From assembly GCA_015068245.1 (NCBI GenBank), contig SVKU01000011.1, forward strand, positions 1 to 64,000: a stretch of 64,000 bases of DNA. Reading direction: 5' to 3'. The notes under the pieces were generated by a model. The model searched no databases. It worked only from the letters and a program-made list of their open reading frames with translations, and was not told the DNA's origin. Below are positions 1-64,000 of this stretch, piece after piece. Position 1 is the stretch's first letter, and every line of letters begins with the position of its first letter. The DNA is from Oscillospiraceae bacterium. Its GTDB lineage: Bacteria; Bacillota; Clostridia; Oscillospirales; Oscillospiraceae. The position numbers were made by a program, and so were the translations under genes.

Positions 1-405
1 TTCGTCGCAGTCGTAAGTGACGGAGTACAGAGCGTTCATGGCGTCGGTGCCCATGCAGCGCTGCATGCAGCCGCCGACACGGTGGCAGATAAGACGGGTC
101 ATGAGCTGCTTCTTCAGCAGGTCTTCCTGGGTTACATGGATATGGGTGCAGCGGTTAACGGTCTTGCCTTCCATGCCGGGAATGGTGGAGGTGGCGAGGC
201 AGACGTCAGCATAACGGGGGTCGTTAGCGGTGTCGTAGCACTGCTTCATAACGTAGGTGCCGCCTACGATCCAGTCGGCCAGATCTCTCTCTGCGCCTTC
301 CTTGCCGTTGGAGCGGTCAACCTTCTTGCCGTTGAGGTATACGTTGGGCTTCATCTTGAGCATACGCTCTTTGTAGGCTTCGTAAGTGCCGATGTAGTTG
401 GACAT
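1..405 (-). CDS. 4-hydroxybutyryl-CoA dehydratase paralogue, N-terminal part (cut by window edge)
   Basis: The first 135 codons of a second AbfD-type radical flavoenzyme (4-hydroxybutyryl-CoA dehydratase/vinylacetyl-CoA isomerase family); the remainder lies beyond base 1. The start MSNYIGTYEAYKERM follows AAGGAG at good spacing. The fragment is nearly identical to the N-terminus of the complete copy just upstream in the same operon (480-2111), with scattered changes such as CLATSTIPG for CLAESNIPG, and it keeps the Cys-x3-Cys motif (GGCMQRCMG) that supplies two [4Fe-4S] ligands. It is therefore a tandem duplicate. Whether the missing part is intact or has a different substrate preference cannot be seen here. 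Confidence 0.85.
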   Translation of the reverse strand, partial: MSNYIGTYEAYKERMLKMKPNVYLNGKKVDRSNGKEGAERDLADWIVGGTYVMKQCYDTANDPRYADVCLATSTIPGMEGKTVNRCTHIHVTQEDLLKKQLMTRLICHRVGGCMQRCMGTDAMNALYSVTYDCDE

Positions 406-432
406 TTTATATATCTCCTTTTAAGTGTTGTC

Positions 433-457
433 CCGGTCAGGCGGAAAGCCTGACCGG
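433..457 (-). other. intergenic hairpin between the two dehydratase genes
   Basis: Perfect 10-bp stem CCGGTCAGGC/GCCTGACCGG with a 5-nt loop, in the 74-bp gap between the tandem dehydratase genes. No U-tract follows, so it is more likely an mRNA stability or processing hairpin, or a weak attenuator, than a terminator. Confidence 0.5.
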
Positions 458-479
458 ATATAAGGGTTTACTAACTAAA

Positions 480-2111
480 TTACTTTGCAGCCTTGGTGGC
501 GTCGAACTTGGCCAGCATGGCTCTGGGAGTAGCGGTGGTAGCGCTTCTCTCGTAGCGGGGGCATTCTTCGTAGCCGGGGATGCCTGCCAGATACTTTGCG
601 ATCTTCTTCAGCTCTTCCAGATCGTAACGGCTCATGAGGGTGATCTCTTCCATCAGGGGGCTGCCGCCGCCGTGTACGCCGGCAACTGCCTGAGCAGCTT
701 CGAATGCGTCGCACAGACGGTTTTCCATCATGCGCATAACGCGATGGGTGTCTTCTGCGGACCATGCGGGGTTACGAACGATGTACTTGTTGCACAGTGC
801 GCCGACATTGTCTTCTTCCATGAAGAAGTTTTCTTCCAGAGGCAGGGAGGCGCAGACGCCGCCGGTGAGGTCAGCCATGGTTTCGTACTCGGCATAGATC
901 TTGTGACCTGCCAGACGACGGCCGGCGTTGGTAAGGATCTCATCGGGTACCCACTGGCCGGAGGGGAACTGAGTTGCGTGGTGAGCAGCAGCTTCGCCTG
1001 CAGCGAAGACCAGCTCAGCAGTCTGGATAATGTCGCACAGCTTGGAGCGGACGTGGGATTCCTTTGCGATGTCGTTGACTTCGGCGACCAGAGCGGCCTG
1101 GGAAGCAATAACTTCGGAAACAGCGGTCTTACAACCGGTGTAGGAATGACGATGATAGTGAGCGAACATCAGGGCGAGGTAGCCGGCGTAACGGCAAACG
1201 CCTTCATGGTCGCGGCCGCACATGAATACGCGGTCATAGGGTACGAATACGTCGTCGAATACGGTGAGGGATTCAACGTCGCCGATCTTTGCATAGGGAG
1301 CTTCCAGATGGCTTCTCTTGTGATGCTGGCCGGGGATAGCCATCAGCTTGATGCCTTCCCAGTCTGCGGGCAGAGCGAAAGCGACAGCGTAGTCGGAGTC
1401 GTCCTGGCTCATGAACTTGGTGGGGTTGACAATGATTTCGTCAACGTAAGGAGCGCAGCTGTTGCAGATCTTGGCGCCGCGGACGATGATGCCCTTGCAG
1501 GGCTTGCCGTCGATGCCAACACCGTCGACGTCAGTTTCGACAACATGTACGAACTGGTCGGGGTCGGGCTGCATGTGAGCTCTCTTGTACTTGGGGTTAC
1601 GGGAACCCTTAACGTCGGTCTGAGCACAGTTGCAGACCAGGTCGTTTTCCTGGCAGTAAGCAATGTACTTCAGCAGTCTCTGATGATATTCGGTGCCGCA
1701 GGCTTCGTCGCAGTCGAAGGTTACGGAATACAGAGCGTTCATGGCGTCGGTGCCCATGCAGCGCTGCATGCAGCCGCCGACACGGTGGCAGATAAGGCGG
1801 GTCATGAGCTGCTTCTTCAGCAGGTCTTCCTGGGTGTGGTGAATGTTGGTGCAGCGGTTGATGATCTTGCCTTCCATGCCGGGGATGTTGGATTCGGCAA
1901 GACATACGTCAGCGTAACGGGGGTCGTTAGCGGTGTCGTAGCACTGCTTCATAACATAGGTGCCGCCTACGATCCAGTCGGCCAGATCTCTTTCTGCGCC
2001 TTCCTTGCCGTTGGAGCGGTCAACCTTCTTGCCGTTGAGGTATACGTTGGGCTTCATCTTGAGCATACGCTCTTTGTAGGCTTCGTAAGTGCCAACATAA
2101 TTCTGGGGCAT
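480..2111 (-). CDS. abfD: 4-hydroxybutyryl-CoA dehydratase / vinylacetyl-CoA delta-isomerase
   Basis: A 543-aa cytoplasmic FAD and [4Fe-4S] enzyme of the AbfD family, which dehydrates 4-hydroxybutyryl-CoA to crotonyl-CoA by a ketyl-radical route in GABA/succinate-to-butyrate fermentation. The cluster ligands known from Clostridium aminobutyricum (Cys99, Cys103, His292, Cys299) correspond to C114, C118 (GGCMQRCMG), H320 and C327 (HRHSYTGCK), with the active-site Tyr and Lys of that motif also kept. It is about 50 residues longer than the roughly 490-aa reference, partly through extra sequence near residues 33-70. The start MPQNYVGTYE is chosen because GGAGG lies just upstream; the upstream in-frame extension has no family similarity. 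Probably co-transcribed with the SDR gene (2265-3053) and the second copy downstream. Confidence 0.9.
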   Translation of the reverse strand: MPQNYVGTYEAYKERMLKMKPNVYLNGKKVDRSNGKEGAERDLADWIVGGTYVMKQCYDTANDPRYADVCLAESNIPGMEGKIINRCTNIHHTQEDLLKKQLMTRLICHRVGGCMQRCMGTDAMNALYSVTFDCDEACGTEYHQRLLKYIAYCQENDLVCNCAQTDVKGSRNPKYKRAHMQPDPDQFVHVVETDVDGVGIDGKPCKGIIVRGAKICNSCAPYVDEIIVNPTKFMSQDDSDYAVAFALPADWEGIKLMAIPGQHHKRSHLEAPYAKIGDVESLTVFDDVFVPYDRVFMCGRDHEGVCRYAGYLALMFAHYHRHSYTGCKTAVSEVIASQAALVAEVNDIAKESHVRSKLCDIIQTAELVFAAGEAAAHHATQFPSGQWVPDEILTNAGRRLAGHKIYAEYETMADLTGGVCASLPLEENFFMEEDNVGALCNKYIVRNPAWSAEDTHRVMRMMENRLCDAFEAAQAVAGVHGGGSPLMEEITLMSRYDLEELKKIAKYLAGIPGYEECPRYERSATTATPRAMLAKFDATKAAK

Positions 2112-2264
2112 TGTATGTATCCTCCTAAAGTTATTATTTATGTATATAGTAGATATTGTGTTCGTTGCGGTTTCGCAACAGTGTTTCCGATGTGCAACAG
2201 TCTTTATCCCGAGCAATTTCGGGAGGACAAAATTTCTTGCTTTTTGAGCAATTTAACTAATAAA

Positions 2265-3053
2265 TTAGTTGATGGTCATGCCGCCGTCGACAGGGATCAG
2301 AACACCGGTGATGTAACCGGCAGCGGGAGAAGCCAGGAAGTTGGCAACGCCGGCGATCTCTTCGGGCTGAGCATAACGGCGCAGGGAGATCATCTTGGTA
2401 ACGGCAGCGGCGTTCTTTTCGTCGGCCATAACGCCCTTGGTCATGTCGGTAACAACGTAGCCGGGAGCGATGGAGTTGACGGTGATGCCGTAGCGGGCCA
2501 GTTCGTTGGCCATGATCTTGGTCAGGTGGATAACGGCAGACTTTGCGGAACCGTAGATGGAGTCGCCTCTGGGAGCCTTGATACCGGCAGCGGAGGCCAT
2601 ATTTATGATACGGTAGGGGCATGCAGCGCCTTTTTCGTAGCCCTGAGCCACCATCTGCTTGGCAGCCAGCTGGCTGAGGAAGTACAGAGCCTTTAGGTCG
2701 GCGTCCATGGTGTGGTCGAATTCGGATTCTTCAACATCGATCATGTTCTTGGGAGTGCCGCCAACACCGGCGTTGTTGACAAGAATGTCTACTCTGCCGA
2801 ACTCTTCGACGGTTTTCTTGATGAGATTTTCACGATGCTCGGCCTTGGTGACCTCGGTAGCTACGCCCAGAGCCTTGAAGCCTTTTGCCTTCAGTTCGGC
2901 GGCAACAGCGTCGCACTGTTCCTGCTTGCGGCCGGTGATAACGACGGCAGCACCGTAGCTGGCCATGGTCTCGGCGATGGCGTTGCCGATGCCGCGGGTG
3001 GAACCGGTGATAATAGCAACCTTACCGGTCAGATCATAGGTGGGATAGGTCAT
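2265..3053 (-). CDS. SDR-family NAD(P)-dependent oxidoreductase (FabG-like)
   Basis: A 262-aa classical short-chain dehydrogenase/reductase. Visible motifs are the dinucleotide-binding TGSTRGIG (residues 16-23), NNAG (93-96), catalytic Ser154, and YGSAK (Tyr167, Lys171), plus a typical C-terminus VLIPVDGGMTIN. Such enzymes interconvert 3-hydroxyacyl and 3-oxoacyl groups or other alcohols and ketones. It is the first gene after a near-consensus promoter and lies about 150 bp before abfD. A role such as 3-hydroxybutyryl-CoA or hydroxyacid oxidoreduction next to the 4-hydroxybutyryl-CoA pathway is plausible but inferred; substrate cannot be read from sequence. The ATG follows a GGAGGT Shine-Dalgarno. 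Confidence 0.85.
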   Translation of the reverse strand: MTYPTYDLTGKVAIITGSTRGIGNAIAETMASYGAAVVITGRKQEQCDAVAAELKAKGFKALGVATEVTKAEHRENLIKKTVEEFGRVDILVNNAGVGGTPKNMIDVEESEFDHTMDADLKALYFLSQLAAKQMVAQGYEKGAACPYRIINMASAAGIKAPRGDSIYGSAKSAVIHLTKIMANELARYGITVNSIAPGYVVTDMTKGVMADEKNAAAVTKMISLRRYAQPEEIAGVANFLASPAAGYITGVLIPVDGGMTIN

Positions 3054-3093
3054 TTTGATATACCTCCGTTGTTTCTTCTGTTTTCACACTTAC

Positions 3094-3122
3094 ATTATAT
3101 AAAATTGCCTATGCTTTTTCAA
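3094..3122 (-). promoter_or_regulatory. sigma-A-type promoter of the SDR-abfD operon
   Basis: On the minus strand TTGAAA, 17 bp, TATAAT, ending about 40 bp before the SDR start codon. Five of six and six of six matches to consensus. Confidence 0.75.
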
Positions 3123-3310
3123 TAGATAATTACTGCAAGTTTCATGCCAAAATGCCAAAAATGCAAAATTTAACGATAAATAGCGTATATTTTTAAAATA
3201 CTATTTAAAATAACGAAAAACCTCAAAAGTGCCAAATTTTTATGTGTTGCAATTTTGCAACTGTTGAAATTTTGCAACGACAGGGTTCCGACCACAATAT
3301 ATTGTGGTTG

Positions 3311-3510
3311 GGGGTCAGGGATCAGGGATCAGGGGGCAGGGGTAAAGTCTTGCTGTCATTTCTGAACATCAGGTCAGCAAGCTGACCTATCGGAGAAATC
3401 CCCTTCCTGAGATGGGAAAGCAGGGACACTCCTCCGGAGTGTCCGAAAAGGAAATAAAAATTAAAAACGGACACCCGAGGACGGGTGTCCCTACTGATTC
3501 CCGACCCCTG
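3311..3510. repeat. heptad-repeat inverted-arm element with nested palindromes
   Basis: The left arm (3311-3345) is a run of 7-bp units GGGGTCA, GGGATCA, GGGATCA, GGGGGCA, GGGGTAA. The right arm (3494-3510) carries units in opposite orientation (TGATTCC CGACCCC). Between them lie a TGTCATTTC-type element with a GGTCAGCAAGCTGACC palindrome near 3372-3387 and two perfect hairpins (GGACACTC..GAGTGTCC near 3425-3445, GGACACCC..GGGTGTCC near 3470-3490). This fills most of the 494-bp gap between the SDR and CoA-transferase genes; no gene is visible in it. An AT-rich stretch with repeated GCAATTTTGCAAC lies at 3247-3280. Confidence 0.7.
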
Positions 3511-3511
3511 T

Positions 3512-3551
3512 TTGACAGAAAAAGCTGCCTTACGGCAGCTTTTTCTGTCAA
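3512..3551 (-). terminator. intrinsic terminator of the CoA-transferase gene
   Basis: Palindrome AAAAAGCTGCC-TTAC-GGCAGCTTTTT, extended on both sides by TTGACAG/CTGTCAA. It overlaps the stop codon of the CoA-transferase gene. The flanking A and T runs could make it bidirectional. Confidence 0.8.
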
Positions 3552-4843
3552 ACTATAAACATATACTTTTTGGCTTCGAACAAAAGTCTGTCACGGTCGT
3601 CGGGATGGGCGATAGCCACAAGCGCCTTGACTCGATCCATAAGGGTTCGTCCTTTCAGCTCGGCAATGCCGTATTCGGTGACCACGGTGTCGGCGTAAGG
3701 TCTGGGTATGGTGACCTGAGCGCCCGGAGTAAGGGTGGATTTGATCTTTGCATCACCCTTTTTAGTGCGGGACTGCATGATAAGTATGCTGCGTCCGCCC
3801 TTGGAATGCTGGGCGCCGTAAGCAAAGTCGAAACCACCGCCCGGGCCGGAATACTGGCGGGTGCCGATGGATTCGGAGCAGACCTGACCGGTCAGATCTA
3901 TCTCAAGAATACCGTTGATGGAGATCATATTGTCGTTCTGAGCAATGACCTTGGGATCGGTAACGTAGCTGGCGGGACGGATAACGCAGTTTTTATTCTC
4001 GTGGATCATTTTGTAAAGCCCCTGCAGACCGCCGGCAAAGCAGAAAGTATGCTCGCCGGGATTGAGGTTTTTGCGTGCGCCGGTGACAACACCTTTTTCA
4101 ACCATATCGCCCATAAGGTTGGTAAACATTTCGCTGTGGATACCCAGATCCTTTTTGTCCATCATATAGGTGGCACAGGCGTTGGGCAGAGTACCGATAC
4201 CCAACTGGAAAGTGTCGCCGTTTTTGACCAGGGAAGCCACGTGCTGACCGATCATGTTTTCAATATCGGAGGGCACAAGGTCGGGTATCTCGGGGGGCTG
4301 ATAACTGGTTTCGTAGAAGGCGGTGACGTCCTCAATGTTGATCTCAACGCCGCCGGTAACGGGCAGCAGTTGGTCGTTGACCTCAAGTATGATGCGCTCG
4401 CAGGACAGAGGATCTATATCCTTTTCCCACATCTGGGACAGGTTGACCTGGAAATTGCCGTTTTCGTCCATGGGAGTAACGGCAGCGATATACACGTTTC
4501 GGGGATATGCAGCGTTGTAGGAGAAAGGCTGGTCGTAAAGATCGCAGGCAACAAAAGTGCAGTTGCCCTTGCGCTGGGGTTCTTCCCAGCCTCGTCCGTA
4601 AAATGCGGACTGGGTGATGATATGTCCCACCATACCGTCGTTCTGAAGAAAACCGTAGTTGCTGCTGCGGCCTTTCAGTACGGTGACATTTTCAACTCTG
4701 GGAGCGATGGTGTGAAGAGCCTCACAGAATTTCTGAGGTTCGTTGCAGTCCTTGCCGAAGCAGATATTGTCGTTGGATCTTATAAGGTCCAGACATTCCT
4801 GCAAAGTACGCCTTTTCTCATTATACAGCTTCTGATGATCCAT
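3548..4843 (-). CDS. abfT: 4-hydroxybutyrate CoA-transferase-like protein (acetyl-CoA hydrolase/transferase family)
   Basis: A 431-aa class I CoA-transferase of the acetyl-CoA hydrolase/transferase family. It would move CoA from acetyl- or butyryl-CoA to 4-hydroxybutyrate through a glutamyl-CoA intermediate. The family's catalytic Glu is present in LGIHSEMF, and the C-terminal signatures GGGFDFAYGA and TEYGIAELKGR are intact; length matches known AbfT proteins. The neighbouring AbfD-type dehydratases support the 4-hydroxybutyrate assignment over a plain butyryl-CoA:acetate CoA-transferase, but these are hard to separate by eye. The ATG is preferred over a GTG two codons upstream because of AAGGA spacing. 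It has its own promoter and terminator. Confidence 0.8.
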   Translation of the reverse strand: MDHQKLYNEKRRTLQECLDLIRSNDNICFGKDCNEPQKFCEALHTIAPRVENVTVLKGRSSNYGFLQNDGMVGHIITQSAFYGRGWEEPQRKGNCTFVACDLYDQPFSYNAAYPRNVYIAAVTPMDENGNFQVNLSQMWEKDIDPLSCERIILEVNDQLLPVTGGVEINIEDVTAFYETSYQPPEIPDLVPSDIENMIGQHVASLVKNGDTFQLGIGTLPNACATYMMDKKDLGIHSEMFTNLMGDMVEKGVVTGARKNLNPGEHTFCFAGGLQGLYKMIHENKNCVIRPASYVTDPKVIAQNDNMISINGILEIDLTGQVCSESIGTRQYSGPGGGFDFAYGAQHSKGGRSILIMQSRTKKGDAKIKSTLTPGAQVTIPRPYADTVVTEYGIAELKGRTLMDRVKALVAIAHPDDRDRLLFEAKKYMFIV

Positions 4844-4893
4844 ATGCACTCAGTCCTTATTAAATCAATTTAGTAAATACATTCAGCAAATTC

Positions 4894-4922
4894 AGATTAG
4901 CACTCGTCATCATGTTTGTCAA
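4894..4922 (-). promoter_or_regulatory. probable promoter of the CoA-transferase gene
   Basis: On the minus strand TTGACA, 17 bp, TAATCT. The -35 overlaps the stop codon of the upstream TetR-type gene, so the two genes are tightly packed but separately transcribed. The -10 is a poor match. Confidence 0.45.
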
Positions 4923-5488
4923 GGTTTGAGGCCATTGAGGGCAGGGGCGATGCTTTCGTTCATGGCAATGCGCAGGTCATCGTCGGTCTTACCCTGGCAC
5001 CACAGGCAGATTATCCCCCAGACAACAGCAAAAATCATTCGTACCTGAACTTCGGGAGAATAGTCGCAGTTGATTTCGCCCTTTTGCTGCCCCTCAGCCA
5101 ACAAAGATGCAGTGAGCTTTGCTGCGTAGTTGCCTGTATACATCAGGCTATTGTCGGGAGTAATTATTACGCTCATGGTGTCACGGCCTATTTCCTGAGT
5201 TATATGGGCATAATAATCCAGCAGTTCGGCTATTTTTTCGAGGGAAGTTTCACCCCGGAACCGATAATTTCTGACTTTTTCGTTGCCGTCCAGAGAAATG
5301 TCTTTAAAAACATCGCTTTTGGTGCGGAAATAGTGATAGAACACGCCAACGGTAACGCCAACCTGACTGCAAATATCTGCTATGGATACGTTGTTATATC
5401 CCTTTTGGGCAAAAAGGGTCAGGGCAGTTTCGGTCAATCTGCGCTTTGTTTCGGCACCCTGCTGGCTGCGGGTCAATTTCTTTTCCAT
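4919..5488 (-). CDS. TetR/AcrR-family transcriptional regulator
   Basis: A 189-aa regulator with an N-terminal TetR helix-turn-helix (about residues 12-58; core NNVSIADICSQVGVTVGVFYHY) and a variable ligand-binding C-terminal domain. The start MEKKLTRSQQ is chosen because a perfect promoter (5523-5551) lies downstream of the longer in-frame start and AGAGG precedes this ATG. It sits immediately upstream of, and in the same direction as, the CoA-transferase gene, so it may sense a CoA thioester or organic acid and control the fermentation genes. That role is inferred from position only. Confidence 0.85.
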   Translation of the reverse strand: MEKKLTRSQQGAETKRRLTETALTLFAQKGYNNVSIADICSQVGVTVGVFYHYFRTKSDVFKDISLDGNEKVRNYRFRGETSLEKIAELLDYYAHITQEIGRDTMSVIITPDNSLMYTGNYAAKLTASLLAEGQQKGEINCDYSPEVQVRMIFAVVWGIICLWCQGKTDDDLRIAMNESIAPALNGLKP

Positions 5489-5522
5489 TTTGAAACCTCT
5501 CATCATAGTACGGTGAAGTATA

Positions 5523-5551
5523 ATTATAATGTAGGGTGCAGTCAATGTCAA
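5523..5551 (-). promoter_or_regulatory. consensus sigma-A promoter of the TetR gene
   Basis: On the minus strand TTGACA, exactly 17 bp, TATAAT: a perfect match in both hexamers. It fixes the TetR start at 5488 because longer ORF starts lie upstream of the transcription start. Confidence 0.85.
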
Positions 5552-5557
5552 ATTTGC

Positions 5558-5696
5558 AGGTTGAGGGTGAAAGCTTAAAGGGTCAAGGAGAATCGAAATT
5601 TTTGATTTTCTCATGATGCAGCAACGTCCGGAACAGTCAACCGGAAATAAAGGGTGCTTGCAACCTTGACCTTAAACCTGGCACCTTCGACCTTTG
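5558..5696. repeat. heptad-repeat inverted-arm element
   Basis: The left arm is AGGTTGA GGGTGAA AGCTTAA AGGGTCA AGGAG. The right arm is AACCTTG ACCTTAA ACCTGGC ACCTTCG ACCTTTG, i.e. strictly 7-bp spaced degenerate units in the opposite orientation, separated by about 70 bp. It lies in the divergent gap between TetR and the PPIase gene. Confidence 0.7.
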
Positions 5697-5731
5697 TTCA
5701 TAAAAAGTTTATACTTGCCGAATAACATCAA

Positions 5732-5760
5732 TTGCAATTATACCAATGATATGTTAAACT
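5732..5760 (+). promoter_or_regulatory. probable promoter of the PPIase gene
   Basis: TTGCAA, 17 bp, TAAACT with an extended -10 TG, 42 bp before the GTG start. Confidence 0.5.
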
Positions 5761-5802
5761 GAAAGTTACGAGCAAAAAATACTATATTGGAGTGATTTAC
5801 AA

Positions 5803-7218
5803 GTGATATGTCCCAAATGCGGAGCAAATGTTGCCGACGAATCCCGATTCTGCAATATGTGTCAGGAGCCTCTGACCGAGGACGCAAAGGCTGAAGCTGC
5901 CAATGCCGCTGCCAAGCAGCCCGGTAAGAAAAATAAAAACCTGCCCATTTATCTGGCTATCGCTGCTGTGGTAGTCGTTTTGGCTCTTCTGGCAGCCATT
6001 CTTGGCAGCCGCAACAATGATAACAACGTTGTATCGTCTGAAGAAGCGGTTGCTTCCGGTGAGCAGGTTTCCAACGAGACCGGTACCGATGCCATCGGCA
6101 CCTACACCGAGGCCCAGCTTGAAGGCGCCATCGCCAGAGTTGAGTCCGAAGGCTATACTATGGATAATGTGGAATTCAACTACTACTATTGGGGTCAGTA
6201 CTATTATGTGGTGGCCGCCTATGGTCAGAATCTGAGCTCTTTCTTCGACGTTACAAAGCCTCTGGACGGCCAGATGTTTGACGAAACCATGACATGGCAG
6301 GAATTCTTTGTCGAAAACGCAATTTCCGCTTTCATTCAGACAAAGGGTCTGGTGTTCGATGCCAAAGCTGCCGGTTTTGAAATGCCCGAAGAAACAAGAG
6401 CTGTCCTTGAGCAGACTCTGCTGGAGCTTCAGAGCTACGCCGACGAATACAAAGACGAATATGCCGATTTAGACGAATATATCGCCGCTTCCTATGGTGA
6501 AGGAGCAACCTTTGAAACTTTCTCCACCTATCTTGAAGAGTCTTATCTTTCCTCCGCTTACACCGAAAAGCTCTATAACGACCTGAGCTTTACCGATGCC
6601 GAGATCGAGGAGTATTACGACACCTACGCCGCCGACTACGAGGCCGCAGGTATGCCCAAAGACGAAACCCATGTTGTTGACGCACGTCATATCCTTGTTG
6701 CCTTTGAAGCCGACGCGGAAGGAAATGTGACCGAAGATGCAAAAGCCGCCGCAAAGGAAGAAGCTCAGAAGCTTTATGACCAGTGGCAGGCAGACGGCGG
6801 CACGGAAGAAGCCTTTGCAGCTCTCGCCACCGCCAACACCGATGATACCGCAACCGCTGCTTCCGGCGGTCTGTGCGGAACCATCGCTCCCGGAGACACC
6901 GTTGCCGCTTTCAACGACTGGGTATTTGCCGAAGGCCGTCAGCCCGGCGACTGCGAACTGGTTGAAACCGAATTCGGCTGGCACGTGGTATACTTTGTCC
7001 AGGAAGGCGATCTGCTGTGGAAACTGGCTGCAAAGTCCGACCTGACTTATGAAACCATGCAGGGTACCGTTGAACAGATAACCGAAAAATACCTCTTCGA
7101 AGTCGACAAGTCTGCCATAGTCATCAACACTCCCACCGACGTATCCGCAGGCTTCGTTTCCGAAGACACTGCTGCCGAAGAAACCGCCGAACAGTCCGCC
7201 CAGGAGGCTGCCGAATAA
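5803..7218 (+). CDS. membrane-anchored zinc-ribbon parvulin-type peptidyl-prolyl isomerase
   Basis: A 471-aa protein. It starts (GTG, GGAG upstream) with a zinc ribbon (Cys3-x2-Cys6, Cys17-x2-Cys20), then a single membrane helix at about residues 47-67, then a long acidic extracytoplasmic region. A SurA/PrsA-like chaperone part is followed by a parvulin (rotamase) domain at about 293-405, containing ARHILV, ASGG and FGWHVVYF. Members assist folding of exported proteins outside the membrane. An N-terminal cytoplasmic zinc ribbon instead of the PrsA lipobox is unusual for a foldase and suggests membrane anchoring by the helix. The C-terminus is Glu/Ala-rich. Only 14 bp separate it from the HD-domain gene, so they are probably co-transcribed. 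Confidence 0.8.
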   Translation: MICPKCGANVADESRFCNMCQEPLTEDAKAEAANAAAKQPGKKNKNLPIYLAIAAVVVVLALLAAILGSRNNDNNVVSSEEAVASGEQVSNETGTDAIGTYTEAQLEGAIARVESEGYTMDNVEFNYYYWGQYYYVVAAYGQNLSSFFDVTKPLDGQMFDETMTWQEFFVENAISAFIQTKGLVFDAKAAGFEMPEETRAVLEQTLLELQSYADEYKDEYADLDEYIAASYGEGATFETFSTYLEESYLSSAYTEKLYNDLSFTDAEIEEYYDTYAADYEAAGMPKDETHVVDARHILVAFEADAEGNVTEDAKAAAKEEAQKLYDQWQADGGTEEAFAALATANTDDTATAASGGLCGTIAPGDTVAAFNDWVFAEGRQPGDCELVETEFGWHVVYFVQEGDLLWKLAAKSDLTYETMQGTVEQITEKYLFEVDKSAIVINTPTDVSAGFVSEDTAAEETAEQSAQEAAE

Positions 7219-7232
7219 TTAAGGGTGAGCAT

Positions 7233-7898
7233 ATGTCTATTACTTTTGAACAGGTGAGGGGTAACCCGGAGATAAACACCTATATCAGAAAAGCCGACGA
7301 AACCATGATCGCCATGGGTTATACGGAGCATTCCTTTGCCCATGTCACAAAAACCGCAGTGACCGCGTCAAATCTTCTTCGTGACCTTGGTTATCCCGCC
7401 AGGGTCGCAGAGCTGGCCTATATTGCAGGATATATGCACGATATAGGCAACGTGGTGAACCGCCAGGACCATGCCCAGAGCGGAGCTTTGCTGGCATACA
7501 GCATACTCACAAGAATGGGAATGAGTGCGGAAGAAACCGCCACCGTTATGACGGCTATCGGAAACCATGACGAAGGTTCTGCCGTGCCCGTAAGCCCCAT
7601 TGCTGCGGCTCTTATTCTGGCAGACAAGTCCGATGTTCGCCGCAGCCGTGTGAGAAACAAATCAAACCCCTCTGCTTTTGACATTCACGACCGGGTAAAC
7701 TATGCCGTCACCGGTGCAGAGCTGGTGCTGGAAAAAGAAGAAAAGACTGTTACGCTGAACCTTGTTATCGATATCTCCATGGGCTCCATAATGGACTATT
7801 TTGAGATTTTCCTTCAGCGTATGATGCTGTGCCGCCGTGCTGCGGAAGCTCTTGACCTCCGGTTCCGGCTGGTGATCAACGACTCGGTGCTGTTGTAA
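7233..7898 (+). CDS. HD-domain phosphohydrolase-like protein
   Basis: A 221-aa cytoplasmic protein with a metal-dependent HD-type hydrolase core. A first His occurs in EHSFAHV, the HD pair in AGYMHDIGN, a further metal ligand region in NRQDH, and IGNHDEG and ADKSDVRRSR downstream. HD proteins hydrolyse phosphate esters, often nucleotides or cyclic dinucleotides; the specific substrate is unknown. The ATG has a weak GGGTGAG Shine-Dalgarno just after the PPIase stop, supporting translation from the same message. I do not recognise a named family member. Confidence 0.75.
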   Translation: MSITFEQVRGNPEINTYIRKADETMIAMGYTEHSFAHVTKTAVTASNLLRDLGYPARVAELAYIAGYMHDIGNVVNRQDHAQSGALLAYSILTRMGMSAEETATVMTAIGNHDEGSAVPVSPIAAALILADKSDVRRSRVRNKSNPSAFDIHDRVNYAVTGAELVLEKEEKTVTLNLVIDISMGSIMDYFEIFLQRMMLCRRAAEALDLRFRLVINDSVLL

Positions 7899-8211
7899 GG
7901 AGCAGGGAACAGCCGTCATACTGAGGGCGCACATCACCTGTGAGGATCCCCAAAATTTGCGGTCACGGCACGCCGTGACCCTACGAGAACAGTTATAACA
8001 CACTGTGCTGCATCGTGCAAAGTATCAGCTGTTTGATATTGATTCCCGAATCCAATATTTATTCATTTTAATTCGAGCACACCGTGTAAATGTAAGGTAG
8101 CTAACTGATTTTTTCAAGGCAATATGTGAAAAATCAGAGGGTTTTGCGAATAAGTTCCTGATTTTTACTGCATTAAAATTCAAAGAATTTCATAAAATCA
8201 AAAACTTTGCC
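7899..8211. other. gene-free interval with a repeat remnant
   Basis: The 417 bp between the HD gene and the next gene hold a TGTCAT-type repeat remnant (CGTCATACTGAGG..GGATCCCC, about 7915-7955) and a small palindrome GGTCACGGCACGCCGTGACC at about 7970. The rest is AT-rich sequence leading to the promoter at 8212. No open reading frame is convincing. Confidence 0.5.
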
Positions 8212-8239
8212 TTGATTTTAGCAAATATCATGTTATACT
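8212..8239 (+). promoter_or_regulatory. extended -10 promoter of the flavodoxin-like gene
   Basis: TTGATT, 16 bp, TATACT preceded by TGT (extended -10). Start codon about 75 bp downstream, leaving a 5' UTR. Confidence 0.55.
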
Positions 8240-8315
8240 AGCTTTGTGTCAATTTTCGGCCCCGTTTTGAAGAGGGTCGTACATAATAATCATTATTTAT
8301 GAAAGAAGGCAAACA

Positions 8316-8738
8316 ATGAAACTCCAGTGTTACCACATCGACAGAAGCGGCTACGCCTTTGCTGTCTGCGAGAAGGCTGCTGAAAAGTATCAGATCAAGA
8401 CCGACGTTGTTCCCCCCGGATATCAGCCCGAGCGTGAAGCCGTCGTATTCCTTATGCTGGACTGCGGCTATATCGAATCCAAGGTTCTCAACTTCTGCAA
8501 GGCTCTGACCACCAGCAAAACCAAGACCGTTGCTCTCGCCGTATTTGGCAAGAACGAAGAAGGTCTCGACAAGCTGAAGGCCGCCGTTGAAGAATCCGGC
8601 GTTCCCGTACACGAAGAAATCTTCAAGTGCACCATCGAAAAGAAGGGCCTGTTCGGTAAAGCAAAGATTACCGACGCTCAGATTCAGGAATGCCTGACCT
8701 GGATGGACACCATCATCGACAAGTGCCACGTTAACTAA
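8316..8738 (+). CDS. hypothetical protein, possibly flavodoxin-like fold
   Basis: A 140-aa soluble protein with AAAGAAGG upstream. The alternation of strands and helices (MKLQCYHID.., AVVFLMLDCGY.., TKTVALAVFG.., a C-terminal helix with QIQECLTWMDTII) resembles small flavodoxin-like or rubredoxin-fold proteins, but the classical T/S-x-T-G-N-T FMN phosphate loop is absent. The function is therefore unassigned. It is transcribed alone, with its own promoter and a strong terminator. It is rich in Cys (six), and codon usage favours C-ending codons, which suggests good expression. Confidence 0.6.
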   Translation: MKLQCYHIDRSGYAFAVCEKAAEKYQIKTDVVPPGYQPEREAVVFLMLDCGYIESKVLNFCKALTTSKTKTVALAVFGKNEEGLDKLKAAVEESGVPVHEEIFKCTIEKKGLFGKAKITDAQIQECLTWMDTIIDKCHVN

Positions 8739-8741
8739 TAT

Positions 8742-8773
8742 AAAAATCCCACGCCGATGGCGTGGGATTTTTT
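8742..8773 (+). terminator. intrinsic terminator
   Basis: ATCCCACGCC-gat-GGCGTGGGAT followed by TTTTT, directly after the preceding stop codon. Confidence 0.9.
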
Positions 8774-8858
8774 AGGGATCAGTTGGCAGGGATCAAGGGT
8801 CAGTAATGATCTGCCGATCTCGCTGTTTTCTGAACCCTGCCCCCTGACCCCTGTTCCT
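8774..8858. repeat. heptad-repeat inverted-arm element
   Basis: Left arm GGGATCA GTTGGCA GGGATCA AGGGTCA; right arm TGAACCC TGCCCCC TGACCCC TGTTCC. Arms in opposite orientation, about 25 bp apart. Confidence 0.7.
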
Positions 8859-8885
8859 ATCAAATGAACGGAGTGAATTTGATCT

Positions 8886-10094
8886 ATGTCCCGAATCTAT
8901 CCTGCTGCAACCATAACCGCCAAAGCAGAAAAAGCTCTGCGTTCCGGCCATGTCTGGGTTTATGGCGAAGAGATAACCGCCATGTCTGCTCCCTGCGAAA
9001 ACGGAGCGCTGGCAGATGTTTACACCTCAAAAGGCCGATTCATGGGAACCGGCTTTTACAACGACAATTCCAAAATCACGATCCGCCTCATTTCCCGCAA
9101 CGCCAACGACAGATTTGACGAAGCCTTCTGGCGAAGAAGGCTCAGATACGCTATTGAGTACCGCCAAACCGTTATGGGCAGCGACTTTTCAAACTGCCGT
9201 CTGATTTTCGGCGAAGCCGATTCTTTCCCGGGTCTGACGGTGGATCGTTTTGAAAACGTGCTGGTGGTGCAGACCATGAGCCTTGGCATGGAGAAACTCA
9301 AGGATATGATGCTGCCTGCCATGGTTGAAATTCTGGCTGACATGGGTCAGCAGATAGACATTGTCTACGAGCGAAACGATGCGGCTCTCCGTGAAAAAGA
9401 GGGCATGTCTCAGGGCAAAGGTTTCTATCTTGGCAGCGGAGACGGTCATGTTGAAATCTGCGAGAACGGTGTCAGATATGATGTTGACTATATAAACGGG
9501 CAGAAAACCGGCTTCTTCCTTGACCAGAAGTACAACCGCCAGGCAGTGGCACGGCTTGCAAAAGGCCGACGGGTGCTGGATTGCTTTACGCACACGGGAG
9601 CCTTTGCCCTCAATGCTGCGGCCGCCGGTGCCGAGAGCGTATGCGCAGTGGACGTTTCCGCTGATGCCATCGAACTGGCAAAAGCCAACGCAGTACGCAA
9701 CGGACTGGACGGCACCATGAGCTTTGTCAAGGCAGATGTTTTCGACCTGTTAACGCAGCTTCACAGCGAAAAGCGCAAGGATTTTGATTTTATTATCCTT
9801 GACCCTCCGGCATTTACAAAAAGCGGTGCCACAGTCAACTCTGCCATTCGGGGGTATCGTGAAATAAACTCCAAGGCCATGCGTCTGCTGCCCAGAGGAG
9901 GATATCTGGCTACCTGCTCCTGCTCCCATTTTATGACAGATGACCTGTTCCGTCAGATGCTGAAAAACGCAGCTGCAGATGCCGCAGTTTCCCTGCGTCA
10001 GATAGAAGCCCGCCAGCAGGGTCCGGACCACCCCATATTGTGGAACGTGCCGGAAACCGATTATCTGAAGTTTTATATATTCCAAGTGGTATAA
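8886..10094 (+). CDS. rlmI: class I SAM-dependent rRNA methyltransferase, RlmI-like
   Basis: A 402-aa protein with an N-terminal PUA-type RNA-binding domain (about residues 1-80) followed by a Rossmann methyltransferase domain. SAM-binding motif I is in VLDCFTHTGAFALNAA and the catalytic region in DPPAFTKS, with a second conserved Cys in ATCSCSHF. This architecture matches the 23S rRNA m5C1962 methyltransferase family. ATG start; upstream sequence reads AACGGAGTGAATTTGATCT, giving a GGAG-type site. Monocistronic, bounded by heptad elements on the left and a strong terminator on the right. Confidence 0.85.
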   Translation: MSRIYPAATITAKAEKALRSGHVWVYGEEITAMSAPCENGALADVYTSKGRFMGTGFYNDNSKITIRLISRNANDRFDEAFWRRRLRYAIEYRQTVMGSDFSNCRLIFGEADSFPGLTVDRFENVLVVQTMSLGMEKLKDMMLPAMVEILADMGQQIDIVYERNDAALREKEGMSQGKGFYLGSGDGHVEICENGVRYDVDYINGQKTGFFLDQKYNRQAVARLAKGRRVLDCFTHTGAFALNAAAAGAESVCAVDVSADAIELAKANAVRNGLDGTMSFVKADVFDLLTQLHSEKRKDFDFIILDPPAFTKSGATVNSAIRGYREINSKAMRLLPRGGYLATCSCSHFMTDDLFRQMLKNAAADAAVSLRQIEARQQGPDHPILWNVPETDYLKFYIFQVV

Positions 10095-10106
10095 TAAGCG
10101 GCTGCC

Positions 10107-10149
10107 AAGGGAGTTGGTCATGAGGATATGACCAACTCCCGGCTTTTTT
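10107..10149 (+). terminator. intrinsic terminator of rlmI
   Basis: GGGAGTTGGTCAT-gaggat-ATGACCAACTCCC followed by GGCTTTTTT: a 13-bp perfect stem and U-tract. Confidence 0.9.
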
Positions 10150-10179
10150 GATGGGAAAAGAGGTGCTCCTGCGGCGTAT

Positions 10180-10605
10180 TCGGCGGGTAACAGGCGGGCG
10201 GATAATATCCGCCCCTACGGTGTAATACGTCATGTTATGCGTTGTAGGAGCGGTCTTTGACCGCCCGCGGGCGACGAAACGTCGCCCCTACGGTGTAGAT
10301 GCGCTGCATCACAGGTGTCATTTTGAGGAGCGAAGCGACGTGAGAATCCGCAATATGAAAACGGATTGCCACGGCTCCTGCGGAGCCTCGCAATGACAGA
10401 TTTGTCGGCGTGTCACGGCACAACCTGACCCTACGGCGGGATAAGTTACATCGTGCGTTGTAGGGGCGGTCTTTGACCGCCCGCGGGCGACGAAACGTCG
10501 CCCCTACGGCGTGATATGTTACATCGTGCGTTGTAGGGGCCGGCGTCCTCGACGGCCCAAAGCGGAACGACGAGGACGTCGTTCCCTACGGTGTAGATAC
10601 GTCAC
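10180..10605. repeat. cluster of GTAGGGGC/GCCCCTAC palindromic repeats
   Basis: At least three copies of a GC-rich palindromic family (TTGTAGGGGCGG.., ACGAAACGTCGCCCCTAC) joined by a linker of the form GTGATAxGTTACATCGTGCG. A TGTCATTTTGAGGAGCGAAG..AATGACA element (10317-10398) is embedded among them. The 528-bp gap between rlmI and the DUF3810 gene contains nothing else recognisable. The repeats recur at about 12900, 14260, 26720 and 35300-35600. Confidence 0.8.
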
Positions 10606-10607
10606 TA

Positions 10608-10640
10608 TGAAAAAAACCTTGCTTACGCAAGGTTTTTTTC
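10608..10640 (-). terminator. terminator of the DUF3810 gene (possibly bidirectional)
   Basis: AAAAAAACCTTG-ctta-CGCAAGGTTTTTTT; the minus-strand gene's stop codon lies in the loop. A-runs and T-runs on both sides allow use in both directions. Confidence 0.8.
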
Positions 10641-11702
10641 ATAATCGGCTATGAGCAGATCAACTACTTCGCCGTAGCTTTCCACGCCGCTGGTCTGGTT
10701 CATGGCTTTTAAATATGTGTCGTTGACTTTTGTGGCTGTTTTGGCCACCTTTCCGTCGTTTTTATCGTAATGGTCAATGGACGCCCGTACATCTGCCTCC
10801 AGTTCATCACACATTCCATGCCACAGCAAAGCCTGCATCTCTTTATCAAGCCGACTTACCTCGTTGTAAAGATAAATAAATGCCGTATAGTAGCCGGAGT
10901 ATTGGAATTCCGGCAGGCTGCTTTCCCTGCATGCCAGCATAGCGGTGAAATTCGCCTCATTTTCCGGATTGACCGCCAGCCTGTGGGCTATCTCATGCAT
11001 CATCGTGAATGGCAAAGACGCCGGTGCGGAATCCGGATTCACGTTACATTCACCAGTTATGGGGCAGTACACACCGGTTATGTGGGTTTTGGACATCCAA
11101 TAGCTGTTGGAAACCTTTTTGGGCGGCGCATAGCTGCCTTCGAACCTGGGATTCTTCTTCGCCAGCCGTTCATATCCATCTGCGCAGCCCTCTGCCAGTT
11201 TTTCAAAACTGCCAAGGTCGCAGGTCAGATCAGCATTTCTTTCTACCAACACGGCCGTTTCGTTTGCTTTTTCCAGGTAATACACTGCCGTTTTATATAG
11301 CTTTTCCCTGTCTGCTTCCAAAATCGTTATATCCAGAGACTGCGCCAGCGGAAGTCCGTAATAGTTCAAGCCCCAAAAGAATATGAACCCCGCATATATG
11401 CCGGCGGCAATGAGCGCTCCGTAGGAAATCAGTCTGAGCCAGCCTGCGAAGCTGCTGTGAACGGCAGTGTAAATAACCGCGGCTATGGCGGCTATTGCAA
11501 ACCAGATGATGGCAAATTCCGCAAAGGATATCGAAAACACGGAAAACACCTTTGACAGACCGGCGCTTACCGTTCTTGATACGGGGCCGTAGCTCTCTGT
11601 TATAAATTGCGGATCTGCTTTTGCAAAATATACGGCAACCGCCGCCAAAGCTGCCAGAGCTATGGCGGCGGTGATTCTGATAATTGAATTTCTATTCTTC
11701 AA
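10623..11702 (-). CDS. DUF3810 family membrane protein with HExxH-type motif
   Basis: About 359 aa. Three N-terminal membrane helices (about residues 10-27, 52-75 and 85-108 from the chosen start) are followed by a soluble domain with MMHEIAHRLA, the HExxH motif of zinc metallopeptidases, and a downstream ENEANF that may supply the third ligand. This is the layout of the DUF3810 family, whose function is unknown to me. A TTG start (MKNRNSIIRIT..) overlapping the upstream stop by a few bases is preferred; an ATG at 11744 would overlap the previous gene by 53 bp. Translationally coupled to the 11692-12345 gene. Confidence 0.75.
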   Translation of the reverse strand: MKNRNSIIRITAAIALAALAAVAVYFAKADPQFITESYGPVSRTVSAGLSKVFSVFSISFAEFAIIWFAIAAIAAVIYTAVHSSFAGWLRLISYGALIAAGIYAGFIFFWGLNYYGLPLAQSLDITILEADREKLYKTAVYYLEKANETAVLVERNADLTCDLGSFEKLAEGCADGYERLAKKNPRFEGSYAPPKKVSNSYWMSKTHITGVYCPITGECNVNPDSAPASLPFTMMHEIAHRLAVNPENEANFTAMLACRESSLPEFQYSGYYTAFIYLYNEVSRLDKEMQALLWHGMCDELEADVRASIDHYDKNDGKVAKTATKVNDTYLKAMNQTSGVESYGEVVDLLIADYEKNLA

Positions 11703-12345
11703 AGCTGTACAATATACCCCATGCGTCGTCGTATTCCTCGTCAACGGAAACGGTTATAACGTCCATCCGTGACTCAACCTCTTCCTTTGTGCTGTAAAGC
11801 AGACTTATCCAGCCGTATTCGGAGTTATACATATACCATGTCATGCGGCCGTCAGCCAGATTGACCATCTTCAGACCAACGTCGGTTATGGGGTCACCGG
11901 CATAGTCCTTTGAATTGGTCACCACAGACGGTTCCTGATTGAACAGTACGTCTGCCAGCCGGGCATTGGACAAGGGTTCACCATTTTCGTCAAACAGCGC
12001 GTCGGCATGCTCGTCCAGCACAAGAGTGTCTACCGTTTCGAGGTAATCCGCCTCGTGTACCTGACCGTTTTCGTCGATGATCTTCAGTTCACCCTTTGGG
12101 TTTTTTACTATTCTCAGATCCTCGCCATTGTCTACCAGGTTCATGCACAGGCTCTGATACTGAAGATTCTGCTCGGTATATATCTCCTTGACCAGCGACA
12201 TTCTGTCGTTGAATATGGTGGCTGACACTGTGTCAGTGTCCGTACCGAGGAAGTATGTTATGCTGTCGCCCAGCAGGCAGCCGAGAATCACGGCCACAAC
12301 TGCCATAACGGCGACATTTATATAGGTTTTTACAGTTTCGCTCAT
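11692..12345 (-). CDS. hypothetical membrane-anchored protein
   Basis: A 217-aa protein with one N-terminal membrane helix (about residues 10-32) followed by an acidic extracytoplasmic domain. I do not recognise the domain; it carries KGELKIIDENGQVHEA and WYMYNSEYGWISLLY, reminiscent of small beta-rich envelope domains. It precedes and overlaps the DUF3810 gene and is probably co-transcribed with it, suggesting a shared cell-surface role. The ATG follows TTGGAGAGATACA (GGAG). There is no lipobox. Confidence 0.65.
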   Translation of the reverse strand: MSETVKTYINVAVMAVVAVILGCLLGDSITYFLGTDTDTVSATIFNDRMSLVKEIYTEQNLQYQSLCMNLVDNGEDLRIVKNPKGELKIIDENGQVHEADYLETVDTLVLDEHADALFDENGEPLSNARLADVLFNQEPSVVTNSKDYAGDPITDVGLKMVNLADGRMTWYMYNSEYGWISLLYSTKEEVESRMDVITVSVDEEYDDAWGILYSFEE

Positions 12346-12360
12346 TGTATCTCTCCAAGT

Positions 12361-12448
12361 AGGTTAACGGTAAACAGTTGTGGTATTTCAGGTAGATACC
12401 AATTTCGGACAGCTTTTACTGATCCCTGATACCTGATACCTAACCCCT
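12361..12448. repeat. heptad-repeat element
   Basis: The right arm (12418-12448) is TGATCCC TGATACC TGATACC TAACCCC. A weaker left arm AGGTTAA CGGTAAA CAGTTGT GGTATTT CAGGTAG has the same 7-bp spacing. It fills the gap before mscL. Confidence 0.55.
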
Positions 12449-12874
12449 TTATTTGTTTTTCAGCAAATCACGGATCTCGGTCAGCAGGAGTTCTTCCTTT
12501 GTGGGCTCAGGTTCGGGTTCGGGAGCCGGTTCGGGTGCAGGTTCTTCTTTCTTTGCTCTGGCTTTGTTGATGGCTTTGACCATCATGAACACTACCAGTG
12601 CCAGAACCAGGAAGTTGATGACGGTATTGATAAACAGGCCGATATTCATGGGAATGGGATCGCCGCCGTAGAGGTTGGGCAGGTTGACTACCCAGCTGGA
12701 GAAGTCGATGCCGCCCAGGAATACGCCGATAACAGGCATTACCAGGTCATTTATCAGTGAATTGGTGATGGTTGAAAACGCACCGCCGATGATAACGCCG
12801 ACTGCCAGGTCGATGACGTTGCCTTTCAGCGCAAATTCTTTGAATTCTTCGATGAATCCTTTCTTTTCTGCCAT
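12449..12874 (-). CDS. mscL: large-conductance mechanosensitive channel MscL
   Basis: A 141-aa inner-membrane channel that opens under membrane tension to release solutes on hypo-osmotic shock. The N-terminal [22 protein letters not shown] is the family signature. TM1 (about 18-45) carries the glycine-rich gate, TM2 is at about 75-100, and a C-terminal charged helix follows a Pro-Glu-rich linker (repeats of PEPAPEPEP). Length is normal. ATG preceded by AAAGGAGC. Stands alone upstream of nothing obviously related. Confidence 0.95.
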
Positions 12875-12935
12875 TTCTGTTGCTCCTTTTCAGTTTTCGT
12901 TTCGGGCGACCTCAGGTCGCCCCTACTTTGGACAA

Positions 12936-14228
12936 TTACTTTTTCTCGTTCTTGATGACTTCCAGGCCGCCGAGGTACTTTCTCAGGACTTCGGGAACAA
13001 CAACGCTGCCGTCTTTCAGCTGGTTCTGTTCCACCAGTGCGGGCATGATACGGGAGGTTGCGAGACCGGAACCGTTGAGGGTGTGCATCAGTTCGATCTT
13101 GCCGTCCTTTCGGCGAACACGCATGGAACCACGACGGGACTGATAGTCACGGGCGTTGGAAACGGAGGAAACTTCCTTGTATCCGTTCATAGAGGGGATC
13201 TGGATCTCAATATCGTATGTTCTTGCCATTGAAGCGGAGCAGTCGCCTGCTGCCAGCTTTACTGTACGGAAATGGAAGCCAAGACCCTTGACAAGGTTTT
13301 CTGCCTTGGTGACCAGCTCGTCAAAGGCTTCGTCAGACTTTTCGGGCAGAGTAAACTGAACCATTTCTACCTTGTTGAACTGGTGACCACGAACCATGCC
13401 TCTTTCATCGGAACGGTAGCTGCCGGCTTCACGACGGAAGCAGGGAGTGTAGGAAATGTATTTTTTGGGAAGGTCGGACTCTTCCAGGATCTCGTTTCTG
13501 TGGAGGCTTACCAGTGCAGCTTCTGCAGTGGGCAGCATGTAGTGGACACGCTCGTCGGTGGGATTTGCGATCTTGTAAACTTCGTCGGCAAACTTTGGGA
13601 ACTGGCCTGCGGTCAGACCGCATTCGTACTCAAGCATGTGAGGAACGAGCATGAATTCGTAGCCGTCGTCCACATGAGTGTCGATGAAGTAGTTCAGCAG
13701 TGCCCATTCAAGGCGTGCGCCTATGCCGGAGTAGATCCAGAATCCGGAACCTGCAAGCTTTGTGCCCCGCTCGTAGTCGATAAGGCCAAGGTTGGTGCAC
13801 AGGTCTACGTGGTGCTGGGGTTCAAAGTCAAAAACGTGAGGCTCGCCGATGTAACGCAGAGGCTCGTTGTTCTCCTTGCCGCCGGGGAGCAGGTCCTCGT
13901 CGGGCAGGTTGGGCAGTGACAGCATAAGGGATTTGTACTCGTCCTCGATAGCACGGAGCTTGCCGTCGTTTTCGGAGATGGTTGCCTTCAGCTCGCTCAT
14001 CTTTGCAAAAACGGGAGCGGTGTCTTCGCCGTTTTTCTTCATCTGGGGTATCTGCTTTGATACCTTGTTCTGTTCTGCCTTCAGCTGTTCGGTCTGGAAA
14101 ATCATGTCACGGCGCTGTGCGTCCAGTTCCAGAATACGGTCGATTTCGGCTCCGCAGTCGGCTTCCTTTGCCAGCAGCAGCTTTTTTACCTTCTCGGGAT
14201 TTTCTTTGATAAGTTTAATGTCAAGCAT
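12936..14228 (-). CDS. serS: serine--tRNA ligase
   Basis: A 430-aa class II aminoacyl-tRNA synthetase charging tRNA-Ser (and tRNA-Sec). The N-terminal antiparallel coiled coil (about 30-105) contacts the tRNA long variable arm. The catalytic domain has motif 2 with TPCFRREAGSYRSDERG and motif 3 in NGSGLATSRIMPALVEQ. Length matches bacterial SerRS. ATG start (MLDIKLIKENPEKV) preceded by AAGGTGAG. A GTAGGGG-type repeat remnant separates it from the preceding gene at 14260-14290. A T-box was not recognised in the short upstream region. Confidence 0.95.
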   Translation of the reverse strand: MLDIKLIKENPEKVKKLLLAKEADCGAEIDRILELDAQRRDMIFQTEQLKAEQNKVSKQIPQMKKNGEDTAPVFAKMSELKATISENDGKLRAIEDEYKSLMLSLPNLPDEDLLPGGKENNEPLRYIGEPHVFDFEPQHHVDLCTNLGLIDYERGTKLAGSGFWIYSGIGARLEWALLNYFIDTHVDDGYEFMLVPHMLEYECGLTAGQFPKFADEVYKIANPTDERVHYMLPTAEAALVSLHRNEILEESDLPKKYISYTPCFRREAGSYRSDERGMVRGHQFNKVEMVQFTLPEKSDEAFDELVTKAENLVKGLGFHFRTVKLAAGDCSASMARTYDIEIQIPSMNGYKEVSSVSNARDYQSRRGSMRVRRKDGKIELMHTLNGSGLATSRIMPALVEQNQLKDGSVVVPEVLRKYLGGLEVIKNEKK

Positions 14229-14291
14229 GTTATTCTCACCTTATAATTTTTTATATTATTCGGGTCGTCGGGGACGCCGACCCCTACAATG

Positions 14292-14861
14292 TTAATTGAA
14301 GTATTCCACCATTTGCTGATATTTAGCAGCAGGTGTAAGTATAACTGAGCTGTCTGACGTGGAGGACAGATAGCTTTCCGGGTCAAGATACTCCATCTCG
14401 TCCAGCACTGCTTTGCATTCGTCGTACCTGCCCTGGTCGAAATATGTCATGGCTCGCCACAGCTTTTCGTACAGCAGGATCACTTTGTCTTTTTCCTCCA
14501 GTGCCGATGCCCGTTCTTCCATGGCAGCTTCTGCTGCGGCTTTGTAGGTATCTGCGTCTGTCTGAGCCGTTTCCAGCTGCGTCTGCATTTCGGAATACGC
14601 CATCACGGCGGCTTCCTCACGCTGCATGGCTTGCTTCATATCAACGCCATACTGTTCCAGTTCTGCCTTCAGCTGTTCGTTTTCTTGTGTCAGCAGCATG
14701 TTTTCTTCCTGCAGGCGGGTGATTTCGGTCTGTTCTTCTGACGGCTGCTTCGTGTTTACCGGGCTTTTATCGCCTCCTGCAGACAGTGCCACAATGAACA
14801 TCACCACTGCTATCAGCACCATTCCTGCTGCAACTATTGCGAAAGTGGGAATCTTTTTCAT
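14292..14861 (-). CDS. hypothetical coiled-coil membrane protein
   Basis: A 189-aa protein with an N-terminal signal-anchor (about residues 6-29), then a coiled coil at about 45-130 rich in Glu/Gln/Leu heptads, then a short C-terminal domain ending VEYFN. The ATG overlaps the parB stop (ATAATG-type junction), so it is translationally coupled to parAB. A membrane coiled-coil protein in the parAB operon could act in envelope or chromosome organisation, but nothing in the sequence shows that directly. Confidence 0.65.
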   Translation of the reverse strand: MKKIPTFAIVAAGMVLIAVVMFIVALSAGGDKSPVNTKQPSEEQTEITRLQEENMLLTQENEQLKAELEQYGVDMKQAMQREEAAVMAYSEMQTQLETAQTDADTYKAAAEAAMEERASALEEKDKVILLYEKLWRAMTYFDQGRYDECKAVLDEMEYLDPESYLSSTSDSSVILTPAAKYQQMVEYFN

Positions 14862-15736
14862 TATTCTTCCGCCCCTTTGGCTGCCAGCGTTTCCAGCTGG
14901 CTCAGAAGATGCTGCAGGTCGTCGTTGCCGTAATATTCAAGGACAAGGGTTCCCTTTTTGCGTCCGTTGTTGATTACCACCTTACGTCCCAGCTTACCGG
15001 TCAGTTCTTCGGCAGCTATGGCAGCATAGTCTATCTCCATCTGCTTGCCTGTCTTTTTTTCCGTAACCTCTCCGTTAAGCTTTTTACAGAGTGCTTCCGT
15101 CTGTCTGACTGAAAGCTCCTCTTCCATAACCTTTTTGGCGGCTGAAGGCATATCAGATTTCCTTTTCAGGCTCAGCAGTGTTCTGCCATGCCCGGCTGAC
15201 AGCTTTCCTTCTGAAACAAGCTTCTTCAACTCTTCCGGCAGAGACAGCAGACGCAGAGCATTTGCCACTGCGGGTCGGCTTTTTCCGACTCTGGCGGCTG
15301 CTTCTTCCTGGCTCAGTCCAAAGCTGTCTATCAGCACACGATAGCCTTCCGCTTCTTCCATAGGATCCAGGTCCTCACGCTGGAGGTTTTCTATCAGCGC
15401 AAGCTCTGCGGCTTTCAGATCGTCGGCTTCTATCACAACAGCGGGAACTTCCGAAAGTCCCGCTTCCCGTGCAGCTCGCCAGCGGCGTTCGCCGGCGATT
15501 ATCTGATACTGTCCGTTGGAAAGCTTTCTGACTGTCAGCGGCTGGATTATGCCGTATCTGCGGATACTTTCCGCAAGTTCCTCTATGCCGTTGAAGTTTT
15601 TCCTGGGCTGTTCTGTGTTGGGTTCCACGTGGGCAATGGGTATCATCAGGCTTGATGACTCGTTATCTATCAGCGCGGCATCGCCAAACATCGCTCCAAG
15701 GCCAAGGCCTCGTCCCAATCCTTTTTCTTTTGCCAT
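14861..15736 (-). CDS. parB: chromosome-partitioning protein ParB (Spo0J)
   Basis: A 291-aa CTP-dependent DNA clamp that loads at parS, spreads, and recruits SMC. It has the N-terminal ParB/Srx CTPase domain with GERRWRAAREAG, a central helix-turn-helix (about 140-200; SQEEAAARVGKSRPAVANALRLL), and a C-terminal dimerisation domain ending in an amphipathic helix. ATG with AAAGGTGGGGCAT upstream. It lies 2 bp after parA. Two parS-like sites are present about 1 kb upstream (16700 and 16795), so the system is complete in this window. Confidence 0.95.
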   Translation of the reverse strand: MAKEKGLGRGLGLGAMFGDAALIDNESSSLMIPIAHVEPNTEQPRKNFNGIEELAESIRRYGIIQPLTVRKLSNGQYQIIAGERRWRAAREAGLSEVPAVVIEADDLKAAELALIENLQREDLDPMEEAEGYRVLIDSFGLSQEEAAARVGKSRPAVANALRLLSLPEELKKLVSEGKLSAGHGRTLLSLKRKSDMPSAAKKVMEEELSVRQTEALCKKLNGEVTEKKTGKQMEIDYAAIAAEELTGKLGRKVVINNGRKKGTLVLEYYGNDDLQHLLSQLETLAAKGAEE

Positions 15737-15738
15737 GC

Positions 15739-16506
15739 TTATGCCCCACCTTTCCCGTTACGTTTGATTATTTCCTGTGCCAGCCTTATGTATGCTTCGC
15801 TGCCTTTGCAGATGCGGTCATAGGCAGTCACCGGTTTTCCATGGCTGGGGGCTTCGCTGAGGCGGACATTTCTCGGTATCACCGTTGAATAAACCTTGCC
15901 GGCAAAGTAGCGTTTCACTTCGTCGGCCACCTGCATGGAAAGGTTTGTTCGTCCGTCGAACATGGTCAGAACAACACCTTCCACCTCGATCGTTGGATTA
16001 AAGGCTTTTTTCACCATTCTCAACGTGGACATCAGGTCGCTGAGCCCTTCCAGAGCGAAGTACTCGCACTGCACGGGGATCAGTATTGAATCAGCGGCAC
16101 ATATTCCGTTAAGTGTCAGCATTTCCAGAGACGGCGGGCAGTCTATGAATATGAAATCGTAACTTGACGACAGCTTGTCTACCGCATTTTTCAGCAGTTT
16201 TTCACGGCCGTCCATGGCTACCATTTCTATTCCTGCGCCCGACAGGGATTTATTTGACGGCAGAACATCACCGTATTTTGTTTTTACAACCGCCTTTTCA
16301 GGCTCGACCCCGTCTATTACCACATCGTATATGTTTGGGCGGCTGTCTTTACTGACGCCCATCGCCGAGGTCGCATTTGCTTGGGGGTCAAAATCGCACA
16401 GCAAGACTTTTTTCCCCACCAGAGTCATGGCTGCTGTCAAATTGACAGCGGTGGTCGTTTTACCAACTCCGCCTTTCTGGTTAGCTATAGTTATGACCTT
16501 TGCCAA
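15739..16506 (-). CDS. parA: chromosome-partitioning ATPase ParA (Soj)
   Basis: A 255-aa deviant-Walker ATPase with KGGVGKTT near the N-terminus, DFDPQANAT, and the Walker B region FIFIDCPPSLEML. It binds DNA non-specifically with ATP, works with ParB in origin segregation and regulates DnaA. A TTG start (MAKVITIANQKGG) is preferred because AAAGAGGG precedes it at 7 nt; an ATG ten codons upstream lacks a good site and adds residues not typical of the family. Co-transcribed with parB and the coiled-coil gene. Confidence 0.93.
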   Translation of the reverse strand: MAKVITIANQKGGVGKTTTAVNLTAAMTLVGKKVLLCDFDPQANATSAMGVSKDSRPNIYDVVIDGVEPEKAVVKTKYGDVLPSNKSLSGAGIEMVAMDGREKLLKNAVDKLSSSYDFIFIDCPPSLEMLTLNGICAADSILIPVQCEYFALEGLSDLMSTLRMVKKAFNPTIEVEGVVLTMFDGRTNLSMQVADEVKRYFAGKVYSTVIPRNVRLSEAPSHGKPVTAYDRICKGSEAYIRLAQEIIKRNGKGGA

Positions 16507-16650
16507 TGGCACACCCTCTTTCTCTTTATTTTCCACTCTTCATTATAGAATAGCCGTAAAGCAGCGGTGCTATAATGGTGTCATCCCTCGGCGGTTCCGG
16601 CGAAGCCGGGAGCCGATGGGGACATAGATTATAATAACCGCTCTGCGGTT

Positions 16651-16678
16651 ATTATAGCACAGCGGCTTCGGATTGCAA
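16651..16678 (-). promoter_or_regulatory. parAB promoter
   Basis: On the minus strand TTGCAA, 16 bp, TATAAT with extended -10 TGC. The region downstream (16627-16656) forms a perfect palindrome TATAATAACCGC..GCGGTTATTATA that includes the -10 and could be an operator. Confidence 0.6.
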
Positions 16679-16699
16679 TATTTTTGATTGTGTTTTTTA

Positions 16700-16715
16700 T
16701 GTTTCACGTGAAACA
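16700..16715. promoter_or_regulatory. parS: parS site (perfect)
   Basis: TGTTTCACGTGAAACA, an exact 16-bp match to the Bacillus/Firmicute parS consensus, about 200 bp upstream of parA. Confidence 0.95.
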
Positions 16716-16790
16716 GGGAGCAGGGGTCAGGGATCAGCGTACAGTATTGATTATCCTTCTGATCCCTGCTCCCTGAACGCTGACCCCTAT
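16716..16790. repeat. heptad-repeat inverted-arm element between two parS sites
   Basis: Left arm GGGAGCA GGGGTCA GGGATCA GCGTACA. The right arm, read on the other strand, is GGGGTCA GCGTTCA GGGAGCA GGGATCA. The arms share nearly the same set of heptads but in a different order. It lies exactly between the two parS sites. Confidence 0.75.
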
Positions 16791-16794
16791 CATC

Positions 16795-16810
16795 TGTTTC
16801 ACATGAAACA
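16795..16810. promoter_or_regulatory. parS: second parS-like site (one mismatch)
   Basis: TGTTTCACATGAAACA, one base from the perfect parS, 95 bp from the first site and overlapping the U-tract of the lexA terminator. Confidence 0.85.
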
Positions 16811-16841
16811 AAACAGGCAGCAATCAGAAGCTGCTGCCTGT
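16807..16841 (-). terminator. lexA terminator
   Basis: On the minus strand CAGGCAGCA-gcttctga-TTGCTGCCTG followed by TTTTGTTT. Confidence 0.8.
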
Positions 16842-16862
16842 AATTGCAATATGTTTTCTAAA

Positions 16863-17444
16863 CTAAAACTCTCTGAGCACCATCTTGACTTTACCAAGAA
16901 TAACAGCCTCTCTTGCATCGATAGGTTCATAGGCTTCGTTTTCCGGCAGCAGCCAGGGCATACCGTCGATGGTTTTGAATCGTTTGACGGTGGCTTCCTC
17001 GCCGATAAGGGCAACGACGATTGTTCCGTTGTCTGCAAAGGATTGCTGACGTACAACGACTTTGTCCCCATCGAGGATACCGGCGTTTATCATAGAGTCT
17101 CCCCGTACACGAAGGGCAAAGTATTCGCCATCGTCGGGAGTTTCGTAGGGCAGGTATCCTTCAAGCTGCTCAACGGCAAGAATGGGCATACCGGCCGTAA
17201 CAGTGCCAACGATAGGGATACCTTTACGGGGTTTTTCCACAAGACGAATGGCACGGTTCTTTGAGCCTTCTCTTGTAATAAGGCCATGCTTTTCAAGGGT
17301 GTTGAGATGAAGCTGGGCTGTGGACGGAGAATTAAGCCCCAGCTGAGAGCAAATTTCGCGAACGGTTGGAGGAAATCCGTTTTCATCAATGCATCTGACG
17401 ATGCAGTCATACACCGCTTTTTGTTTATCGGTCAAAGGTTTCAA
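16863..17444 (-). CDS. lexA: LexA repressor
   Basis: A 193-aa SOS repressor with an N-terminal winged helix-turn-helix (about 1-68; FPPTVREICSQLGLNSPSTAQLHL). The C-terminal S24 autoprotease domain has the Ala84-Gly85 cleavage site, catalytic Ser117 (GDSM) and Lys154. It represses DNA-damage genes until RecA-stimulated self-cleavage. TTG start with GGGGTGAT upstream. An SOS box overlaps its own -35, showing autoregulation. Divergent from xpaC-telA. Confidence 0.95.
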   Translation of the reverse strand: MKPLTDKQKAVYDCIVRCIDENGFPPTVREICSQLGLNSPSTAQLHLNTLEKHGLITREGSKNRAIRLVEKPRKGIPIVGTVTAGMPILAVEQLEGYLPYETPDDGEYFALRVRGDSMINAGILDGDKVVVRQQSFADNGTIVVALIGEEATVKRFKTIDGMPWLLPENEAYEPIDAREAVILGKVKMVLREF

Positions 17445-17490
17445 AAAATCACCCCATAATTCAGATAACAGTTATCCGGTTTACAGACAC

Positions 17491-17519
17491 AGTATATCAC
17501 ACTCACATTTGAAATGCAA
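17491..17519 (-). promoter_or_regulatory. lexA promoter
   Basis: On the minus strand TTGCAT, 17 bp, TATACT. The -35 lies inside the SOS box. Confidence 0.7.
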
Positions 17520-17530
17520 ACATTTGTTCG
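17516..17530. promoter_or_regulatory. LexA operator (SOS box)
   Basis: On the minus strand CGAACAAATGTTTGC, matching the Gram-positive consensus CGAAC-RNRY-GTTYG, overlapping the lexA -35. Confidence 0.9.
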
Positions 17531-17604
17531 TAAATTGATTCAAAAATTTTCCCTTTCTATTGACACTGTTTTTTCATAGTAATAAAATATATATAAGCAG
17601 CTCA

Positions 17605-17633
17605 TTGACAACAAGGAAATAATACTGTACAAT
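17605..17633 (+). promoter_or_regulatory. xpaC-telA promoter
   Basis: TTGACA, 17 bp, TACAAT (6/6 and 5/6), about 40 bp before xpaC. The SOS box lies 75 bp upstream, too far to repress this promoter directly in the usual way. Confidence 0.8.
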
Positions 17634-17672
17634 GTTTGTAAATATAATTTACCATAACAAAGGATGGTCGTG

Positions 17673-18305
17673 TTGAAAGAAAAACGCATACCCTCAGTGG
17701 TTCCCATATATTCGGCTGCCATAGCGTGGCTCGCATACGCCATGGTCTTCCCTCTTTACAGACTGTGGCATTTTATCGTCTGCGCCGTATTCACGGTTTT
17801 GGTGTTTCTGCTTATGAAACGGCTTTTCCCGGGAAAAGTAGTAAAGGTAAAGGTTCCCGATCCTCCCGCTCCCACCACCGGCAACCCGGAACTGGATAAA
17901 ATGATAGCCGACGGCAAGGCTGCCATGGAACAGATGCGCAAGCTGAACGAAGCCATCGAAAACCCTGTTATCAGCGGTCAGATAAACGAACTGGAGCGGC
18001 TCAGCGGCAGGATCTTCGATGCCGTTAAGCAGGAACCCAAAAAACTTGGCGAAATACGCTCCTTTATGAATTACTATCTTCCCACCACTATCAGGCTGCT
18101 GTCCGGCTATGACAAGCTGGTTCGTCAGGGTCAGGCAGGCGAAAATGTGGAAGCCACCAAGGCAAAGATAGAAAACGTCATGGAAACCATTGTCACCGCT
18201 TACCGCAAACTGTTGGACAGCCTGTTTGCTGCCGATGCCATTGATATTACTGCCGATATCAAGGTGCTGGAAACCATGATGGAAAAAGACGGGCTCACAA
18301 ATTAA
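17673..18305 (+). CDS. xpaC: XpaC-like 5-bromo-4-chloroindolyl phosphate hydrolysis family protein
   Basis: About 210 aa. Two short membrane helices at the N-terminus (about 10-28 and 30-48) are followed by a cytoplasmic helical domain with NPELDKMIADGKAAMEQMRKL and IRSFMNYYLPTTIRLL, typical of the XpaC family that pairs with TelA. The biochemical role is poorly known. TTG start (MKEKRIPSVV) chosen because AAAGGATGG precedes it; an ATG three codons earlier sits in that Shine-Dalgarno. Its stop codon lies inside the left arm of a heptad element. Confidence 0.75.
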   Translation: MKEKRIPSVVPIYSAAIAWLAYAMVFPLYRLWHFIVCAVFTVLVFLLMKRLFPGKVVKVKVPDPPAPTTGNPELDKMIADGKAAMEQMRKLNEAIENPVISGQINELERLSGRIFDAVKQEPKKLGEIRSFMNYYLPTTIRLLSGYDKLVRQGQAGENVEATKAKIENVMETIVTAYRKLLDSLFAADAIDITADIKVLETMMEKDGLTN

Positions 18306-18425
18306 TAATTGAAAATTAATAATTAATATTCACATTCTGTTAAGGCGATGGTTTTTTTCAAAACCGTCAGCAAATCAGATGATTTGCTGACTCGACAATT
18401 ATTAATTATTAACTATTAATTATTA
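18301..18425. repeat. AT-rich heptad-repeat inverted-arm element
   Basis: Left arm units AATTAAT AATTGAA AATTAAT AATTAAT; right arm AATTATT AATTATT AACTATT AATTATT. The intervening sequence contains a hairpin AAATCAGATGATTTG. The left arm begins at the xpaC stop codon. Confidence 0.75.
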
Positions 18426-18474
18426 TTTTCACACACTCAAAGATGACCGAATATTCTTCGAAAGGAACGTAAAT

Positions 18475-19602
18475 ATGTCTGACTTCACAAAATTTAATCT
18501 TACCCTCGATCCCTTCGGCGAAGAAGCCAATAAAACCGAGGAAGCTGTTAACGAAATCGTCCCCGTAACCGTGGAGGAAACTCCTCTGACTGCCGAGGAA
18601 CAGGCAGCGGTAGACAGCTTTTCACAGAAAATTGACCTGACCGACAGCACCATGATCCTTCAGTATGGTGCAGGTGCCCAGAAGAACATTGCCGACTTCT
18701 CCGCCGGTGCTCTGGAAAGCGTAAAAACCAAGGATATGGGCGAGATCGGCGACATGATCTCCGGCCTGGTGGTGGAACTGAAATCCTTCGATGCCGAGGA
18801 AGAGCGCAAGGGTCTGCTGGGTCTTTTCCAGAAAGGCAGCCGCAAACTGGAAGTCATGAAAGCCAAATACGGCAAGGTCGAAGCCAACGTGGACCGTATC
18901 GCCGGTCAGCTTGAAGATCATCAGGTGGTGCTTTTGAAAGACATCGCTGTACTGGATCAGCTGTATGACAAAAACCTGGACTACTTCAAGCAGCTTTCAA
19001 TGTACATTCTGGCAGGCAAAAAAACTCTTGAACGTGAACGTGCCACGACCCTTGCCGAAATGCAGCAGAAAGCTCAGACCACCGGTCTTGCAGAAGATGC
19101 TCAGGCCGCCAACGACTATGCAAACCAGTGCCTGCGATTTGAGAAAAAGCTCCACGATCTGGAACTGACCCGAATGATATCCATTCAGATGGGTCCCCAG
19201 ATACGCCTTATTCAGAACAACGACAGCATGCTGGTTGAGAAGATCCAGTCTTCCCTCAACAACACCATTCCCCTTTGGAAAAGCCAGATGGTGCTGGCTC
19301 TCGGCCTTGAACATTCCCGCCAGGCTCTGGAAGCTCAGCGTGAGGTCACCGATCTGACCAATCAGCTTCTTAAGAAGAATGCCGATGCTCTGCGCCTTGG
19401 CACCGTTGAAACAGCAAAGGAATCCGAGCGTTCCATCGTGGATATGGAAACTTTGCAGCACACCAACCAAAGCCTTATCTCCACTTTGGACGAAGTTCTT
19501 CAGATACAGAAAGACGGCGCTCAGAAACGCCGTGATGCAGAGGCTGAGCTTGGACGAATTGAAGGCGAGCTGAAACAGAAATTGCTGACAATTAATAATT
19601 AA
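18475..19602 (+). CDS. telA: toxic anion resistance protein TelA family
   Basis: A 375-aa soluble, highly helical protein of the TelA/KlaA family, named from tellurite resistance and widespread with XpaC. Signatures include GLFQKGSRKLEVMKAKY, IRLIQNNDSMLVEKIQSS and TVETAKESERSIVDMETLQ. The N-terminal 50 residues are acidic and low in structure. ATG with GAAAGGAACG upstream. It follows xpaC across a 170-bp heptad element but shares direction and probably transcript. Its last codons (TINN, stop) are written by the next heptad arm. Confidence 0.88.
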   Translation: MSDFTKFNLTLDPFGEEANKTEEAVNEIVPVTVEETPLTAEEQAAVDSFSQKIDLTDSTMILQYGAGAQKNIADFSAGALESVKTKDMGEIGDMISGLVVELKSFDAEEERKGLLGLFQKGSRKLEVMKAKYGKVEANVDRIAGQLEDHQVVLLKDIAVLDQLYDKNLDYFKQLSMYILAGKKTLERERATTLAEMQQKAQTTGLAEDAQAANDYANQCLRFEKKLHDLELTRMISIQMGPQIRLIQNNDSMLVEKIQSSLNNTIPLWKSQMVLALGLEHSRQALEAQREVTDLTNQLLKKNADALRLGTVETAKESERSIVDMETLQHTNQSLISTLDEVLQIQKDGAQKRRDAEAELGRIEGELKQKLLTINN

Positions 19603-19713
19603 AAATTAATAATTAATATTCTTATAAAACAATGGTCTTATCAGAATCATCAAAAAATCAGATGATTTGCTGATTCATCAACTATTAATTGTTAACTATT
19701 AATTATTAATTAA
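19589..19713. repeat. AT-rich heptad-repeat inverted-arm element
   Basis: Left arm AATTAAT AATTAAA AATTAAT AATTAAT; right arm ATTAATT GTTAACT ATTAATT ATTAATT. It has a central AAATCAGATGATTTGCTGA hairpin like that of the element at 18301. The left arm overlaps the last codons of telA. Confidence 0.75.
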
Positions 19714-19769
19714 TATACGCGTTCAGTAGAATCTTCGTAATATCTTTATCCAAGAAAGGACTATATACC

Positions 19770-20330
19770 GTGTCCAAATTTCTGAAAAAACGTTCCGGAG
19801 CAATCGTTGTTCTCATATTGGTCATTGTTCTGTCCACCGTTTTCAGTGCCCACAGAAGCCTGAAGGCAGAACGGGCAGAAATCGAATCCATGCTGGTAAC
19901 AGGCGTTGACGGAAAAGGCTTTGGCATAAACGGAGATATTGAAAAACGGGTGGATTACAGCCGCAACCTTGTAAAGATCGCCCGGGACTATCCCGACCTG
20001 GACGACGAGTGCGAAGCTGTTGCCGATGCCTGCGATGCTCTGACAAAGCGTGACGGCGGTGCTTCCGAAGCTTATACTCTCAACAAGCAGCTTTCCGATA
20101 CTGTGGAAAATCTTTATCTTTCAATGTCTGACCTGACTCTGACCGAGAAGGACGAGCAGTACCGGCAGGAGCTTTATGCCAACATTCTCTCCCGAAACGA
20201 CACGATCACAAATGAAGCCGCTAAATACAACAAGCTGGCTCTGGAATTCAACAACGATACTCTGGGAACATTCCCGGCAAACATTCTGCGGCTGCCTGCT
20301 TTTATAGCCGAATGCGAGTTGTTTGCGTAA
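19770..20330 (+). CDS. LemA-family membrane protein
   Basis: A 186-aa protein with a single N-terminal membrane helix (about residues 8-27) and a helical extracytoplasmic domain. The C-terminal YNKLALEFNNDTLGTFPANI resembles the LemA signature (YN..v..FP.nl). GTG start with AAAGGAC upstream. The stop is 9 bp from the TPM-domain gene, an association common in bacteria where LemA and TPM proteins are co-encoded. The molecular role is unclear. The heptapeptide region 35-60 lacks the usual LemA R-rich segment, so it is a divergent member. Confidence 0.7.
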   Translation: MSKFLKKRSGAIVVLILVIVLSTVFSAHRSLKAERAEIESMLVTGVDGKGFGINGDIEKRVDYSRNLVKIARDYPDLDDECEAVADACDALTKRDGGASEAYTLNKQLSDTVENLYLSMSDLTLTEKDEQYRQELYANILSRNDTITNEAAKYNKLALEFNNDTLGTFPANILRLPAFIAECELFA

Positions 20331-20339
20331 ACTGAGCCT

Positions 20340-21224
20340 ATGAAAAAAATTACTTCTCTGATTCTTATTCTGATTTTATCTCTCAGCCTGTCTTTCACAG
20401 TTTTGGCGTCTACCGATGTGGTGGAGCCTACGGAGACTTTTTACGTTGCCGACTATGCAAACGTGCTGACACCCAAAACAGAAGAATATATCATCAGACG
20501 CAATGAGGAACTTTATGCATCCTGCGGCGGTCAGTTCTGCGTGGTCACTATAGATTTTCTGAACGACCTGGACGCAGAGCAGTATTCTTATGCCCTTTTC
20601 AATGAATGGGAGATCGGCAGCAGCGAGCACAACAACGGCTGCCTGCTGCTGATGGTGGTGGCGGAGGACAAATACTGGATGTCCTGCGGCGCAGGTATCG
20701 AAGACGTTTTTACCGCAGGCAAGATGAACACCATTCTTATGAATGAATTTGAAGATGATTTCCTGGCAGGCAGTTATGATGTGGCAGCCGTCAAAACCAC
20801 CAACGCCGTTATGGACTGGTACGAGAGCTATTACAGCGATGCACCGTCAACCCTTTACCCCGACGGCGGCACATACGAAAGCTACGAAACTTACGATGTG
20901 GGATACCGCGGCGGATTCATATCTTTCAGAACCATAATAAAAGTTATCTTTATTGCCGCTGTTCTCATCTTTATCTTCGGCGGAAAAAATAAAACTTCCC
21001 GAACCTCTTCCCGACGCAGCAGCAATCTTCCGTTCTGGCTGTTCATGTCGTCAATGAACAATTCAGCCAGACGAAACAGATATCATCATACGACCCACCG
21101 AACAACATACCGTCCCCCAACCGGCGGTTTCAGAAGCTCCGGCGGCGGATTCCGTTCCGGTGGCAGCAGCTTCCGCAGCGGCGGCGGCGGGTTCGGACGC
21201 GGCGGCGGTGCAGGAAGGAAATAA
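20340..21224 (+). CDS. TPM-domain membrane protein
   Basis: A 294-aa protein. A signal peptide (about 1-22, cleavage near VLAS) is followed by a TPM domain (about 30-165; FYVADYANVLTP, NNGCLLLMVV, CGAGIEDVFTAGKMNTIL). A membrane helix is at about 197-215 and a Ser/Gly/Arg-rich tail of repeated F-R-S-G-G-G units ends the protein. TPM proteins are implicated in membrane protein turnover and photosystem repair in other organisms; here the partner is LemA. Terminated by a strong hairpin. The ATG has a weak Shine-Dalgarno, suggesting coupling to lemA. Confidence 0.8.
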   Translation: MKKITSLILILILSLSLSFTVLASTDVVEPTETFYVADYANVLTPKTEEYIIRRNEELYASCGGQFCVVTIDFLNDLDAEQYSYALFNEWEIGSSEHNNGCLLLMVVAEDKYWMSCGAGIEDVFTAGKMNTILMNEFEDDFLAGSYDVAAVKTTNAVMDWYESYYSDAPSTLYPDGGTYESYETYDVGYRGGFISFRTIIKVIFIAAVLIFIFGGKNKTSRTSSRRSSNLPFWLFMSSMNNSARRNRYHHTTHRTTYRPPTGGFRSSGGGFRSGGSSFRSGGGGFGRGGGAGRK

Positions 21225-21254
21225 AAAAGCTGTGGGAAACCACAGCTTTTTTAG
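21225..21254 (+). terminator. intrinsic terminator of the LemA-TPM operon
   Basis: AAAAAAGCTGTGG-gaaa-CCACAGCTTTTTT. Confidence 0.9.
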
Positions 21255-21381
21255 GGATTAGGGATTAGGATTTAGGGATTAGGGATAGGAGTTGGCAAAT
21301 CAAGGATTTGCCAACATATTAAAATATCGCCGCAGGCGATACTTATCCCTAATTCCTAGCCCCTAACCCCTAATCCCTATG
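21251..21381. repeat. heptad-repeat inverted-arm element
   Basis: Left arm GGGATTA GGGATTA GGATTTA GGGATTA GGGATAG; right arm CCCTAAT TCCTAGC CCCTAAC CCCTAAT CCCTA. The loop holds an AAATCAAGGATTTG-type palindrome. It lies between two convergent terminators. Confidence 0.75.
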
Positions 21382-21384
21382 TAA

Positions 21385-21419
21385 AAAAACGGCTCCTTTC
21401 GGAGCCGTTTTTTACATAC
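21385..21419 (-). terminator. mnmG terminator (bidirectional)
   Basis: AAAAAACGGCTCC-tttc-GGAGCCGTTTTTT, overlapping the end of mnmG. Confidence 0.9.
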
Positions 21420-23274
21420 TTAGATACACCAGCAGGGCTGCCATGTCGGCAGGGCTTACGCCGGATATACGGGACGCCTGACCTACGTTGGCAGGCTTTA
21501 CCCGATTCAGCTTCTGGCGGGCTTCCAACCGAAGTCCTTTTACTTCTTCGTAATCCAGATCCTGCGGCAGCGGATGCGCCTCATATTTGGCAAACTGCTC
21601 AACCTGTTTCAGCTGGCGGTTGATATAACCCTCATACTTTACAGATATTTCTACCTGCTCTGTTACATCATCGGGCAGCTGTGGTCTGTCTTTGTCAAAG
21701 GGTTCAAGCGATTTGTAATCCAGCTGAGGACGTTTCAGAAGATCAACCAACCTTGCACCGTTTTTTATTTCAACGGTATTACGTTCAACCAAAAAACTGT
21801 TCAGCTCTTCGGTTGCGGCAACGCCCTGGCTGTTCAATCGCTTGATCTCCCGATCCACAAGACGATATTTTTCCTGAACACGGTCGTATCTATCCTGACT
21901 TACAAGACCGATTTCTAAACCTTTGCCGCAAAGTCTTTGGTCTGCATTGTCCTGCCGGAGCAGCAGACGATACTCGGTTCGGGAAGTCATCATTCGGTAG
22001 GGCTCGTTGGTTCCTTTTGTCACAAGATCATCAATAAGTGCGCCGATATAAGCCTCACTGCGGCTCAGTATAAACGGCTCTTTTTCAAGGATTTTGTGCG
22101 CCGCATTGACACCTGCCATAAAGCCCTGAACAGCGGCCTCCTCATAACCTGAGCTGCCGTTGAACTGACCGGCACCGTAAAGCCCGGATATCTTTTTTGT
22201 TTCCAAAGTCGGGTACAGTTCCAGCGGGTCAACGCAGTCGTATTCTATAGCGTAGGCAGGTCTGGTTACCTCCGCATTTTCCAGCCCGGGTATGGTATGC
22301 AGCATCTGCAGCTGAACGTCCTCCGGCAGAGATGACGAAAATCCCTGAATATAAAGTTCTTCCGTGTTTTCGCCCATAGGCTCCACAAAAAGCTGATGTC
22401 TGTTTTTATCGGCAAATCTGACAACCTTGTCTTCTATGGAAGGACAGTAACGAGGACCAACTCCTTCTATCACTCCGGAAAACAGGGGTGAACGATGCAG
22501 GTTGGCACGAATTATTTCGTGAGTTTTTTCGTTAGTGTATGTCAGATAACACACGGCCTTGTTTTTAAGGGCGTGAGTAGTTTCAAAGGAAAAGGGTTCC
22601 GGGTTTTCGTCACCGGGCTGGATCTCCATTTTCGAAAAATCCACGCTTCGGCGGTTGACTCTGGGCGGAGTTCCGGTTTTGAATCTGCGCAGAGACAGAC
22701 CAAGAGAAGTAAGGCTTTCGGTCAAGCTGTTTGCAGCCTGCATACCGTCAGGACCGCCTGCAATGGCACTGTCACCGATAATTATTTTGCCCCTGAGATA
22801 TGTTCCGGTGCAGATAATTGCGGCTTTTACGGTAAATACTGCCCCCAGAGAGGTCACAACAGCGGTTACGGCACCGTTTTCCGCTCTGACTTCTGTTACC
22901 TCAGCCTGCTTGACAAACAGATTTTCCTGAGTTTCAAGAGTGTGCTTCATTACCTCCTGGTATCTTCGGCGGTCAGCCTGAGCACGCAGGGAGTGAACGG
23001 CAGGACCCTTGCCACGGTTCAGCATTCGATACTGAATACAAGCCTTGTCGGCAGCTTTTGCCATTTCACCGCCAAGAGCGTCCAGTTCACGGACAAGCTG
23101 ACCTTTGCCGGTGCCGCCAACGGCGGGATTACATGGCATATTGCCCACGGCATCAAGGTTTACGGTAAAGCAAAGGGTTTTAAGACCCAGTCTGGCGCAT
23201 GCCAAAGCTGCCTCAATACCTGCGTGACCTGCTCCGACAACGGCTATATCATAATTTCCGGCGGAATATTCCAT
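21412..23274 (-). CDS. mnmG: tRNA uridine-5-carboxymethylaminomethyl synthesis enzyme MnmG (GidA)
   Basis: A 620-aa FAD-binding enzyme that, with MnmE, modifies U34 of tRNAs reading split codon boxes. The Rossmann motif [19 protein letters not shown] is near the N-terminus, followed by the GidA signatures [17 protein letters not shown] and [10 protein letters not shown], a central [15 protein letters not shown], and the C-terminal helical domain [17 protein letters not shown]. The ATG (MEYSAGNYD) is preferred over a start 16 codons upstream because of AAAGGACA spacing and family alignment. It sits next to dnaA, a conserved origin-proximal position, but without mnmE beside it. Confidence 0.95.
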
Positions 23275-23520
23275 GGAAATGTGTCCTTTCTTTCGTATGT
23301 TCTCAAAAATACATTTTATCAAATGGACGATAGGTGGTCAAGTATGTTATAGGAAGCAGTCTCCTTTGAATTTGAATCAATGATCTTAACAAAAATAAAG
23401 CTTGTTTTCGCAATTCTTAGCAATGTTCAAAATAAAAGCAAATATCAAATGATATGTGAATATTCCGTACTGCTCCCTGATCCCTGACCTCTGACACCTA
23501 CTATATTATTAAAGAATTCC
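23275..23520. other. mnmG-dnaA divergent gap
   Basis: AT-rich, no gene. It contains one arm of a heptad element at 23469-23502 (TGCTCCC TGATCCC TGACCTC TGACACC). No TTATNCACA DnaA box was seen here, unlike the region after dnaA. Confidence 0.5.
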
Positions 23521-23549
23521 TTGCTTTAACCCCGAAAATATGGTATGAT
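23521..23549 (+). promoter_or_regulatory. dnaA promoter
   Basis: TTGCTT, 17 bp, TATGAT with extended -10 TGG, 34 bp before the TTG start. Confidence 0.55.
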
Positions 23550-23582
23550 AACATGTGACGAAATATTGAAAAGAAAGAGGGA

Positions 23583-24902
23583 TTGAAATTGAATACTGCG
23601 CATCAGGTATGGCAGATGGTCATGAAAATCATAGAGCGCGATATGACCGCCACCACCATCAACGCATGGTTCGACGATGCCGAGCCTGTATCCCTGACCG
23701 AGACCACTCTGACCATATACTCCCCCACCGAATACAAGCGGCTCATTATTGATTCCCGTTACAAAACCGCTCTTTGCAACGCTCTTTATGAGATATTTTC
23801 CATGAAAATGAATGTTGTGGTGGTGGATAATATCCCTGATCCGAATATTGCCGATCGCAAGGCCGATATTATCGACATGAACGCAGGCTACACCTTCGAC
23901 AGCTTTATCGTCGGCCGTTCCAACAAATATGCCCATGCCGCAGCCATGAGCGTTGCCGAACAGCCCGGTTCGGAATACAATCCCCTCTTTATATACGGCG
24001 AATCCGGACTTGGCAAAACTCATCTGCTGTTTGCCATCGGAAACGAGGTTCGCCGCAATCACCCCGACTATACCATTCTTTACATCAAGGGTGACGATTT
24101 TATCAACGAGCACGTTGAATCCATTCGCAACAAAACAACCGCAGAGTTCCGTGCAAAATACCGCAACTGCGACCTTTTCCTGGTAGATGATATCCAGTTT
24201 ATCGCACGAATGGACAACGTCCAGACAGAATTTTTCCATACTTTCGACACCCTGACCAGCTATGGAAAACAGATAGTCATAACCTCTGACCGTCCGCCCA
24301 AGGAAATGCCCACATTGACCGACAGACTTCGCACCCGTTTTGAGTGGGGGCTTCTTACGGAAATAACCAAGCCCGACCACGAAACCCGTATGGCTATAAT
24401 CAAAAGCAAAGCTATGGGCTCCGGCCTCAGTCTGTCTGATTCCGTGATTGATTATCTGGCAGAAACCATTACCAACAATATCCGTCAGCTTGAAGGCGCA
24501 GTCAATAAAATTGCAGCCCAGAGCAAGCTGGCAGGTGAAATGCCGGACGATTCTTCCATTTCCATTGCTATCCGTGATCTTTACAAAGACAGCGAGGAAC
24601 GGCTGCCTACCGCCAGCCTTATAGTCTCCGAAACCTGCAAGTTTTTCAATATCGACGAAAAAGCCATCAAAGGCTCCGGCAGATCGCTGGATAAGAAGAA
24701 TCCCCGCCATATTGCCATGTATCTTATGCGGTCAATGACAAACATGAGCTATGAAGCTATAGGCAAGGAATTCGGCGGCAAAGATCATACTACAGTTATC
24801 AACGCTGTCCGCCGCATTGAAGACGCCATCAACTCTCCCGGTGAAATAACAGATGCCGTCAGAGATATTACGGCGAGCATAAATTACAGATTAGAAAACT
24901 AA
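23583..24902 (+). CDS. dnaA: chromosomal replication initiator DnaA
   Basis: A 439-aa AAA+ initiator. The N-terminal domain I (about 1-85) is followed by a short linker, then the ATPase with Walker A GESGLGKTHLL, Walker B FLVDDIQF and sensor/arginine-finger TDRLRTRFEWGL. Domain IV has the DnaA-box-binding signature DHTTVINAVRRIEDAI. Start TTG (MKLNTAHQVWQ) preceded by AAAGAGGG. The following 419-bp gap carries DnaA-box-like sites and a DnaA-trio, so oriC is downstream of this gene. Confidence 0.97.
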   Translation: MKLNTAHQVWQMVMKIIERDMTATTINAWFDDAEPVSLTETTLTIYSPTEYKRLIIDSRYKTALCNALYEIFSMKMNVVVVDNIPDPNIADRKADIIDMNAGYTFDSFIVGRSNKYAHAAAMSVAEQPGSEYNPLFIYGESGLGKTHLLFAIGNEVRRNHPDYTILYIKGDDFINEHVESIRNKTTAEFRAKYRNCDLFLVDDIQFIARMDNVQTEFFHTFDTLTSYGKQIVITSDRPPKEMPTLTDRLRTRFEWGLLTEITKPDHETRMAIIKSKAMGSGLSLSDSVIDYLAETITNNIRQLEGAVNKIAAQSKLAGEMPDDSSISIAIRDLYKDSEERLPTASLIVSETCKFFNIDEKAIKGSGRSLDKKNPRHIAMYLMRSMTNMSYEAIGKEFGGKDHTTVINAVRRIEDAINSPGEITDAVRDITASINYRLEN

Positions 24903-24918
24903 GTTTTCTAATCTGTAA

Positions 24919-24987
24919 TAGGGATAAGCGTTTAGGATTTAGATATTAGGGATACTCCCCTTGATCATATATCCTAACCCCTAAATA
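24919..24987. repeat. heptad-repeat element at left edge of oriC
   Basis: GGGATAA GCGTTTA GGATTTA GATATTA GGGATAC on the left; TATCCTA ACCCCTA AATAA in opposite orientation on the right. Confidence 0.65.
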
Positions 24988-25147
24988 ATAATCCACAACC
25001 TGTTGGGGATAAACATTTTTCCACCGGTTGATAACTGCGTTTTTTACCTCATTTTTCTTTTCCACTTATTTCCTGCGGAAAACCATCTTTTTTCTCCACA
25101 TATTTCCCACAACCGCAAACCCCTGTATTTTCAAGGGTTTGACACCC

Positions 25148-25186
25148 TTTTCCACAATCCACCGCTTCTACTACTGTTACTACTAA
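25148..25186 (+). promoter_or_regulatory. DnaA box followed by DnaA-trio (basal unwinding element)
   Basis: TTTTCCACA at 25148, then a GC-containing spacer, then TACTACTGTTACTACTAA at 25169-25186, a run of TAC-type triplets like the DnaA-trios of Bacillus subtilis oriC, then an AT-rich tract. Confidence 0.75.
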
Positions 25187-25228
25187 AACACTTATATATT
25201 TCTCTTATATATGATGAACAAGGCGTCA

Positions 25229-25308
25229 GTTTAAAGGTTAAATTTATTGAGCAAATGCCCATAAGTTTCCTATAACCTTAAACCTTGCCCCTTAAACCTT
25301 TATTAAAT
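25229..25308. repeat. heptad-repeat element at right edge of oriC
   Basis: Right arm ACCTTAA ACCTTGC CCCTTAA ACCTTTA; left arm a short TTAAAGGTTAAAT. It ends just before the dnaN Shine-Dalgarno. Confidence 0.6.
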
Positions 25309-25321
25309 CTGGAGGTTCGAA

Positions 25322-26428
25322 ATGAAATTCACCTGTGAAAAGCAAGCTCTGCTCAGTGCTGTGACAAACGTTTCCGGAGCCGTGGCTGTAAAAAACGGTA
25401 TCCCTGCCCTTGAAGGCATTTTCATAAACGCCGATAACGACGGTGTTACCCTTACCGGCTACAATCTTGAACTTGGCATAACCTCCCATATTGATGCCGA
25501 GGTTTCCGAATCAGGTCAGATTGTTTTAGGATCCAAGCTCTTTGGCGACATTATCCGCAAGCTGCCGGACGACAGTGTGACCGTTACAACAGACGAATCT
25601 CTGCTGGTCAACATTACCGGCGGTATAAGCGATTTTAAAATTATCGGACTTTCTGCCGATGATTATCCCGATCTTCCGGATATTGACGGAAACGAAAGCT
25701 TTACTATAAAACAGAATGTTCTTGCTTCCGTTATTTCTCAGACTGTTTTTGCCGTTTCCGACAGTGAAACAAGACCTGTCCACACCGGCTGCAGATTTGC
25801 AGTAGATGGCAGCAGCCTTACGGTAGCTGCGGTCGACAGCTTCCGTCTTGCTGTTCGCAACGAAACAGTTATTTCTTCCGGCAGTTTTGATTTTGTTGCT
25901 CCCGGCGGTTCTTTGAAAGAAGCTGTAAAGATTCTGGCAGACAGCGAGGAAGATGTTAAAGTAACTCTTGGCAGAAGTCTTATTCGCTTTGAAATGGGAG
26001 ATAATTCTCTTATAACCCGCCGACTTGAAGGTCAGTTTTTGGATTATGAAAGAGTTATACCCAAAGATGCTTCGATCAAAGTTGTTATTGACCGTTCTTC
26101 CTTTGCTTCCTGCGTTGAGCGTGCTGCGCTTATCATTTCTGAAAAATACCGCAGTCCGATCCGCTGCACCTTTGGTCACAACAAGGCTACCATGGTTGCA
26201 GCAACAGCCCTTGGCAGCTCCAAGGACGAAGTTTTTATATCCGGAGATGGTAAGGATATGACCATAGGCTTCAACAGCCGATATATGCTGGAAGCTCTCA
26301 AAACCGCACCCACCGGTGAGCTTCTGCTGGAAATGAAGGATTCCGGAAGCCCCATCGTTATTAAACCTGCCGAAATGGACGACAACAGCTTCCTGTTTTT
26401 GGTCATGCCCATAAGACTTTCCAACTAA
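25322..26428 (+). CDS. dnaN: DNA polymerase III beta sliding clamp
   Basis: A 368-aa processivity clamp with three repeated clamp domains (about 1-120, 127-245 and 248-368), giving the six-domain ring as a dimer. Family features include MKFTCEKQALLSAVTNVSGAV at the N-terminus, RPVHTGCRFAVDG, and the C-terminal LVMPIRLSN, which closes the protein-binding groove (typical PMR.). ATG with CTGGAGGTTCGAA. Followed at 10 bp by yaaA. Confidence 0.97.
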   Translation: MKFTCEKQALLSAVTNVSGAVAVKNGIPALEGIFINADNDGVTLTGYNLELGITSHIDAEVSESGQIVLGSKLFGDIIRKLPDDSVTVTTDESLLVNITGGISDFKIIGLSADDYPDLPDIDGNESFTIKQNVLASVISQTVFAVSDSETRPVHTGCRFAVDGSSLTVAAVDSFRLAVRNETVISSGSFDFVAPGGSLKEAVKILADSEEDVKVTLGRSLIRFEMGDNSLITRRLEGQFLDYERVIPKDASIKVVIDRSSFASCVERAALIISEKYRSPIRCTFGHNKATMVAATALGSSKDEVFISGDGKDMTIGFNSRYMLEALKTAPTGELLLEMKDSGSPIVIKPAEMDDNSFLFLVMPIRLSN

Positions 26429-26438
26429 GGTAAATAAT

Positions 26439-26681
26439 ATGAAAAAAGTAACTATAACTGCCCGTCCGAAAAACATCACCGACATCGAAATAGTAACGGA
26501 TTTTATTAAGCTGGATTCTTTTTTGAAATTTGCCAACGTGGTCGAATCCGGCGGTGAGGCAAAAGCCGTGGTTCAGGAAGGCCTGGTAAAGGTCAACGGT
26601 GAGGTTTGCCTGATGAGGGGCAAAAAGCTGGTTAAAGGCGATGTGGTATCCTTTGCCGGCGTAACACTTAAAGTAAGTTAA
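26439..26681 (+). CDS. yaaA: S4-domain RNA-binding protein YaaA
   Basis: An 80-aa protein with a single S4 RNA-binding fold (LDSFLKFANVVESGGEAKAVVQEGLVKVNGEV). It is conserved between dnaN and recF in Firmicutes, the position seen here, and may assist ribosome assembly. ATG start 10 bp after dnaN. The stop is the first base triplet of a heptad arm. Confidence 0.9.
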   Translation: MKKVTITARPKNITDIEIVTDFIKLDSFLKFANVVESGGEAKAVVQEGLVKVNGEVCLMRGKKLVKGDVVSFAGVTLKVS

Positions 26682-26892
26682 TAATTAAGAATTAATAATT
26701 AATAACGCGATTTGTTACGTATTGAACTGTAGGGACGATGTTTCGTTGCCCGCGAAATACGCAATGCGTTACATTGTGTGGTGCATGGTCGGCTCGATAA
26801 GATTCTTTGCTTCGCTCAGAATGACGGGGAAGGTGCGATGCGTATCAGTCAGTTACTAATTATTAACTATTAACTATTAATTATTAATTAAA
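26678..26892. repeat. AT-rich heptad element enclosing other repeats
   Basis: Left arm TTAATAA TTAAGAA TTAATAA TTAATAA; right arm AATTATT AACTATT AACTATT AATTATT AATTA. The loop holds a GTAGGGACGATG fragment and an AAGATTCTTTGCTTCGCTCAGAATGACGG fragment of two other repeat families. Confidence 0.7.
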
Positions 26893-26898
26893 AAAGCT

Positions 26899-28005
26899 AT
26901 GCAAATCAACAATATCAAACTTGAATCTTTCCGAAATTACGACAATGTTCAGATAGATTTTTCTCCCGGGCTGAATGTTATAGCCGGAGAAAATGCTCAG
27001 GGAAAGACAAATCTTCTGGAAGCGGTTTCTTATCTGTCGCAGGGTCGTTCTTTCAGAACATACCGTGATGCTCCTCTTATTGGAACAGGTGCCATAGCAG
27101 CATATATAACGGCTTCTATAGTTTCCCGGGGCAGAGATATGACAATGGAAGCCCGGCTGTTCGACGGCAGGCTGGGAAAAAAACAGATGCTGGTCAACGG
27201 AGTAAAGCTGAAAAACAGAGGTCAGCTGTCCGGGACTCTGGGAACCGTACTTTTTACGCCTGACGATATAACTCTGTTCAGAGGTCCCGGTGCAGGCAGA
27301 CGAAAATTTCTCGACGATGCCATATCTCAGCTCAGCCCTGCTTATGCTGCGGCGGTGGAAAAGTATGAGCAATTGTTGAAAAGAAAAAACAAAATACTTA
27401 AAGACAGGGACGAAAAGCCTGATCTTCTTGATAACCTTGAAGATTACAATATTGCCATGGCCAAGGAAGGCTCGCTGATAATTGTGTCCAGGGCAAGATA
27501 TCTGAAAGCTTTGTTGCCTGTTGTAACGGATATTCATAGTGAGATGTCCGGAAAACGAGAGATTTTGGATATCAAGTATCAAAGCCTGTCGAATCTTGAA
27601 GATGTTAACGCCGACCGTGAAGAGGTCTATGTAAAAATGCGTGAGCATCAAAAGAGCCACTATATTGCGGAGCTGGAATCAAGAAGCTGCCTGTCCGGCC
27701 CCCACAAAGACGATTTTGAACTGCTGCTGAACGGGCTGCCTATAAAAACCTATGGGTCGCAGGGTCAGAACCGATCTGCTGTGGTTTCTTTCAAGCTGGC
27801 AGAACGGGAGCTTTTGCAGCGGGATCTGGGAGAGTATCCCATTTTGCTGTTGGACGATGTTTTGTCTGAACTGGACAGCGGTAGGCAGGAGTTCATTCTG
27901 TCGAAAATTCTCACCGGTCAGGTGATACTCACCTGCTGCGAGGACGAGATACGTTTTACAGACTGTAAGGTTATACGTATCAGCGGAGGAAAGCAGATTG
28001 TTTAA
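26899..28005 (+). CDS. recF: recombination/repair ATPase RecF
   Basis: A 368-aa ABC-type ATPase that loads RecA at single-strand gaps. Walker A is in VIAGENAQGKTNLLEA, the ABC signature region in SGPHKDDFELLLNG and YGSQGQNRSAVVSFKLAE, and Walker B in PILLLDDVLSELD. ATG start MQINNIKLESFRNYD, with a poor Shine-Dalgarno (AAAAAGCT). Origin-proximal order dnaA-dnaN-yaaA-recF-remB-gyrB-gyrA is the usual Firmicute arrangement. Confidence 0.95.
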   Translation: MQINNIKLESFRNYDNVQIDFSPGLNVIAGENAQGKTNLLEAVSYLSQGRSFRTYRDAPLIGTGAIAAYITASIVSRGRDMTMEARLFDGRLGKKQMLVNGVKLKNRGQLSGTLGTVLFTPDDITLFRGPGAGRRKFLDDAISQLSPAYAAAVEKYEQLLKRKNKILKDRDEKPDLLDNLEDYNIAMAKEGSLIIVSRARYLKALLPVVTDIHSEMSGKREILDIKYQSLSNLEDVNADREEVYVKMREHQKSHYIAELESRSCLSGPHKDDFELLLNGLPIKTYGSQGQNRSAVVSFKLAERELLQRDLGEYPILLLDDVLSELDSGRQEFILSKILTGQVILTCCEDEIRFTDCKVIRISGGKQIV

Positions 28006-28108
28006 TTAATAATTAAGAATTAATAATTAATTAATTAAGAATTAATAATTAATATTATTTGGCTTACGATAGGAGACTTATTAATTATTAACTATTAATT
28101 ATTAATTT
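28003..28108. repeat. AT-rich heptad-repeat inverted-arm element
   Basis: Left arm TTAATAA TTAAGAA TTAATAA TTAATTA with a second pass; right arm ATTAATT ATTAACT ATTAATT ATTAATT. It begins at the recF stop codon. Confidence 0.7.
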
Positions 28109-28128
28109 GAAAACCGGAGGTTTTTAAA

Positions 28129-28374
28129 TTGTTCATTCACATAGGCAACAATGAGGTCGTTCGGTCGGAAAGTGTTATCGGCTACTTCGACCTTGACAAT
28201 ACATCACAATCAAAACGTACAAGAGAGTTTCTTACCAAGGCTCAGAATGAAGGACGGGTACGAAGCGAAGTTTCCGACCTGCCGAAATCATTTGTTATAA
28301 CCTGCGAAAACGGTGAAACAACGGTTCATCTTAGCCAGCTGAGCACTCAAACATTGGTGAGAAGATCGAGATAA
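28129..28374 (+). CDS. remB: extracellular matrix regulator RemB
   Basis: An 81-aa protein (YaaB/DUF370-related) conserved downstream of recF. RemB in Bacillus subtilis activates biofilm matrix genes. The TTG start (MFIHIGNNEVVRSESVIGYFDLD) is preceded by CCGGAGG at good spacing. It ends TLVRRSR. Heptad elements lie on both sides. Confidence 0.85.
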   Translation: MFIHIGNNEVVRSESVIGYFDLDNTSQSKRTREFLTKAQNEGRVRSEVSDLPKSFVITCENGETTVHLSQLSTQTLVRRSR

Positions 28375-28386
28375 ATGCATAGCATT

Positions 28387-30512
<2,126 letters not shown>

Positions 30513-30543
30513 TTCAGTTATGCTGTCCATAGGTGCGGATATC

Positions 30544-30690
30544 ATCCGCCAGTTGCCTCCCTCTGATGAGGGAGGTGGCACGGCAAAGCCGTGACGGAGG
30601 GAGAGAAAAATAACTACCCCTCAGTCTGCAAGGTCAGCAAGCTGACCTTATGCAGACAGCTCCCCTGACAAGGGGAGCCAAGGAGGGCGA
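30544..30690. repeat. GTGGCACGGC..GCCGTGACGGAGGGA palindromic element, empty form
   Basis: Left half: hairpin CTCCCTC-tgat-GAGGGAG, then GTGGCACGGCAAAGCCGTGACGGAGGGAG. A 15-bp spacer follows. Right half: CCCCTCAGTCTGCAAGGTCAGCAAGCTGACC..GCAGACAGCTCCCC-TGACAA-GGGGAGCC. The same left and right halves flank the DUF559 gene at 62613, so this looks like the non-autonomous form. It lies in the gyrB-gyrA gap. Confidence 0.8.
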
Positions 30691-30809
30691 CCAAAAGTTG
30701 CCCATATAATGCACACTGTATGGTTTTGCAGACTTAAACCTTTTTCAAGATGGGGATTCCTCCGCCGTCAAAAACGGCGTTCGGAATGACATCCCTACCG
30801 GAGGAAATT

Positions 30810-33317
30810 ATGGCTAAAAAAAGAGACACTCAGGATATTTCATTTCCTGACCAGACCATAGTAAATATTGACCTTGAAAACGAGATGAAAACTGCCTTCA
30901 TCGACTACGCCATGAGCGTTATCGTAGCCCGTGCGCTGCCTGACGTTCGTGACGGTCTGAAGCCGGTCCATCGCCGTATTCTTTATACCATGTACGAGGA
31001 GGGCCTGACCTCCGACAAGAAATATTCCAAGTCCGTTGCCACTGTCGGTACTGTGCTTCGTAACTATCACCCCCACGGTGATACATCTGTTTACGATGCC
31101 ATGGTTCGCCTTGCTCAGGACTTTTCCATGCGTTATCCCCTGGTGGACGGCAAGGGCAACTTCGGTTCCATCGACGGCGACCCTGCCGCTGCTTACCGAT
31201 ACACCGAAGCCCGTCTGGACAAGCTGGCCAACGAAATGCTTCGGGATATCGACAAGGAGACCATCGACTATACCGTCAACTTCGATGAGACCCGCAAGGA
31301 GCCTATCGTTATCACTTCCCGATTCCCAAATCTTCTTGTAAACGGTTCCATGGGCATTGCTGTTGGTATGACCACCAATGTGCCCCCTCACAACCTGCGT
31401 GAGACTATAGATGCCACCATCTGCGTTATCAAGAACCCCGATGCTACCCTTGACGACCTGATGGAGCATATCAAGGGACCCGACTTCCCCACCGGCGGCA
31501 TAATCATGGGCAGAAGCGGTATTCGCTCCGCCTACGGCACAGGCAAAGGCCGCATAGTTTGCCGGGCACGGACAGAGTTCGAGGAATTCGGTCAGGGCAG
31601 AACTGCTATAATCGTCACCGAAATACCTTACAACGTCAACAAGTCCCGACTGGTGGAAAACATCGCCGAACAGGTCAAGGAAAAGAAGATAGAAGGAATC
31701 TCCGGTCTGCGTGACGAATCCGACCGTGAAGGTATGCGCATAGTCATCGAGCTGAAGCGTGATGCCAATCCTCAGGTGGTGCTTAACCGCCTGTTTGCCA
31801 CAACTCAGCTCCAGACCACCTTTGCTGCCGTACTTATAGCTCTTGTAAACAACCAGACTCAGCCCAAGCTGCTGACTCTGAAAGAGATACTTGACGAGTA
31901 TGTGACTTTCCAGAAGGATATCATCACCCGCCGCACAAAGTTTGACCTGCGTAAGGCTCAGGAGCGGGCACATCTGCTTGAAGGCTACCGCATCGCCGTG
32001 GATAATATCGACGAAATAATCCGCATTATCCGCAGCAGCTACAACGACGCAAGAGAACGGCTGATGGAACGCTTCGGACTGTCTGAGATCCAGGCTCAGG
32101 CTATCCTTGAGATGCAGCTGCGCCGTTTGCAGGGTCTTGAACGTGAAAAGATCGAAGCCGAGTATCAGGAGCTGCTGGAAAGAATCAAATATTACAATCA
32201 ACTGCTCAGCGATCCCGAGCTGCTGGACAGTGTTCTTATCTCCGAGCTGGAAGAAATTCGTGACAAATACGGCGATGATCGCCGTACCGAGCTTGCGGAA
32301 CTGGAAGATGAGATAGACGTGGAAGACCTTATCGAAGAAGAGGACTGCTGCTACACTCTCACCGATGCCGGTTATATCAAGCGTATGCCTGCCAGCACCT
32401 ACAAGGCTCAGAAACGAGGCGGCAAGGGTATCACCGCTATGCAGACCCGTGAAGAGGACTATGTCAAAACTCTGTTTGCGGCCTCAACTCACGACTATCT
32501 GCTGTTCTTTACCAACACCGGTAAGGTCCACCGCAAAAAAGGTTACCAGATACCCGAAGCCGGTCGCACTGCCAAGGGTACTGCCATCATCAACGTGCTG
32601 CCTCTGGAACAGGGCGAAAAGGTCACCGCCATGCTGCCTGTGCGTGAGTTTGACGAAAGCTGCCTGATGTTCGTTACAAAAATGGGCACCGTAAAGCGTC
32701 TGCAGCTGGAAAGCATCCATACCGCCAGAAAGGCAGGTATCCGTGCCCTTACTCTGGACGAGGGTGACGAGCTTATCGCCGTCCTCAAAACCGAAGGCAA
32801 CAGCGCTGTGCTTATTGCTTCTGCCAACGGTCAGGCAATGTGCTTCGACGAAAACGATGTTCGCTGCATGGGACGTGACGCCGCCGGTGTCCGTGGTATC
32901 CGCCTTGCGGAGGGCGACAGCGTTGTGGGTGCGGTAATTCCCGAACAGGGCAAGTTCCTGCTGTCTGTCACCGAAAACGGTTACGGCAAGCGTACCGCTG
33001 CCGAAGAATTCCTGCCTTCCGAAGATGGCGAGCTTCATCATCGTGGCGGCAAGGGTCTGCGTGGCTATAATGTTACCGATAAGACCGGCTGCGTTGCCGC
33101 TGTCCGTCTTGTTTCCGGCGATGAGGACGTAATGCTTCTCAGCGATGACGGTACCATGATCCGTATGGACGTCAGCGAGATAAGCGTCTACGGTCGAGCC
33201 ACCCAGGGCGTCAGAGTAATGCGCCTTGCAGAAGGCAGCCATGTCATCGGTGTTGAAACCGTTGAAAAAGACGAAGAAGAGGAAATTTTGGAACAATCTG
33301 CTGAAGAAAGCGTCTAA
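30810..33317 (+). CDS. gyrA: DNA gyrase subunit A
   Basis: An 835-aa DNA-cleaving and rejoining subunit. The catalytic Tyr is in [11 protein letters not shown], the quinolone-determining region in [15 protein letters not shown], and a coiled-coil gate domain (about 380-500) is followed by a C-terminal beta-pinwheel whose GyrA-box-like motif QKRGGKG is present. The ATG is preceded by GGAGGAAATT; an in-frame ATG 20 codons upstream lies in the preceding repeat linker and is not used. Ends with an acidic tail and a strong terminator. Confidence 0.97.
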
Positions 33318-33322
33318 TAGAT

Positions 33323-33359
33323 AAAGCGGTCACGGTCGTGATGACCGTGACCGCTTTTT
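33323..33359 (+). terminator. gyrA terminator
   Basis: AAAGCGGTCACGGTC-gtgat-GACCGTGACCGCTTTTT. Confidence 0.92.
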
Positions 33360-33443
33360 AGAGATCAGGGCGCAGGGATCAGAGAGCAGTAACAAGAACT
33401 GAACTATACTGATCCCTGATCCCTGATAACTGCCCCCTGTTTC
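33360..33443. repeat. heptad-repeat inverted-arm element
   Basis: Left arm GGGCGCA GGGATCA GAGAGCA; right arm TGATCCC TGATCCC TGATAAC TGCCCCC TG. Directly after the gyrA terminator. Confidence 0.7.
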
Positions 33444-33460
33444 TGAAAGGAGCCTTTTAT

Positions 33461-34621
33461 ATGCGTAAAATTTCCGTTCTTTTGATAATCGCAATATTGG
33501 CAGCTATGCTGATAACAGGCTGTAATAAAGCCTCGGCGCCTGCGCCATCGACTGCTCCGGAGGTTTCTGAATCCGCCGGCGCACCTGTGTCGGAACCTGC
33601 AACAAATGATATGCCTGCTGTGGATGCGCCGGAAGCAGAAAACCAGCCTTCTGTCAGCGAACAGCCTTCCGTGACTGAGCCGGAACAGGGCGGCGAAGGA
33701 GCATCTTCCCCCTCAATGGCACCTGCTGAGCCGGAAAATTCCACTGATGACGGGCTTTGCGGCTATCCTTTGGCAGAGCCTGTGACCACAGCTTTCGAGA
33801 TGTATATGCAGCACTATTTTGAAAACGGCAGCATTATCGAAATTCCCCAGATACTTGACGACAGCCCCACCGCCGAAGATATCAACCGTGAACTGCGGGA
33901 GATAGGTGACGAATATTACAGAGAGTATTCGGATTATATCGGCACTCGCCGATGCGAGGTAATAGCCTATCCCTGCGAAACTGAGGATTTCCTGTGCATC
34001 GTGCTGGTGGAGCGTGAGCTGCCCGAGGATAATGACAGCGACGGTGAAGTGGAATCATGGGTGTATGACAAGAAAACAAAAATGCAGCTTGTTGTTGATG
34101 TCGCAATAGACCCGGAGACCATCAAGGCTGCCATGACACCGGGAATGGTATTTGAAGAAATAGAAGATATTGAGTATCGCTATGCTCCTAATGGTCATGA
34201 TGAATACTACATTACCGTTGAATACACCATCGATGGTGAAGAATATGATGGGATTTTTGTTCTGAGCGGTAACAGAGTGACCAAATATACCGAAGGTTCG
34301 CTGGTGCCGTCTTACGCTGTGGCAAATTTTGCCGAACCTTTGTGGGCTCGATGGGAAGAAAACCACAACGGCTTATATGATACCTCTGCATCTGACGAAA
34401 AAATCGCTGAAGTGGGAGAAAAAATGAAAGAACTGGCGGTTATTGAGAATGATCTGGTTCTTCGTCCGGAAGATTTGGAAGCGGAGTTTCTTTATACCGG
34501 CGATTTCAACGGCAACAAGGGTGAGCATCTGATATACTATATCTACACCGAAAAAGGCACGTTTGCATCTTACGGACTTTTTGCCTACGATATAGAGGCA
34601 GATTCCTACTACGCCCAATAA
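33461..34621 (+). CDS. hypothetical lipoprotein
   Basis: A 386-aa exported lipoprotein with signal peptide MRKISVLLIIAILAAMLITG and lipobox LITGC (lipidated Cys21). A Pro/Ala/Ser/Glu-rich linker follows to about residue 100, then a globular acidic domain with YPCETEDFLCIVLVERELP and AVANFAEPLWARWEENHNG. No named domain recognised; the repeated beta-strand pattern resembles DUF3298-like envelope proteins, but that is a guess. GGAGC upstream of ATG. It precedes rnhA at 29 bp, without obvious functional link. Confidence 0.7.
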   Translation: MRKISVLLIIAILAAMLITGCNKASAPAPSTAPEVSESAGAPVSEPATNDMPAVDAPEAENQPSVSEQPSVTEPEQGGEGASSPSMAPAEPENSTDDGLCGYPLAEPVTTAFEMYMQHYFENGSIIEIPQILDDSPTAEDINRELREIGDEYYREYSDYIGTRRCEVIAYPCETEDFLCIVLVERELPEDNDSDGEVESWVYDKKTKMQLVVDVAIDPETIKAAMTPGMVFEEIEDIEYRYAPNGHDEYYITVEYTIDGEEYDGIFVLSGNRVTKYTEGSLVPSYAVANFAEPLWARWEENHNGLYDTSASDEKIAEVGEKMKELAVIENDLVLRPEDLEAEFLYTGDFNGNKGEHLIYYIYTEKGTFASYGLFAYDIEADSYYAQ

Positions 34622-34650
34622 TTATGATCTTACAGGAAAGTTGAAAACCA

Positions 34651-35088
34651 ATGAAAAAAGTGACGATTTACACCGACGGAGCATGCTCCGGAAATCCCGG
34701 CCCCGGAGGCTGGGGTGCGATTTTGCAATACGGCAAGCATAAAAAGGAGCTTTCCGGCGGTGAAGCCAACACAACCAACAACCGCATGGAGCTTACAGGG
34801 GTCATAACGGCGCTTCAGGCTTTGACTGAACCATGCGAAGTTGCACTGTACACCGATTCTCAGTATATCGTCAATGCCATGACTCAGGGTTGGGCAAGAA
34901 AGTGGAAAGCCAACGGCTGGATGCGCAACAAAAAAGACCCGGCACTGAATCCGGATCTTTGGGAAAAGCTGCTGGAGCTTTGCGACTGCCATCAGGTGAC
35001 TTTCAACTGGGTCAAGGGTCATGCGGAAAATGAATTTAACAACCGCTGCGATCAGCTGGCTGTGGCAGAAAGCAGAAAGTATAAATAA
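34651..35088 (+). CDS. rnhA: ribonuclease HI
   Basis: A 145-aa enzyme cutting the RNA strand of RNA:DNA hybrids. The four metal-binding carboxylates are Asp9 ([14 protein letters not shown]), Glu47 (NNRMEL), Asp69 (YTDSQY) and Asp134 (NRCDQLA), with His124 in the loop KGHAENE. Full length for the Escherichia coli type, including the basic handle [18 protein letters not shown] with ACAGGAAAG. The GC-rich hairpin after it is a likely terminator. Confidence 0.95.
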
Positions 35089-35093
35089 AAGCA

Positions 35094-35145
35094 ACGGAGG
35101 CGGATAAGGTCGGTTTTATTACCTTATCCGCCTCTGTCCGTTCGA
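35094..35145 (+). terminator. hairpin after rnhA, probable terminator
   Basis: GGAGGCGGATAAGG-tcggttttatta-CCTTATCCGCCTC with a short, weak T-run. Confidence 0.5.
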
Positions 35146-35149
35146 AAAT

Positions 35150-35235
35150 CCATGTCATTCTCAGGCAGCGAGCTGCCTGAGAAATCCCCATCTTATAGGA
35201 GTTAAGATCCTTCGCTGCGCTTAGGGATGACTGGG
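35150..35235. repeat. TGTCATTCT..GATGAC palindromic repeat
   Basis: TGTCATTCTCAGGCAGCGAGCTGCCTGAGAAATCCCC at the left and CCTTCGCTGCGCTTAGGGATGAC at the right, a member of the TGTCATT family also found at 10317, 43420, 45480 and 61893. Confidence 0.6.
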
Positions 35236-35344
35236 TCAACAAAGTTGACCCCCCTCAAAATCGCAAGCGATTTTCATCGTTCTCTGCGATATATAGCGTC
35301 ACGTTCTGCGTAATCGGCGGGCGACGAAACGTCGCCCCTACGGC

Positions 35345-35587
35345 GTGATAAGTTACTTCGTGCGTTGTAGGGGCCGGCGTCCCCGACGGCCCGTTTTCGG
35401 AACGGTCAAGACCGTTCCCTACGGTGTGATAAGTTACTTCGTGCGTTGTAGGGGCCGGCGTCCCCGACAGCCCGTTTTCGGAACGGTCAAGACCGTTCCC
35501 TACGGCGTGATAAGTTACTTCGTGCGTTGTAGAGGCCGGCGTCCCCGACGGCCCGTTTTCGGAACGGTCAAGACCGTTCCCTACGGT
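35345..35587. repeat. three tandem 81-bp copies of a GTAGGGGC-type palindrome
   Basis: Three direct copies starting at 35345, 35426 and 35507. Each begins GTGATAAGTTACTTCGTGCG and contains GGGGCCGGCGTCCCCGAC and CGGAACGGTCAAGACCGTTCC. They differ at only a few bases. Because 81 is a multiple of three they create an open frame repeating VISYFVRCRGRRP, which I judge an artefact. With flanking copies they fill the 542-bp gap between rnhA and the MocR-type gene. Confidence 0.88.
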
Positions 35588-35630
35588 GTAATATGTTGCG
35601 TTGTGCGTAACAGGTGGTCGGCGAGGTACG

Positions 35631-37007
35631 TTACGTTGTGCTCCATGCCTGCAGCAGCAGGGCTGCGCCTTTTTTGATTTCTTCAGATGTCAGCCCGCCG
35701 TATCCCAGCAGCACCTTGCTTTCGTAAATCGGATCCATCTCGCCGATAAAATAGTCAGACACGGGGTAAACCTTTACGCCCCTATCCATTGCCCGGCCGC
35801 ACATCTCCTTTTGGCTCATGCCGCCGGTGAGCTTTACCGTAAGGTGGCAGCCGGCATTGTCGCCCACGATTTTCAACTCTTTGCCAAAGGGAGCCAAAGC
35901 CGCTGTCAGCTCGTCACGACGGGTCTTGTATCGCTGACGAAGCCTGCTCAGATGCCGCTCAAAATGACCGCCCTCCATAAACTCACGAAGTACCCGCTGG
36001 TCAAAGGAGGATACAGCCGACGGAAGCCCCTGCCAGCATTCACGGTACCGTTCCAGCAGCGGCCGGGGCAAAACCATGTAGCCTATCCGCAAAGCGGGAG
36101 ATACACTGCGGCTGAATGTGCCCATATATATAACTTTGCCGCTTTCGTCAATACCCGCAAGAGAAGGTATAGGCCGCCCACCGTAGCGGAACTCGCTGTC
36201 GTGGTCATCTTCGATTATGTACCTCTCTGTTCCCGCTGCTGCCCAGTTCAGCAGCTTGATCCGCCGTGAAATGGGCATGGAAAATCCCAGCGGATATTGG
36301 TGTGACGGTGTGGTGTACACCACCGCACGGTCAAGATCGGTCAGCGGCTCGGTGGGTATGCCATGACGATCCACATCTACCGGCAGCACCTTATGACCGC
36401 CTGCTTCAAAGAATCGGTAGGCTGCATTATACACCGGGTTTTCCACCGCCAAAGTCCATTGACCCGGCAAAATAAAAGAAAGTATCTGCATCAGATCCGA
36501 GCTGCCTGCACCTACGACAATGCTGTCGACATCTGCACGGACGCCTCTGGCGTTCCAGATATAGGACGAAATTGCATGACGCAGCCCTTCGTCACCCTGG
36601 GCTGGAGCACGTTTCAGCAGGGTTTCGTCATATTCGTTGAAGGCGTTTTTCATCAGCCTGCGCCAGGTGGCGTAGGGGAACAGGTCAGCAGCCAAACCCG
36701 ATGGCGAAAAGTCTATTTCTGCCTCTTTATCAGATAAGGGAGGTTCTTTTTTTGCTTCCTGCGGCATTTCAGGCCGGGCAAGCTCGTCGATCTGGCAGAC
36801 GTAAAACCCGCTGCGTTCACGGCTGACGACAAAACCCTCGGCACAAAGCTGGGCATATGCAGCGTCAACCGTATTGACGCTGATTCCCATGCTCTGAGCC
36901 AATGACCGTTTTGATGGGAGCCTTTCTCCCACGGTCAGGGCACCCGTCTGAATACGGCGGCGGATATCATAGTATAAACGCATATATAAAGTTTCGTTGG
37001 TTGCCAT
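35631..37007 (-). CDS. MocR/PdxR-type PLP-dependent transcriptional regulator
   Basis: A 458-aa protein. The N-terminal GntR winged helix (about 10-70; ERLPSKRSLAQSMGISVNTVDAAYAQL) is joined to a class I aminotransferase fold (about 105-455). The PLP lysine region is MGTFSRSVSPALRIGYMVLP, where the usual SKT lysine position reads FSRS, so Schiff-base lysine placement needs checking; YIIEDDHDSEFRY holds the conserved Asp/Tyr. These regulators often control vitamin B6 or amine metabolism genes. ATG with AGGAGGCACCT. Divergent from the ATP synthase operon, which it may or may not influence. Confidence 0.85.
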   Translation of the reverse strand: MATNETLYMRLYYDIRRRIQTGALTVGERLPSKRSLAQSMGISVNTVDAAYAQLCAEGFVVSRERSGFYVCQIDELARPEMPQEAKKEPPLSDKEAEIDFSPSGLAADLFPYATWRRLMKNAFNEYDETLLKRAPAQGDEGLRHAISSYIWNARGVRADVDSIVVGAGSSDLMQILSFILPGQWTLAVENPVYNAAYRFFEAGGHKVLPVDVDRHGIPTEPLTDLDRAVVYTTPSHQYPLGFSMPISRRIKLLNWAAAGTERYIIEDDHDSEFRYGGRPIPSLAGIDESGKVIYMGTFSRSVSPALRIGYMVLPRPLLERYRECWQGLPSAVSSFDQRVLREFMEGGHFERHLSRLRQRYKTRRDELTAALAPFGKELKIVGDNAGCHLTVKLTGGMSQKEMCGRAMDRGVKVYPVSDYFIGEMDPIYESKVLLGYGGLTSEEIKKGAALLLQAWSTT

Positions 37008-37076
37008 AGGTGCCTCCTGTTGACTTATTGTCGGTGTTTAGAAAAAGTAAATGTTAATTTTTATGAAAATTTGTGA

Positions 37077-37105
37077 TTGTATAGCACAGTGAAAAGGACT
37101 ATAAT
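37077..37105 (+). promoter_or_regulatory. ATP synthase operon promoter
   Basis: TTGTAT, 17 bp, TATAAT, 40 bp before atpB. Confidence 0.65.
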
Positions 37106-37144
37106 CAAGTAAAATCAAGCCTTTATGATGGGAGTGATACGAAG

Positions 37145-37981
37145 TTGAAAGATGAAATGAAGAAAAAACGAAGGCTGTTTCTTGTAATATGGCTTTCGAT
37201 AATAGCTGTGATACTCATAGGCATCATTATACTGTGGCCGCCCGGAGAAAAGCACGAGAGCATCAAGGAAGTGATGCTGGACGGGGTGCTGCACGAGCAC
37301 AATAAAATAAACCTGTTTGGCCTTGAGGTCAATCCCGGCCTGATATCGGCTTATACCGTAACCGCCATGCTGCTGATCTCCGCCGGACTGATACGCATTT
37401 TTGCCATACCAAAGTTTACTTTTGTGCCCGGAAAGTTTCAGACCGTTATTGAAAAGATGGTGGAGTTTTTCGCAGATATGGCATCGAAAAACAGCCATCA
37501 CAGACCTAAGTTTGTGGGCGCATATATATTCAGCGCAGGTGCGTACATCTTTTTCAGCACCATTTTTGAGCTGTTCGGGTTTCAGGCGGTTACCACCACA
37601 GGCATATCAATTGCACTGCCTGCACCTATTTCGGATATCAATGCAGCTATTGCCCTTGGCGTAATGTCCTATGTGGTGATTCTGGGAGCCGGTATCATCT
37701 GCGGCGGTGTAAAGGGTGGCCTGAGCGTTTTGAAAGACTTTTCCCTGCCCATATCCATGAGCTTCCGTTTGTTCGGCGCACTGCTCAGCGGTCTGCTGGT
37801 GACCGAACTTGTTTATTACTATGTAAGTTTAAGCTTTGTGCTGCCGGTGCTGGTGGGCGTAATGTTTACGCTGCTTCACGCAGCCATTCAGGCCTATGTG
37901 CTGGCCACACTCGTATCCATTTTCTACGGTGAAGCCGTGGAACCCAGACCTAAAAAGAAGAAAAAAGAGGTATCAGAATAA
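37145..37981 (+). CDS. atpB: F1Fo ATP synthase subunit a
   Basis: A 278-aa polytopic membrane subunit forming the two half-channels for the coupling ion. The essential Arg lies in SMSFRLFGALLSG, with hydrophobic helices at about 12-32, 60-80, 120-140, 160-190 and 205-260. TTG start (MKDEMKKKRRLF) with GGGAGTGATACGAAG; the second ATG is four codons on. The highly basic N- and C-termini (KKKRR, PRPKKKKKEVSE) are cytoplasmic. First gene of the operon; its stop overlaps the atpE start. No atpI precedes it. Confidence 0.9.
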   Translation: MKDEMKKKRRLFLVIWLSIIAVILIGIIILWPPGEKHESIKEVMLDGVLHEHNKINLFGLEVNPGLISAYTVTAMLLISAGLIRIFAIPKFTFVPGKFQTVIEKMVEFFADMASKNSHHRPKFVGAYIFSAGAYIFFSTIFELFGFQAVTTTGISIALPAPISDINAAIALGVMSYVVILGAGIICGGVKGGLSVLKDFSLPISMSFRLFGALLSGLLVTELVYYYVSLSFVLPVLVGVMFTLLHAAIQAYVLATLVSIFYGEAVEPRPKKKKKEVSE

Positions 37982-38340
37982 TGAAAAAGAATAAGATAAT
38001 TTCCGTCCTTATGATCGCCCTGATAGTATTCAGCCTTATTTCGGTAATGACCGTACCTGCCCTGGCTGCAGGCGAAGCTGCGGAAGCTGCTGCTGCGGAA
38101 ACCAATGAAAACGACCTGCTTTCCACCAAGGCATGGGCAGCTGCCATCGCCATTGGCGCTGTTGGTTTTGCAGGCGCTATAGGTATGGCCATCGCTATTG
38201 CCAAGTGCGCCGAGAGCATGGCTCGCCAGCCCGAAGCCGCAGCCAAGATCAACTCTGCCATGATGCTTGGTCTTGTATTTATCGAAACCGTTATCATTTA
38301 CGCTCTGATCGTTGCTATTCTTGTCATCTTCGTCCTGTAA
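37981..38340 (+). CDS. atpE: F1Fo ATP synthase subunit c with N-terminal extension
   Basis: 119 aa, about 40 longer than usual. Residues 1-30 look like a signal peptide (MKKNKIISVLMIALIVFSLI.. ending PALA-A), followed by an acidic Ala-rich linker, then the two-helix hairpin with the polar loop ARQPEA and the ion-binding Glu102 in VFIETVIIY. The position equivalent to Ilyobacter Gln32 is Met69, while Thr103 and Tyr107 of the Na+ motif are present, so the coupling ion (H+ or Na+) is uncertain. ATG overlaps the atpB stop. Confidence 0.92.
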   Translation: MKKNKIISVLMIALIVFSLISVMTVPALAAGEAAEAAAAETNENDLLSTKAWAAAIAIGAVGFAGAIGMAIAIAKCAESMARQPEAAAKINSAMMLGLVFIETVIIYALIVAILVIFVL

Positions 38341-38352
38341 AGAGGTATTGCA

Positions 38353-38880
38353 ATGAACATTCCACTTAACATTGATTTTTTGCAAATTCTTCTGCATATG
38401 CTGAATTTTGTGATCCTTGCGGGTGGTCTGACTTTCCTTTTGTTCAAGCCTGTCAGCAATTTCTTTGAAACAAGAAAAAACTATTTTGCCGACATGGAAA
38501 ACAAAAACCGTGAAGCCTCAGAGGAAAACGAAAGACTGCGTTTGGAATACGAGCAGCGGATCCGTGATGCGGAAGAAGAGATCCAACAGAGAAAGAAAGC
38601 CGCCGAAAAAGAACTGACCGAAGCTTCTGCACAGTATTTAAGAGAGGCTAAAGATAAGGCTGCTTCCATCATTCTTGCCGCCGAACAGGAGGCGGAGATC
38701 CGCAAGGAGCATATTCTCGATTCGGCACAGACCGAAATCGGAGAGCTTGTGGTTACCGCAACTCAGAAACTGCTGAGCGATACCGTAACACCCCAGCGCA
38801 ACATAGAACTGTATGACGAGTTTATCCGTCTTGCCGAGGACACGGTTTCGGGTGAGAGGTCAAAGCATGATAAAGAGTAA
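38353..38880 (+). CDS. atpF: F1Fo ATP synthase subunit b
   Basis: A 175-aa peripheral-stalk subunit. One N-terminal membrane helix (about 10-33, [20 protein letters not shown]) is followed by a long Glu/Lys-rich coiled coil (about 45-125) and a C-terminal region that normally binds delta. ATG with AGAGGTATTGCA. Its last 14 bases overlap the start of the alpha-fusion gene, so no separate atpH fits between them. Confidence 0.92.
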
Positions 38881-40645
38881 TTTTGATGATATCATCGAAA
38901 ATGAGCATGAAGCGCTGTCTGTTGAAATACGGTGCATCACGCCGCCCACGGAAGAACAGCTTGAAAAACTGAAGCGGTTTTTCATGGCGGAATACAATTC
39001 CGATGATATTGATTTTATCATTAAAAAGGATCCAAGTGTAGTAGGTGGCTTCAATATTTTTGTCGGCGACGAAAATTATGACTGGAGCACCCTGGGACGC
39101 ATACGCCAGCTGAGAAAATCCTTCCAGTCTTTGAAAAAAGAATACGATCCTCTGCAAATAGTATCCCTTTTGAAAGAGGATATCGAGAACTTTGAGCTTC
39201 ACGCAGGTCATCAGCAGGTTGGTTTTGTCCTCAGCGTTGGCGACGGTATAGCCGTTATAGGCGGTCTTCAAGAGGTGGAATACGGCGAAATAGTCCTGTT
39301 TGACTGCGGAGTCAAGGGCATGGTCCAGGACATTCGTGCTGATGGAACCAACGGTGTTATCCTGTTTGGCGACGATTCCGAGATCTATGAAGGCAGCAGA
39401 GTGGTCAGAACTCAGCGCACCGCCGGTATTCCCCTGAGCAACAGGATACTCGGCAGAATTATCGATCCTCTTGGAAGCCCCGTAGACGGCGGCCCCGAGA
39501 TAGGCGCCAAGGAATACTTCCCCATTGAGCGTTCCGCTCCCGGTATTATCGACAGAAAGTCTGTTGACCGTCCCATGGAAACGGGCATACTGGCCATTGA
39601 TTCCATGTTCCCCATCGGACGTGGTCAGCGTGAGCTTATCATCGGCGACCGCCAGACAGGAAAAACCACCATCGCCACCGATACCATAATCAATCAGAAG
39701 GAAAAGAACGTGGTGTGCGTTTATGTGGCCATCGGTCAGAAGGCCAGCTCCATTGCCAAAGTGGTTTCCACGCTGAAAAAATATGGTGCCATGGATTACA
39801 CCGTGGTGGTATCCTCCCCTGCCAGCGACCCTGCTTCGCTTCAGTATATTGCGCCCTATGCGGGCTGCGCTGTGGCGGAATACTTTATGTATCGAGGCAG
39901 AGATGTGCTGATAATTTACGACGACCTTTCCAAGCACGCTGTGGCATACCGCACGCTCAGCCTGCTGCTGGAAAGATCTCCCGGTCGTGAAGCCTATCCC
40001 GGCGATGTATTCTACCTTCATTCCAGACTGCTGGAGCGTTCTGCCCAGCTTTCTGAGGAACTGGGCGGTGGAAGCATGACTGCCCTGCCCATAGTTGAAA
40101 CTCTGGCAGGCGACGTTTCCGCATATATCCCCACCAACATAATTTCCATCACAGACGGTCAGATCTTCCTTGAGACCGAGCAGTTCTTTGCCGGTCAGCG
40201 GCCTGCCATCAATGTTGGCCTTTCGGTTTCCCGAGTTGGCGGATCCGCACAGACCGATGTTATGAAAAAGTCGGTGGGAACTACCCGTCTGGATCTTGCC
40301 CAGTACAGGGAAATGCAGTCATTTTCTCAGTTTGGCGGCGATCTGGACAAGGGTACTGCCCGTCAGCTGAAATACGGTGCAGGGTTGATGCAGCTGCTGC
40401 GTCAGAGCAACAATTCGCCCATGAGCCTCCATCGGCAGGTAATTACCCTTATTTGCGCTCAGGCAAAGCTGTTTGTGGATATCCCTCCCAAGGAGATAAA
40501 GGCTGCCCAGCTTGAGCTGCTGGATCATTTTGAACAGCACAACAGATCAATATGCCTGCGCATTGAGCACCACAAAACATATTCCGAGAGATTGAAAAAC
40601 GATATAGTTGAAACCGCAAGAGCTTTTCTTGCAGAACACAAATAG
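38867..40645 (+). CDS. atpA: ATP synthase alpha subunit with an N-terminal delta-like domain (delta-alpha fusion)
   Basis: 592 aa, against about 503 for normal alpha. Residues 1-90 resemble the C-terminal half of delta/[24 protein letters not shown] and [20 protein letters not shown] match the delta hallmark (kDPslIGGi.i..Gd...D.S). Normal alpha begins near residue 95 ([17 protein letters not shown]), with Walker A GDRQTGKT at 260-267, 91 residues later than usual, and SISDGQIFLE-like [14 protein letters not shown]. The ATG (MIKSNFDD) has AGAGG upstream and overlaps atpF. No separate delta gene is in the operon, so this domain probably replaces it. Confidence 0.9.
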
Positions 40646-40660
40646 GAAAGGAGGCACAGC

Positions 40661-42989
<2,329 letters not shown>

Positions 42990-42990
42990 A

Positions 42991-43404
42991 ATGGCAAGCT
43001 TTCATCTTGAGATACTTACGCCGGAGCGGGTGTTTTACCGGGGCGAATGCATCTCCCTGATAGTGCCAATAACCGACGGTATGCTGGGCATAATGGCACA
43101 CCGGGAGCCTATCACCGCTTCCATCACCTATGGCGAAGCCTATTACACTAAGCCGGACGGTGAAAAGATACTGTTTTCGGTGTCCGGCGGAATGATAGAT
43201 GTTATCGACAATACTGTTACGCTTCTTTGCAGTTCAGCCCTGCTGCCAGAGGAGATAGACGAGGAAACGGAACGCCGGGAAGCCGAAAAGGCGCGTTCCG
43301 AAATGGTGCAGCAGCATGCATACAGAGATTATCAGCTGTCAAAGATACTGTTGGCAAACGCGATAAATAATTTGAAGGTTAAGCAAAAACAAAGCATAAA
43401 CTGA
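42991..43404 (+). CDS. atpC: F1Fo ATP synthase subunit epsilon
   Basis: A 137-aa rotor subunit with an N-terminal beta sandwich (FHLEILTPERVFYRGECISLIVP, DGMLGIMAHREPI) and a C-terminal two-helix inhibitory domain (ETERREAEKARSEM..). Last gene of the operon. Its ATG starts one base after the atpD stop. No clear terminator, but a large palindromic element (43420-43555) follows and could end the transcript. Confidence 0.9.
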   Translation: MASFHLEILTPERVFYRGECISLIVPITDGMLGIMAHREPITASITYGEAYYTKPDGEKILFSVSGGMIDVIDNTVTLLCSSALLPEEIDEETERREAEKARSEMVQQHAYRDYQLSKILLANAINNLKVKQKQSIN

Positions 43405-43419
43405 AAATAAAATCGCTGT

Positions 43420-43555
43420 CATTTCGAAGAGCGAAGTGACGTGAGAATGCAGGAATCCCCCGGTTGGTTGTGTAACCTCCGGGGGATTTCTCCGACAGGT
43501 CAGCTTGCTGACCTGGTCAGCTTGCTGACCTGACGTTCGGAAATGACAGTGTAGT
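43420..43555. repeat. TGTCATTTC..GAAATGACA inverted-repeat element
   Basis: Outer arms TGTCATTTCGAAGAG and CGTTCGGAAATGACA. Inside are AATCCCCCGG..CCGGGGGATT and a directly duplicated palindrome GGTCAGCTTGCTGACC (about 43497 and 43514). It lies between the ends of the convergent atpC and mgtE genes. Confidence 0.75.
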
Positions 43556-43587
43556 CGGCGTAATACGTTTCGTTGTGCGGTGTGCTG

Positions 43588-44949
43588 TTATATTCCCAGC
43601 ACCATGACTGCCAGTGCAAAATAAATCAGCAAAGACAATGCGTCTACGATGGTGGTTATGAAAGGGCTTGCCATGACAGCGGGGTCGAAACCCAGCTTTT
43701 CTGCCAGCAGAGGCAGGACGCAGCCCACCAGCTTGGCAACGATGATGGTTGCCAGCAGCGCACCGCTGACCACAAGAGCAACGGCAACGCCCAGCTGATC
43801 GAATATCATCAGCTTGGCAAAGTTGACCACGCACAGGGAAAGGCCGCAAAGGAGAGATACCCGCAGTTCTTTCCACAAGATTCTGAAAACGTCGGAAAGC
43901 TCTATCTCTTTAAGAGAAAGACCGCGAATGATGGTTACGGAAGCCTGACTGCCGGAGTTGCCGCCGGTGCCCATAAGCATGGGAATGAATCCGGTCAGTG
44001 CGATGCAAGCTGACAACGCATCTTCAAAGCCGGAAATTATCATCTGGGTGAATGTTGATGAAAGCATCAGCAGCATCAGCCAGGGAATACGGCTTTTCCA
44101 TATCTCAAAGGTTGTCAGGCGCATATAAGGCTTGTCCGAATGGGACATAGCGGCCATCTTGGCCATGTCTTCGGTGGCCTCTTCCTGAATAACGTCGATA
44201 GCGTCGTCAACGGTGACGATGCCGATAAGGCGTTGTTCTTTATCTACGACCGGCAGAACGGTAAAGTTGTATCGGGCGAACATCTGAGCCACTTCTTCCT
44301 GGTCCTCGTGGGTGGCAACGGAGATGACGTTGTCTTCCATAATGTCGCCGATAAGGGCGTCGGGTCTTGCAAGGATAATGCTGCGGATAGAAACGGCGCC
44401 GATAAGCTTGCGGCGATTGTCGATAACGTAGCAGACGTTGACGGTTTCCTTGTCCAGACCGGTTTCGCGGATATGTTCTATGGCGCCGCCGGCTGTAAGG
44501 TCTTCGCTCAGATCCACGTATTCGGTGGTCATTATGCTGCCGGCGCTGTCTTCGGGGTATTTAAGAAACTCGTTTATGGTGCGGCGGGTTTCGGGATCCG
44601 CCTGGCTGAGTATGCGCTTGACAACGCCTGCGGGCATTTCTTCAACAAGGTCAACGGCGTCGTCCACGTACATTTCGTTGATAATGTCGTGAAGCTCACG
44701 GTCGGAAAATCCGGTGATCAGAAGCTCCTGGGTTTCGACCTCAAGCTCAACGAAAACTTCTGCCGCCAGCTGCTTTGGCAGCAGGCGGAAAAGCAGGGCA
44801 AGACGCTGCTGATACTCTGCCATGTCTTCAAACAAAAACGCTATGTCCGAAGGGTTCATGGTGGTCAGCAGGTCTTTGATGGTGTTGTATTTTTTTTGCT
44901 CCAAAAGGGATTCCAGAGCGGTTTCGATAGTTGCTGTGAATTCGGGCAA
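43588..44949 (-). CDS. mgtE: magnesium transporter MgtE
   Basis: A 453-aa Mg2+ channel/transporter. The N-terminal MgtE domain (about 10-130) and tandem CBS domains (about 135-255) sense cytoplasmic Mg2+, and five membrane helices (about 285-450) form the pore, with TGFIPMLMGTGGNSGSQAS holding the conserved selectivity region. The N-terminal half ends in the plug-helix region before IPWLMLLML. TTG start with TAAGGAGG overlapping a small hairpin. A leader ORF and promoter lie upstream; no canonical M-box was recognised. Confidence 0.93.
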   Translation of the reverse strand: MPEFTATIETALESLLEQKKYNTIKDLLTTMNPSDIAFLFEDMAEYQQRLALLFRLLPKQLAAEVFVELEVETQELLITGFSDRELHDIINEMYVDDAVDLVEEMPAGVVKRILSQADPETRRTINEFLKYPEDSAGSIMTTEYVDLSEDLTAGGAIEHIRETGLDKETVNVCYVIDNRRKLIGAVSIRSIILARPDALIGDIMEDNVISVATHEDQEEVAQMFARYNFTVLPVVDKEQRLIGIVTVDDAIDVIQEEATEDMAKMAAMSHSDKPYMRLTTFEIWKSRIPWLMLLMLSSTFTQMIISGFEDALSACIALTGFIPMLMGTGGNSGSQASVTIIRGLSLKEIELSDVFRILWKELRVSLLCGLSLCVVNFAKLMIFDQLGVAVALVVSGALLATIIVAKLVGCVLPLLAEKLGFDPAVMASPFITTIVDALSLLIYFALAVMVLGI

Positions 44950-44956
44950 AATAAAT

Positions 44957-44981
44957 CCTCCTTACTTTTTGAGATAGTAAG
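44957..44981 (-). promoter_or_regulatory. hairpin at the mgtE ribosome-binding site
   Basis: On the minus strand CTTACT-atctcaaaa-AGTAAG, whose 3' stem overlaps the AGGAGG Shine-Dalgarno by two bases, 50 bp after the leader ORF. It could modulate mgtE translation. Confidence 0.4.
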
Positions 44982-45006
44982 ACAGGAGCAAGACACAGCA
45001 TCAGCT

Positions 45007-45102
45007 TCAGAAAACAACAGACGCGGCTACCGGAGGGAACGGGTCGTCCGCCTGAGTCTGTCTTCGGTTGGCTGTGCCGTTACTACTGCCAGCGTCCATC
45101 AT
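45007..45102 (-). CDS. possible mgtE leader peptide (31 aa)
   Basis: A short ORF between the mgtE promoter and mgtE: MMDAGSSNGTANRR.. followed by QADDPFPPVAAS and a stop. It has its own GAGGTG Shine-Dalgarno. The Asp-Asp-Pro-Phe-Pro-Pro run recalls the acidic/proline-rich leaders (MgtL type) through which some mgt genes sense Mg2+ or proline. Homology to those is not claimed; only the layout and composition are seen. It could also be chance. Confidence 0.4.
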   Translation of the reverse strand: MMDAGSSNGTANRRQTQADDPFPPVAASVVF

Positions 45103-45173
45103 TTTCACCTCACTTCATAATTTGACCCCGTGTTTACGGGGCCGGGCATGATTTGTATGGTTTCGCACCTTTG

Positions 45174-45202
45174 ATTCTATACCTGCAAAAAAAGTTTGTC
45201 AA
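45174..45202 (-). promoter_or_regulatory. mgtE promoter
   Basis: On the minus strand TTGACA, 17 bp, TAGAAT, about 70 bp before the leader ORF and 225 bp before mgtE, so the message has a long leader. A perfect hairpin CCCCGT-gttt-ACGGGG lies at about 45125-45142. Confidence 0.75.
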
Positions 45203-45206
45203 CCCG

Positions 45207-45278
45207 CTATCTTTCACTGATTTTCACGTTTTCTTCAAAGATAAAATCGTCAATATCTCCATTTGTTCGTTCCGGCAT
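45207..45278 (-). CDS. possible 23-aa small ORF upstream of the mgtE promoter
   Basis: MPERTNGDIDDFIFEENVKI.. and stop, preceded by AAGGAGG at ideal spacing. Acidic, no known family. It ends at the -35 of the mgtE promoter. It may be a remnant or a real small protein; only the strong Shine-Dalgarno supports it. Confidence 0.25.
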   Translation of the reverse strand: MPERTNGDIDDFIFEENVKISER

Positions 45279-45328
45279 AGGCAGCCTCCTTTCCGTGATG
45301 CGCAACAATAGAGTATATGCAAAAACTT

Positions 45329-45403
45329 CCTTGCAGATGCAAGGAAGTTTTTGCAGGGAACAGGTTTCAGCGTTCAGGGATCAGAAGAGGTTACTGACCC
45401 CTG
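45329..45403. repeat. 75-bp direct repeat, copy A (contains hairpin and heptads)
   Basis: Identical to 45619-45693. Starts with hairpin CCTTGCAGATGCAAGG, then heptads GGGAACA GGTTTCA GCGTTCA GGGATCA, then TGACCCC TGATAAA. The two copies enclose 215 bp holding a TGTCATTCG..AATGACA element (about 45480-45592) with a perfect TCGTATGTCAACGC..GCGTTGACATACGA hairpin. Confidence 0.85.
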
Positions 45404-45618
45404 ATAAATTTTCAAAAAAGGAACTGCCAGAGATATAGATTTGCGAAGCAAATCTGAGCGTGTCAAAGAACCCCCGCCGTGTCATTCGTATGTCAACGCT
45501 TTGCGTTGACATACGAATCCGTACTCTCCAGCGGAAAAGGTAAAAGTATGAACGGATTGCCACGTCGTTTCGATCTTCGCAATGACATTGACGGAACTTT
45601 TTGACAGTCTGAAAACTC

Positions 45619-45718
45619 CCTTGCAGATGCAAGGAAGTTTTTGCAGGGAACAGGTTTCAGCGTTCAGGGATCAGAAGAGGTTACTGACCCCTGCTCCCTG
45701 ACCCCTGACCCCTGATAA
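45619..45718. repeat. 75-bp direct repeat, copy B, with three extra heptads
   Basis: Same 75 bp as copy A, but the right arm then continues TGCTCCC TGACCCC TGACCCC before TGATAAA, i.e. exactly three more heptads than copy A. Both copies are followed by ATAAAT.. and a GGAACTGC sequence. Confidence 0.85.
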
Positions 45719-45725
45719 ATACAAA

Positions 45726-45753
45726 AATGGAACTGCTGAAGAGCAGTTCCATT
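45726..45753 (-). terminator. terminator of the 45762-47471 lipoprotein gene
   Basis: AAATGGAACTGCT-gaag-AGCAGTTCCATTT. Confidence 0.8.
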
Positions 45754-45761
45754 TATTGTAT

Positions 45762-47471
45762 TTATCTTGCCAGATATCTTTCGTAAGCTACCTGTTCCAT
45801 TTCGACCTGGCGGTCGATGCCCATGGCCTTGATCTGGTCAACGAAAGCGTTCCAGTTTTCGTCGTTGATTTCAAGGTCGCCTACAACGAACTTCAGGAAT
45901 TCCTGTTCGACGTAGGTGGAGATCTCGGTGGACAGGTTGCTGTATTCGGCGGATTCGTCTACGGTGTAGCTCAGAGTGGGCAGCTTCTGGTCGTATTCCA
46001 TGTTGGTCCATACTTCGATGGATTCAACTTCGCGGCCTTCAAAGGTATACAGCAGAGCGTCCTGTGCATTGTAGAAGGGGATGATGTTCCAGAAAGCGTA
46101 AACAACCTTGGCGTTGACCTTGTTGAAGCCGTCGGGGTTGTTGGCGATAAGGTCGGTGTAGACGGGTTCGCCGTCTTCGTTATAAGTAAAGCTTTCGCCT
46201 TCCATGCCGTAGTTGGCAACCATGTAACCGTCGCTGGTGAAGAACCAGTTGATGAATTCCATGCACTTTTCGGGTTCTTCGCAGCAGGTGGAGATGGACA
46301 GGTTGGCGCGGCCGGTCATGGTGGGCAGATCGCCGAAGTGATAGGTGTCGCCCTCGTTCATGGTGATGGCGCCGATGCCGATAGCGTCAAAGTCGGGATC
46401 CTTTGCCATGGCCTTGTCGCTGCTGAAAGCGTCGGCCATACCGAACCAGAAACCGGTCAGGTCATTGACGGCGTTGGAGTTGGGACCCATGGGGGAGTTG
46501 TAGAACTCGGGGTCGATCAGGCCGTCAACATACATATTGTGAATGAAAGTGGTATAATCCTTCAGAGCGGGGTTGGTCAGGGAAGAAACGACCTTGCCGT
46601 CTTCAAGGTAGGAGTTGAGGCCGGAGATGCCCCATGCGCCTACAACATAGTCGATAACGCCGTTGGCGTCGATGTTGAAGGTTTTGGGAGTGTTGTACTC
46701 AGCCTTGAAAGCCAACATGGTTTCGTACAGCTGGTCGACGGTCTTGGGAATGGGCAGACCCAGTTCTTCAAGCCAGTCGTTACGGGTCTCAAGACCACGT
46801 TCTACGAAATAGACGTTGTTGATGGTGTAGACGCAGAGCATGTTGCCCTCGTCGTCCTTCAGGGAACGCATGGTGGCGTCGTTGGAGTTTTCAACGGCTG
46901 CCCAGTAGTCGGGAGCGTGTTCGGCGATAAGGTCGGTCAGCTCATAGATGACTTCGTCGGCATAGCAGGCGGAAAGGCCGCCGCCGGAATATCCGGTGCA
47001 GTCCATCAGGTCGGGATAGTCGCCGGAAGCGATCATCAGGTTGAACTGCTCGGAAGAGGTCTGTTCACTGGGCTCAATGAAGTCCAGGTTAACGCCGGTC
47101 TGTTCCTGGATATAGTCCAGGCAGATGTTTTCTTCAAAGGAAGAGATCATCTGAGCAAAGTGGGGGTTCATTGCTTTCCACAGAACGAAAGTGAGTTCGT
47201 CGTCGGTGATGGGGTATTCGATGGTGGTGCCGCTTTCGGCGATCTGGAATACGTTTTCGCCCACTTCTTCACCGGGAGTCAGGTCTTCGCCTTCTTCGGG
47301 AGCGGGTTCTTCGGGAGCGGGTTCTTCGGGAACCGGCTCTTCAGCGGGGGCAGATTCCTCAACGGGAGCGCTCTCTTCGACGGGAGCGGTTTCTTCTTTT
47401 GAGCCGCAGCCGGCCATAACTGCAAACAGCATGGTCAGAGCAAGAAGCAGAGCAAGAATCTTCTTAGTCAT
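45762..47471 (-). CDS. extracellular solute-binding lipoprotein (LipO-like), orphan
   Basis: A 569-aa lipoprotein. Signal peptide and lipobox FAVMAGC (Cys22), then a Glu/Pro-rich linker of repeated EEPAPEEP-type units (about 28-65), then a two-lobed family 1-type binding domain (NLMIASGDYPDL, NWFFTSDGYMVANYGMEG, a C-terminal QVAYERYLAR). Such proteins usually bring oligosaccharides to ABC permeases, but none is adjacent. It resembles the proteins at 57345 and 63110. ATG with AAGGAGGACAAA. Own promoter and terminator. Confidence 0.85.
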   Translation of the reverse strand: MTKKILALLLALTMLFAVMAGCGSKEETAPVEESAPVEESAPAEEPVPEEPAPEEPAPEEGEDLTPGEEVGENVFQIAESGTTIEYPITDDELTFVLWKAMNPHFAQMISSFEENICLDYIQEQTGVNLDFIEPSEQTSSEQFNLMIASGDYPDLMDCTGYSGGGLSACYADEVIYELTDLIAEHAPDYWAAVENSNDATMRSLKDDEGNMLCVYTINNVYFVERGLETRNDWLEELGLPIPKTVDQLYETMLAFKAEYNTPKTFNIDANGVIDYVVGAWGISGLNSYLEDGKVVSSLTNPALKDYTTFIHNMYVDGLIDPEFYNSPMGPNSNAVNDLTGFWFGMADAFSSDKAMAKDPDFDAIGIGAITMNEGDTYHFGDLPTMTGRANLSISTCCEEPEKCMEFINWFFTSDGYMVANYGMEGESFTYNEDGEPVYTDLIANNPDGFNKVNAKVVYAFWNIIPFYNAQDALLYTFEGREVESIEVWTNMEYDQKLPTLSYTVDESAEYSNLSTEISTYVEQEFLKFVVGDLEINDENWNAFVDQIKAMGIDRQVEMEQVAYERYLAR

Positions 47472-47540
47472 TTTGTCCTCCTTAATTTAGTATGTTCTTC
47501 GTGAGCAATTGAGAAAACTTCCCAAATTCTTCACACCAAA

Positions 47541-47569
47541 AGTATAGTTTGTTCATAAAAGAAAGTCAA
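47541..47569 (-). promoter_or_regulatory. promoter of the solute-binding lipoprotein gene
   Basis: On the minus strand TTGACT, 17 bp, TATACT. Confidence 0.7.
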
Positions 47570-47607
47570 TGATTTGACCATTTATTCTACAAATAATTTA
47601 ATATTAA

Positions 47608-47652
47608 ACACGGCATTGCGGGCAGGATCAATCGCAGCAACGCCGTGTTTTC
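47608..47652 (-). terminator. terminator-like hairpin after the LysR gene
   Basis: On the minus strand AAACACGGCGTTGC-tgcgattgatcctgcc-CGCAATGCCGTGTTT followed by AATATT. Confidence 0.55.
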
Positions 47653-48543
47653 TTATTCTCCGGGGTTTTCCCCCAGTGCCACCATGCGGAAATTGTCAGC
47701 GTCGGAGTTTGTGGAGTCTGTTTTCCATGCCACAACAGAGCGGAGGCTGGCATCCTCCCCGGGTATGGGCAACGCCACTACATCCTCCGGACAGCGAAAA
47801 GAAGCAAGCTCCGGCGGCAGGATGGCAAGGCCGGTGCCGGAATCCACGCTGAGAAGAAGCATATCTGCCCGGTTATAGTAGTTGATGATATCCGGTCGGA
47901 TGCCCCGGTTGGCGCAGATGCGCTCGATCTGGCTGGAGAGCGTAAAATCCGAGGCCTGCATGGACACGAACGGGTACTTTCCAACCGTGGTCCAGTCGTT
48001 CATATCAATTGTCGGCGCAATTTCACGATGGGCAAAAAGATGAAGTTGTGACACATCTGTTACCTTATAGGATAAGAGCCCGCTCTTCTGAGGCATCATG
48101 GGCTCATTGGCAAAATACAGGTCATAGTCCATCTGACTGATGGCCCGGAGCATCTCACTGCCCTCCATCATGGACACATCCACCTGCACTCTGGGCCACT
48201 GCCGGGAAAAGGCTTTCAGCGCGCGGGAGAAAACCATTGAAGAGGATGAAAGCATCGCAACACGCACATATCCGGGACGATCCTCTGCCAGATTTCGCAG
48301 CCGAAGCTCCGCGGCAGACAGCGTCTCCAGTATGCGCGTGGCATACCCCACAAACTCCGCACCTGCCTCCGTAAGGCTCACATGATGGCTGCTCCGTTTC
48401 AGAAGGGACACCCCCAACTCATTTTCCAGCGCACGGATTTGATTGCTTACCGTGGGCTGAGACATAAAGAACTCGTTGGCCGTACGGGTAAAGTTCAGCG
48501 TACAGGACAGGGAGACAAACAGTTTCAGTTGGTTCGTATCCAT
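47653..48543 (-). CDS. LysR-family regulator, divergent from the beta-keto acid cluster
   Basis: A 296-aa LysR regulator. The N-terminal winged helix (about 1-60; NFTRTANEFFMSQPTVSNQIRALENELGVSLLKRS) is followed by a two-lobed effector domain (about 90-290). It is divergent from the beta-keto acid cluster starting at 48695, across a 151-bp control region with an inverted repeat. That arrangement strongly suggests it controls the cluster, probably in response to its substrate. ATG with AGAGGTGACCT. A second LysR closes the cluster at 54844. Confidence 0.88.
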   Translation of the reverse strand: MDTNQLKLFVSLSCTLNFTRTANEFFMSQPTVSNQIRALENELGVSLLKRSSHHVSLTEAGAEFVGYATRILETLSAAELRLRNLAEDRPGYVRVAMLSSSSMVFSRALKAFSRQWPRVQVDVSMMEGSEMLRAISQMDYDLYFANEPMMPQKSGLLSYKVTDVSQLHLFAHREIAPTIDMNDWTTVGKYPFVSMQASDFTLSSQIERICANRGIRPDIINYYNRADMLLLSVDSGTGLAILPPELASFRCPEDVVALPIPGEDASLRSVVAWKTDSTNSDADNFRMVALGENPGE

Positions 48544-48588
48544 AGGTCACCTCTTTATTTGATAACAAAACCGAATGGCGCAATAAGG

Positions 48589-48625
48589 AATCCCTTTAGC
48601 CACATTTGCTGTCTGGGATTATAAT
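48589..48625 (+). promoter_or_regulatory. cluster promoter -10 with flanking inverted repeat
   Basis: AATCCC (48589-48594), 20 bp, GGGATT (48615-48620), adjoining a perfect -10 TATAAT (48620-48625). The -35 is poor, as expected for a LysR-activated promoter. The half-site positions suggest an operator; it is not proven. Confidence 0.55.
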
Positions 48626-48694
48626 CATAATAAGGTAAATAAATTAAAAATGCAACTTTAAAAATTTTTATTATCACGAAAGGAAGTATTTATC

Positions 48695-49630
48695 ATGGCA
48701 TTCGAAAAGAGAAAAGTTATCCTCACCGTCGCTCAGACCGGCAACTTCCAGGGCAAGGACCAGAACCCCAACCTGCCCGAACAGCCCCACGAAATCATCC
48801 AAAGCGCTTATGAGTGCTACAACGCCGGTGCTTCCATCGTTCATGTCCATGCCCGCAACAAAGCAGGCAAGAGCTGCAACGATCCCGAAATCTTTGCGGA
48901 AATCAACTCCGGCATTCGCGCCAAGTGCCCCATCATCATCCAGAACTCCTCCGCTCCCGCCACCCGTGACAATGCTCAGACCGACGACGGTCTCGGCGTT
49001 CTCGACATGAAGGACCCCTCCTGCTGGCCCGAAATGTGCTCTCTGGACTGCAGCCTTATGACCACCACCTGGGGCGATCTGGAGTTCATCTACATGTGGA
49101 CCCGCAAGTGGCTCATCAAGACTGCTCAGCGCATCAAGGAAATGGGCATCAAGGCCGAAATCGAAGTTTTTGACCCCACCGCCATCGAAGACGTTTTCAA
49201 GTATCTCTATCCCGCCGGTGTGCTGGACGATCCCGTTTCCATGACTCTTGTCATGGGCATGGACAAGGTCTCCCAGGGTGCTATCAGCTGCTCTCAGTCC
49301 AACATCGACTACATGATCAACCTCGTCAAAGAAAACGCTGCCGCCGCCGGCGTAAAGATGCCCGTGCATCTGACCACCATGGCAATCGGTGCCCAGCAGC
49401 TTCACGGCACTGTTTTCGGCATGCTTCGCGGCACCAGCATCCGTACCGGTATGGAAGACAACATCAACTATTCCTACCATGTTCCCGCCGAGTCCAACGC
49501 TCAGCTGGTCGAGCGCATCGTGCGTATCATCCATGAGCTGGATATGGAAGTGGCCACTCCCGAAGAAGCCCGCGCCATGCTGGGCATCAAGCCCCTGGAC
49601 GGCACCGGTGTTCGCGGAGGTTGGAGATAA
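48695..49630 (+). CDS. beta-keto acid cleavage enzyme (BKACE/DUF849, Kce-like)
   Basis: A 311-aa zinc TIM-barrel enzyme. BKACE members condense a beta-keto acid with acetyl-CoA, releasing acetoacetate and a new acyl-CoA; Kce acts on 3-keto-5-aminohexanoate, others on dehydrocarnitine and related acids. The metal ligands are in IVHVHARN, with the C-terminal IRTGMEDNI carrying a conserved Glu. Lysine-fermentation partners (lysine aminomutases, kdd) are absent, so the substrate is open. ATG with GAAAGGAAG. First gene of the cluster; the stop overlaps the next start (TAATG). Confidence 0.88.
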   Translation: MAFEKRKVILTVAQTGNFQGKDQNPNLPEQPHEIIQSAYECYNAGASIVHVHARNKAGKSCNDPEIFAEINSGIRAKCPIIIQNSSAPATRDNAQTDDGLGVLDMKDPSCWPEMCSLDCSLMTTTWGDLEFIYMWTRKWLIKTAQRIKEMGIKAEIEVFDPTAIEDVFKYLYPAGVLDDPVSMTLVMGMDKVSQGAISCSQSNIDYMINLVKENAAAAGVKMPVHLTTMAIGAQQLHGTVFGMLRGTSIRTGMEDNINYSYHVPAESNAQLVERIVRIIHELDMEVATPEEARAMLGIKPLDGTGVRGGWR

Positions 49631-50589
49631 TGAAGCTCGACAGCATCACCACCATCGGCATCATCGGCAACGGTATGATAGGCGACAGCATGACCGTGCT
49701 CACCACCGGTCATGGTTATAAGACCGTCAGCGTTGTCCGCGACATGGCCAAAGTGCCTGGCTATAAGGCAAAATACGACGAATATTACCAGCAGATGATC
49801 GACCACGGCATCCTTACCGAGGAGCAGTTCCACATCTGCGAAACCTATCTTACTTACACAGATAACTATGCGGACCTTGCCGACTGCGAGCTGATTTTCG
49901 AGTGCATCACCGAAAATCTGGAACAGAAGCATCAGGTTTATGCCTCCATTGAAGCCAACTGCCCCAATGTGAAGGCTATCTGCTCCGCATCCAGTTCCTT
50001 CCTGCCGGACAAACTGGGCGAGAAGATGACAAAATACGCCGACCGCGTTATCGTCACCCACCCCTTCAACCCTGCTCACATGGTTCCCTATTTTGAGATC
50101 TGCACCGGTGAGAAAACCGATCCCGCTGTGGTGGAATGGGTCGTGGAAGCCCTTGACTCTCTGGATCGCAAGCCTGCTGTTCTGAAGAAACCCAATCCCG
50201 GTTTCATCGGTAACTATCTGCAGTTTGCTCTGTGGGCAGCGGCTTTGAAGCTGGTTGAGGATGGTGTGTGCGACCCCAAGGACATTGACACCTGCCTCAA
50301 CTACAGTTTCTGTCCCCGTTACAGCAGCATCGGCATTTTCGATCACTTTGACAACGGCGGCTACAAGCTGAATATCACCACCTGTGATTCCGTGTTCCCC
50401 ATCCTTCCCCGATGGGACGGTGCTCCCTCCATCATCCGTGAAAAGGCAGAGTCCCCCGATGCCTGGGGTGCCCGCAGTCCCACCAAGCGTGGTTTCTACG
50501 ATTGGAACGGCGTGGATATGGTGGCTTATGCCGAGCGTGTCAACAAACCCTACTGGCAGTTTTGCAGCTGGGATTTCCCGAAGGAGTAA
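49630..50589 (+). CDS. 3-hydroxyacyl-CoA dehydrogenase-family protein (carnitine-dehydrogenase-like)
   Basis: A 319-aa NAD-dependent enzyme. The Rossmann motif is GIIGNGMIGDS near the N-terminus, the catalytic His-Pro is in VIVTHPFNPAHMVPYFEI, and PGFIGNYLQFALWAAALKLVEDG opens the C-terminal domain. Members oxidise 3-hydroxy acids or their CoA esters; L-carnitine dehydrogenase is one branch. Together with the BKACE it would make and cleave a 3-keto acid. ATG 49630 preceded by GGAGG; a TTG three codons earlier is within that signal. 5 bp before the cupin gene. Confidence 0.85.
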   Translation: MKLDSITTIGIIGNGMIGDSMTVLTTGHGYKTVSVVRDMAKVPGYKAKYDEYYQQMIDHGILTEEQFHICETYLTYTDNYADLADCELIFECITENLEQKHQVYASIEANCPNVKAICSASSSFLPDKLGEKMTKYADRVIVTHPFNPAHMVPYFEICTGEKTDPAVVEWVVEALDSLDRKPAVLKKPNPGFIGNYLQFALWAAALKLVEDGVCDPKDIDTCLNYSFCPRYSSIGIFDHFDNGGYKLNITTCDSVFPILPRWDGAPSIIREKAESPDAWGARSPTKRGFYDWNGVDMVAYAERVNKPYWQFCSWDFPKE

Positions 50590-50594
50590 GATAA

Positions 50595-51053
50595 ATGGCT
50601 ATTCTTAATAATGAATCCGGCAAGTACGCCGCCAATTTCGTTCAGGTCAGCCCCGGTCCCGGTATGGACCCCGAGTTCAAGGCTATCTATGATAAGTTCG
50701 CCAAACGCATTATCTGGATGGACGGTGAGGTTTGTCCCGGCGCATTTCAGATGAATACCGCCTGGTATTCCGCCGTACCCGAGCGCGACCCCATCTTCAC
50801 AGAGCATGTCCACGATGACTGCGACGAGCTCATCGGCTTCTTCTCCTCCGATCCGGACAACCCATATGATCTGGGCGGCGAGATCGAATACACCGTGGGC
50901 GGCGAGGCTCATCTGCTGACGAAATCCACTATGATTTTCGTCCCCGCAAACCTTCCGCACAACCCCATGCGTATTCTCCGGGTAGATCGTCCCATCTTCC
51001 ATTTCAGCGTGGTCACAAAGACGAAATACGAAGCGGAGAGTGTATATAAGTAA
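50595..51053 (+). CDS. cupin-domain protein
   Basis: A 152-aa single-domain beta barrel. A metal-binding cupin motif is in EHVHDDCDELIGFF and a second in MIFVPANLPHNPMRI; a repeated strand pattern fills the rest. Not a recognised enzyme. It could be an isomerase, decarboxylase or a regulatory small-molecule binder within this pathway. ATG with AAGGAGTAAGATAA. Stop overlaps the next start (TAATG), showing tight coupling to the CoA-transferase. Confidence 0.75.
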   Translation: MAILNNESGKYAANFVQVSPGPGMDPEFKAIYDKFAKRIIWMDGEVCPGAFQMNTAWYSAVPERDPIFTEHVHDDCDELIGFFSSDPDNPYDLGGEIEYTVGGEAHLLTKSTMIFVPANLPHNPMRILRVDRPIFHFSVVTKTKYEAESVYK

Positions 51054-52636
51054 TGGCAAAATTTGTAACCGCGGCCGAGGCCGCTCAGCTGATTCGCGAC
51101 GATGATGCCCTCATCGTCGCGGGCTTTGGCTCCTATGCCAGTCCCGAAGAACTGATGCAGGCACTGGCAAAGCGCTATGAAGCGGAGGGCCACCCCAAAA
51201 ATATCACCGCCATCTGTGGCATCACTCCCGGCGACAAAACAGAATCACTGGAGCCCGGCAAAGGCATGGATCTTGGTTTGAATCGCCTGAAAGCCCCCGG
51301 GCTTATCGGAACTGTATATGTGGGAAACCTCACTGATGCCCGTGCCATCGCCTATATGGCCGGAAACAACGAGATTGCTGCCTACATCCCTCCCATGGGC
51401 GTCATGTGCAATCTCTTCCGAGCTATCGCCGGCGGACGTCCCGGTGTGATCACCAAGGTTGGTCTCGGCACCTTTGCTGACCCCCGTATTGAGGGCTGCG
51501 CTGTAAATCAGAAAGCCCGCGACAAGGGTTCCATCGTGTCCCTTATGGAGATCGACGGCGAAGAGTATCTTTTCTATAAGAGCTTTAAGCCCAATGTCTG
51601 CTTCCTGCGGGCCACCTATGCCGACGAAGACGGAAACCTTTCCATGATCCATGAGGGTGTGCAGGGTTCCGAGCTTGAGGTTGCCGTAGGCACCCACAAC
51701 AACGGAGGCATCGTCATTGCTCAGGTAGAGCAGATCGTGGCGCGCGGAAGCCTCCCCACAAGAGATGTTCGCATTCACGGAAAGCTGGTGGACTATGTGG
51801 TTGTGGCTCAGGATCCCTACAACCAGCGCCAGTGCTATGCCCGGGACGGTTACCGCCCCGAACTGTGCGGCCTTGCAAAAACCCCTGCCGGCGGCACAAA
51901 AAAGCTTCCCCTCACCGCCCGCAAGGTTCTCGCCCGCCGGGCAGCTATGGAGCTTGAACCCGGTCTCATTATCAACATCGGCAGCGGCATCCCCTCCGGC
52001 ATTGGCTCGGTTGCTGCCGAGGAAGGCATCAACCAGGGTCTCACCACCAGCGTTGAATCCGGCCCCATGGGCGGCGAAGTGCAGGAAGGTCTGAGTTTCC
52101 CCGGTGTAGCCAACGCCGAGGCCATCTTCTATCAGTGCGACACCATCGATATGTACGACGGCGGTATGCTGGACGTGGCATTTCTTGGTTTTGCCGAAGT
52201 GGACAAGCACGGCAACGTGAATGTCTCCAAGTTTGCAGGGCGCTGCATCGGTGCCGGCGGCTTTATAAACATCTCCCAAAATGCAAAAAAGGTCTTCTTC
52301 ATGGGTACCTTCGGCAACAAAGCAGAGCTGAAGATCGGAAACGGCGGCGTTGAAGTTCTTGCCGAGGGAAAAGGCATGAAGTTTGTGGACGAAGTCCAGC
52401 AAATCACTTTCTCCGGCGATTATGCCGTTAAGAGTGGGCAGGAGATCTCCTATCTCACCGAACGCTGTGTTTTTAAACTGACACCGAACGGCCTTATGAT
52501 CACCGAGATCGCCCGAGGAATAGATCTGGAAAAAGATATCCTGTCACGCATGGCTTTCCGCCCCCTTGTGGCAGATGATCTGAAATTTATGGATGAACGC
52601 CTCTTCGGCGAGGAAAAAATGGGCCTTAATGCCTGA
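51053..52636 (+). CDS. acyl-CoA:acetate/propionate CoA-transferase-like protein
   Basis: A 527-aa class I CoA-transferase with fused alpha and beta halves (about 1-270 and 280-527). The catalytic Glu335 lies in TTSVESGPMGG, and the oxyanion region in GLGTFADPR. It resembles propionate CoA-transferases. In the cluster it could activate the beta-hydroxy or beta-keto acid, or recycle acetoacetyl-CoA from the BKACE product acetoacetate. Overlaps the cupin stop by four bases. Confidence 0.85.
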   Translation: MAKFVTAAEAAQLIRDDDALIVAGFGSYASPEELMQALAKRYEAEGHPKNITAICGITPGDKTESLEPGKGMDLGLNRLKAPGLIGTVYVGNLTDARAIAYMAGNNEIAAYIPPMGVMCNLFRAIAGGRPGVITKVGLGTFADPRIEGCAVNQKARDKGSIVSLMEIDGEEYLFYKSFKPNVCFLRATYADEDGNLSMIHEGVQGSELEVAVGTHNNGGIVIAQVEQIVARGSLPTRDVRIHGKLVDYVVVAQDPYNQRQCYARDGYRPELCGLAKTPAGGTKKLPLTARKVLARRAAMELEPGLIINIGSGIPSGIGSVAAEEGINQGLTTSVESGPMGGEVQEGLSFPGVANAEAIFYQCDTIDMYDGGMLDVAFLGFAEVDKHGNVNVSKFAGRCIGAGGFINISQNAKKVFFMGTFGNKAELKIGNGGVEVLAEGKGMKFVDEVQQITFSGDYAVKSGQEISYLTERCVFKLTPNGLMITEIARGIDLEKDILSRMAFRPLVADDLKFMDERLFGEEKMGLNA

Positions 52637-52661
52637 CCTCTCACAAAAGAAGGGAAACAAC

Positions 52662-54614
52662 ATGATACAGAAATATCCTAATCTTTGCAAACCCATTACC
52701 CTGGGCAAAGTGACCTTCCGCAACCGTATGTTCGGCGCTCCCATGGGCGGCACGGACATCACCGCGGACGGCTGCATCGGCCCACGTTCTCTGAAATTCT
52801 ATGAGCTGCGCGCCTATGGCGGCGCTGCCTCCGTGACAGTTTCCGAGTGCATGGTTCATCACACGGACGGCAGCCACGCTTTCCGTCTGGATCTCTCTGT
52901 TCCTGAGAGCCTTCCCAGCTTCACCTACACCGCCGACGCCATCAAGCGTCATGGCGCCATCCCTTCCCTGGAACTGAGCCACTCCGGCCAGTTTTCCGGC
53001 ACTTATCTGGCCGACACCGGCAAGAAAGCCTCCATGGCTCAGTGGGGTCCTTCCCCCAGCGTCCGGGCAGACGGTCTTGAGGTCAAGGAACTGACAAAAG
53101 AAATGATCGCTGAGATCGTTGAGGCCTACGGCAATACCGCTGCCCTCGCCAAACGCGCCGGCTTTGAGATGCTCATGGTCCACGCCGGTCACGGCTGGCT
53201 CATTAACCAGTTCCTCTCCCCCCTCTTCAACCACCGTACCGATGAATACGGCGGTTCCCTTGAAAATCGTGTCCGCTTTGCCCGGGAAGTCCTCACTGCT
53301 GTGAGAAACGCCGTAGGCGTCGGTTTCCCCATCGAACTTCGCATGAGCGGCGACGAATTTGTGGAAGGCGGCTATCATCTGGACGAGGGTGTTCGCATTG
53401 CCCAGCTTCTGGAAGATTATGTGGATCTCATCCACGTCTCCGCCGGTACATACCAGGGCACCTTCGGCATCACCCATCCCTCCTGGTTTGAAGATCACGG
53501 TCGGAATGTATATCTGGCTGCCGAGATCAAAAAACACGTCAAAAAGCCCGTTGCCACCGTGGGCGGCTTGAGCGATCCCGACATGATGGAGGAGATCATC
53601 GCCTCCGGCAAGGCCGATGTTGTTGAAATGGCAAGAGCCCTTCTTGCGGATAACCAACTCCCCAATAAGGTCATGTCCAATCGGGATGACGAGATCGTAA
53701 AATGTATCCGATGCTTCACCTGTATGGCAGAGCGCGCCTCCACTTTCACCCGCCGCTGCACGGCAAACCCCCTCATCGGACGGGAAACGGAAGGTCTGGG
53801 CGAGATCCAGAAATCCCCCAACCCCAAGAAAGTTCTGGTGGTAGGCGGCGGTCCCGGCGGACTTTATGCAGCATACACTGCAGCAAGAAGAGGCCACCAG
53901 GTCACTCTCTGCGAGGCCACGGATGCCACCGGCGGCCTTCTGATCGGCGAAAAGGCTATCCCTTTCAAATACGACATGTATCTTCTGGGTGAAACCTACC
54001 GTCACCTGTGCGAAAAGCAGGGTGTGGAAATCCGTCTGAACACCCGGGTCGATCGTGCCTATGTGGAGAAGGAAGCCCCCGATGCACTCATCGTGGCAGC
54101 CGGTTCCGGCCCCCTGATCCCCCCCATTCCCGGACTGAGAGAAAGCCCCATCATGTTCCCGGCGGGGGACTATTATCTCTGCAAGGATGAGCTGGGCGAC
54201 ACCGTGATCGTCCTTGGCGGCGGTCTTGTGGGCTGTGAAATAGCGGTATGCCTGGCCCGGGAAGGCAAGAAAGTACATATCGTGGAGATGCGTTCGGAGC
54301 TGTGCCCCGATGCGAACGTCCGCTACCGTCCTCTGCTCATGGCAGAGATGGCAAAATACAATGTAGAGATCCACACCGACTGCAAGTGCGAGAAGGTGGA
54401 TGGAAACACCGTTATCTGCTCCACTCCCGAGGGCGAGCAGGTTGCCGTCCAGGGTGACCACATCCTCTGCGGTCTGGGTCTTGTGCCCAACACCGCGGTT
54501 GTGGAGGAGCTTCGCGGCAGTGCCCCCCAGTTTTTCGCCATCGGCAACTGCGTAAAGCCCGACACCATCACTCACACAGTCTATCAGGGCTATCACGCTG
54601 CACTCGATATCTAA
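52662..54614 (+). CDS. FMN/FAD/[4Fe-4S] enoate reductase, 2,4-dienoyl-CoA reductase-like
   Basis: A 650-aa three-domain flavoenzyme. An old-yellow-enzyme TIM barrel (about 1-345; HAGHGWLINQFLSPLFNHRTDEYGGS) is followed by a [4Fe-4S] motif CIRCFTCMAERASTFTRRC, then FAD and NAD(P) domains (VLVVGGGPGGLYAA, VIVLGGGLVGCEIA). Relatives reduce enoates, dienoyl-CoAs, bilirubin or bile-acid intermediates. Here it probably reduces an alpha,beta-unsaturated intermediate of the cluster. ATG preceded by AGAAGGG; the longer start overlapping the CoA-transferase is rejected. Last gene before the terminator at 54736. Confidence 0.88.
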   Translation: MIQKYPNLCKPITLGKVTFRNRMFGAPMGGTDITADGCIGPRSLKFYELRAYGGAASVTVSECMVHHTDGSHAFRLDLSVPESLPSFTYTADAIKRHGAIPSLELSHSGQFSGTYLADTGKKASMAQWGPSPSVRADGLEVKELTKEMIAEIVEAYGNTAALAKRAGFEMLMVHAGHGWLINQFLSPLFNHRTDEYGGSLENRVRFAREVLTAVRNAVGVGFPIELRMSGDEFVEGGYHLDEGVRIAQLLEDYVDLIHVSAGTYQGTFGITHPSWFEDHGRNVYLAAEIKKHVKKPVATVGGLSDPDMMEEIIASGKADVVEMARALLADNQLPNKVMSNRDDEIVKCIRCFTCMAERASTFTRRCTANPLIGRETEGLGEIQKSPNPKKVLVVGGGPGGLYAAYTAARRGHQVTLCEATDATGGLLIGEKAIPFKYDMYLLGETYRHLCEKQGVEIRLNTRVDRAYVEKEAPDALIVAAGSGPLIPPIPGLRESPIMFPAGDYYLCKDELGDTVIVLGGGLVGCEIAVCLAREGKKVHIVEMRSELCPDANVRYRPLLMAEMAKYNVEIHTDCKCEKVDGNTVICSTPEGEQVAVQGDHILCGLGLVPNTAVVEELRGSAPQFFAIGNCVKPDTITHTVYQGYHAALDI

Positions 54615-54735
54615 AGCAGTCCCATCCTCAGGAATGCGGTACTTCTGACATTCCGGGGATGGCAGACTCTGTATTCCCGGCGATTCGCTTCAAGGGCTCT
54701 ATATGCAGCATTTCTTCTAAAATGCACCTAAACGA

Positions 54736-54775
54736 AACGTGCCGGACCTTATCGCGAATCCGGCACGTTTTGTGT
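54736..54775 (+). terminator. terminator of the beta-keto acid cluster
   Basis: AACGTGCCGGA-ccttatcgcga-ATCCGGCACGTTTTGTG. It separates the cluster from the second LysR gene. Confidence 0.75.
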
Positions 54776-54843
54776 TGTTTTACTGTCTATTTGCAGTCTG
54801 CTCGGCATTTGCCCGGGCATTTCAGAAAGGAAGGTTCATAACC

Positions 54844-55710
54844 ATGGAAATTGAATATTGGTGTGAATTTGCCCTCCTTGCAGAGGAAAAAAGCTACTCA
54901 AAAACAGCTGAGATGATGAACCTGTCCCAGTCCGCCCTTTCCAAGCACATAATGTCGCTGGAAAAGGAACTGGGAGTCCGTCTGTTCGACAGAAGCTCCC
55001 GCAAAGTTGAATTGAGCGAAGCCGGTCAGCGGTTTCTTCCCTACGCCGTAGCAATTCAGAAGCTGCTTCACGATATCAAAGCTCTTGCCGCCAACATCAT
55101 TTCCGATGCGGGCGTGGATATCTCTATTGCGTCTATCCCGGTTATGGCTCAGTATGGCATAATTGACCGTATTGCCGCGTTTGAGAAAAAACATTCCAAG
55201 GTAAGCGTGCGTGTCTCCGAATGCGAAAGCATAAATATACTTCAAAGGCTTGCCGATGGCGAATATGATCTGGCTTTTGTAAGAGGTATGGACGACGATC
55301 GCTTTGACTATATCCCAGTCGCCTCCGACCGTCTTGCTGTTGTTTTGCCCGCAGACCATCCTCTCAGCAAAGAACCCCGCCTTTCTCTCAGCCGTCTCAG
55401 CAAAGAAGAATTCTGCTTCCTCGACAGAGAAACGGGTATATACAACCTTTGCCTTCAGCTCTGTGCCGAATCGGGCTTTGCTCCCAAGATAAAATACATC
55501 GGTCGAAGACCCGAGAATCTGCTGAAAATGGTCACTTCCGGCAGAGGCATTGCTCTTTTGATGCAGCGCCATACGGAATATCTTTCCGGTGAAGACACCG
55601 TAGCCATTCCTCTCGACCCTCCCGTGGAGTTCCCCGTCTGCGTGGCTAGAATGAAGAACAGAGAGCTTTCAGTATGGGCAAAAACCTTTCTGGAAGAATT
55701 ATCTGAATAA
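54844..55710 (+). CDS. LysR-family regulator at the end of the catabolic cluster
   Basis: A 288-aa LysR protein. The helix-turn-helix is at about 15-60 (SYSKTAEMMNLSQSALSKHIMSLEKELGVRLFDRS) and the effector domain at about 85-288. The start MEIEYWCEF is chosen because GGAAGG precedes it; an ORF 35 codons longer begins inside the terminator. It shares little with the first LysR beyond the family fold. Its target is unknown; the position suggests the cluster or the downstream transporter. Confidence 0.83.
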   Translation: MEIEYWCEFALLAEEKSYSKTAEMMNLSQSALSKHIMSLEKELGVRLFDRSSRKVELSEAGQRFLPYAVAIQKLLHDIKALAANIISDAGVDISIASIPVMAQYGIIDRIAAFEKKHSKVSVRVSECESINILQRLADGEYDLAFVRGMDDDRFDYIPVASDRLAVVLPADHPLSKEPRLSLSRLSKEEFCFLDRETGIYNLCLQLCAESGFAPKIKYIGRRPENLLKMVTSGRGIALLMQRHTEYLSGEDTVAIPLDPPVEFPVCVARMKNRELSVWAKTFLEELSE

Positions 55711-55804
55711 TTGAATAAACCGCAGCGGATAAAACCTCCGCTGCGGCTTTTATTTTTAAAGTCGAGATTTAACAAATTATTTACAGCTTTGGATTGTTAT
55801 ATTC

Positions 55805-55833
55805 TTGACAAAGCAGGACCTGCATTATACAAT
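55805..55833 (+). promoter_or_regulatory. promoter of the CNNM-type transporter gene
   Basis: TTGACA, 17 bp, TACAAT, 27 bp before the start codon. Confidence 0.75.
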
Positions 55834-55859
55834 CACCTTAATTATTCAGGAGGTTTCAA

Positions 55860-57170
55860 ATGGACGATCCTTTATTGCTGCAGCTGCTGCTGCAGGTTGT
55901 ACTTATTGCACTCAACGCAGTTTTTGCCTGCGCTGAGATAGCCGTTATTTCCATGAACGATGCACGGCTTGCAAAACTGTCTCAGTCCGGGGATAAGCGT
56001 GCTTCACGCATCGTTGCGCTGACTTCCCAGCCTGCAAGGTTCCTGGCAACCATTCAGGTGGCAATAACTCTTTCGGGATTTCTGGGCAGCGCCTTTGCGG
56101 CGGACAACTTTTCCCAGCGCATAGTTGATGCCCTTTTAGATGCGGGGGTCGATATATCCGCTGCCACGCTGGACAGCATTTGCGTTATCCTTATCACCCT
56201 GCTGCTGAGTTATTTCACCCTGGTTTTCGGTGAGCTTGTACCAAAGCGGCTTGCCATGAAAAACCCGGAAAAGCTGGCACTTGGCATGGCCGGTATGCTG
56301 ACGGTGATTTCCAGATTCTTTAAGCCTCTGGTTTGGCTGCTGACCGCATCGACCAACGGTGTTCTGCGGCTGATGCGTGTTGATCCCGGTGCCGAGGAAG
56401 ACAGCGTTACCGAAGAAGAGATCCGCATGATGATCGATGTGGGTACCGAAAAGGGCACTATCGATGCGGAAGAAAAAACCATGCTGCAAAACGTGTTTGA
56501 GTTCGACGATGTTTCTGCAGTGGATATTGCTACTCATCGCACTCAGATGGACGCTCTGTTTCTGGAGGACGATGACGAGGTTTGGGAAAACACAATTAAC
56601 GAAACCCGCCATTCCCGCTATCCCGTTTGCGGCGACAGCGTGGACGATATCGTTGGCATTCTCAACGCCAAGGACTATTTCCGCCTGAAAGACAGAAGCC
56701 GTGAAAGCGTTATGGCCAACGCTATTGAAGAGCCTCACTTTATTCCCGAAACGGTGAAGGCTGATGTGCTGTTCTCCAACATGAAGCGCAGGCGCAACCA
56801 CTTTGCCGTTGTGCTGGACGAATACGGCGGTGTTTCCGGCATCGTTACCATGAACGATCTGCTGGAAGAGATCGTTGGAGACCTTTCCGGCGACGATGGC
56901 GAAGAACCCGAGTGTATTTTTGAAAAGATCGACGACTCCACATGGAGAATGTCCGGCAATCTGCCTCTGGACACCATAACAGATGAGCTTCATATCGAAC
57001 TGCCAAACGACGAGTTCGACACTCTTGGTGGCCTTGTTTTCGGCACGCTCAGTGCCGTACCAAAAGACGGCAGCAAGTTTTCATGCTCCGTTTCCGGCCT
57101 TGATGTAAATGTGCTCAAGGTGGAAAATCATATGATTACAGAAGCGATAGTAAAACTCTCGGAGCAGTGA
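55860..57170 (+). CDS. CNNM/CorC-type (hemolysin family) transporter
   Basis: A 436-aa membrane protein. The N-terminal DUF21/CNNM domain has helices at about 5-25, 60-80, 98-120 and 135-155, with FLGSAFAADNF and LVFGELVPKRLAMKNPE. Two CBS domains (about 210-330) and a C-terminal CorC_HlyC domain (about 345-436) follow. Such proteins export Mg2+ or Na+ or affect cation balance. ATG with CAGGAGGTTTCAA. The last 134 bp, plus its terminator, recur at 61726-61871. Confidence 0.9.
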   Translation: MDDPLLLQLLLQVVLIALNAVFACAEIAVISMNDARLAKLSQSGDKRASRIVALTSQPARFLATIQVAITLSGFLGSAFAADNFSQRIVDALLDAGVDISAATLDSICVILITLLLSYFTLVFGELVPKRLAMKNPEKLALGMAGMLTVISRFFKPLVWLLTASTNGVLRLMRVDPGAEEDSVTEEEIRMMIDVGTEKGTIDAEEKTMLQNVFEFDDVSAVDIATHRTQMDALFLEDDDEVWENTINETRHSRYPVCGDSVDDIVGILNAKDYFRLKDRSRESVMANAIEEPHFIPETVKADVLFSNMKRRRNHFAVVLDEYGGVSGIVTMNDLLEEIVGDLSGDDGEEPECIFEKIDDSTWRMSGNLPLDTITDELHIELPNDEFDTLGGLVFGTLSAVPKDGSKFSCSVSGLDVNVLKVENHMITEAIVKLSEQ

Positions 57171-57187
57171 TGCCCCGGGAGTTTTTT
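57152..57187 (+). terminator. terminator of the transporter gene
   Basis: AAACTCTCGG-agcagtgatgcc-CCGGGAGTTTTTTG; the stop codon is in the loop. Confidence 0.75.
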
Positions 57188-57265
57188 GCAACGGTGAAGA
57201 TGCTCTTCCCGAATAGAGCCGTTTACATTGTTCTCTTTTCATATGCCTGATGCTTTTTTCTAAAA

Positions 57266-57294
57266 TGTACATGACCCCAAAACAGTCTTATAAT
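57266..57294 (+). promoter_or_regulatory. probable promoter of the second solute-binding lipoprotein gene
   Basis: TGTACA, 17 bp, TATAAT, 50 bp before the GTG start. Confidence 0.5.
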
Positions 57295-57344
57295 TGTATA
57301 AAGAATTAAAATTCAATACAAACTAGGACGAAAGGAGATTTTTT

Positions 57345-59087
57345 GTGTTATCAAAGTACATAATTAGAACGGCAGCGTTGGCATTGTCACTGCTTCTTCT
57401 CTTCTCGACATTGGGTGCTTGCACTTCAAAATCTGTAGAAGAAGATGTTAGCGAAAGTACACCAGTAACAGAGCCCGTATCCGAAACCGAACCCGAAGCA
57501 GAGCCGGAAACCGAACCGGCAGAACTTCCTGAAGAAGTTCCTGAAACGGTTCCTGAAGAAACCGTGCCGCTCGTATTTACCGGAACTGAGATCATTGCAC
57601 CACCCAACACCATGGAGCTTCCGTTGTGTGAAGAGGTCGTGACTTACGATTTATTCTTCTCTTTCCCTCCTCCACTTGCCGAAATGATTGACTCTCTTCT
57701 GTATGGCCCGGCATTGGAAGAACTGACGAATCGGACTAACGTTTCCATTGAGTTTTATGCGGTGTCTGCTGCTGTCGCATCGGAGAGATACAGCATAATG
57801 CTGGCTTCCGGCGATTACCCCGATATTCTTCAAGATTTGTCCGCCAACTACAGCCCCGGTCTCGATCAGGCTATCGCCGATGGGATAATATATAATCACA
57901 CCGACCTTATCAATGATTACATTCCCATTTACGCCGAAGTCTTGGCTGCCAGCGAAGACATACGGCTTGCACTGACCACCACCGACGGCAATATCGCGGG
58001 CATTACCAGACTGTACAAAGAACCATCAAGAACAAAGCTCGGCAACATTATCCGTCAGGACTGGCTGGATGACCTTGGTCTTGAAACACCTAATACTGTT
58101 GCTGAGCTGACCGATGTGCTTCAGGCATTCAAAACCGAAAAGGGCGCCACAGAACCTTATTACCTGAACTACCTTGGCTATAGCTCTAACTTCTCCATAA
58201 CCGGTGCATTCGAAACCACTTACACTTTTTATCAGGAAAACGGAACTGTTAAATTCGGTCCTATAGAGCCTGGAATGAAGGAATATCTTGAAACCATGCA
58301 TCAGTGGTATGTTGACGGACTTGTTTCTCCCGACTATTTCAGCAACATATCGAACTATCCCAACAGCGGCAACGTTGCCAACGGTTCCATAGGTGTTTTC
58401 CTTCAGGAGGACAGTCTTCTTGAAGACATTTACAACTATGTTACCGAGGACAACAAGAATCTTAAACTGGCAGCCATTCCCAGCACCATAATGAACGAAG
58501 GTGATATAAACCATTTCGGCTCCGGTTACGGTGACTGGACCGGCGGAACAACCTGGTCCATATCCAGCAACTGCGAAGACCCCGAACCTCTTTGCAAAGC
58601 GATTAACTATCTGTTTACCGCCGAAGGCAGCCTCCTCGGAAACTACGGTGTTGAAGGTGTTTCCTGGAATTATGATGAGGATGGTGTTCCCAGAGTCAAC
58701 GAAACCATCACCAACAATCCCGAAATAGGCAACAATGAAGCGCAGCTTAAATACACTCTTCCTTTTGCACCTTTTGTTGAAGACTATGCCCGATTCCTTA
58801 CCGGATACACCCAGGCTCAGATTGATGCACCCATTATTTGGCAGTCAAATTCCGATAAGGCATATACTCTCCCCACAGGGCTTTCCATGTCAACCGTGTA
58901 CTCGGATGAATATAACTCCATCTACAATGATATCAGTACGCTGGTTTCGGAAAATATCAACAAATTCATTACCGGAGAAGCCGACATTTCCGAGTTTGAC
59001 AGCTTTGTCGAACAGGTCACGGAAATGGGTATTGATCGTTGCATCGAAATATGGCAGATTCTTCTGGATGAATATAAAAACAAGTAA
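57345..59087 (+). CDS. extracellular solute-binding lipoprotein (LipO-like)
   Basis: A 580-aa lipoprotein: signal peptide, lipobox STLGAC (Cys26), a Glu/Pro/Thr-rich linker, then a periplasmic-binding-type domain (IMLASGDYPDI, NYLFTAEGSLLGNYGVEG, FVEQVTEMGIDRCIEIWQ). Similar in layout to the protein at 45762. No permease is nearby. The GTG start has GAAAGGAGATT. Followed at 12 bp by a flavodoxin-like gene, with which it is probably co-transcribed, an unusual pairing. It lies in the segment bracketed by the duplicated transporter tail. Confidence 0.85.
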   Translation: MLSKYIIRTAALALSLLLLFSTLGACTSKSVEEDVSESTPVTEPVSETEPEAEPETEPAELPEEVPETVPEETVPLVFTGTEIIAPPNTMELPLCEEVVTYDLFFSFPPPLAEMIDSLLYGPALEELTNRTNVSIEFYAVSAAVASERYSIMLASGDYPDILQDLSANYSPGLDQAIADGIIYNHTDLINDYIPIYAEVLAASEDIRLALTTTDGNIAGITRLYKEPSRTKLGNIIRQDWLDDLGLETPNTVAELTDVLQAFKTEKGATEPYYLNYLGYSSNFSITGAFETTYTFYQENGTVKFGPIEPGMKEYLETMHQWYVDGLVSPDYFSNISNYPNSGNVANGSIGVFLQEDSLLEDIYNYVTEDNKNLKLAAIPSTIMNEGDINHFGSGYGDWTGGTTWSISSNCEDPEPLCKAINYLFTAEGSLLGNYGVEGVSWNYDEDGVPRVNETITNNPEIGNNEAQLKYTLPFAPFVEDYARFLTGYTQAQIDAPIIWQSNSDKAYTLPTGLSMSTVYSDEYNSIYNDISTLVSENINKFITGEADISEFDSFVEQVTEMGIDRCIEIWQILLDEYKNK

Positions 59088-59099
59088 AGGAGATATACA

Positions 59100-59942
59100 A
59101 TGAAACAGAGAAGAGGCTTAATAATGTACGCATCTGTTACCGGCAACACCGAAAAGGTTGCCAAAGCATTTGCGAAGGCAATGGAACAAAACGGTTGGGA
59201 GGCAGTCCTTTACAAAATTGATTCAAAAACCAATTTCCATACCAACCCTGTTTACTTTAATGAATTTGATGTGGTCGCTTTGGGTTCCCCCAACATGGCA
59301 GGCTTGCCCTCTCCCCAGGTGCAGAGATGCTTTGGTATGGTAGAGCCTTTCCTGGCACCCATGTTCTCTGATGAGCCCAAACCCGGTCCCAATGGTATGG
59401 AATTCCCCGAAGGTGTTGATCCCGAAGAATTCATGAAAAACAAAAAAGACAGAAACACTATCAAAGCAGTTGTATTTGAGACTTATGCAGGCAGCGTAAG
59501 AGAAGCAACATCCGTGCTGGCAGTTGAACAGCAGTATCTTGAATGCAAGGGCCTTGTTGTTTGCGGTCAGTTTGCTTGCCCGGGTCACGAAATACGTCAC
59601 ATGGCTGTCGATGCCTGCTCTCAGGTTCTTGGTATTTCCGTCCAGAACGCAGCAGATGCACTTCAAGAATATATGAAGGACCCCAACGCCCCCAGATTTG
59701 CAAAACTCACCGAAGAACAGCATGAAAAAATGCGGGCAGCCGTGGCTGACGAGCGTGATGACCCATCTTACGATGGTGATGATTTCTTTGCTGCAATGGG
59801 TAAATACGACCTTAAAAACAGGCCTCACGAAAGAGACCTTCTTAAGGCTGAAATTTTCATGGAAGAGATCATTCAGGACTTCTTCACCGGTAAGGAGGTC
59901 CCCGAAGCAACCCACCGTGGTCAGTACATTTGCATAAGCTGA
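59100..59942 (+). CDS. flavodoxin-domain protein
   Basis: A 280-aa protein with an N-terminal flavodoxin-type FMN loop YASVTGNTEKVAKAF and later VALGSPNMAGLPSPQVQR and VFETYAGSVREATSV, then a C-terminal extension of about 90 residues (KLTEEQHEKMRAAVADERDD..). It probably transfers electrons or senses redox state. Longer than simple flavodoxin (about 140-170 aa). It is co-encoded with the solute-binding lipoprotein. ATG with AAAGGAGATATAC. Followed by a strong terminator. Confidence 0.8.
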   Translation: MKQRRGLIMYASVTGNTEKVAKAFAKAMEQNGWEAVLYKIDSKTNFHTNPVYFNEFDVVALGSPNMAGLPSPQVQRCFGMVEPFLAPMFSDEPKPGPNGMEFPEGVDPEEFMKNKKDRNTIKAVVFETYAGSVREATSVLAVEQQYLECKGLVVCGQFACPGHEIRHMAVDACSQVLGISVQNAADALQEYMKDPNAPRFAKLTEEQHEKMRAAVADERDDPSYDGDDFFAAMGKYDLKNRPHERDLLKAEIFMEEIIQDFFTGKEVPEATHRGQYICIS

Positions 59943-59966
59943 CGCTTGCAGTCCCCTGCGAACGTT

Positions 59967-60008
59967 CAACTGCCGCAAAACAATTTTGTTTTGCGGCAGT
60001 TTGATTTT
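59967..60008 (+). terminator. intrinsic terminator
   Basis: AACTGCCGCAAAAC-aatt-TTGTTTTGCGGCAGTT followed by TGATTTTAATTTT. Confidence 0.85.
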
Positions 60009-60151
60009 AATTTTGAAGTATTTTGCTGACTGCTTCGACCATTTGCAAAATACTACTTGTCACTACGCAGATACTGTCATATAGTTTATTATATACCCTT
60101 CAATTTTCACATTTATCAGTGGAGCTTAACCACCGGAAGGAGGTCACCGTC

Positions 60152-61792
60152 TTGACAGAGGTACTTTTGTACACCGCTGATGCCGAACTGCTGAAAAAAG
60201 TGTCCAAGCTGATGTCTGTCCCTCAGGCAAAAGTTTTCAGACTAAGTACAGCTGATTGCTTGCCTGTCCTCAACAAGCCGGATATTCTTATTCTCGATAT
60301 GCGAACCAGCGAAACCGACAGTCAGCAGTTGATGTCAATGATGGATAACGATATTATTCTTCTGTATCCTTCATTTTGGGAAACCGAACTTAGGAAAGGC
60401 GGTCAATGGCAATTTGCCCGTATTCTTACCATTGACAATATGGAGCGTGATCTGATTGGAATGCTTTTGTCATGTACTTCACCATCAGTGAAGGAAAGCA
60501 GCCCGGTGGACTATCTGTCATCCAGAAGTACCGAGATACTCAATCTTTTCCGTCAGCGCTTCTGGACAGATGTAATTCTTGAAATCATACCCCAGGAACA
60601 GGAATTGTTGGACACTATGGCAGACGGCATACTCCTTGAAAAGAAGTTCAGGTTTGCCGTTCCGATTCTCATCAAGATAAAAGATTTGGCGGGCAGCCGC
60701 AGTTGCCTTTCTTCCGGCAGGCTCAGCTTCCACGTAGGAAACCTGGCAATGCGATATATCAACGTTTCTGACTGCGAGATTATTTCGTTAAGTCACGATG
60801 CTCTGCTGTTTTTAAATTATATTGACGGGACACCTTCTTTTTTTGCGGACAGCTGTAAGTTTTTTGTTTCCATCTGTGAGCAGATGTATTCTATCTCTGT
60901 GGCCTGCTATGTAGGAAGATTTACAGCCCTGCATGGAATGCCGTCGATGGTGCGTATGCTGGAAGACATGGCCTCCAATAATGTCGGTGAGGATACTGTA
61001 ATGTGTTTGGATTCCTCCGACAACAATATGGCAGTACCTGATGCAGAACCTCCGTGGGTATTGTGGAAAGATTTGCTTGTATGTGGTAAGTTCGATGAAA
61101 TGCTTATCGATGCTACAGAATTTCTTCGGCAGAACATGCGTGTTTCCACCGAACCTCAGTTGTTGTTGATAAGGTTTGTTCAAGATTATTCTCAGATGCT
61201 TTATGGAATTCTCAGCCAGCAAAACATCTCTGCTCACACCATTTTCAATTCAAAGCACAGCACCAATCTAATGAGAAATGCTCCGGACTCTCTGGAAAGC
61301 ACCCTGCTGTGGATGCACTTCTCTATCAGCCTGCTATCCAGTTATATCAACGGTAAGTTAAGTGAAAAAACTGCTGTTGCCATAGTATCTGACTACATCG
61401 AAGTCAACCTGAGCCAAAAGCTGTCCAGGCAGCTTTTGGCAGATGCGGTGCATTTTAGCCCGGGTCACCTGACAAGGCTGTTCAAAAAAGAGCTTGGGCT
61501 TAGTGTTTCAGAATATATCGCCCAAAGAAGACTTCTCCGTGCCGAGGCACTGCTGATTCAAACAGATATTAGCGTCACCGAGATAGCCGAGAAAGTTGGC
61601 TACACAAGTTACTCAGCCTTTTTCTCAAAATTTAAAGCTTTTACAGGCCTTAGCCCAACGGAATACCGCAGTCATCAACTCAGTTCACCATCCGACACAC
61701 TGGAATCAGCAGTGTTGACAACACTTTTTCGGCACGCTAAGCGCCGTGCCAAAGGACGGCAGCAAATTCTCCTGCTCCGTCTCCGGCCTTGA
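60152..61792 (+). CDS. AraC-family regulator with chimeric C-terminus
   Basis: A 546-aa regulator. The N-terminal part (about 1-110) resembles a degenerate receiver fold (ILILDMR), a long middle domain lacks recognised motifs, and the C-terminal AraC helix-turn-helix pair (about 430-525; LSRQLLADAVHFSPGHLTRLFKKELG, VTEIAEKVGYTSYSAFFSKFKAFTG) is intact. The last 22 or so codons read out of frame into a duplicated transporter tail, so the natural stop was probably lost. TTG start with GGAAGGAGG. Likely controls the neighbouring lipoprotein-flavodoxin pair (inference). Confidence 0.8.
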   Translation: MTEVLLYTADAELLKKVSKLMSVPQAKVFRLSTADCLPVLNKPDILILDMRTSETDSQQLMSMMDNDIILLYPSFWETELRKGGQWQFARILTIDNMERDLIGMLLSCTSPSVKESSPVDYLSSRSTEILNLFRQRFWTDVILEIIPQEQELLDTMADGILLEKKFRFAVPILIKIKDLAGSRSCLSSGRLSFHVGNLAMRYINVSDCEIISLSHDALLFLNYIDGTPSFFADSCKFFVSICEQMYSISVACYVGRFTALHGMPSMVRMLEDMASNNVGEDTVMCLDSSDNNMAVPDAEPPWVLWKDLLVCGKFDEMLIDATEFLRQNMRVSTEPQLLLIRFVQDYSQMLYGILSQQNISAHTIFNSKHSTNLMRNAPDSLESTLLWMHFSISLLSSYINGKLSEKTAVAIVSDYIEVNLSQKLSRQLLADAVHFSPGHLTRLFKKELGLSVSEYIAQRRLLRAEALLIQTDISVTEIAEKVGYTSYSAFFSKFKAFTGLSPTEYRSHQLSSPSDTLESAVLTTLFRHAKRRAKGRQQILLLRLRP

Positions 61793-61859
61793 TGTAAATG
61801 TGCTCAAGGTGGAAAATCATATGATTACAGAAGCGATAGTAAAACTCTTGGAGAACTAA
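61726..61859 (+). pseudogene. duplicated 3' end of a CNNM-type transporter gene
   Basis: 134 bp matching 57037-57170, including the terminator that follows. The first 55 bp differ at eight sites, all synonymous in the transporter frame; the next 66 bp are identical; the last codons differ. Read in frame it encodes LSAVPKDGSKFSCSVSGLD.. to a stop. It lacks the other 90% of the gene. Confidence 0.88.
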
Positions 61860-61892
61860 TCCTTCGAGAGTTTCTTTGCACTTAAAATATAA

Positions 61893-62012
61893 GCTGTCAT
61901 CTCGAACGTCAGCTCCGCTGACGGAGAGATCCCCAAAGGTTGTGCAATACAATTGGAGATTTCTCCGCCGGCACCGGTCAGCTATGCTGACCGGCGGCGT
62001 TCGAAATGACAG
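61893..62012. repeat. TGTCATCTCGAACG..CGTTCGAAATGACA inverted-repeat element
   Basis: Outer arms AGCTGTCATCTCGAACG and CGTTCGAAATGACAGCT. Inner palindromes GTCAGCTCCGCTGAC and CCGGTCAGCTATGCTGACCGG, with GAGATCCCC..GGAGATTTCTCC between. It fills much of the 313-bp gap before the next gene. Confidence 0.75.
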
Positions 62013-62070
62013 CTTCCTTTTAGCTATATAACATTGGAATAATTTCCGGGCCGGGCGCATAAAACAGTTA

Positions 62071-62100
62071 ACAGGCACGGCATTTTTGCTGTGCCTGTTC
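62071..62100 (+). terminator. hairpin, probable terminator
   Basis: ACAGGCACGGC-attttt-GCTGTGCCTGT followed by TCTTGT. No gene on this strand ends immediately before it, so it may close transcripts from the AraC region. Confidence 0.5.
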
Positions 62101-62172
62101 TTGTACACTTTCCTTTGGTGTGATAGTATGTAATCAAACAGTTCACAAAACAAAGTTTGACGAGGACATATC

Positions 62173-62466
62173 ATGAAGACATATACGTTATGCGGCAGTA
62201 TGCGATTTGAAAAAGAAATGCAGGAAGTTGCCTATTATCTTGAAACGCAAAAGGGATATAATATTTTGCAATGCATTTATACTGTGGTTGGCACTAAGCC
62301 AACAGCAGAGGAATTGCAGGCCCTTGAACTTGCGCATTATCGAAAAATTGATATAAGTGATGGTATTTATGTTCTGAACATCAATGGATATGTTGGAGAG
62401 TCCGTTCGCAAAGAGATAGACTATTCTCAACGGCATGGTAAGGAAGTCATTTACCATTGTAATTAG
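62173..62466 (+). CDS. small nucleoside deoxyribosyltransferase-like protein
   Basis: A 97-aa protein with CGSMRF at the N-terminus, SDGIYVLNINGYVGESVRKEIDYS and KEVIYHC, a pattern of small nucleoside 2-deoxyribosyltransferase-like or DUF4406 proteins common on mobile elements. The substrate is unknown. ATG with ACGAGGACATATC. It has no close neighbours in the same operon; the next 146 bp hold only the start of a palindromic element. Confidence 0.6.
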   Translation: MKTYTLCGSMRFEKEMQEVAYYLETQKGYNILQCIYTVVGTKPTAEELQALELAHYRKIDISDGIYVLNINGYVGESVRKEIDYSQRHGKEVIYHCN

Positions 62467-62554
62467 CTTACTCAAATTTGTCGAGCGGATATAAGGGCGC
62501 ATTTCTACACACTGCTCGGTGTAGTGAGTTATTTGTGGGTTATGCACCGTAAAA

Positions 62555-63007
62555 AAAGCCTTCCTTGTGTAAAGGGAGGTGGCACGGCGTTAGCCGTGAC
62601 GGAGGGATTGTCATGCAGAGAAAGCATAATAAACAGTTGGTTCCATTGGCAAAGCAGCTGCGAAAAGAAATGACAAAGGAAGAACGGCATCTGTGGTATG
62701 ATTTCCTGCATTCCTACCCTGTCCGTTTTTCCAGACAAAAGGTGCTTGGAAAATATATAGCCGATTTTTACAGTGCAGAAGCAAAACTTGTCATCGAGCT
62801 GGACGGCTCCCAACACTATGAAGCAAGTGAAATTCAAAAAGATGCAGATCGAACTGCTTTTCTGGAAGGTTATGGTCTTATCGTTATTCGTATTCCTAAT
62901 AACGAAGTCAACAGAAACTTCCGTGGAGTTTGTGAGTATATCGATGCTGCAGTAAAACAATCCCTCAGTCAGCTTCGCTGACAGCTCCCTTTACACAAGG
63001 GAGCCTT
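62555..63007. mobile_element. inverted-repeat element carrying a DUF559 gene
   Basis: Terminal repeats CCTTGTGTAAAGGGAG (62563-62578) and its exact reverse complement (62985-63000). Each end has an inner hairpin (CACGGCGTTAGCCGTG; GTCAGCTTCGCTGAC) and an inner GAGGGATTG/CAATCCCTC pair that abuts the gene. The same end sequences without a gene occur at 30544-30690. The element thus resembles a gene-bearing copy of a small palindromic repeat. Confidence 0.7.
62613..62981 (+). CDS. DUF559 (Vsr-like/PD-(D/E)xK) endonuclease-domain protein
   Basis: A 122-aa protein with an intact DUF559 nuclease fold: LRKEMTKEERHLWYDFL, FSRQKVLGKYIADFYSAEAK, and the catalytic region VIELDGSQHYE, plus RIPNNEV near the C-terminus. 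Related to very-short-patch repair endonucleases; presumably cuts DNA. The ATG is preceded by GGAGGGATTGTC, where GGAGGG is part of the left terminal repeat, so the repeat supplies the ribosome-binding site. The last codons (SLSQLR) are written by the right repeat. The whole gene is therefore embedded in the element. Confidence 0.85.
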   Translation: MQRKHNKQLVPLAKQLRKEMTKEERHLWYDFLHSYPVRFSRQKVLGKYIADFYSAEAKLVIELDGSQHYEASEIQKDADRTAFLEGYGLIVIRIPNNEVNRNFRGVCEYIDAAVKQSLSQLR

Positions 63008-63029
63008 TCCGAAACCGATACACAACACA

Positions 63030-63068
63030 AAAACCGACCTATGATCGTAACCATAGGTCGGTTTAACT
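63030..63068 (-). terminator. terminator of the third solute-binding protein gene
   Basis: AAACCGACCTATG-atcgtaac-CATAGGTCGGTTT, with A/T runs usable in both directions. Confidence 0.8.
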
Positions 63069-63109
63069 GTTTTACGAAGCCCTGCCGAATTTCCGGGCCG
63101 TTATTTGTT

Positions 63110-64000
63110 TTACATGGGAGGAGGAGGCATATCGCCGCCGGGAGGAGGCATGTCACCTCCGGGAGGAGGTCCACCGGGGCCGCCGGGGCCGCCTGCGGGA
63201 GTTTCCACAACGCGGTCGCCTGCCAGATATTCGTCATAAGCGTTCTGGTAGGTATCGATAACAGTCTGCAGGCCCAGGTCGTAGCACTGATCAACATATG
63301 CACCCCAGGTTTCGTCGTTCAGCTCGGTGGTGCCGATCATGAACTTCAGAATTTCTTCGGTGGCATAGGTGATAATGTCGGTCTGGATAGTAGAGATGGC
63401 GTTGGTCTCTTCGGTGTTCAGCTCAGCAGCTGCGGGGATCTCGTGGTCAGAGGTCTGGTTGGTCAGATCGGACCATACTTCGATGGCGGCCAGACCTTCG
63501 GCGTCATAGTCGGAGGTGATGGAAGCCATGTTGTCTTTCAGCATGGGAGTCTGAGAGAACATATTGACGATCTTGATGATCATGGGGTTGATGCCGTCGG
63601 GGTTGTTGGTGATGAAGTCGGTAAACTCACGGATACCGGAATCGTTGAATTCCCAGCTCTTGCCTTCGATACCGTAGTTGGCCATTACCATGCCTTCTTC
63701 GGTGAAGAAGTAGTTCCAGAAAGAGCAGACAAGTTCGGGATATTCGCACTGAGTTGTGACGTTGTAGCCCTTGTTGTCGGCCATGGTGGTGGTGGCACCG
63801 TAGGTGAACAGGCCTTCGTCATTGAAGAGCTTGCCGCCGGGAACCATGTCGAAATTGGGATCGGAGGTGTAGGTTCTGGTGACGTACATGGCGTCTGCCC
63901 AGTCACTCCAGATACCGTAATCGCCGGCAGCAGCTCCCTGCTGCTTTTCGGTGTCGGTGAAGTTGGTTGTGTAGAAGTCATCGGCAATAACGCCGTCGAC
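63110..64000 (-). CDS. extracellular solute-binding protein, C-terminal part (cut by window edge)
   Basis: The last 296 codons of a third LipO-like binding protein; its N-terminus lies past base 64000. It matches the other two (FFTEEGMVMANYGIEGKSWEFND, KFMIGTTELNDETWGAYVDQ). Unlike them it ends in a low-complexity tail GGPGGPGGPPPGGDMPPPGG followed by DMPPPPM. The tail could be a spacer or wall-associated segment, or an unstable repeat. No permease genes are visible. Confidence 0.85.
   Translation of the reverse strand, partial: VDGVIADDFYTTNFTDTEKQQGAAAGDYGIWSDWADAMYVTRTYTSDPNFDMVPGGKLFNDEGLFTYGATTTMADNKGYNVTTQCEYPELVCSFWNYFFTEEGMVMANYGIEGKSWEFNDSGIREFTDFITNNPDGINPMIIKIVNMFSQTPMLKDNMASITSDYDAEGLAAIEVWSDLTNQTSDHEIPAAAELNTEETNAISTIQTDIITYATEEILKFMIGTTELNDETWGAYVDQCYDLGLQTVIDTYQNAYDEYLAGDRVVETPAGGPGGPGGPPPGGDMPPPGGDMPPPPM

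Follow-up and report, generated by a model that had tools for sequence, protein, structure and literature searches.

A predicted DUF559 nuclease gene nested between inverted repeats of the intrastrand triplex type

Short folded repeats that occur in inverted pairs are known from several bacterial systems. In the REP/RAYT (TnpA-REP) systems and REPINs (PMC3116915, PMC2817692, PMC8266576), short hairpin repeats form inverted pairs, many copies are gene-less, one or a few copies of a gene are flanked by the repeats, and gene and repeat type co-vary. The partner gene there encodes an HUH Y1 transposase. MITE/IS pairs likewise have terminal inverted repeats, with autonomous and internally deleted copies. 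The BoxC/PIT/TM_ECO intrastrand triplex motifs consist of a pyrimidine arm, a purine arm and a mirrored purine strand, and triplex formation in vitro has been shown for TM_ECO (Holder 2015, PMC4666352). They were noted in E. coli in the 1990s and are abundant in E. coli, Neisseria and cyanobacteria, but their way of spreading has been unexplained. The dedicated survey lists 23 E. coli sites, including five pairs in inverted configuration of one type A and one type B, and states that no transposase or integrase remnants were found near them (PMC4666352).

Here we analysed a 64-kb stretch of Oscillospiraceae DNA (contig SVKU01000011.1, positions 1 to 64,000, hereafter the window), in which a DUF559 gene lies between two inverted hairpin units of about 50 nt. 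We found that this arrangement is general for one DUF559 subfamily, which suggests that gene and repeats form an undescribed type of mobile element.

The element in the window and its gene-less counterpart

The features of the window are as follows.

62555-62611, plus strand: left terminal unit, with end AAAG (62555-62558), pyrimidine arm CCTTCCTT (62559-62566), loop GTGTA, purine arm AAGGGAGG (62572-62579), inner hairpin CACGGC/GCCGTG (62583-62598), mirrored purine strand GGAGGGA (62601-62607) and TTGT
62613-62981, plus strand: DUF559 gene of 122 aa, YcjD-like, predicted nuclease of the EDxHD/Vsr fold
62957-63008, minus strand: right terminal unit, AAAGGCTCCCTT GTGTA AAGGGAGC, inner hairpin TGTCAGCGAAGCTGAC, TGAGGGATTGT
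30555-30606, plus strand: left unit of a gene-less (non-autonomous) element, CTGATG/GAGA variant
30617-30682, minus strand: right unit of the gene-less element, with a spacer of about 15 nt between the two units

The gene product matched PF04480 with E 3e-29 and 101.5 bits, against a curated cut-off of 20.6. The inverted repeats comprise arms at 62555-62584 and 62979-63008 (30 nt, 87%, including the 16-bp perfect core CCTTGTGTAAAGGGAG) and at 62597-62611 and 62957-62971 (15 nt, 93%). The Shine-Dalgarno sequence (GGAGGG, 62601-62606) and the last codons of the gene (AGT CAG CTT CGC TGA) are repeat sequence. Read from the outside inward, each unit is a pyrimidine arm, a short loop, a purine arm, an inner hairpin and a second purine stretch which mirrors the first (left: CCTTCCTT GTGTA AAGGGAGG, TGGCACGGCGTTAGCCGTGAC, GGAGGGA; right: GCTCCCTT GTGTA AAGGGAGC, TGTCAGCGAAGCTGAC, TGAGGGA). 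Both units fold as DNA far better than shuffled sequences (z -4.5 and -5.0). A blind three-strand detector run over the window found these two units and the pair at 30556-30604 and 30617-30678, plus two weak hits of other character, and none in a shuffled window.

The initial annotation had described the gene between inverted repeats and read it, together with the 30.5-kb element, as an autonomous/non-autonomous pair comparable to REP/RAYT but with a nuclease. This interpretation is supported by our results, though that DUF559 carries out transposition, and that the mechanism is new, remain inference. One point needs correction: the 30.5-kb element was said to have the same ends, but it has the same layout and not identical ends. 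Its CTGATG loop and GAGA tail match the repeats around the second DUF559 gene of the genome better than those at 62.5 kb. The three-strand layout and the extension of the pairing to E. coli ycjD and other phyla had been missed.

The genome has exactly two DUF559 genes, and both lie in such repeats, of two different subtypes. Of nine further places found by the left-unit pattern, eight have an inverted partner 38-136 nt away. One of them (G000:C20:42670-43701) keeps the start and the end of the DUF559 gene between repeat units with the middle lost (SNNSQGICEYLDAAVKQSLQR), which is how a gene-less copy would arise, and it is a likely autonomous-to-non-autonomous intermediate. The element often sits inside a larger recurring intergenic module, as at 62480-63075 in the window and at seven other loci, with CTATACACC and CGGTGTAGTG on the left and AACCGACCTATGATCGTAACCATAGGTCGGTTTAACTGTTTTACGAA on the right. 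Parts of this module recur in the genome, and it resembles a terminator-bearing repeat.

Repeats beside DUF559 genes in other genomes

A scan by protein motif alone returned 80 homologues. With a detector requiring arm, purine arm and mirrored strand, 78 of 79 testable loci have a unit on at least one side and 67 on both sides (145/158 windows, against 22/1246 control windows from the same loci, p 4e-156). In an even sample of the family 28/30 loci have one (45/60 vs 6/169 windows, p 5e-28), although the repeat sequences differ. In E. coli and plasmid loci of Deinococcota, Pseudomonadota and Cyanobacteriota 15/18 do (21/36 vs 7/121 windows, p 5e-11). Of 18 loci sampled across the phylum, almost all weaker-scoring DUF559 subfamilies, only 3 are hits, so the link belongs mainly to the YcjD-like subfamily. 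An independent inverted-repeat score placed 21/30 and 69/76 loci above the 99th percentile of controls. A 79%-identical element was seen in a Chloroflexota MAG (Anaerolineaceae UBA6105), which may be horizontal transfer or mis-binning.

The repeat sequence differs between lineages and tracks the protein: protein similarity correlates with hairpin similarity (Mantel rho 0.36, 0/2000 permutations). Over 150 family genomes, three repeat patterns occur in 30/41 genomes with DUF559 and in 19/109 without (p 3e-10). At least four copies are present in 17 vs 4 genomes (p 4e-8), and the mean is 6.2 vs 0.67 copies (p 3e-12), about tenfold, although these tests are not corrected for host phylogeny. Eleven of the 41 DUF559 genomes lack all three patterns, though these cover only part of the repeat diversity. 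On the other hand, four genomes (G046, G096, G010 and G049 in our sample) hold repeats without DUF559. G046, which is 100% complete, has seventeen left-type units, and in the eleven examined no partner unit was found within 450 nt, only a GTTT tail.

The layout of the unit is that of the intrastrand triplex motif known as BoxC, PIT or TM_ECO, when one mismatch and a long second loop are allowed. The E. coli consensus CCCTCNCCCN3-6GGGNGAGGGN3GGGNGAGGG is not matched, because the arms and loop 2 of the window differ. In the window family the second loop is a long covarying hairpin, and the published finder allowed loops up to 6 nt, so such units would be missed (PMC4666352). Motifs of this kind are found beside the E. 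coli and cyanobacterial DUF559 genes examined. Site 9 of the survey (1351204-1351239) lies 168 nt from ycjD (1351407-1351760), the DUF559 gene of E. coli, and ycjD itself ends on CCCTCTCCC TGA. By rough arithmetic, a gene falls this close to one of 18 sites by chance in about 0.3% of cases. A triplex-type motif (CTCTCCCTGTGGGAAAGAGTTAGAGAGAGGG) also lies just upstream of a Neisseria DUF559 gene.

The inner hairpin clearly covaries: 82% of 50 distinct loops form a stem of at least 4 bp (0.7% when shuffled), with 17 different stems. The mirror relation is only modestly better than direct repetition (0.718 vs 0.664 with swapped arms; direct 0.693 vs 0.658), and the arms are nearly symmetric, so this alone does not prove a triplex. 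The polarity of the unit also differs between lineages, with the third strand towards the gene in the window family and away from it in Deinococcus. No match above threshold was found in Rfam. We found no paper linking DUF559 to repeats or inverted repeats, nor any in searches on triplex repeats and on REP/MITE, in a literature search that left out bioRxiv and most subscription papers.

Element ends, genomic contexts and the predicted enzyme

In 35 distinct flank pairs the ends are sharp (AAAG/CC...GC/CTTT), and conservation drops to background within 3-4 nt outside the outer hairpins. No consistent target-site duplication was seen in these 35 flank pairs. Gene-less pairs have family-specific spacers. 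DUF559 elements lie at three different places of the hpa cluster in three Deinococcus, and also between sufB and sufC, between paaD and paaZ, and between pntA genes. The sufB-sufC region is uninterrupted in Azospirillum (844 vs 1301 bp). In the genus of one further genome (G117), the left flank is conserved in at least 14 relatives but the match stops before the element, and the right flank is not conserved. At one locus, a direct repeat of about 50 nt of the left flank reappears shortly after the right end, as if the element sits in a tandem duplication.

In E. coli, the hrpB-mrcB BoxC pair is absent in UTI89 and others (about 100 bp shorter), and the alx-sstT pair has an internal-deletion allele. 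In some strains (e.g. FXCREC035) a different sequence with a 100-aa ORF replaces the BoxC pair between alx and sstT. The ycjD gene itself is patchy, with a place covering at least 80% of the query in 3330 of 5375 genomes with a match. Strains without ycjD carry other genes there, so they are not clean empty sites.

The gene evolves under strong purifying selection (median dN/dS about 0.07). Pfam hits of the protein are DUF559 and related nuclease families only, and defence libraries gave only weak nuclease-domain hits. The AF2 model, of moderate confidence (pLDDT 70), matches 3HRL, a N. gonorrhoeae DUF559-like protein (Z 10.2), the homing endonuclease I-Bth0305I (3r3p, Z 8.6) and Vsr (1vsr, Z 7.6). 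E23/E24, D51, D64 and H68 are invariant among 32 homologues. The 13- and 4-residue spacings equal those of D102-D115-H119, proposed as active site in Caulobacter VsrA, another DUF559 protein (PMC12907096).

A possible class of mobile repeat

Our preferred reading, held with fair but not full confidence, is that 62555-63008 is the autonomous form of a small mobile element. Two inverted copies of a BoxC/PIT-type unit are its ends, and the single gene, a YcjD-like DUF559 protein of predicted Vsr/EDxHD homing-endonuclease fold, is its cargo and probable mobility enzyme. Gene-less pairs such as 30555-30682 would be non-autonomous derivatives moved in trans. Co-mobility of gene and repeats is well supported, but no movement was observed, and that DUF559 drives it is inferred. 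We speculate that the purine-rich strand of a unit folds into a hairpin or triplex when single-stranded, for example at the fork, and that the nuclease recognises its cognate unit and nicks or cuts at its base. Repair might then copy the element to the broken site (homing into related repeats), or a cut copy might be joined at a new site, without a fixed target duplication. All of these steps are inferred.

Such an element works like REP/RAYT in logic, but its partner is a predicted PD-(D/E)XK/EDxHD-fold nuclease and not an HUH transposase, the defining feature of that family, and its unit carries a third, mirrored purine strand. So we do not place it there. Compared with MITE/IS pairs, it has no DDE or other known transposase, no target duplication was found in the flanks compared, and its ends are folded units. 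Compared with I-Bth0305I and Vsr, whose fold and catalytic-type residues it is predicted to share, the gene is not in an intron or intein, was not seen next to a cytosine methylase, and is nested between inverted repeats.

The main rival, which we consider unlikely, is that the repeats spread by some other process and DUF559 is a selfish homing endonuclease gene which cuts gene-less repeats and is copied into them by gene conversion, spreading only between repeats. It fits with I-Bth0305I as the closest solved nuclease besides a DUF559 protein, with the residues conserved as in EDxHD/Vsr enzymes, with repeats in genomes without DUF559 (G046, G096), and with no consistent target duplication being seen in the 35 flank pairs. 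However, repeat number is about tenfold higher where DUF559 is present, the spacers of gene-less pairs are family-specific and not the two halves of an uninterrupted site, and the arm sequence tracks the protein.

It is less probable still that gene and repeats are passengers moved together by unknown host or element machinery, with DUF559 giving some other benefit. The enzymatic role is unproven and repeats without DUF559 exist, but the same nuclease subfamily is found in the repeats across phyla, no other gene was seen in the pairs examined, gene and repeat co-vary, and the element has no second candidate enzyme. A role as Vsr-like housekeeping nuclease that processes triplex/hairpin structures, with the adjacent repeats as regulatory sites, is very unlikely. 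Caulobacter VsrA is linked to DNA damage in cells (PMC12907096), and the repeats carry the Shine-Dalgarno sequence and C-terminal codons. But the gene is patchy (44/150 family genomes, and ycjD in E. coli) and sits in unrelated contexts, and this role would not explain inverted pairing with sharp ends. Chance insertion of one gene into one repeat is excluded by the enrichment in three samples and by the tracking of repeat type with protein.

It is somewhat more likely than not, in our view, that the bacterial intrastrand-triplex repeats (BoxC/PIT and relatives) are the ends of an ancient, cross-phylum superfamily of mobile elements, mobilised by their own DUF559/YcjD EDxHD-type nuclease through recognition of a folded (hairpin or triplex) DNA end. 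A partner gene that sits inside or beside these repeats across phyla gives a concrete, testable answer. It would add a mobile-element class that uses a Vsr/homing-endonuclease fold and a folded DNA end instead of a known transposase, and would give a role to DUF559, a common family of unknown function that has a solved structure (3HRL).
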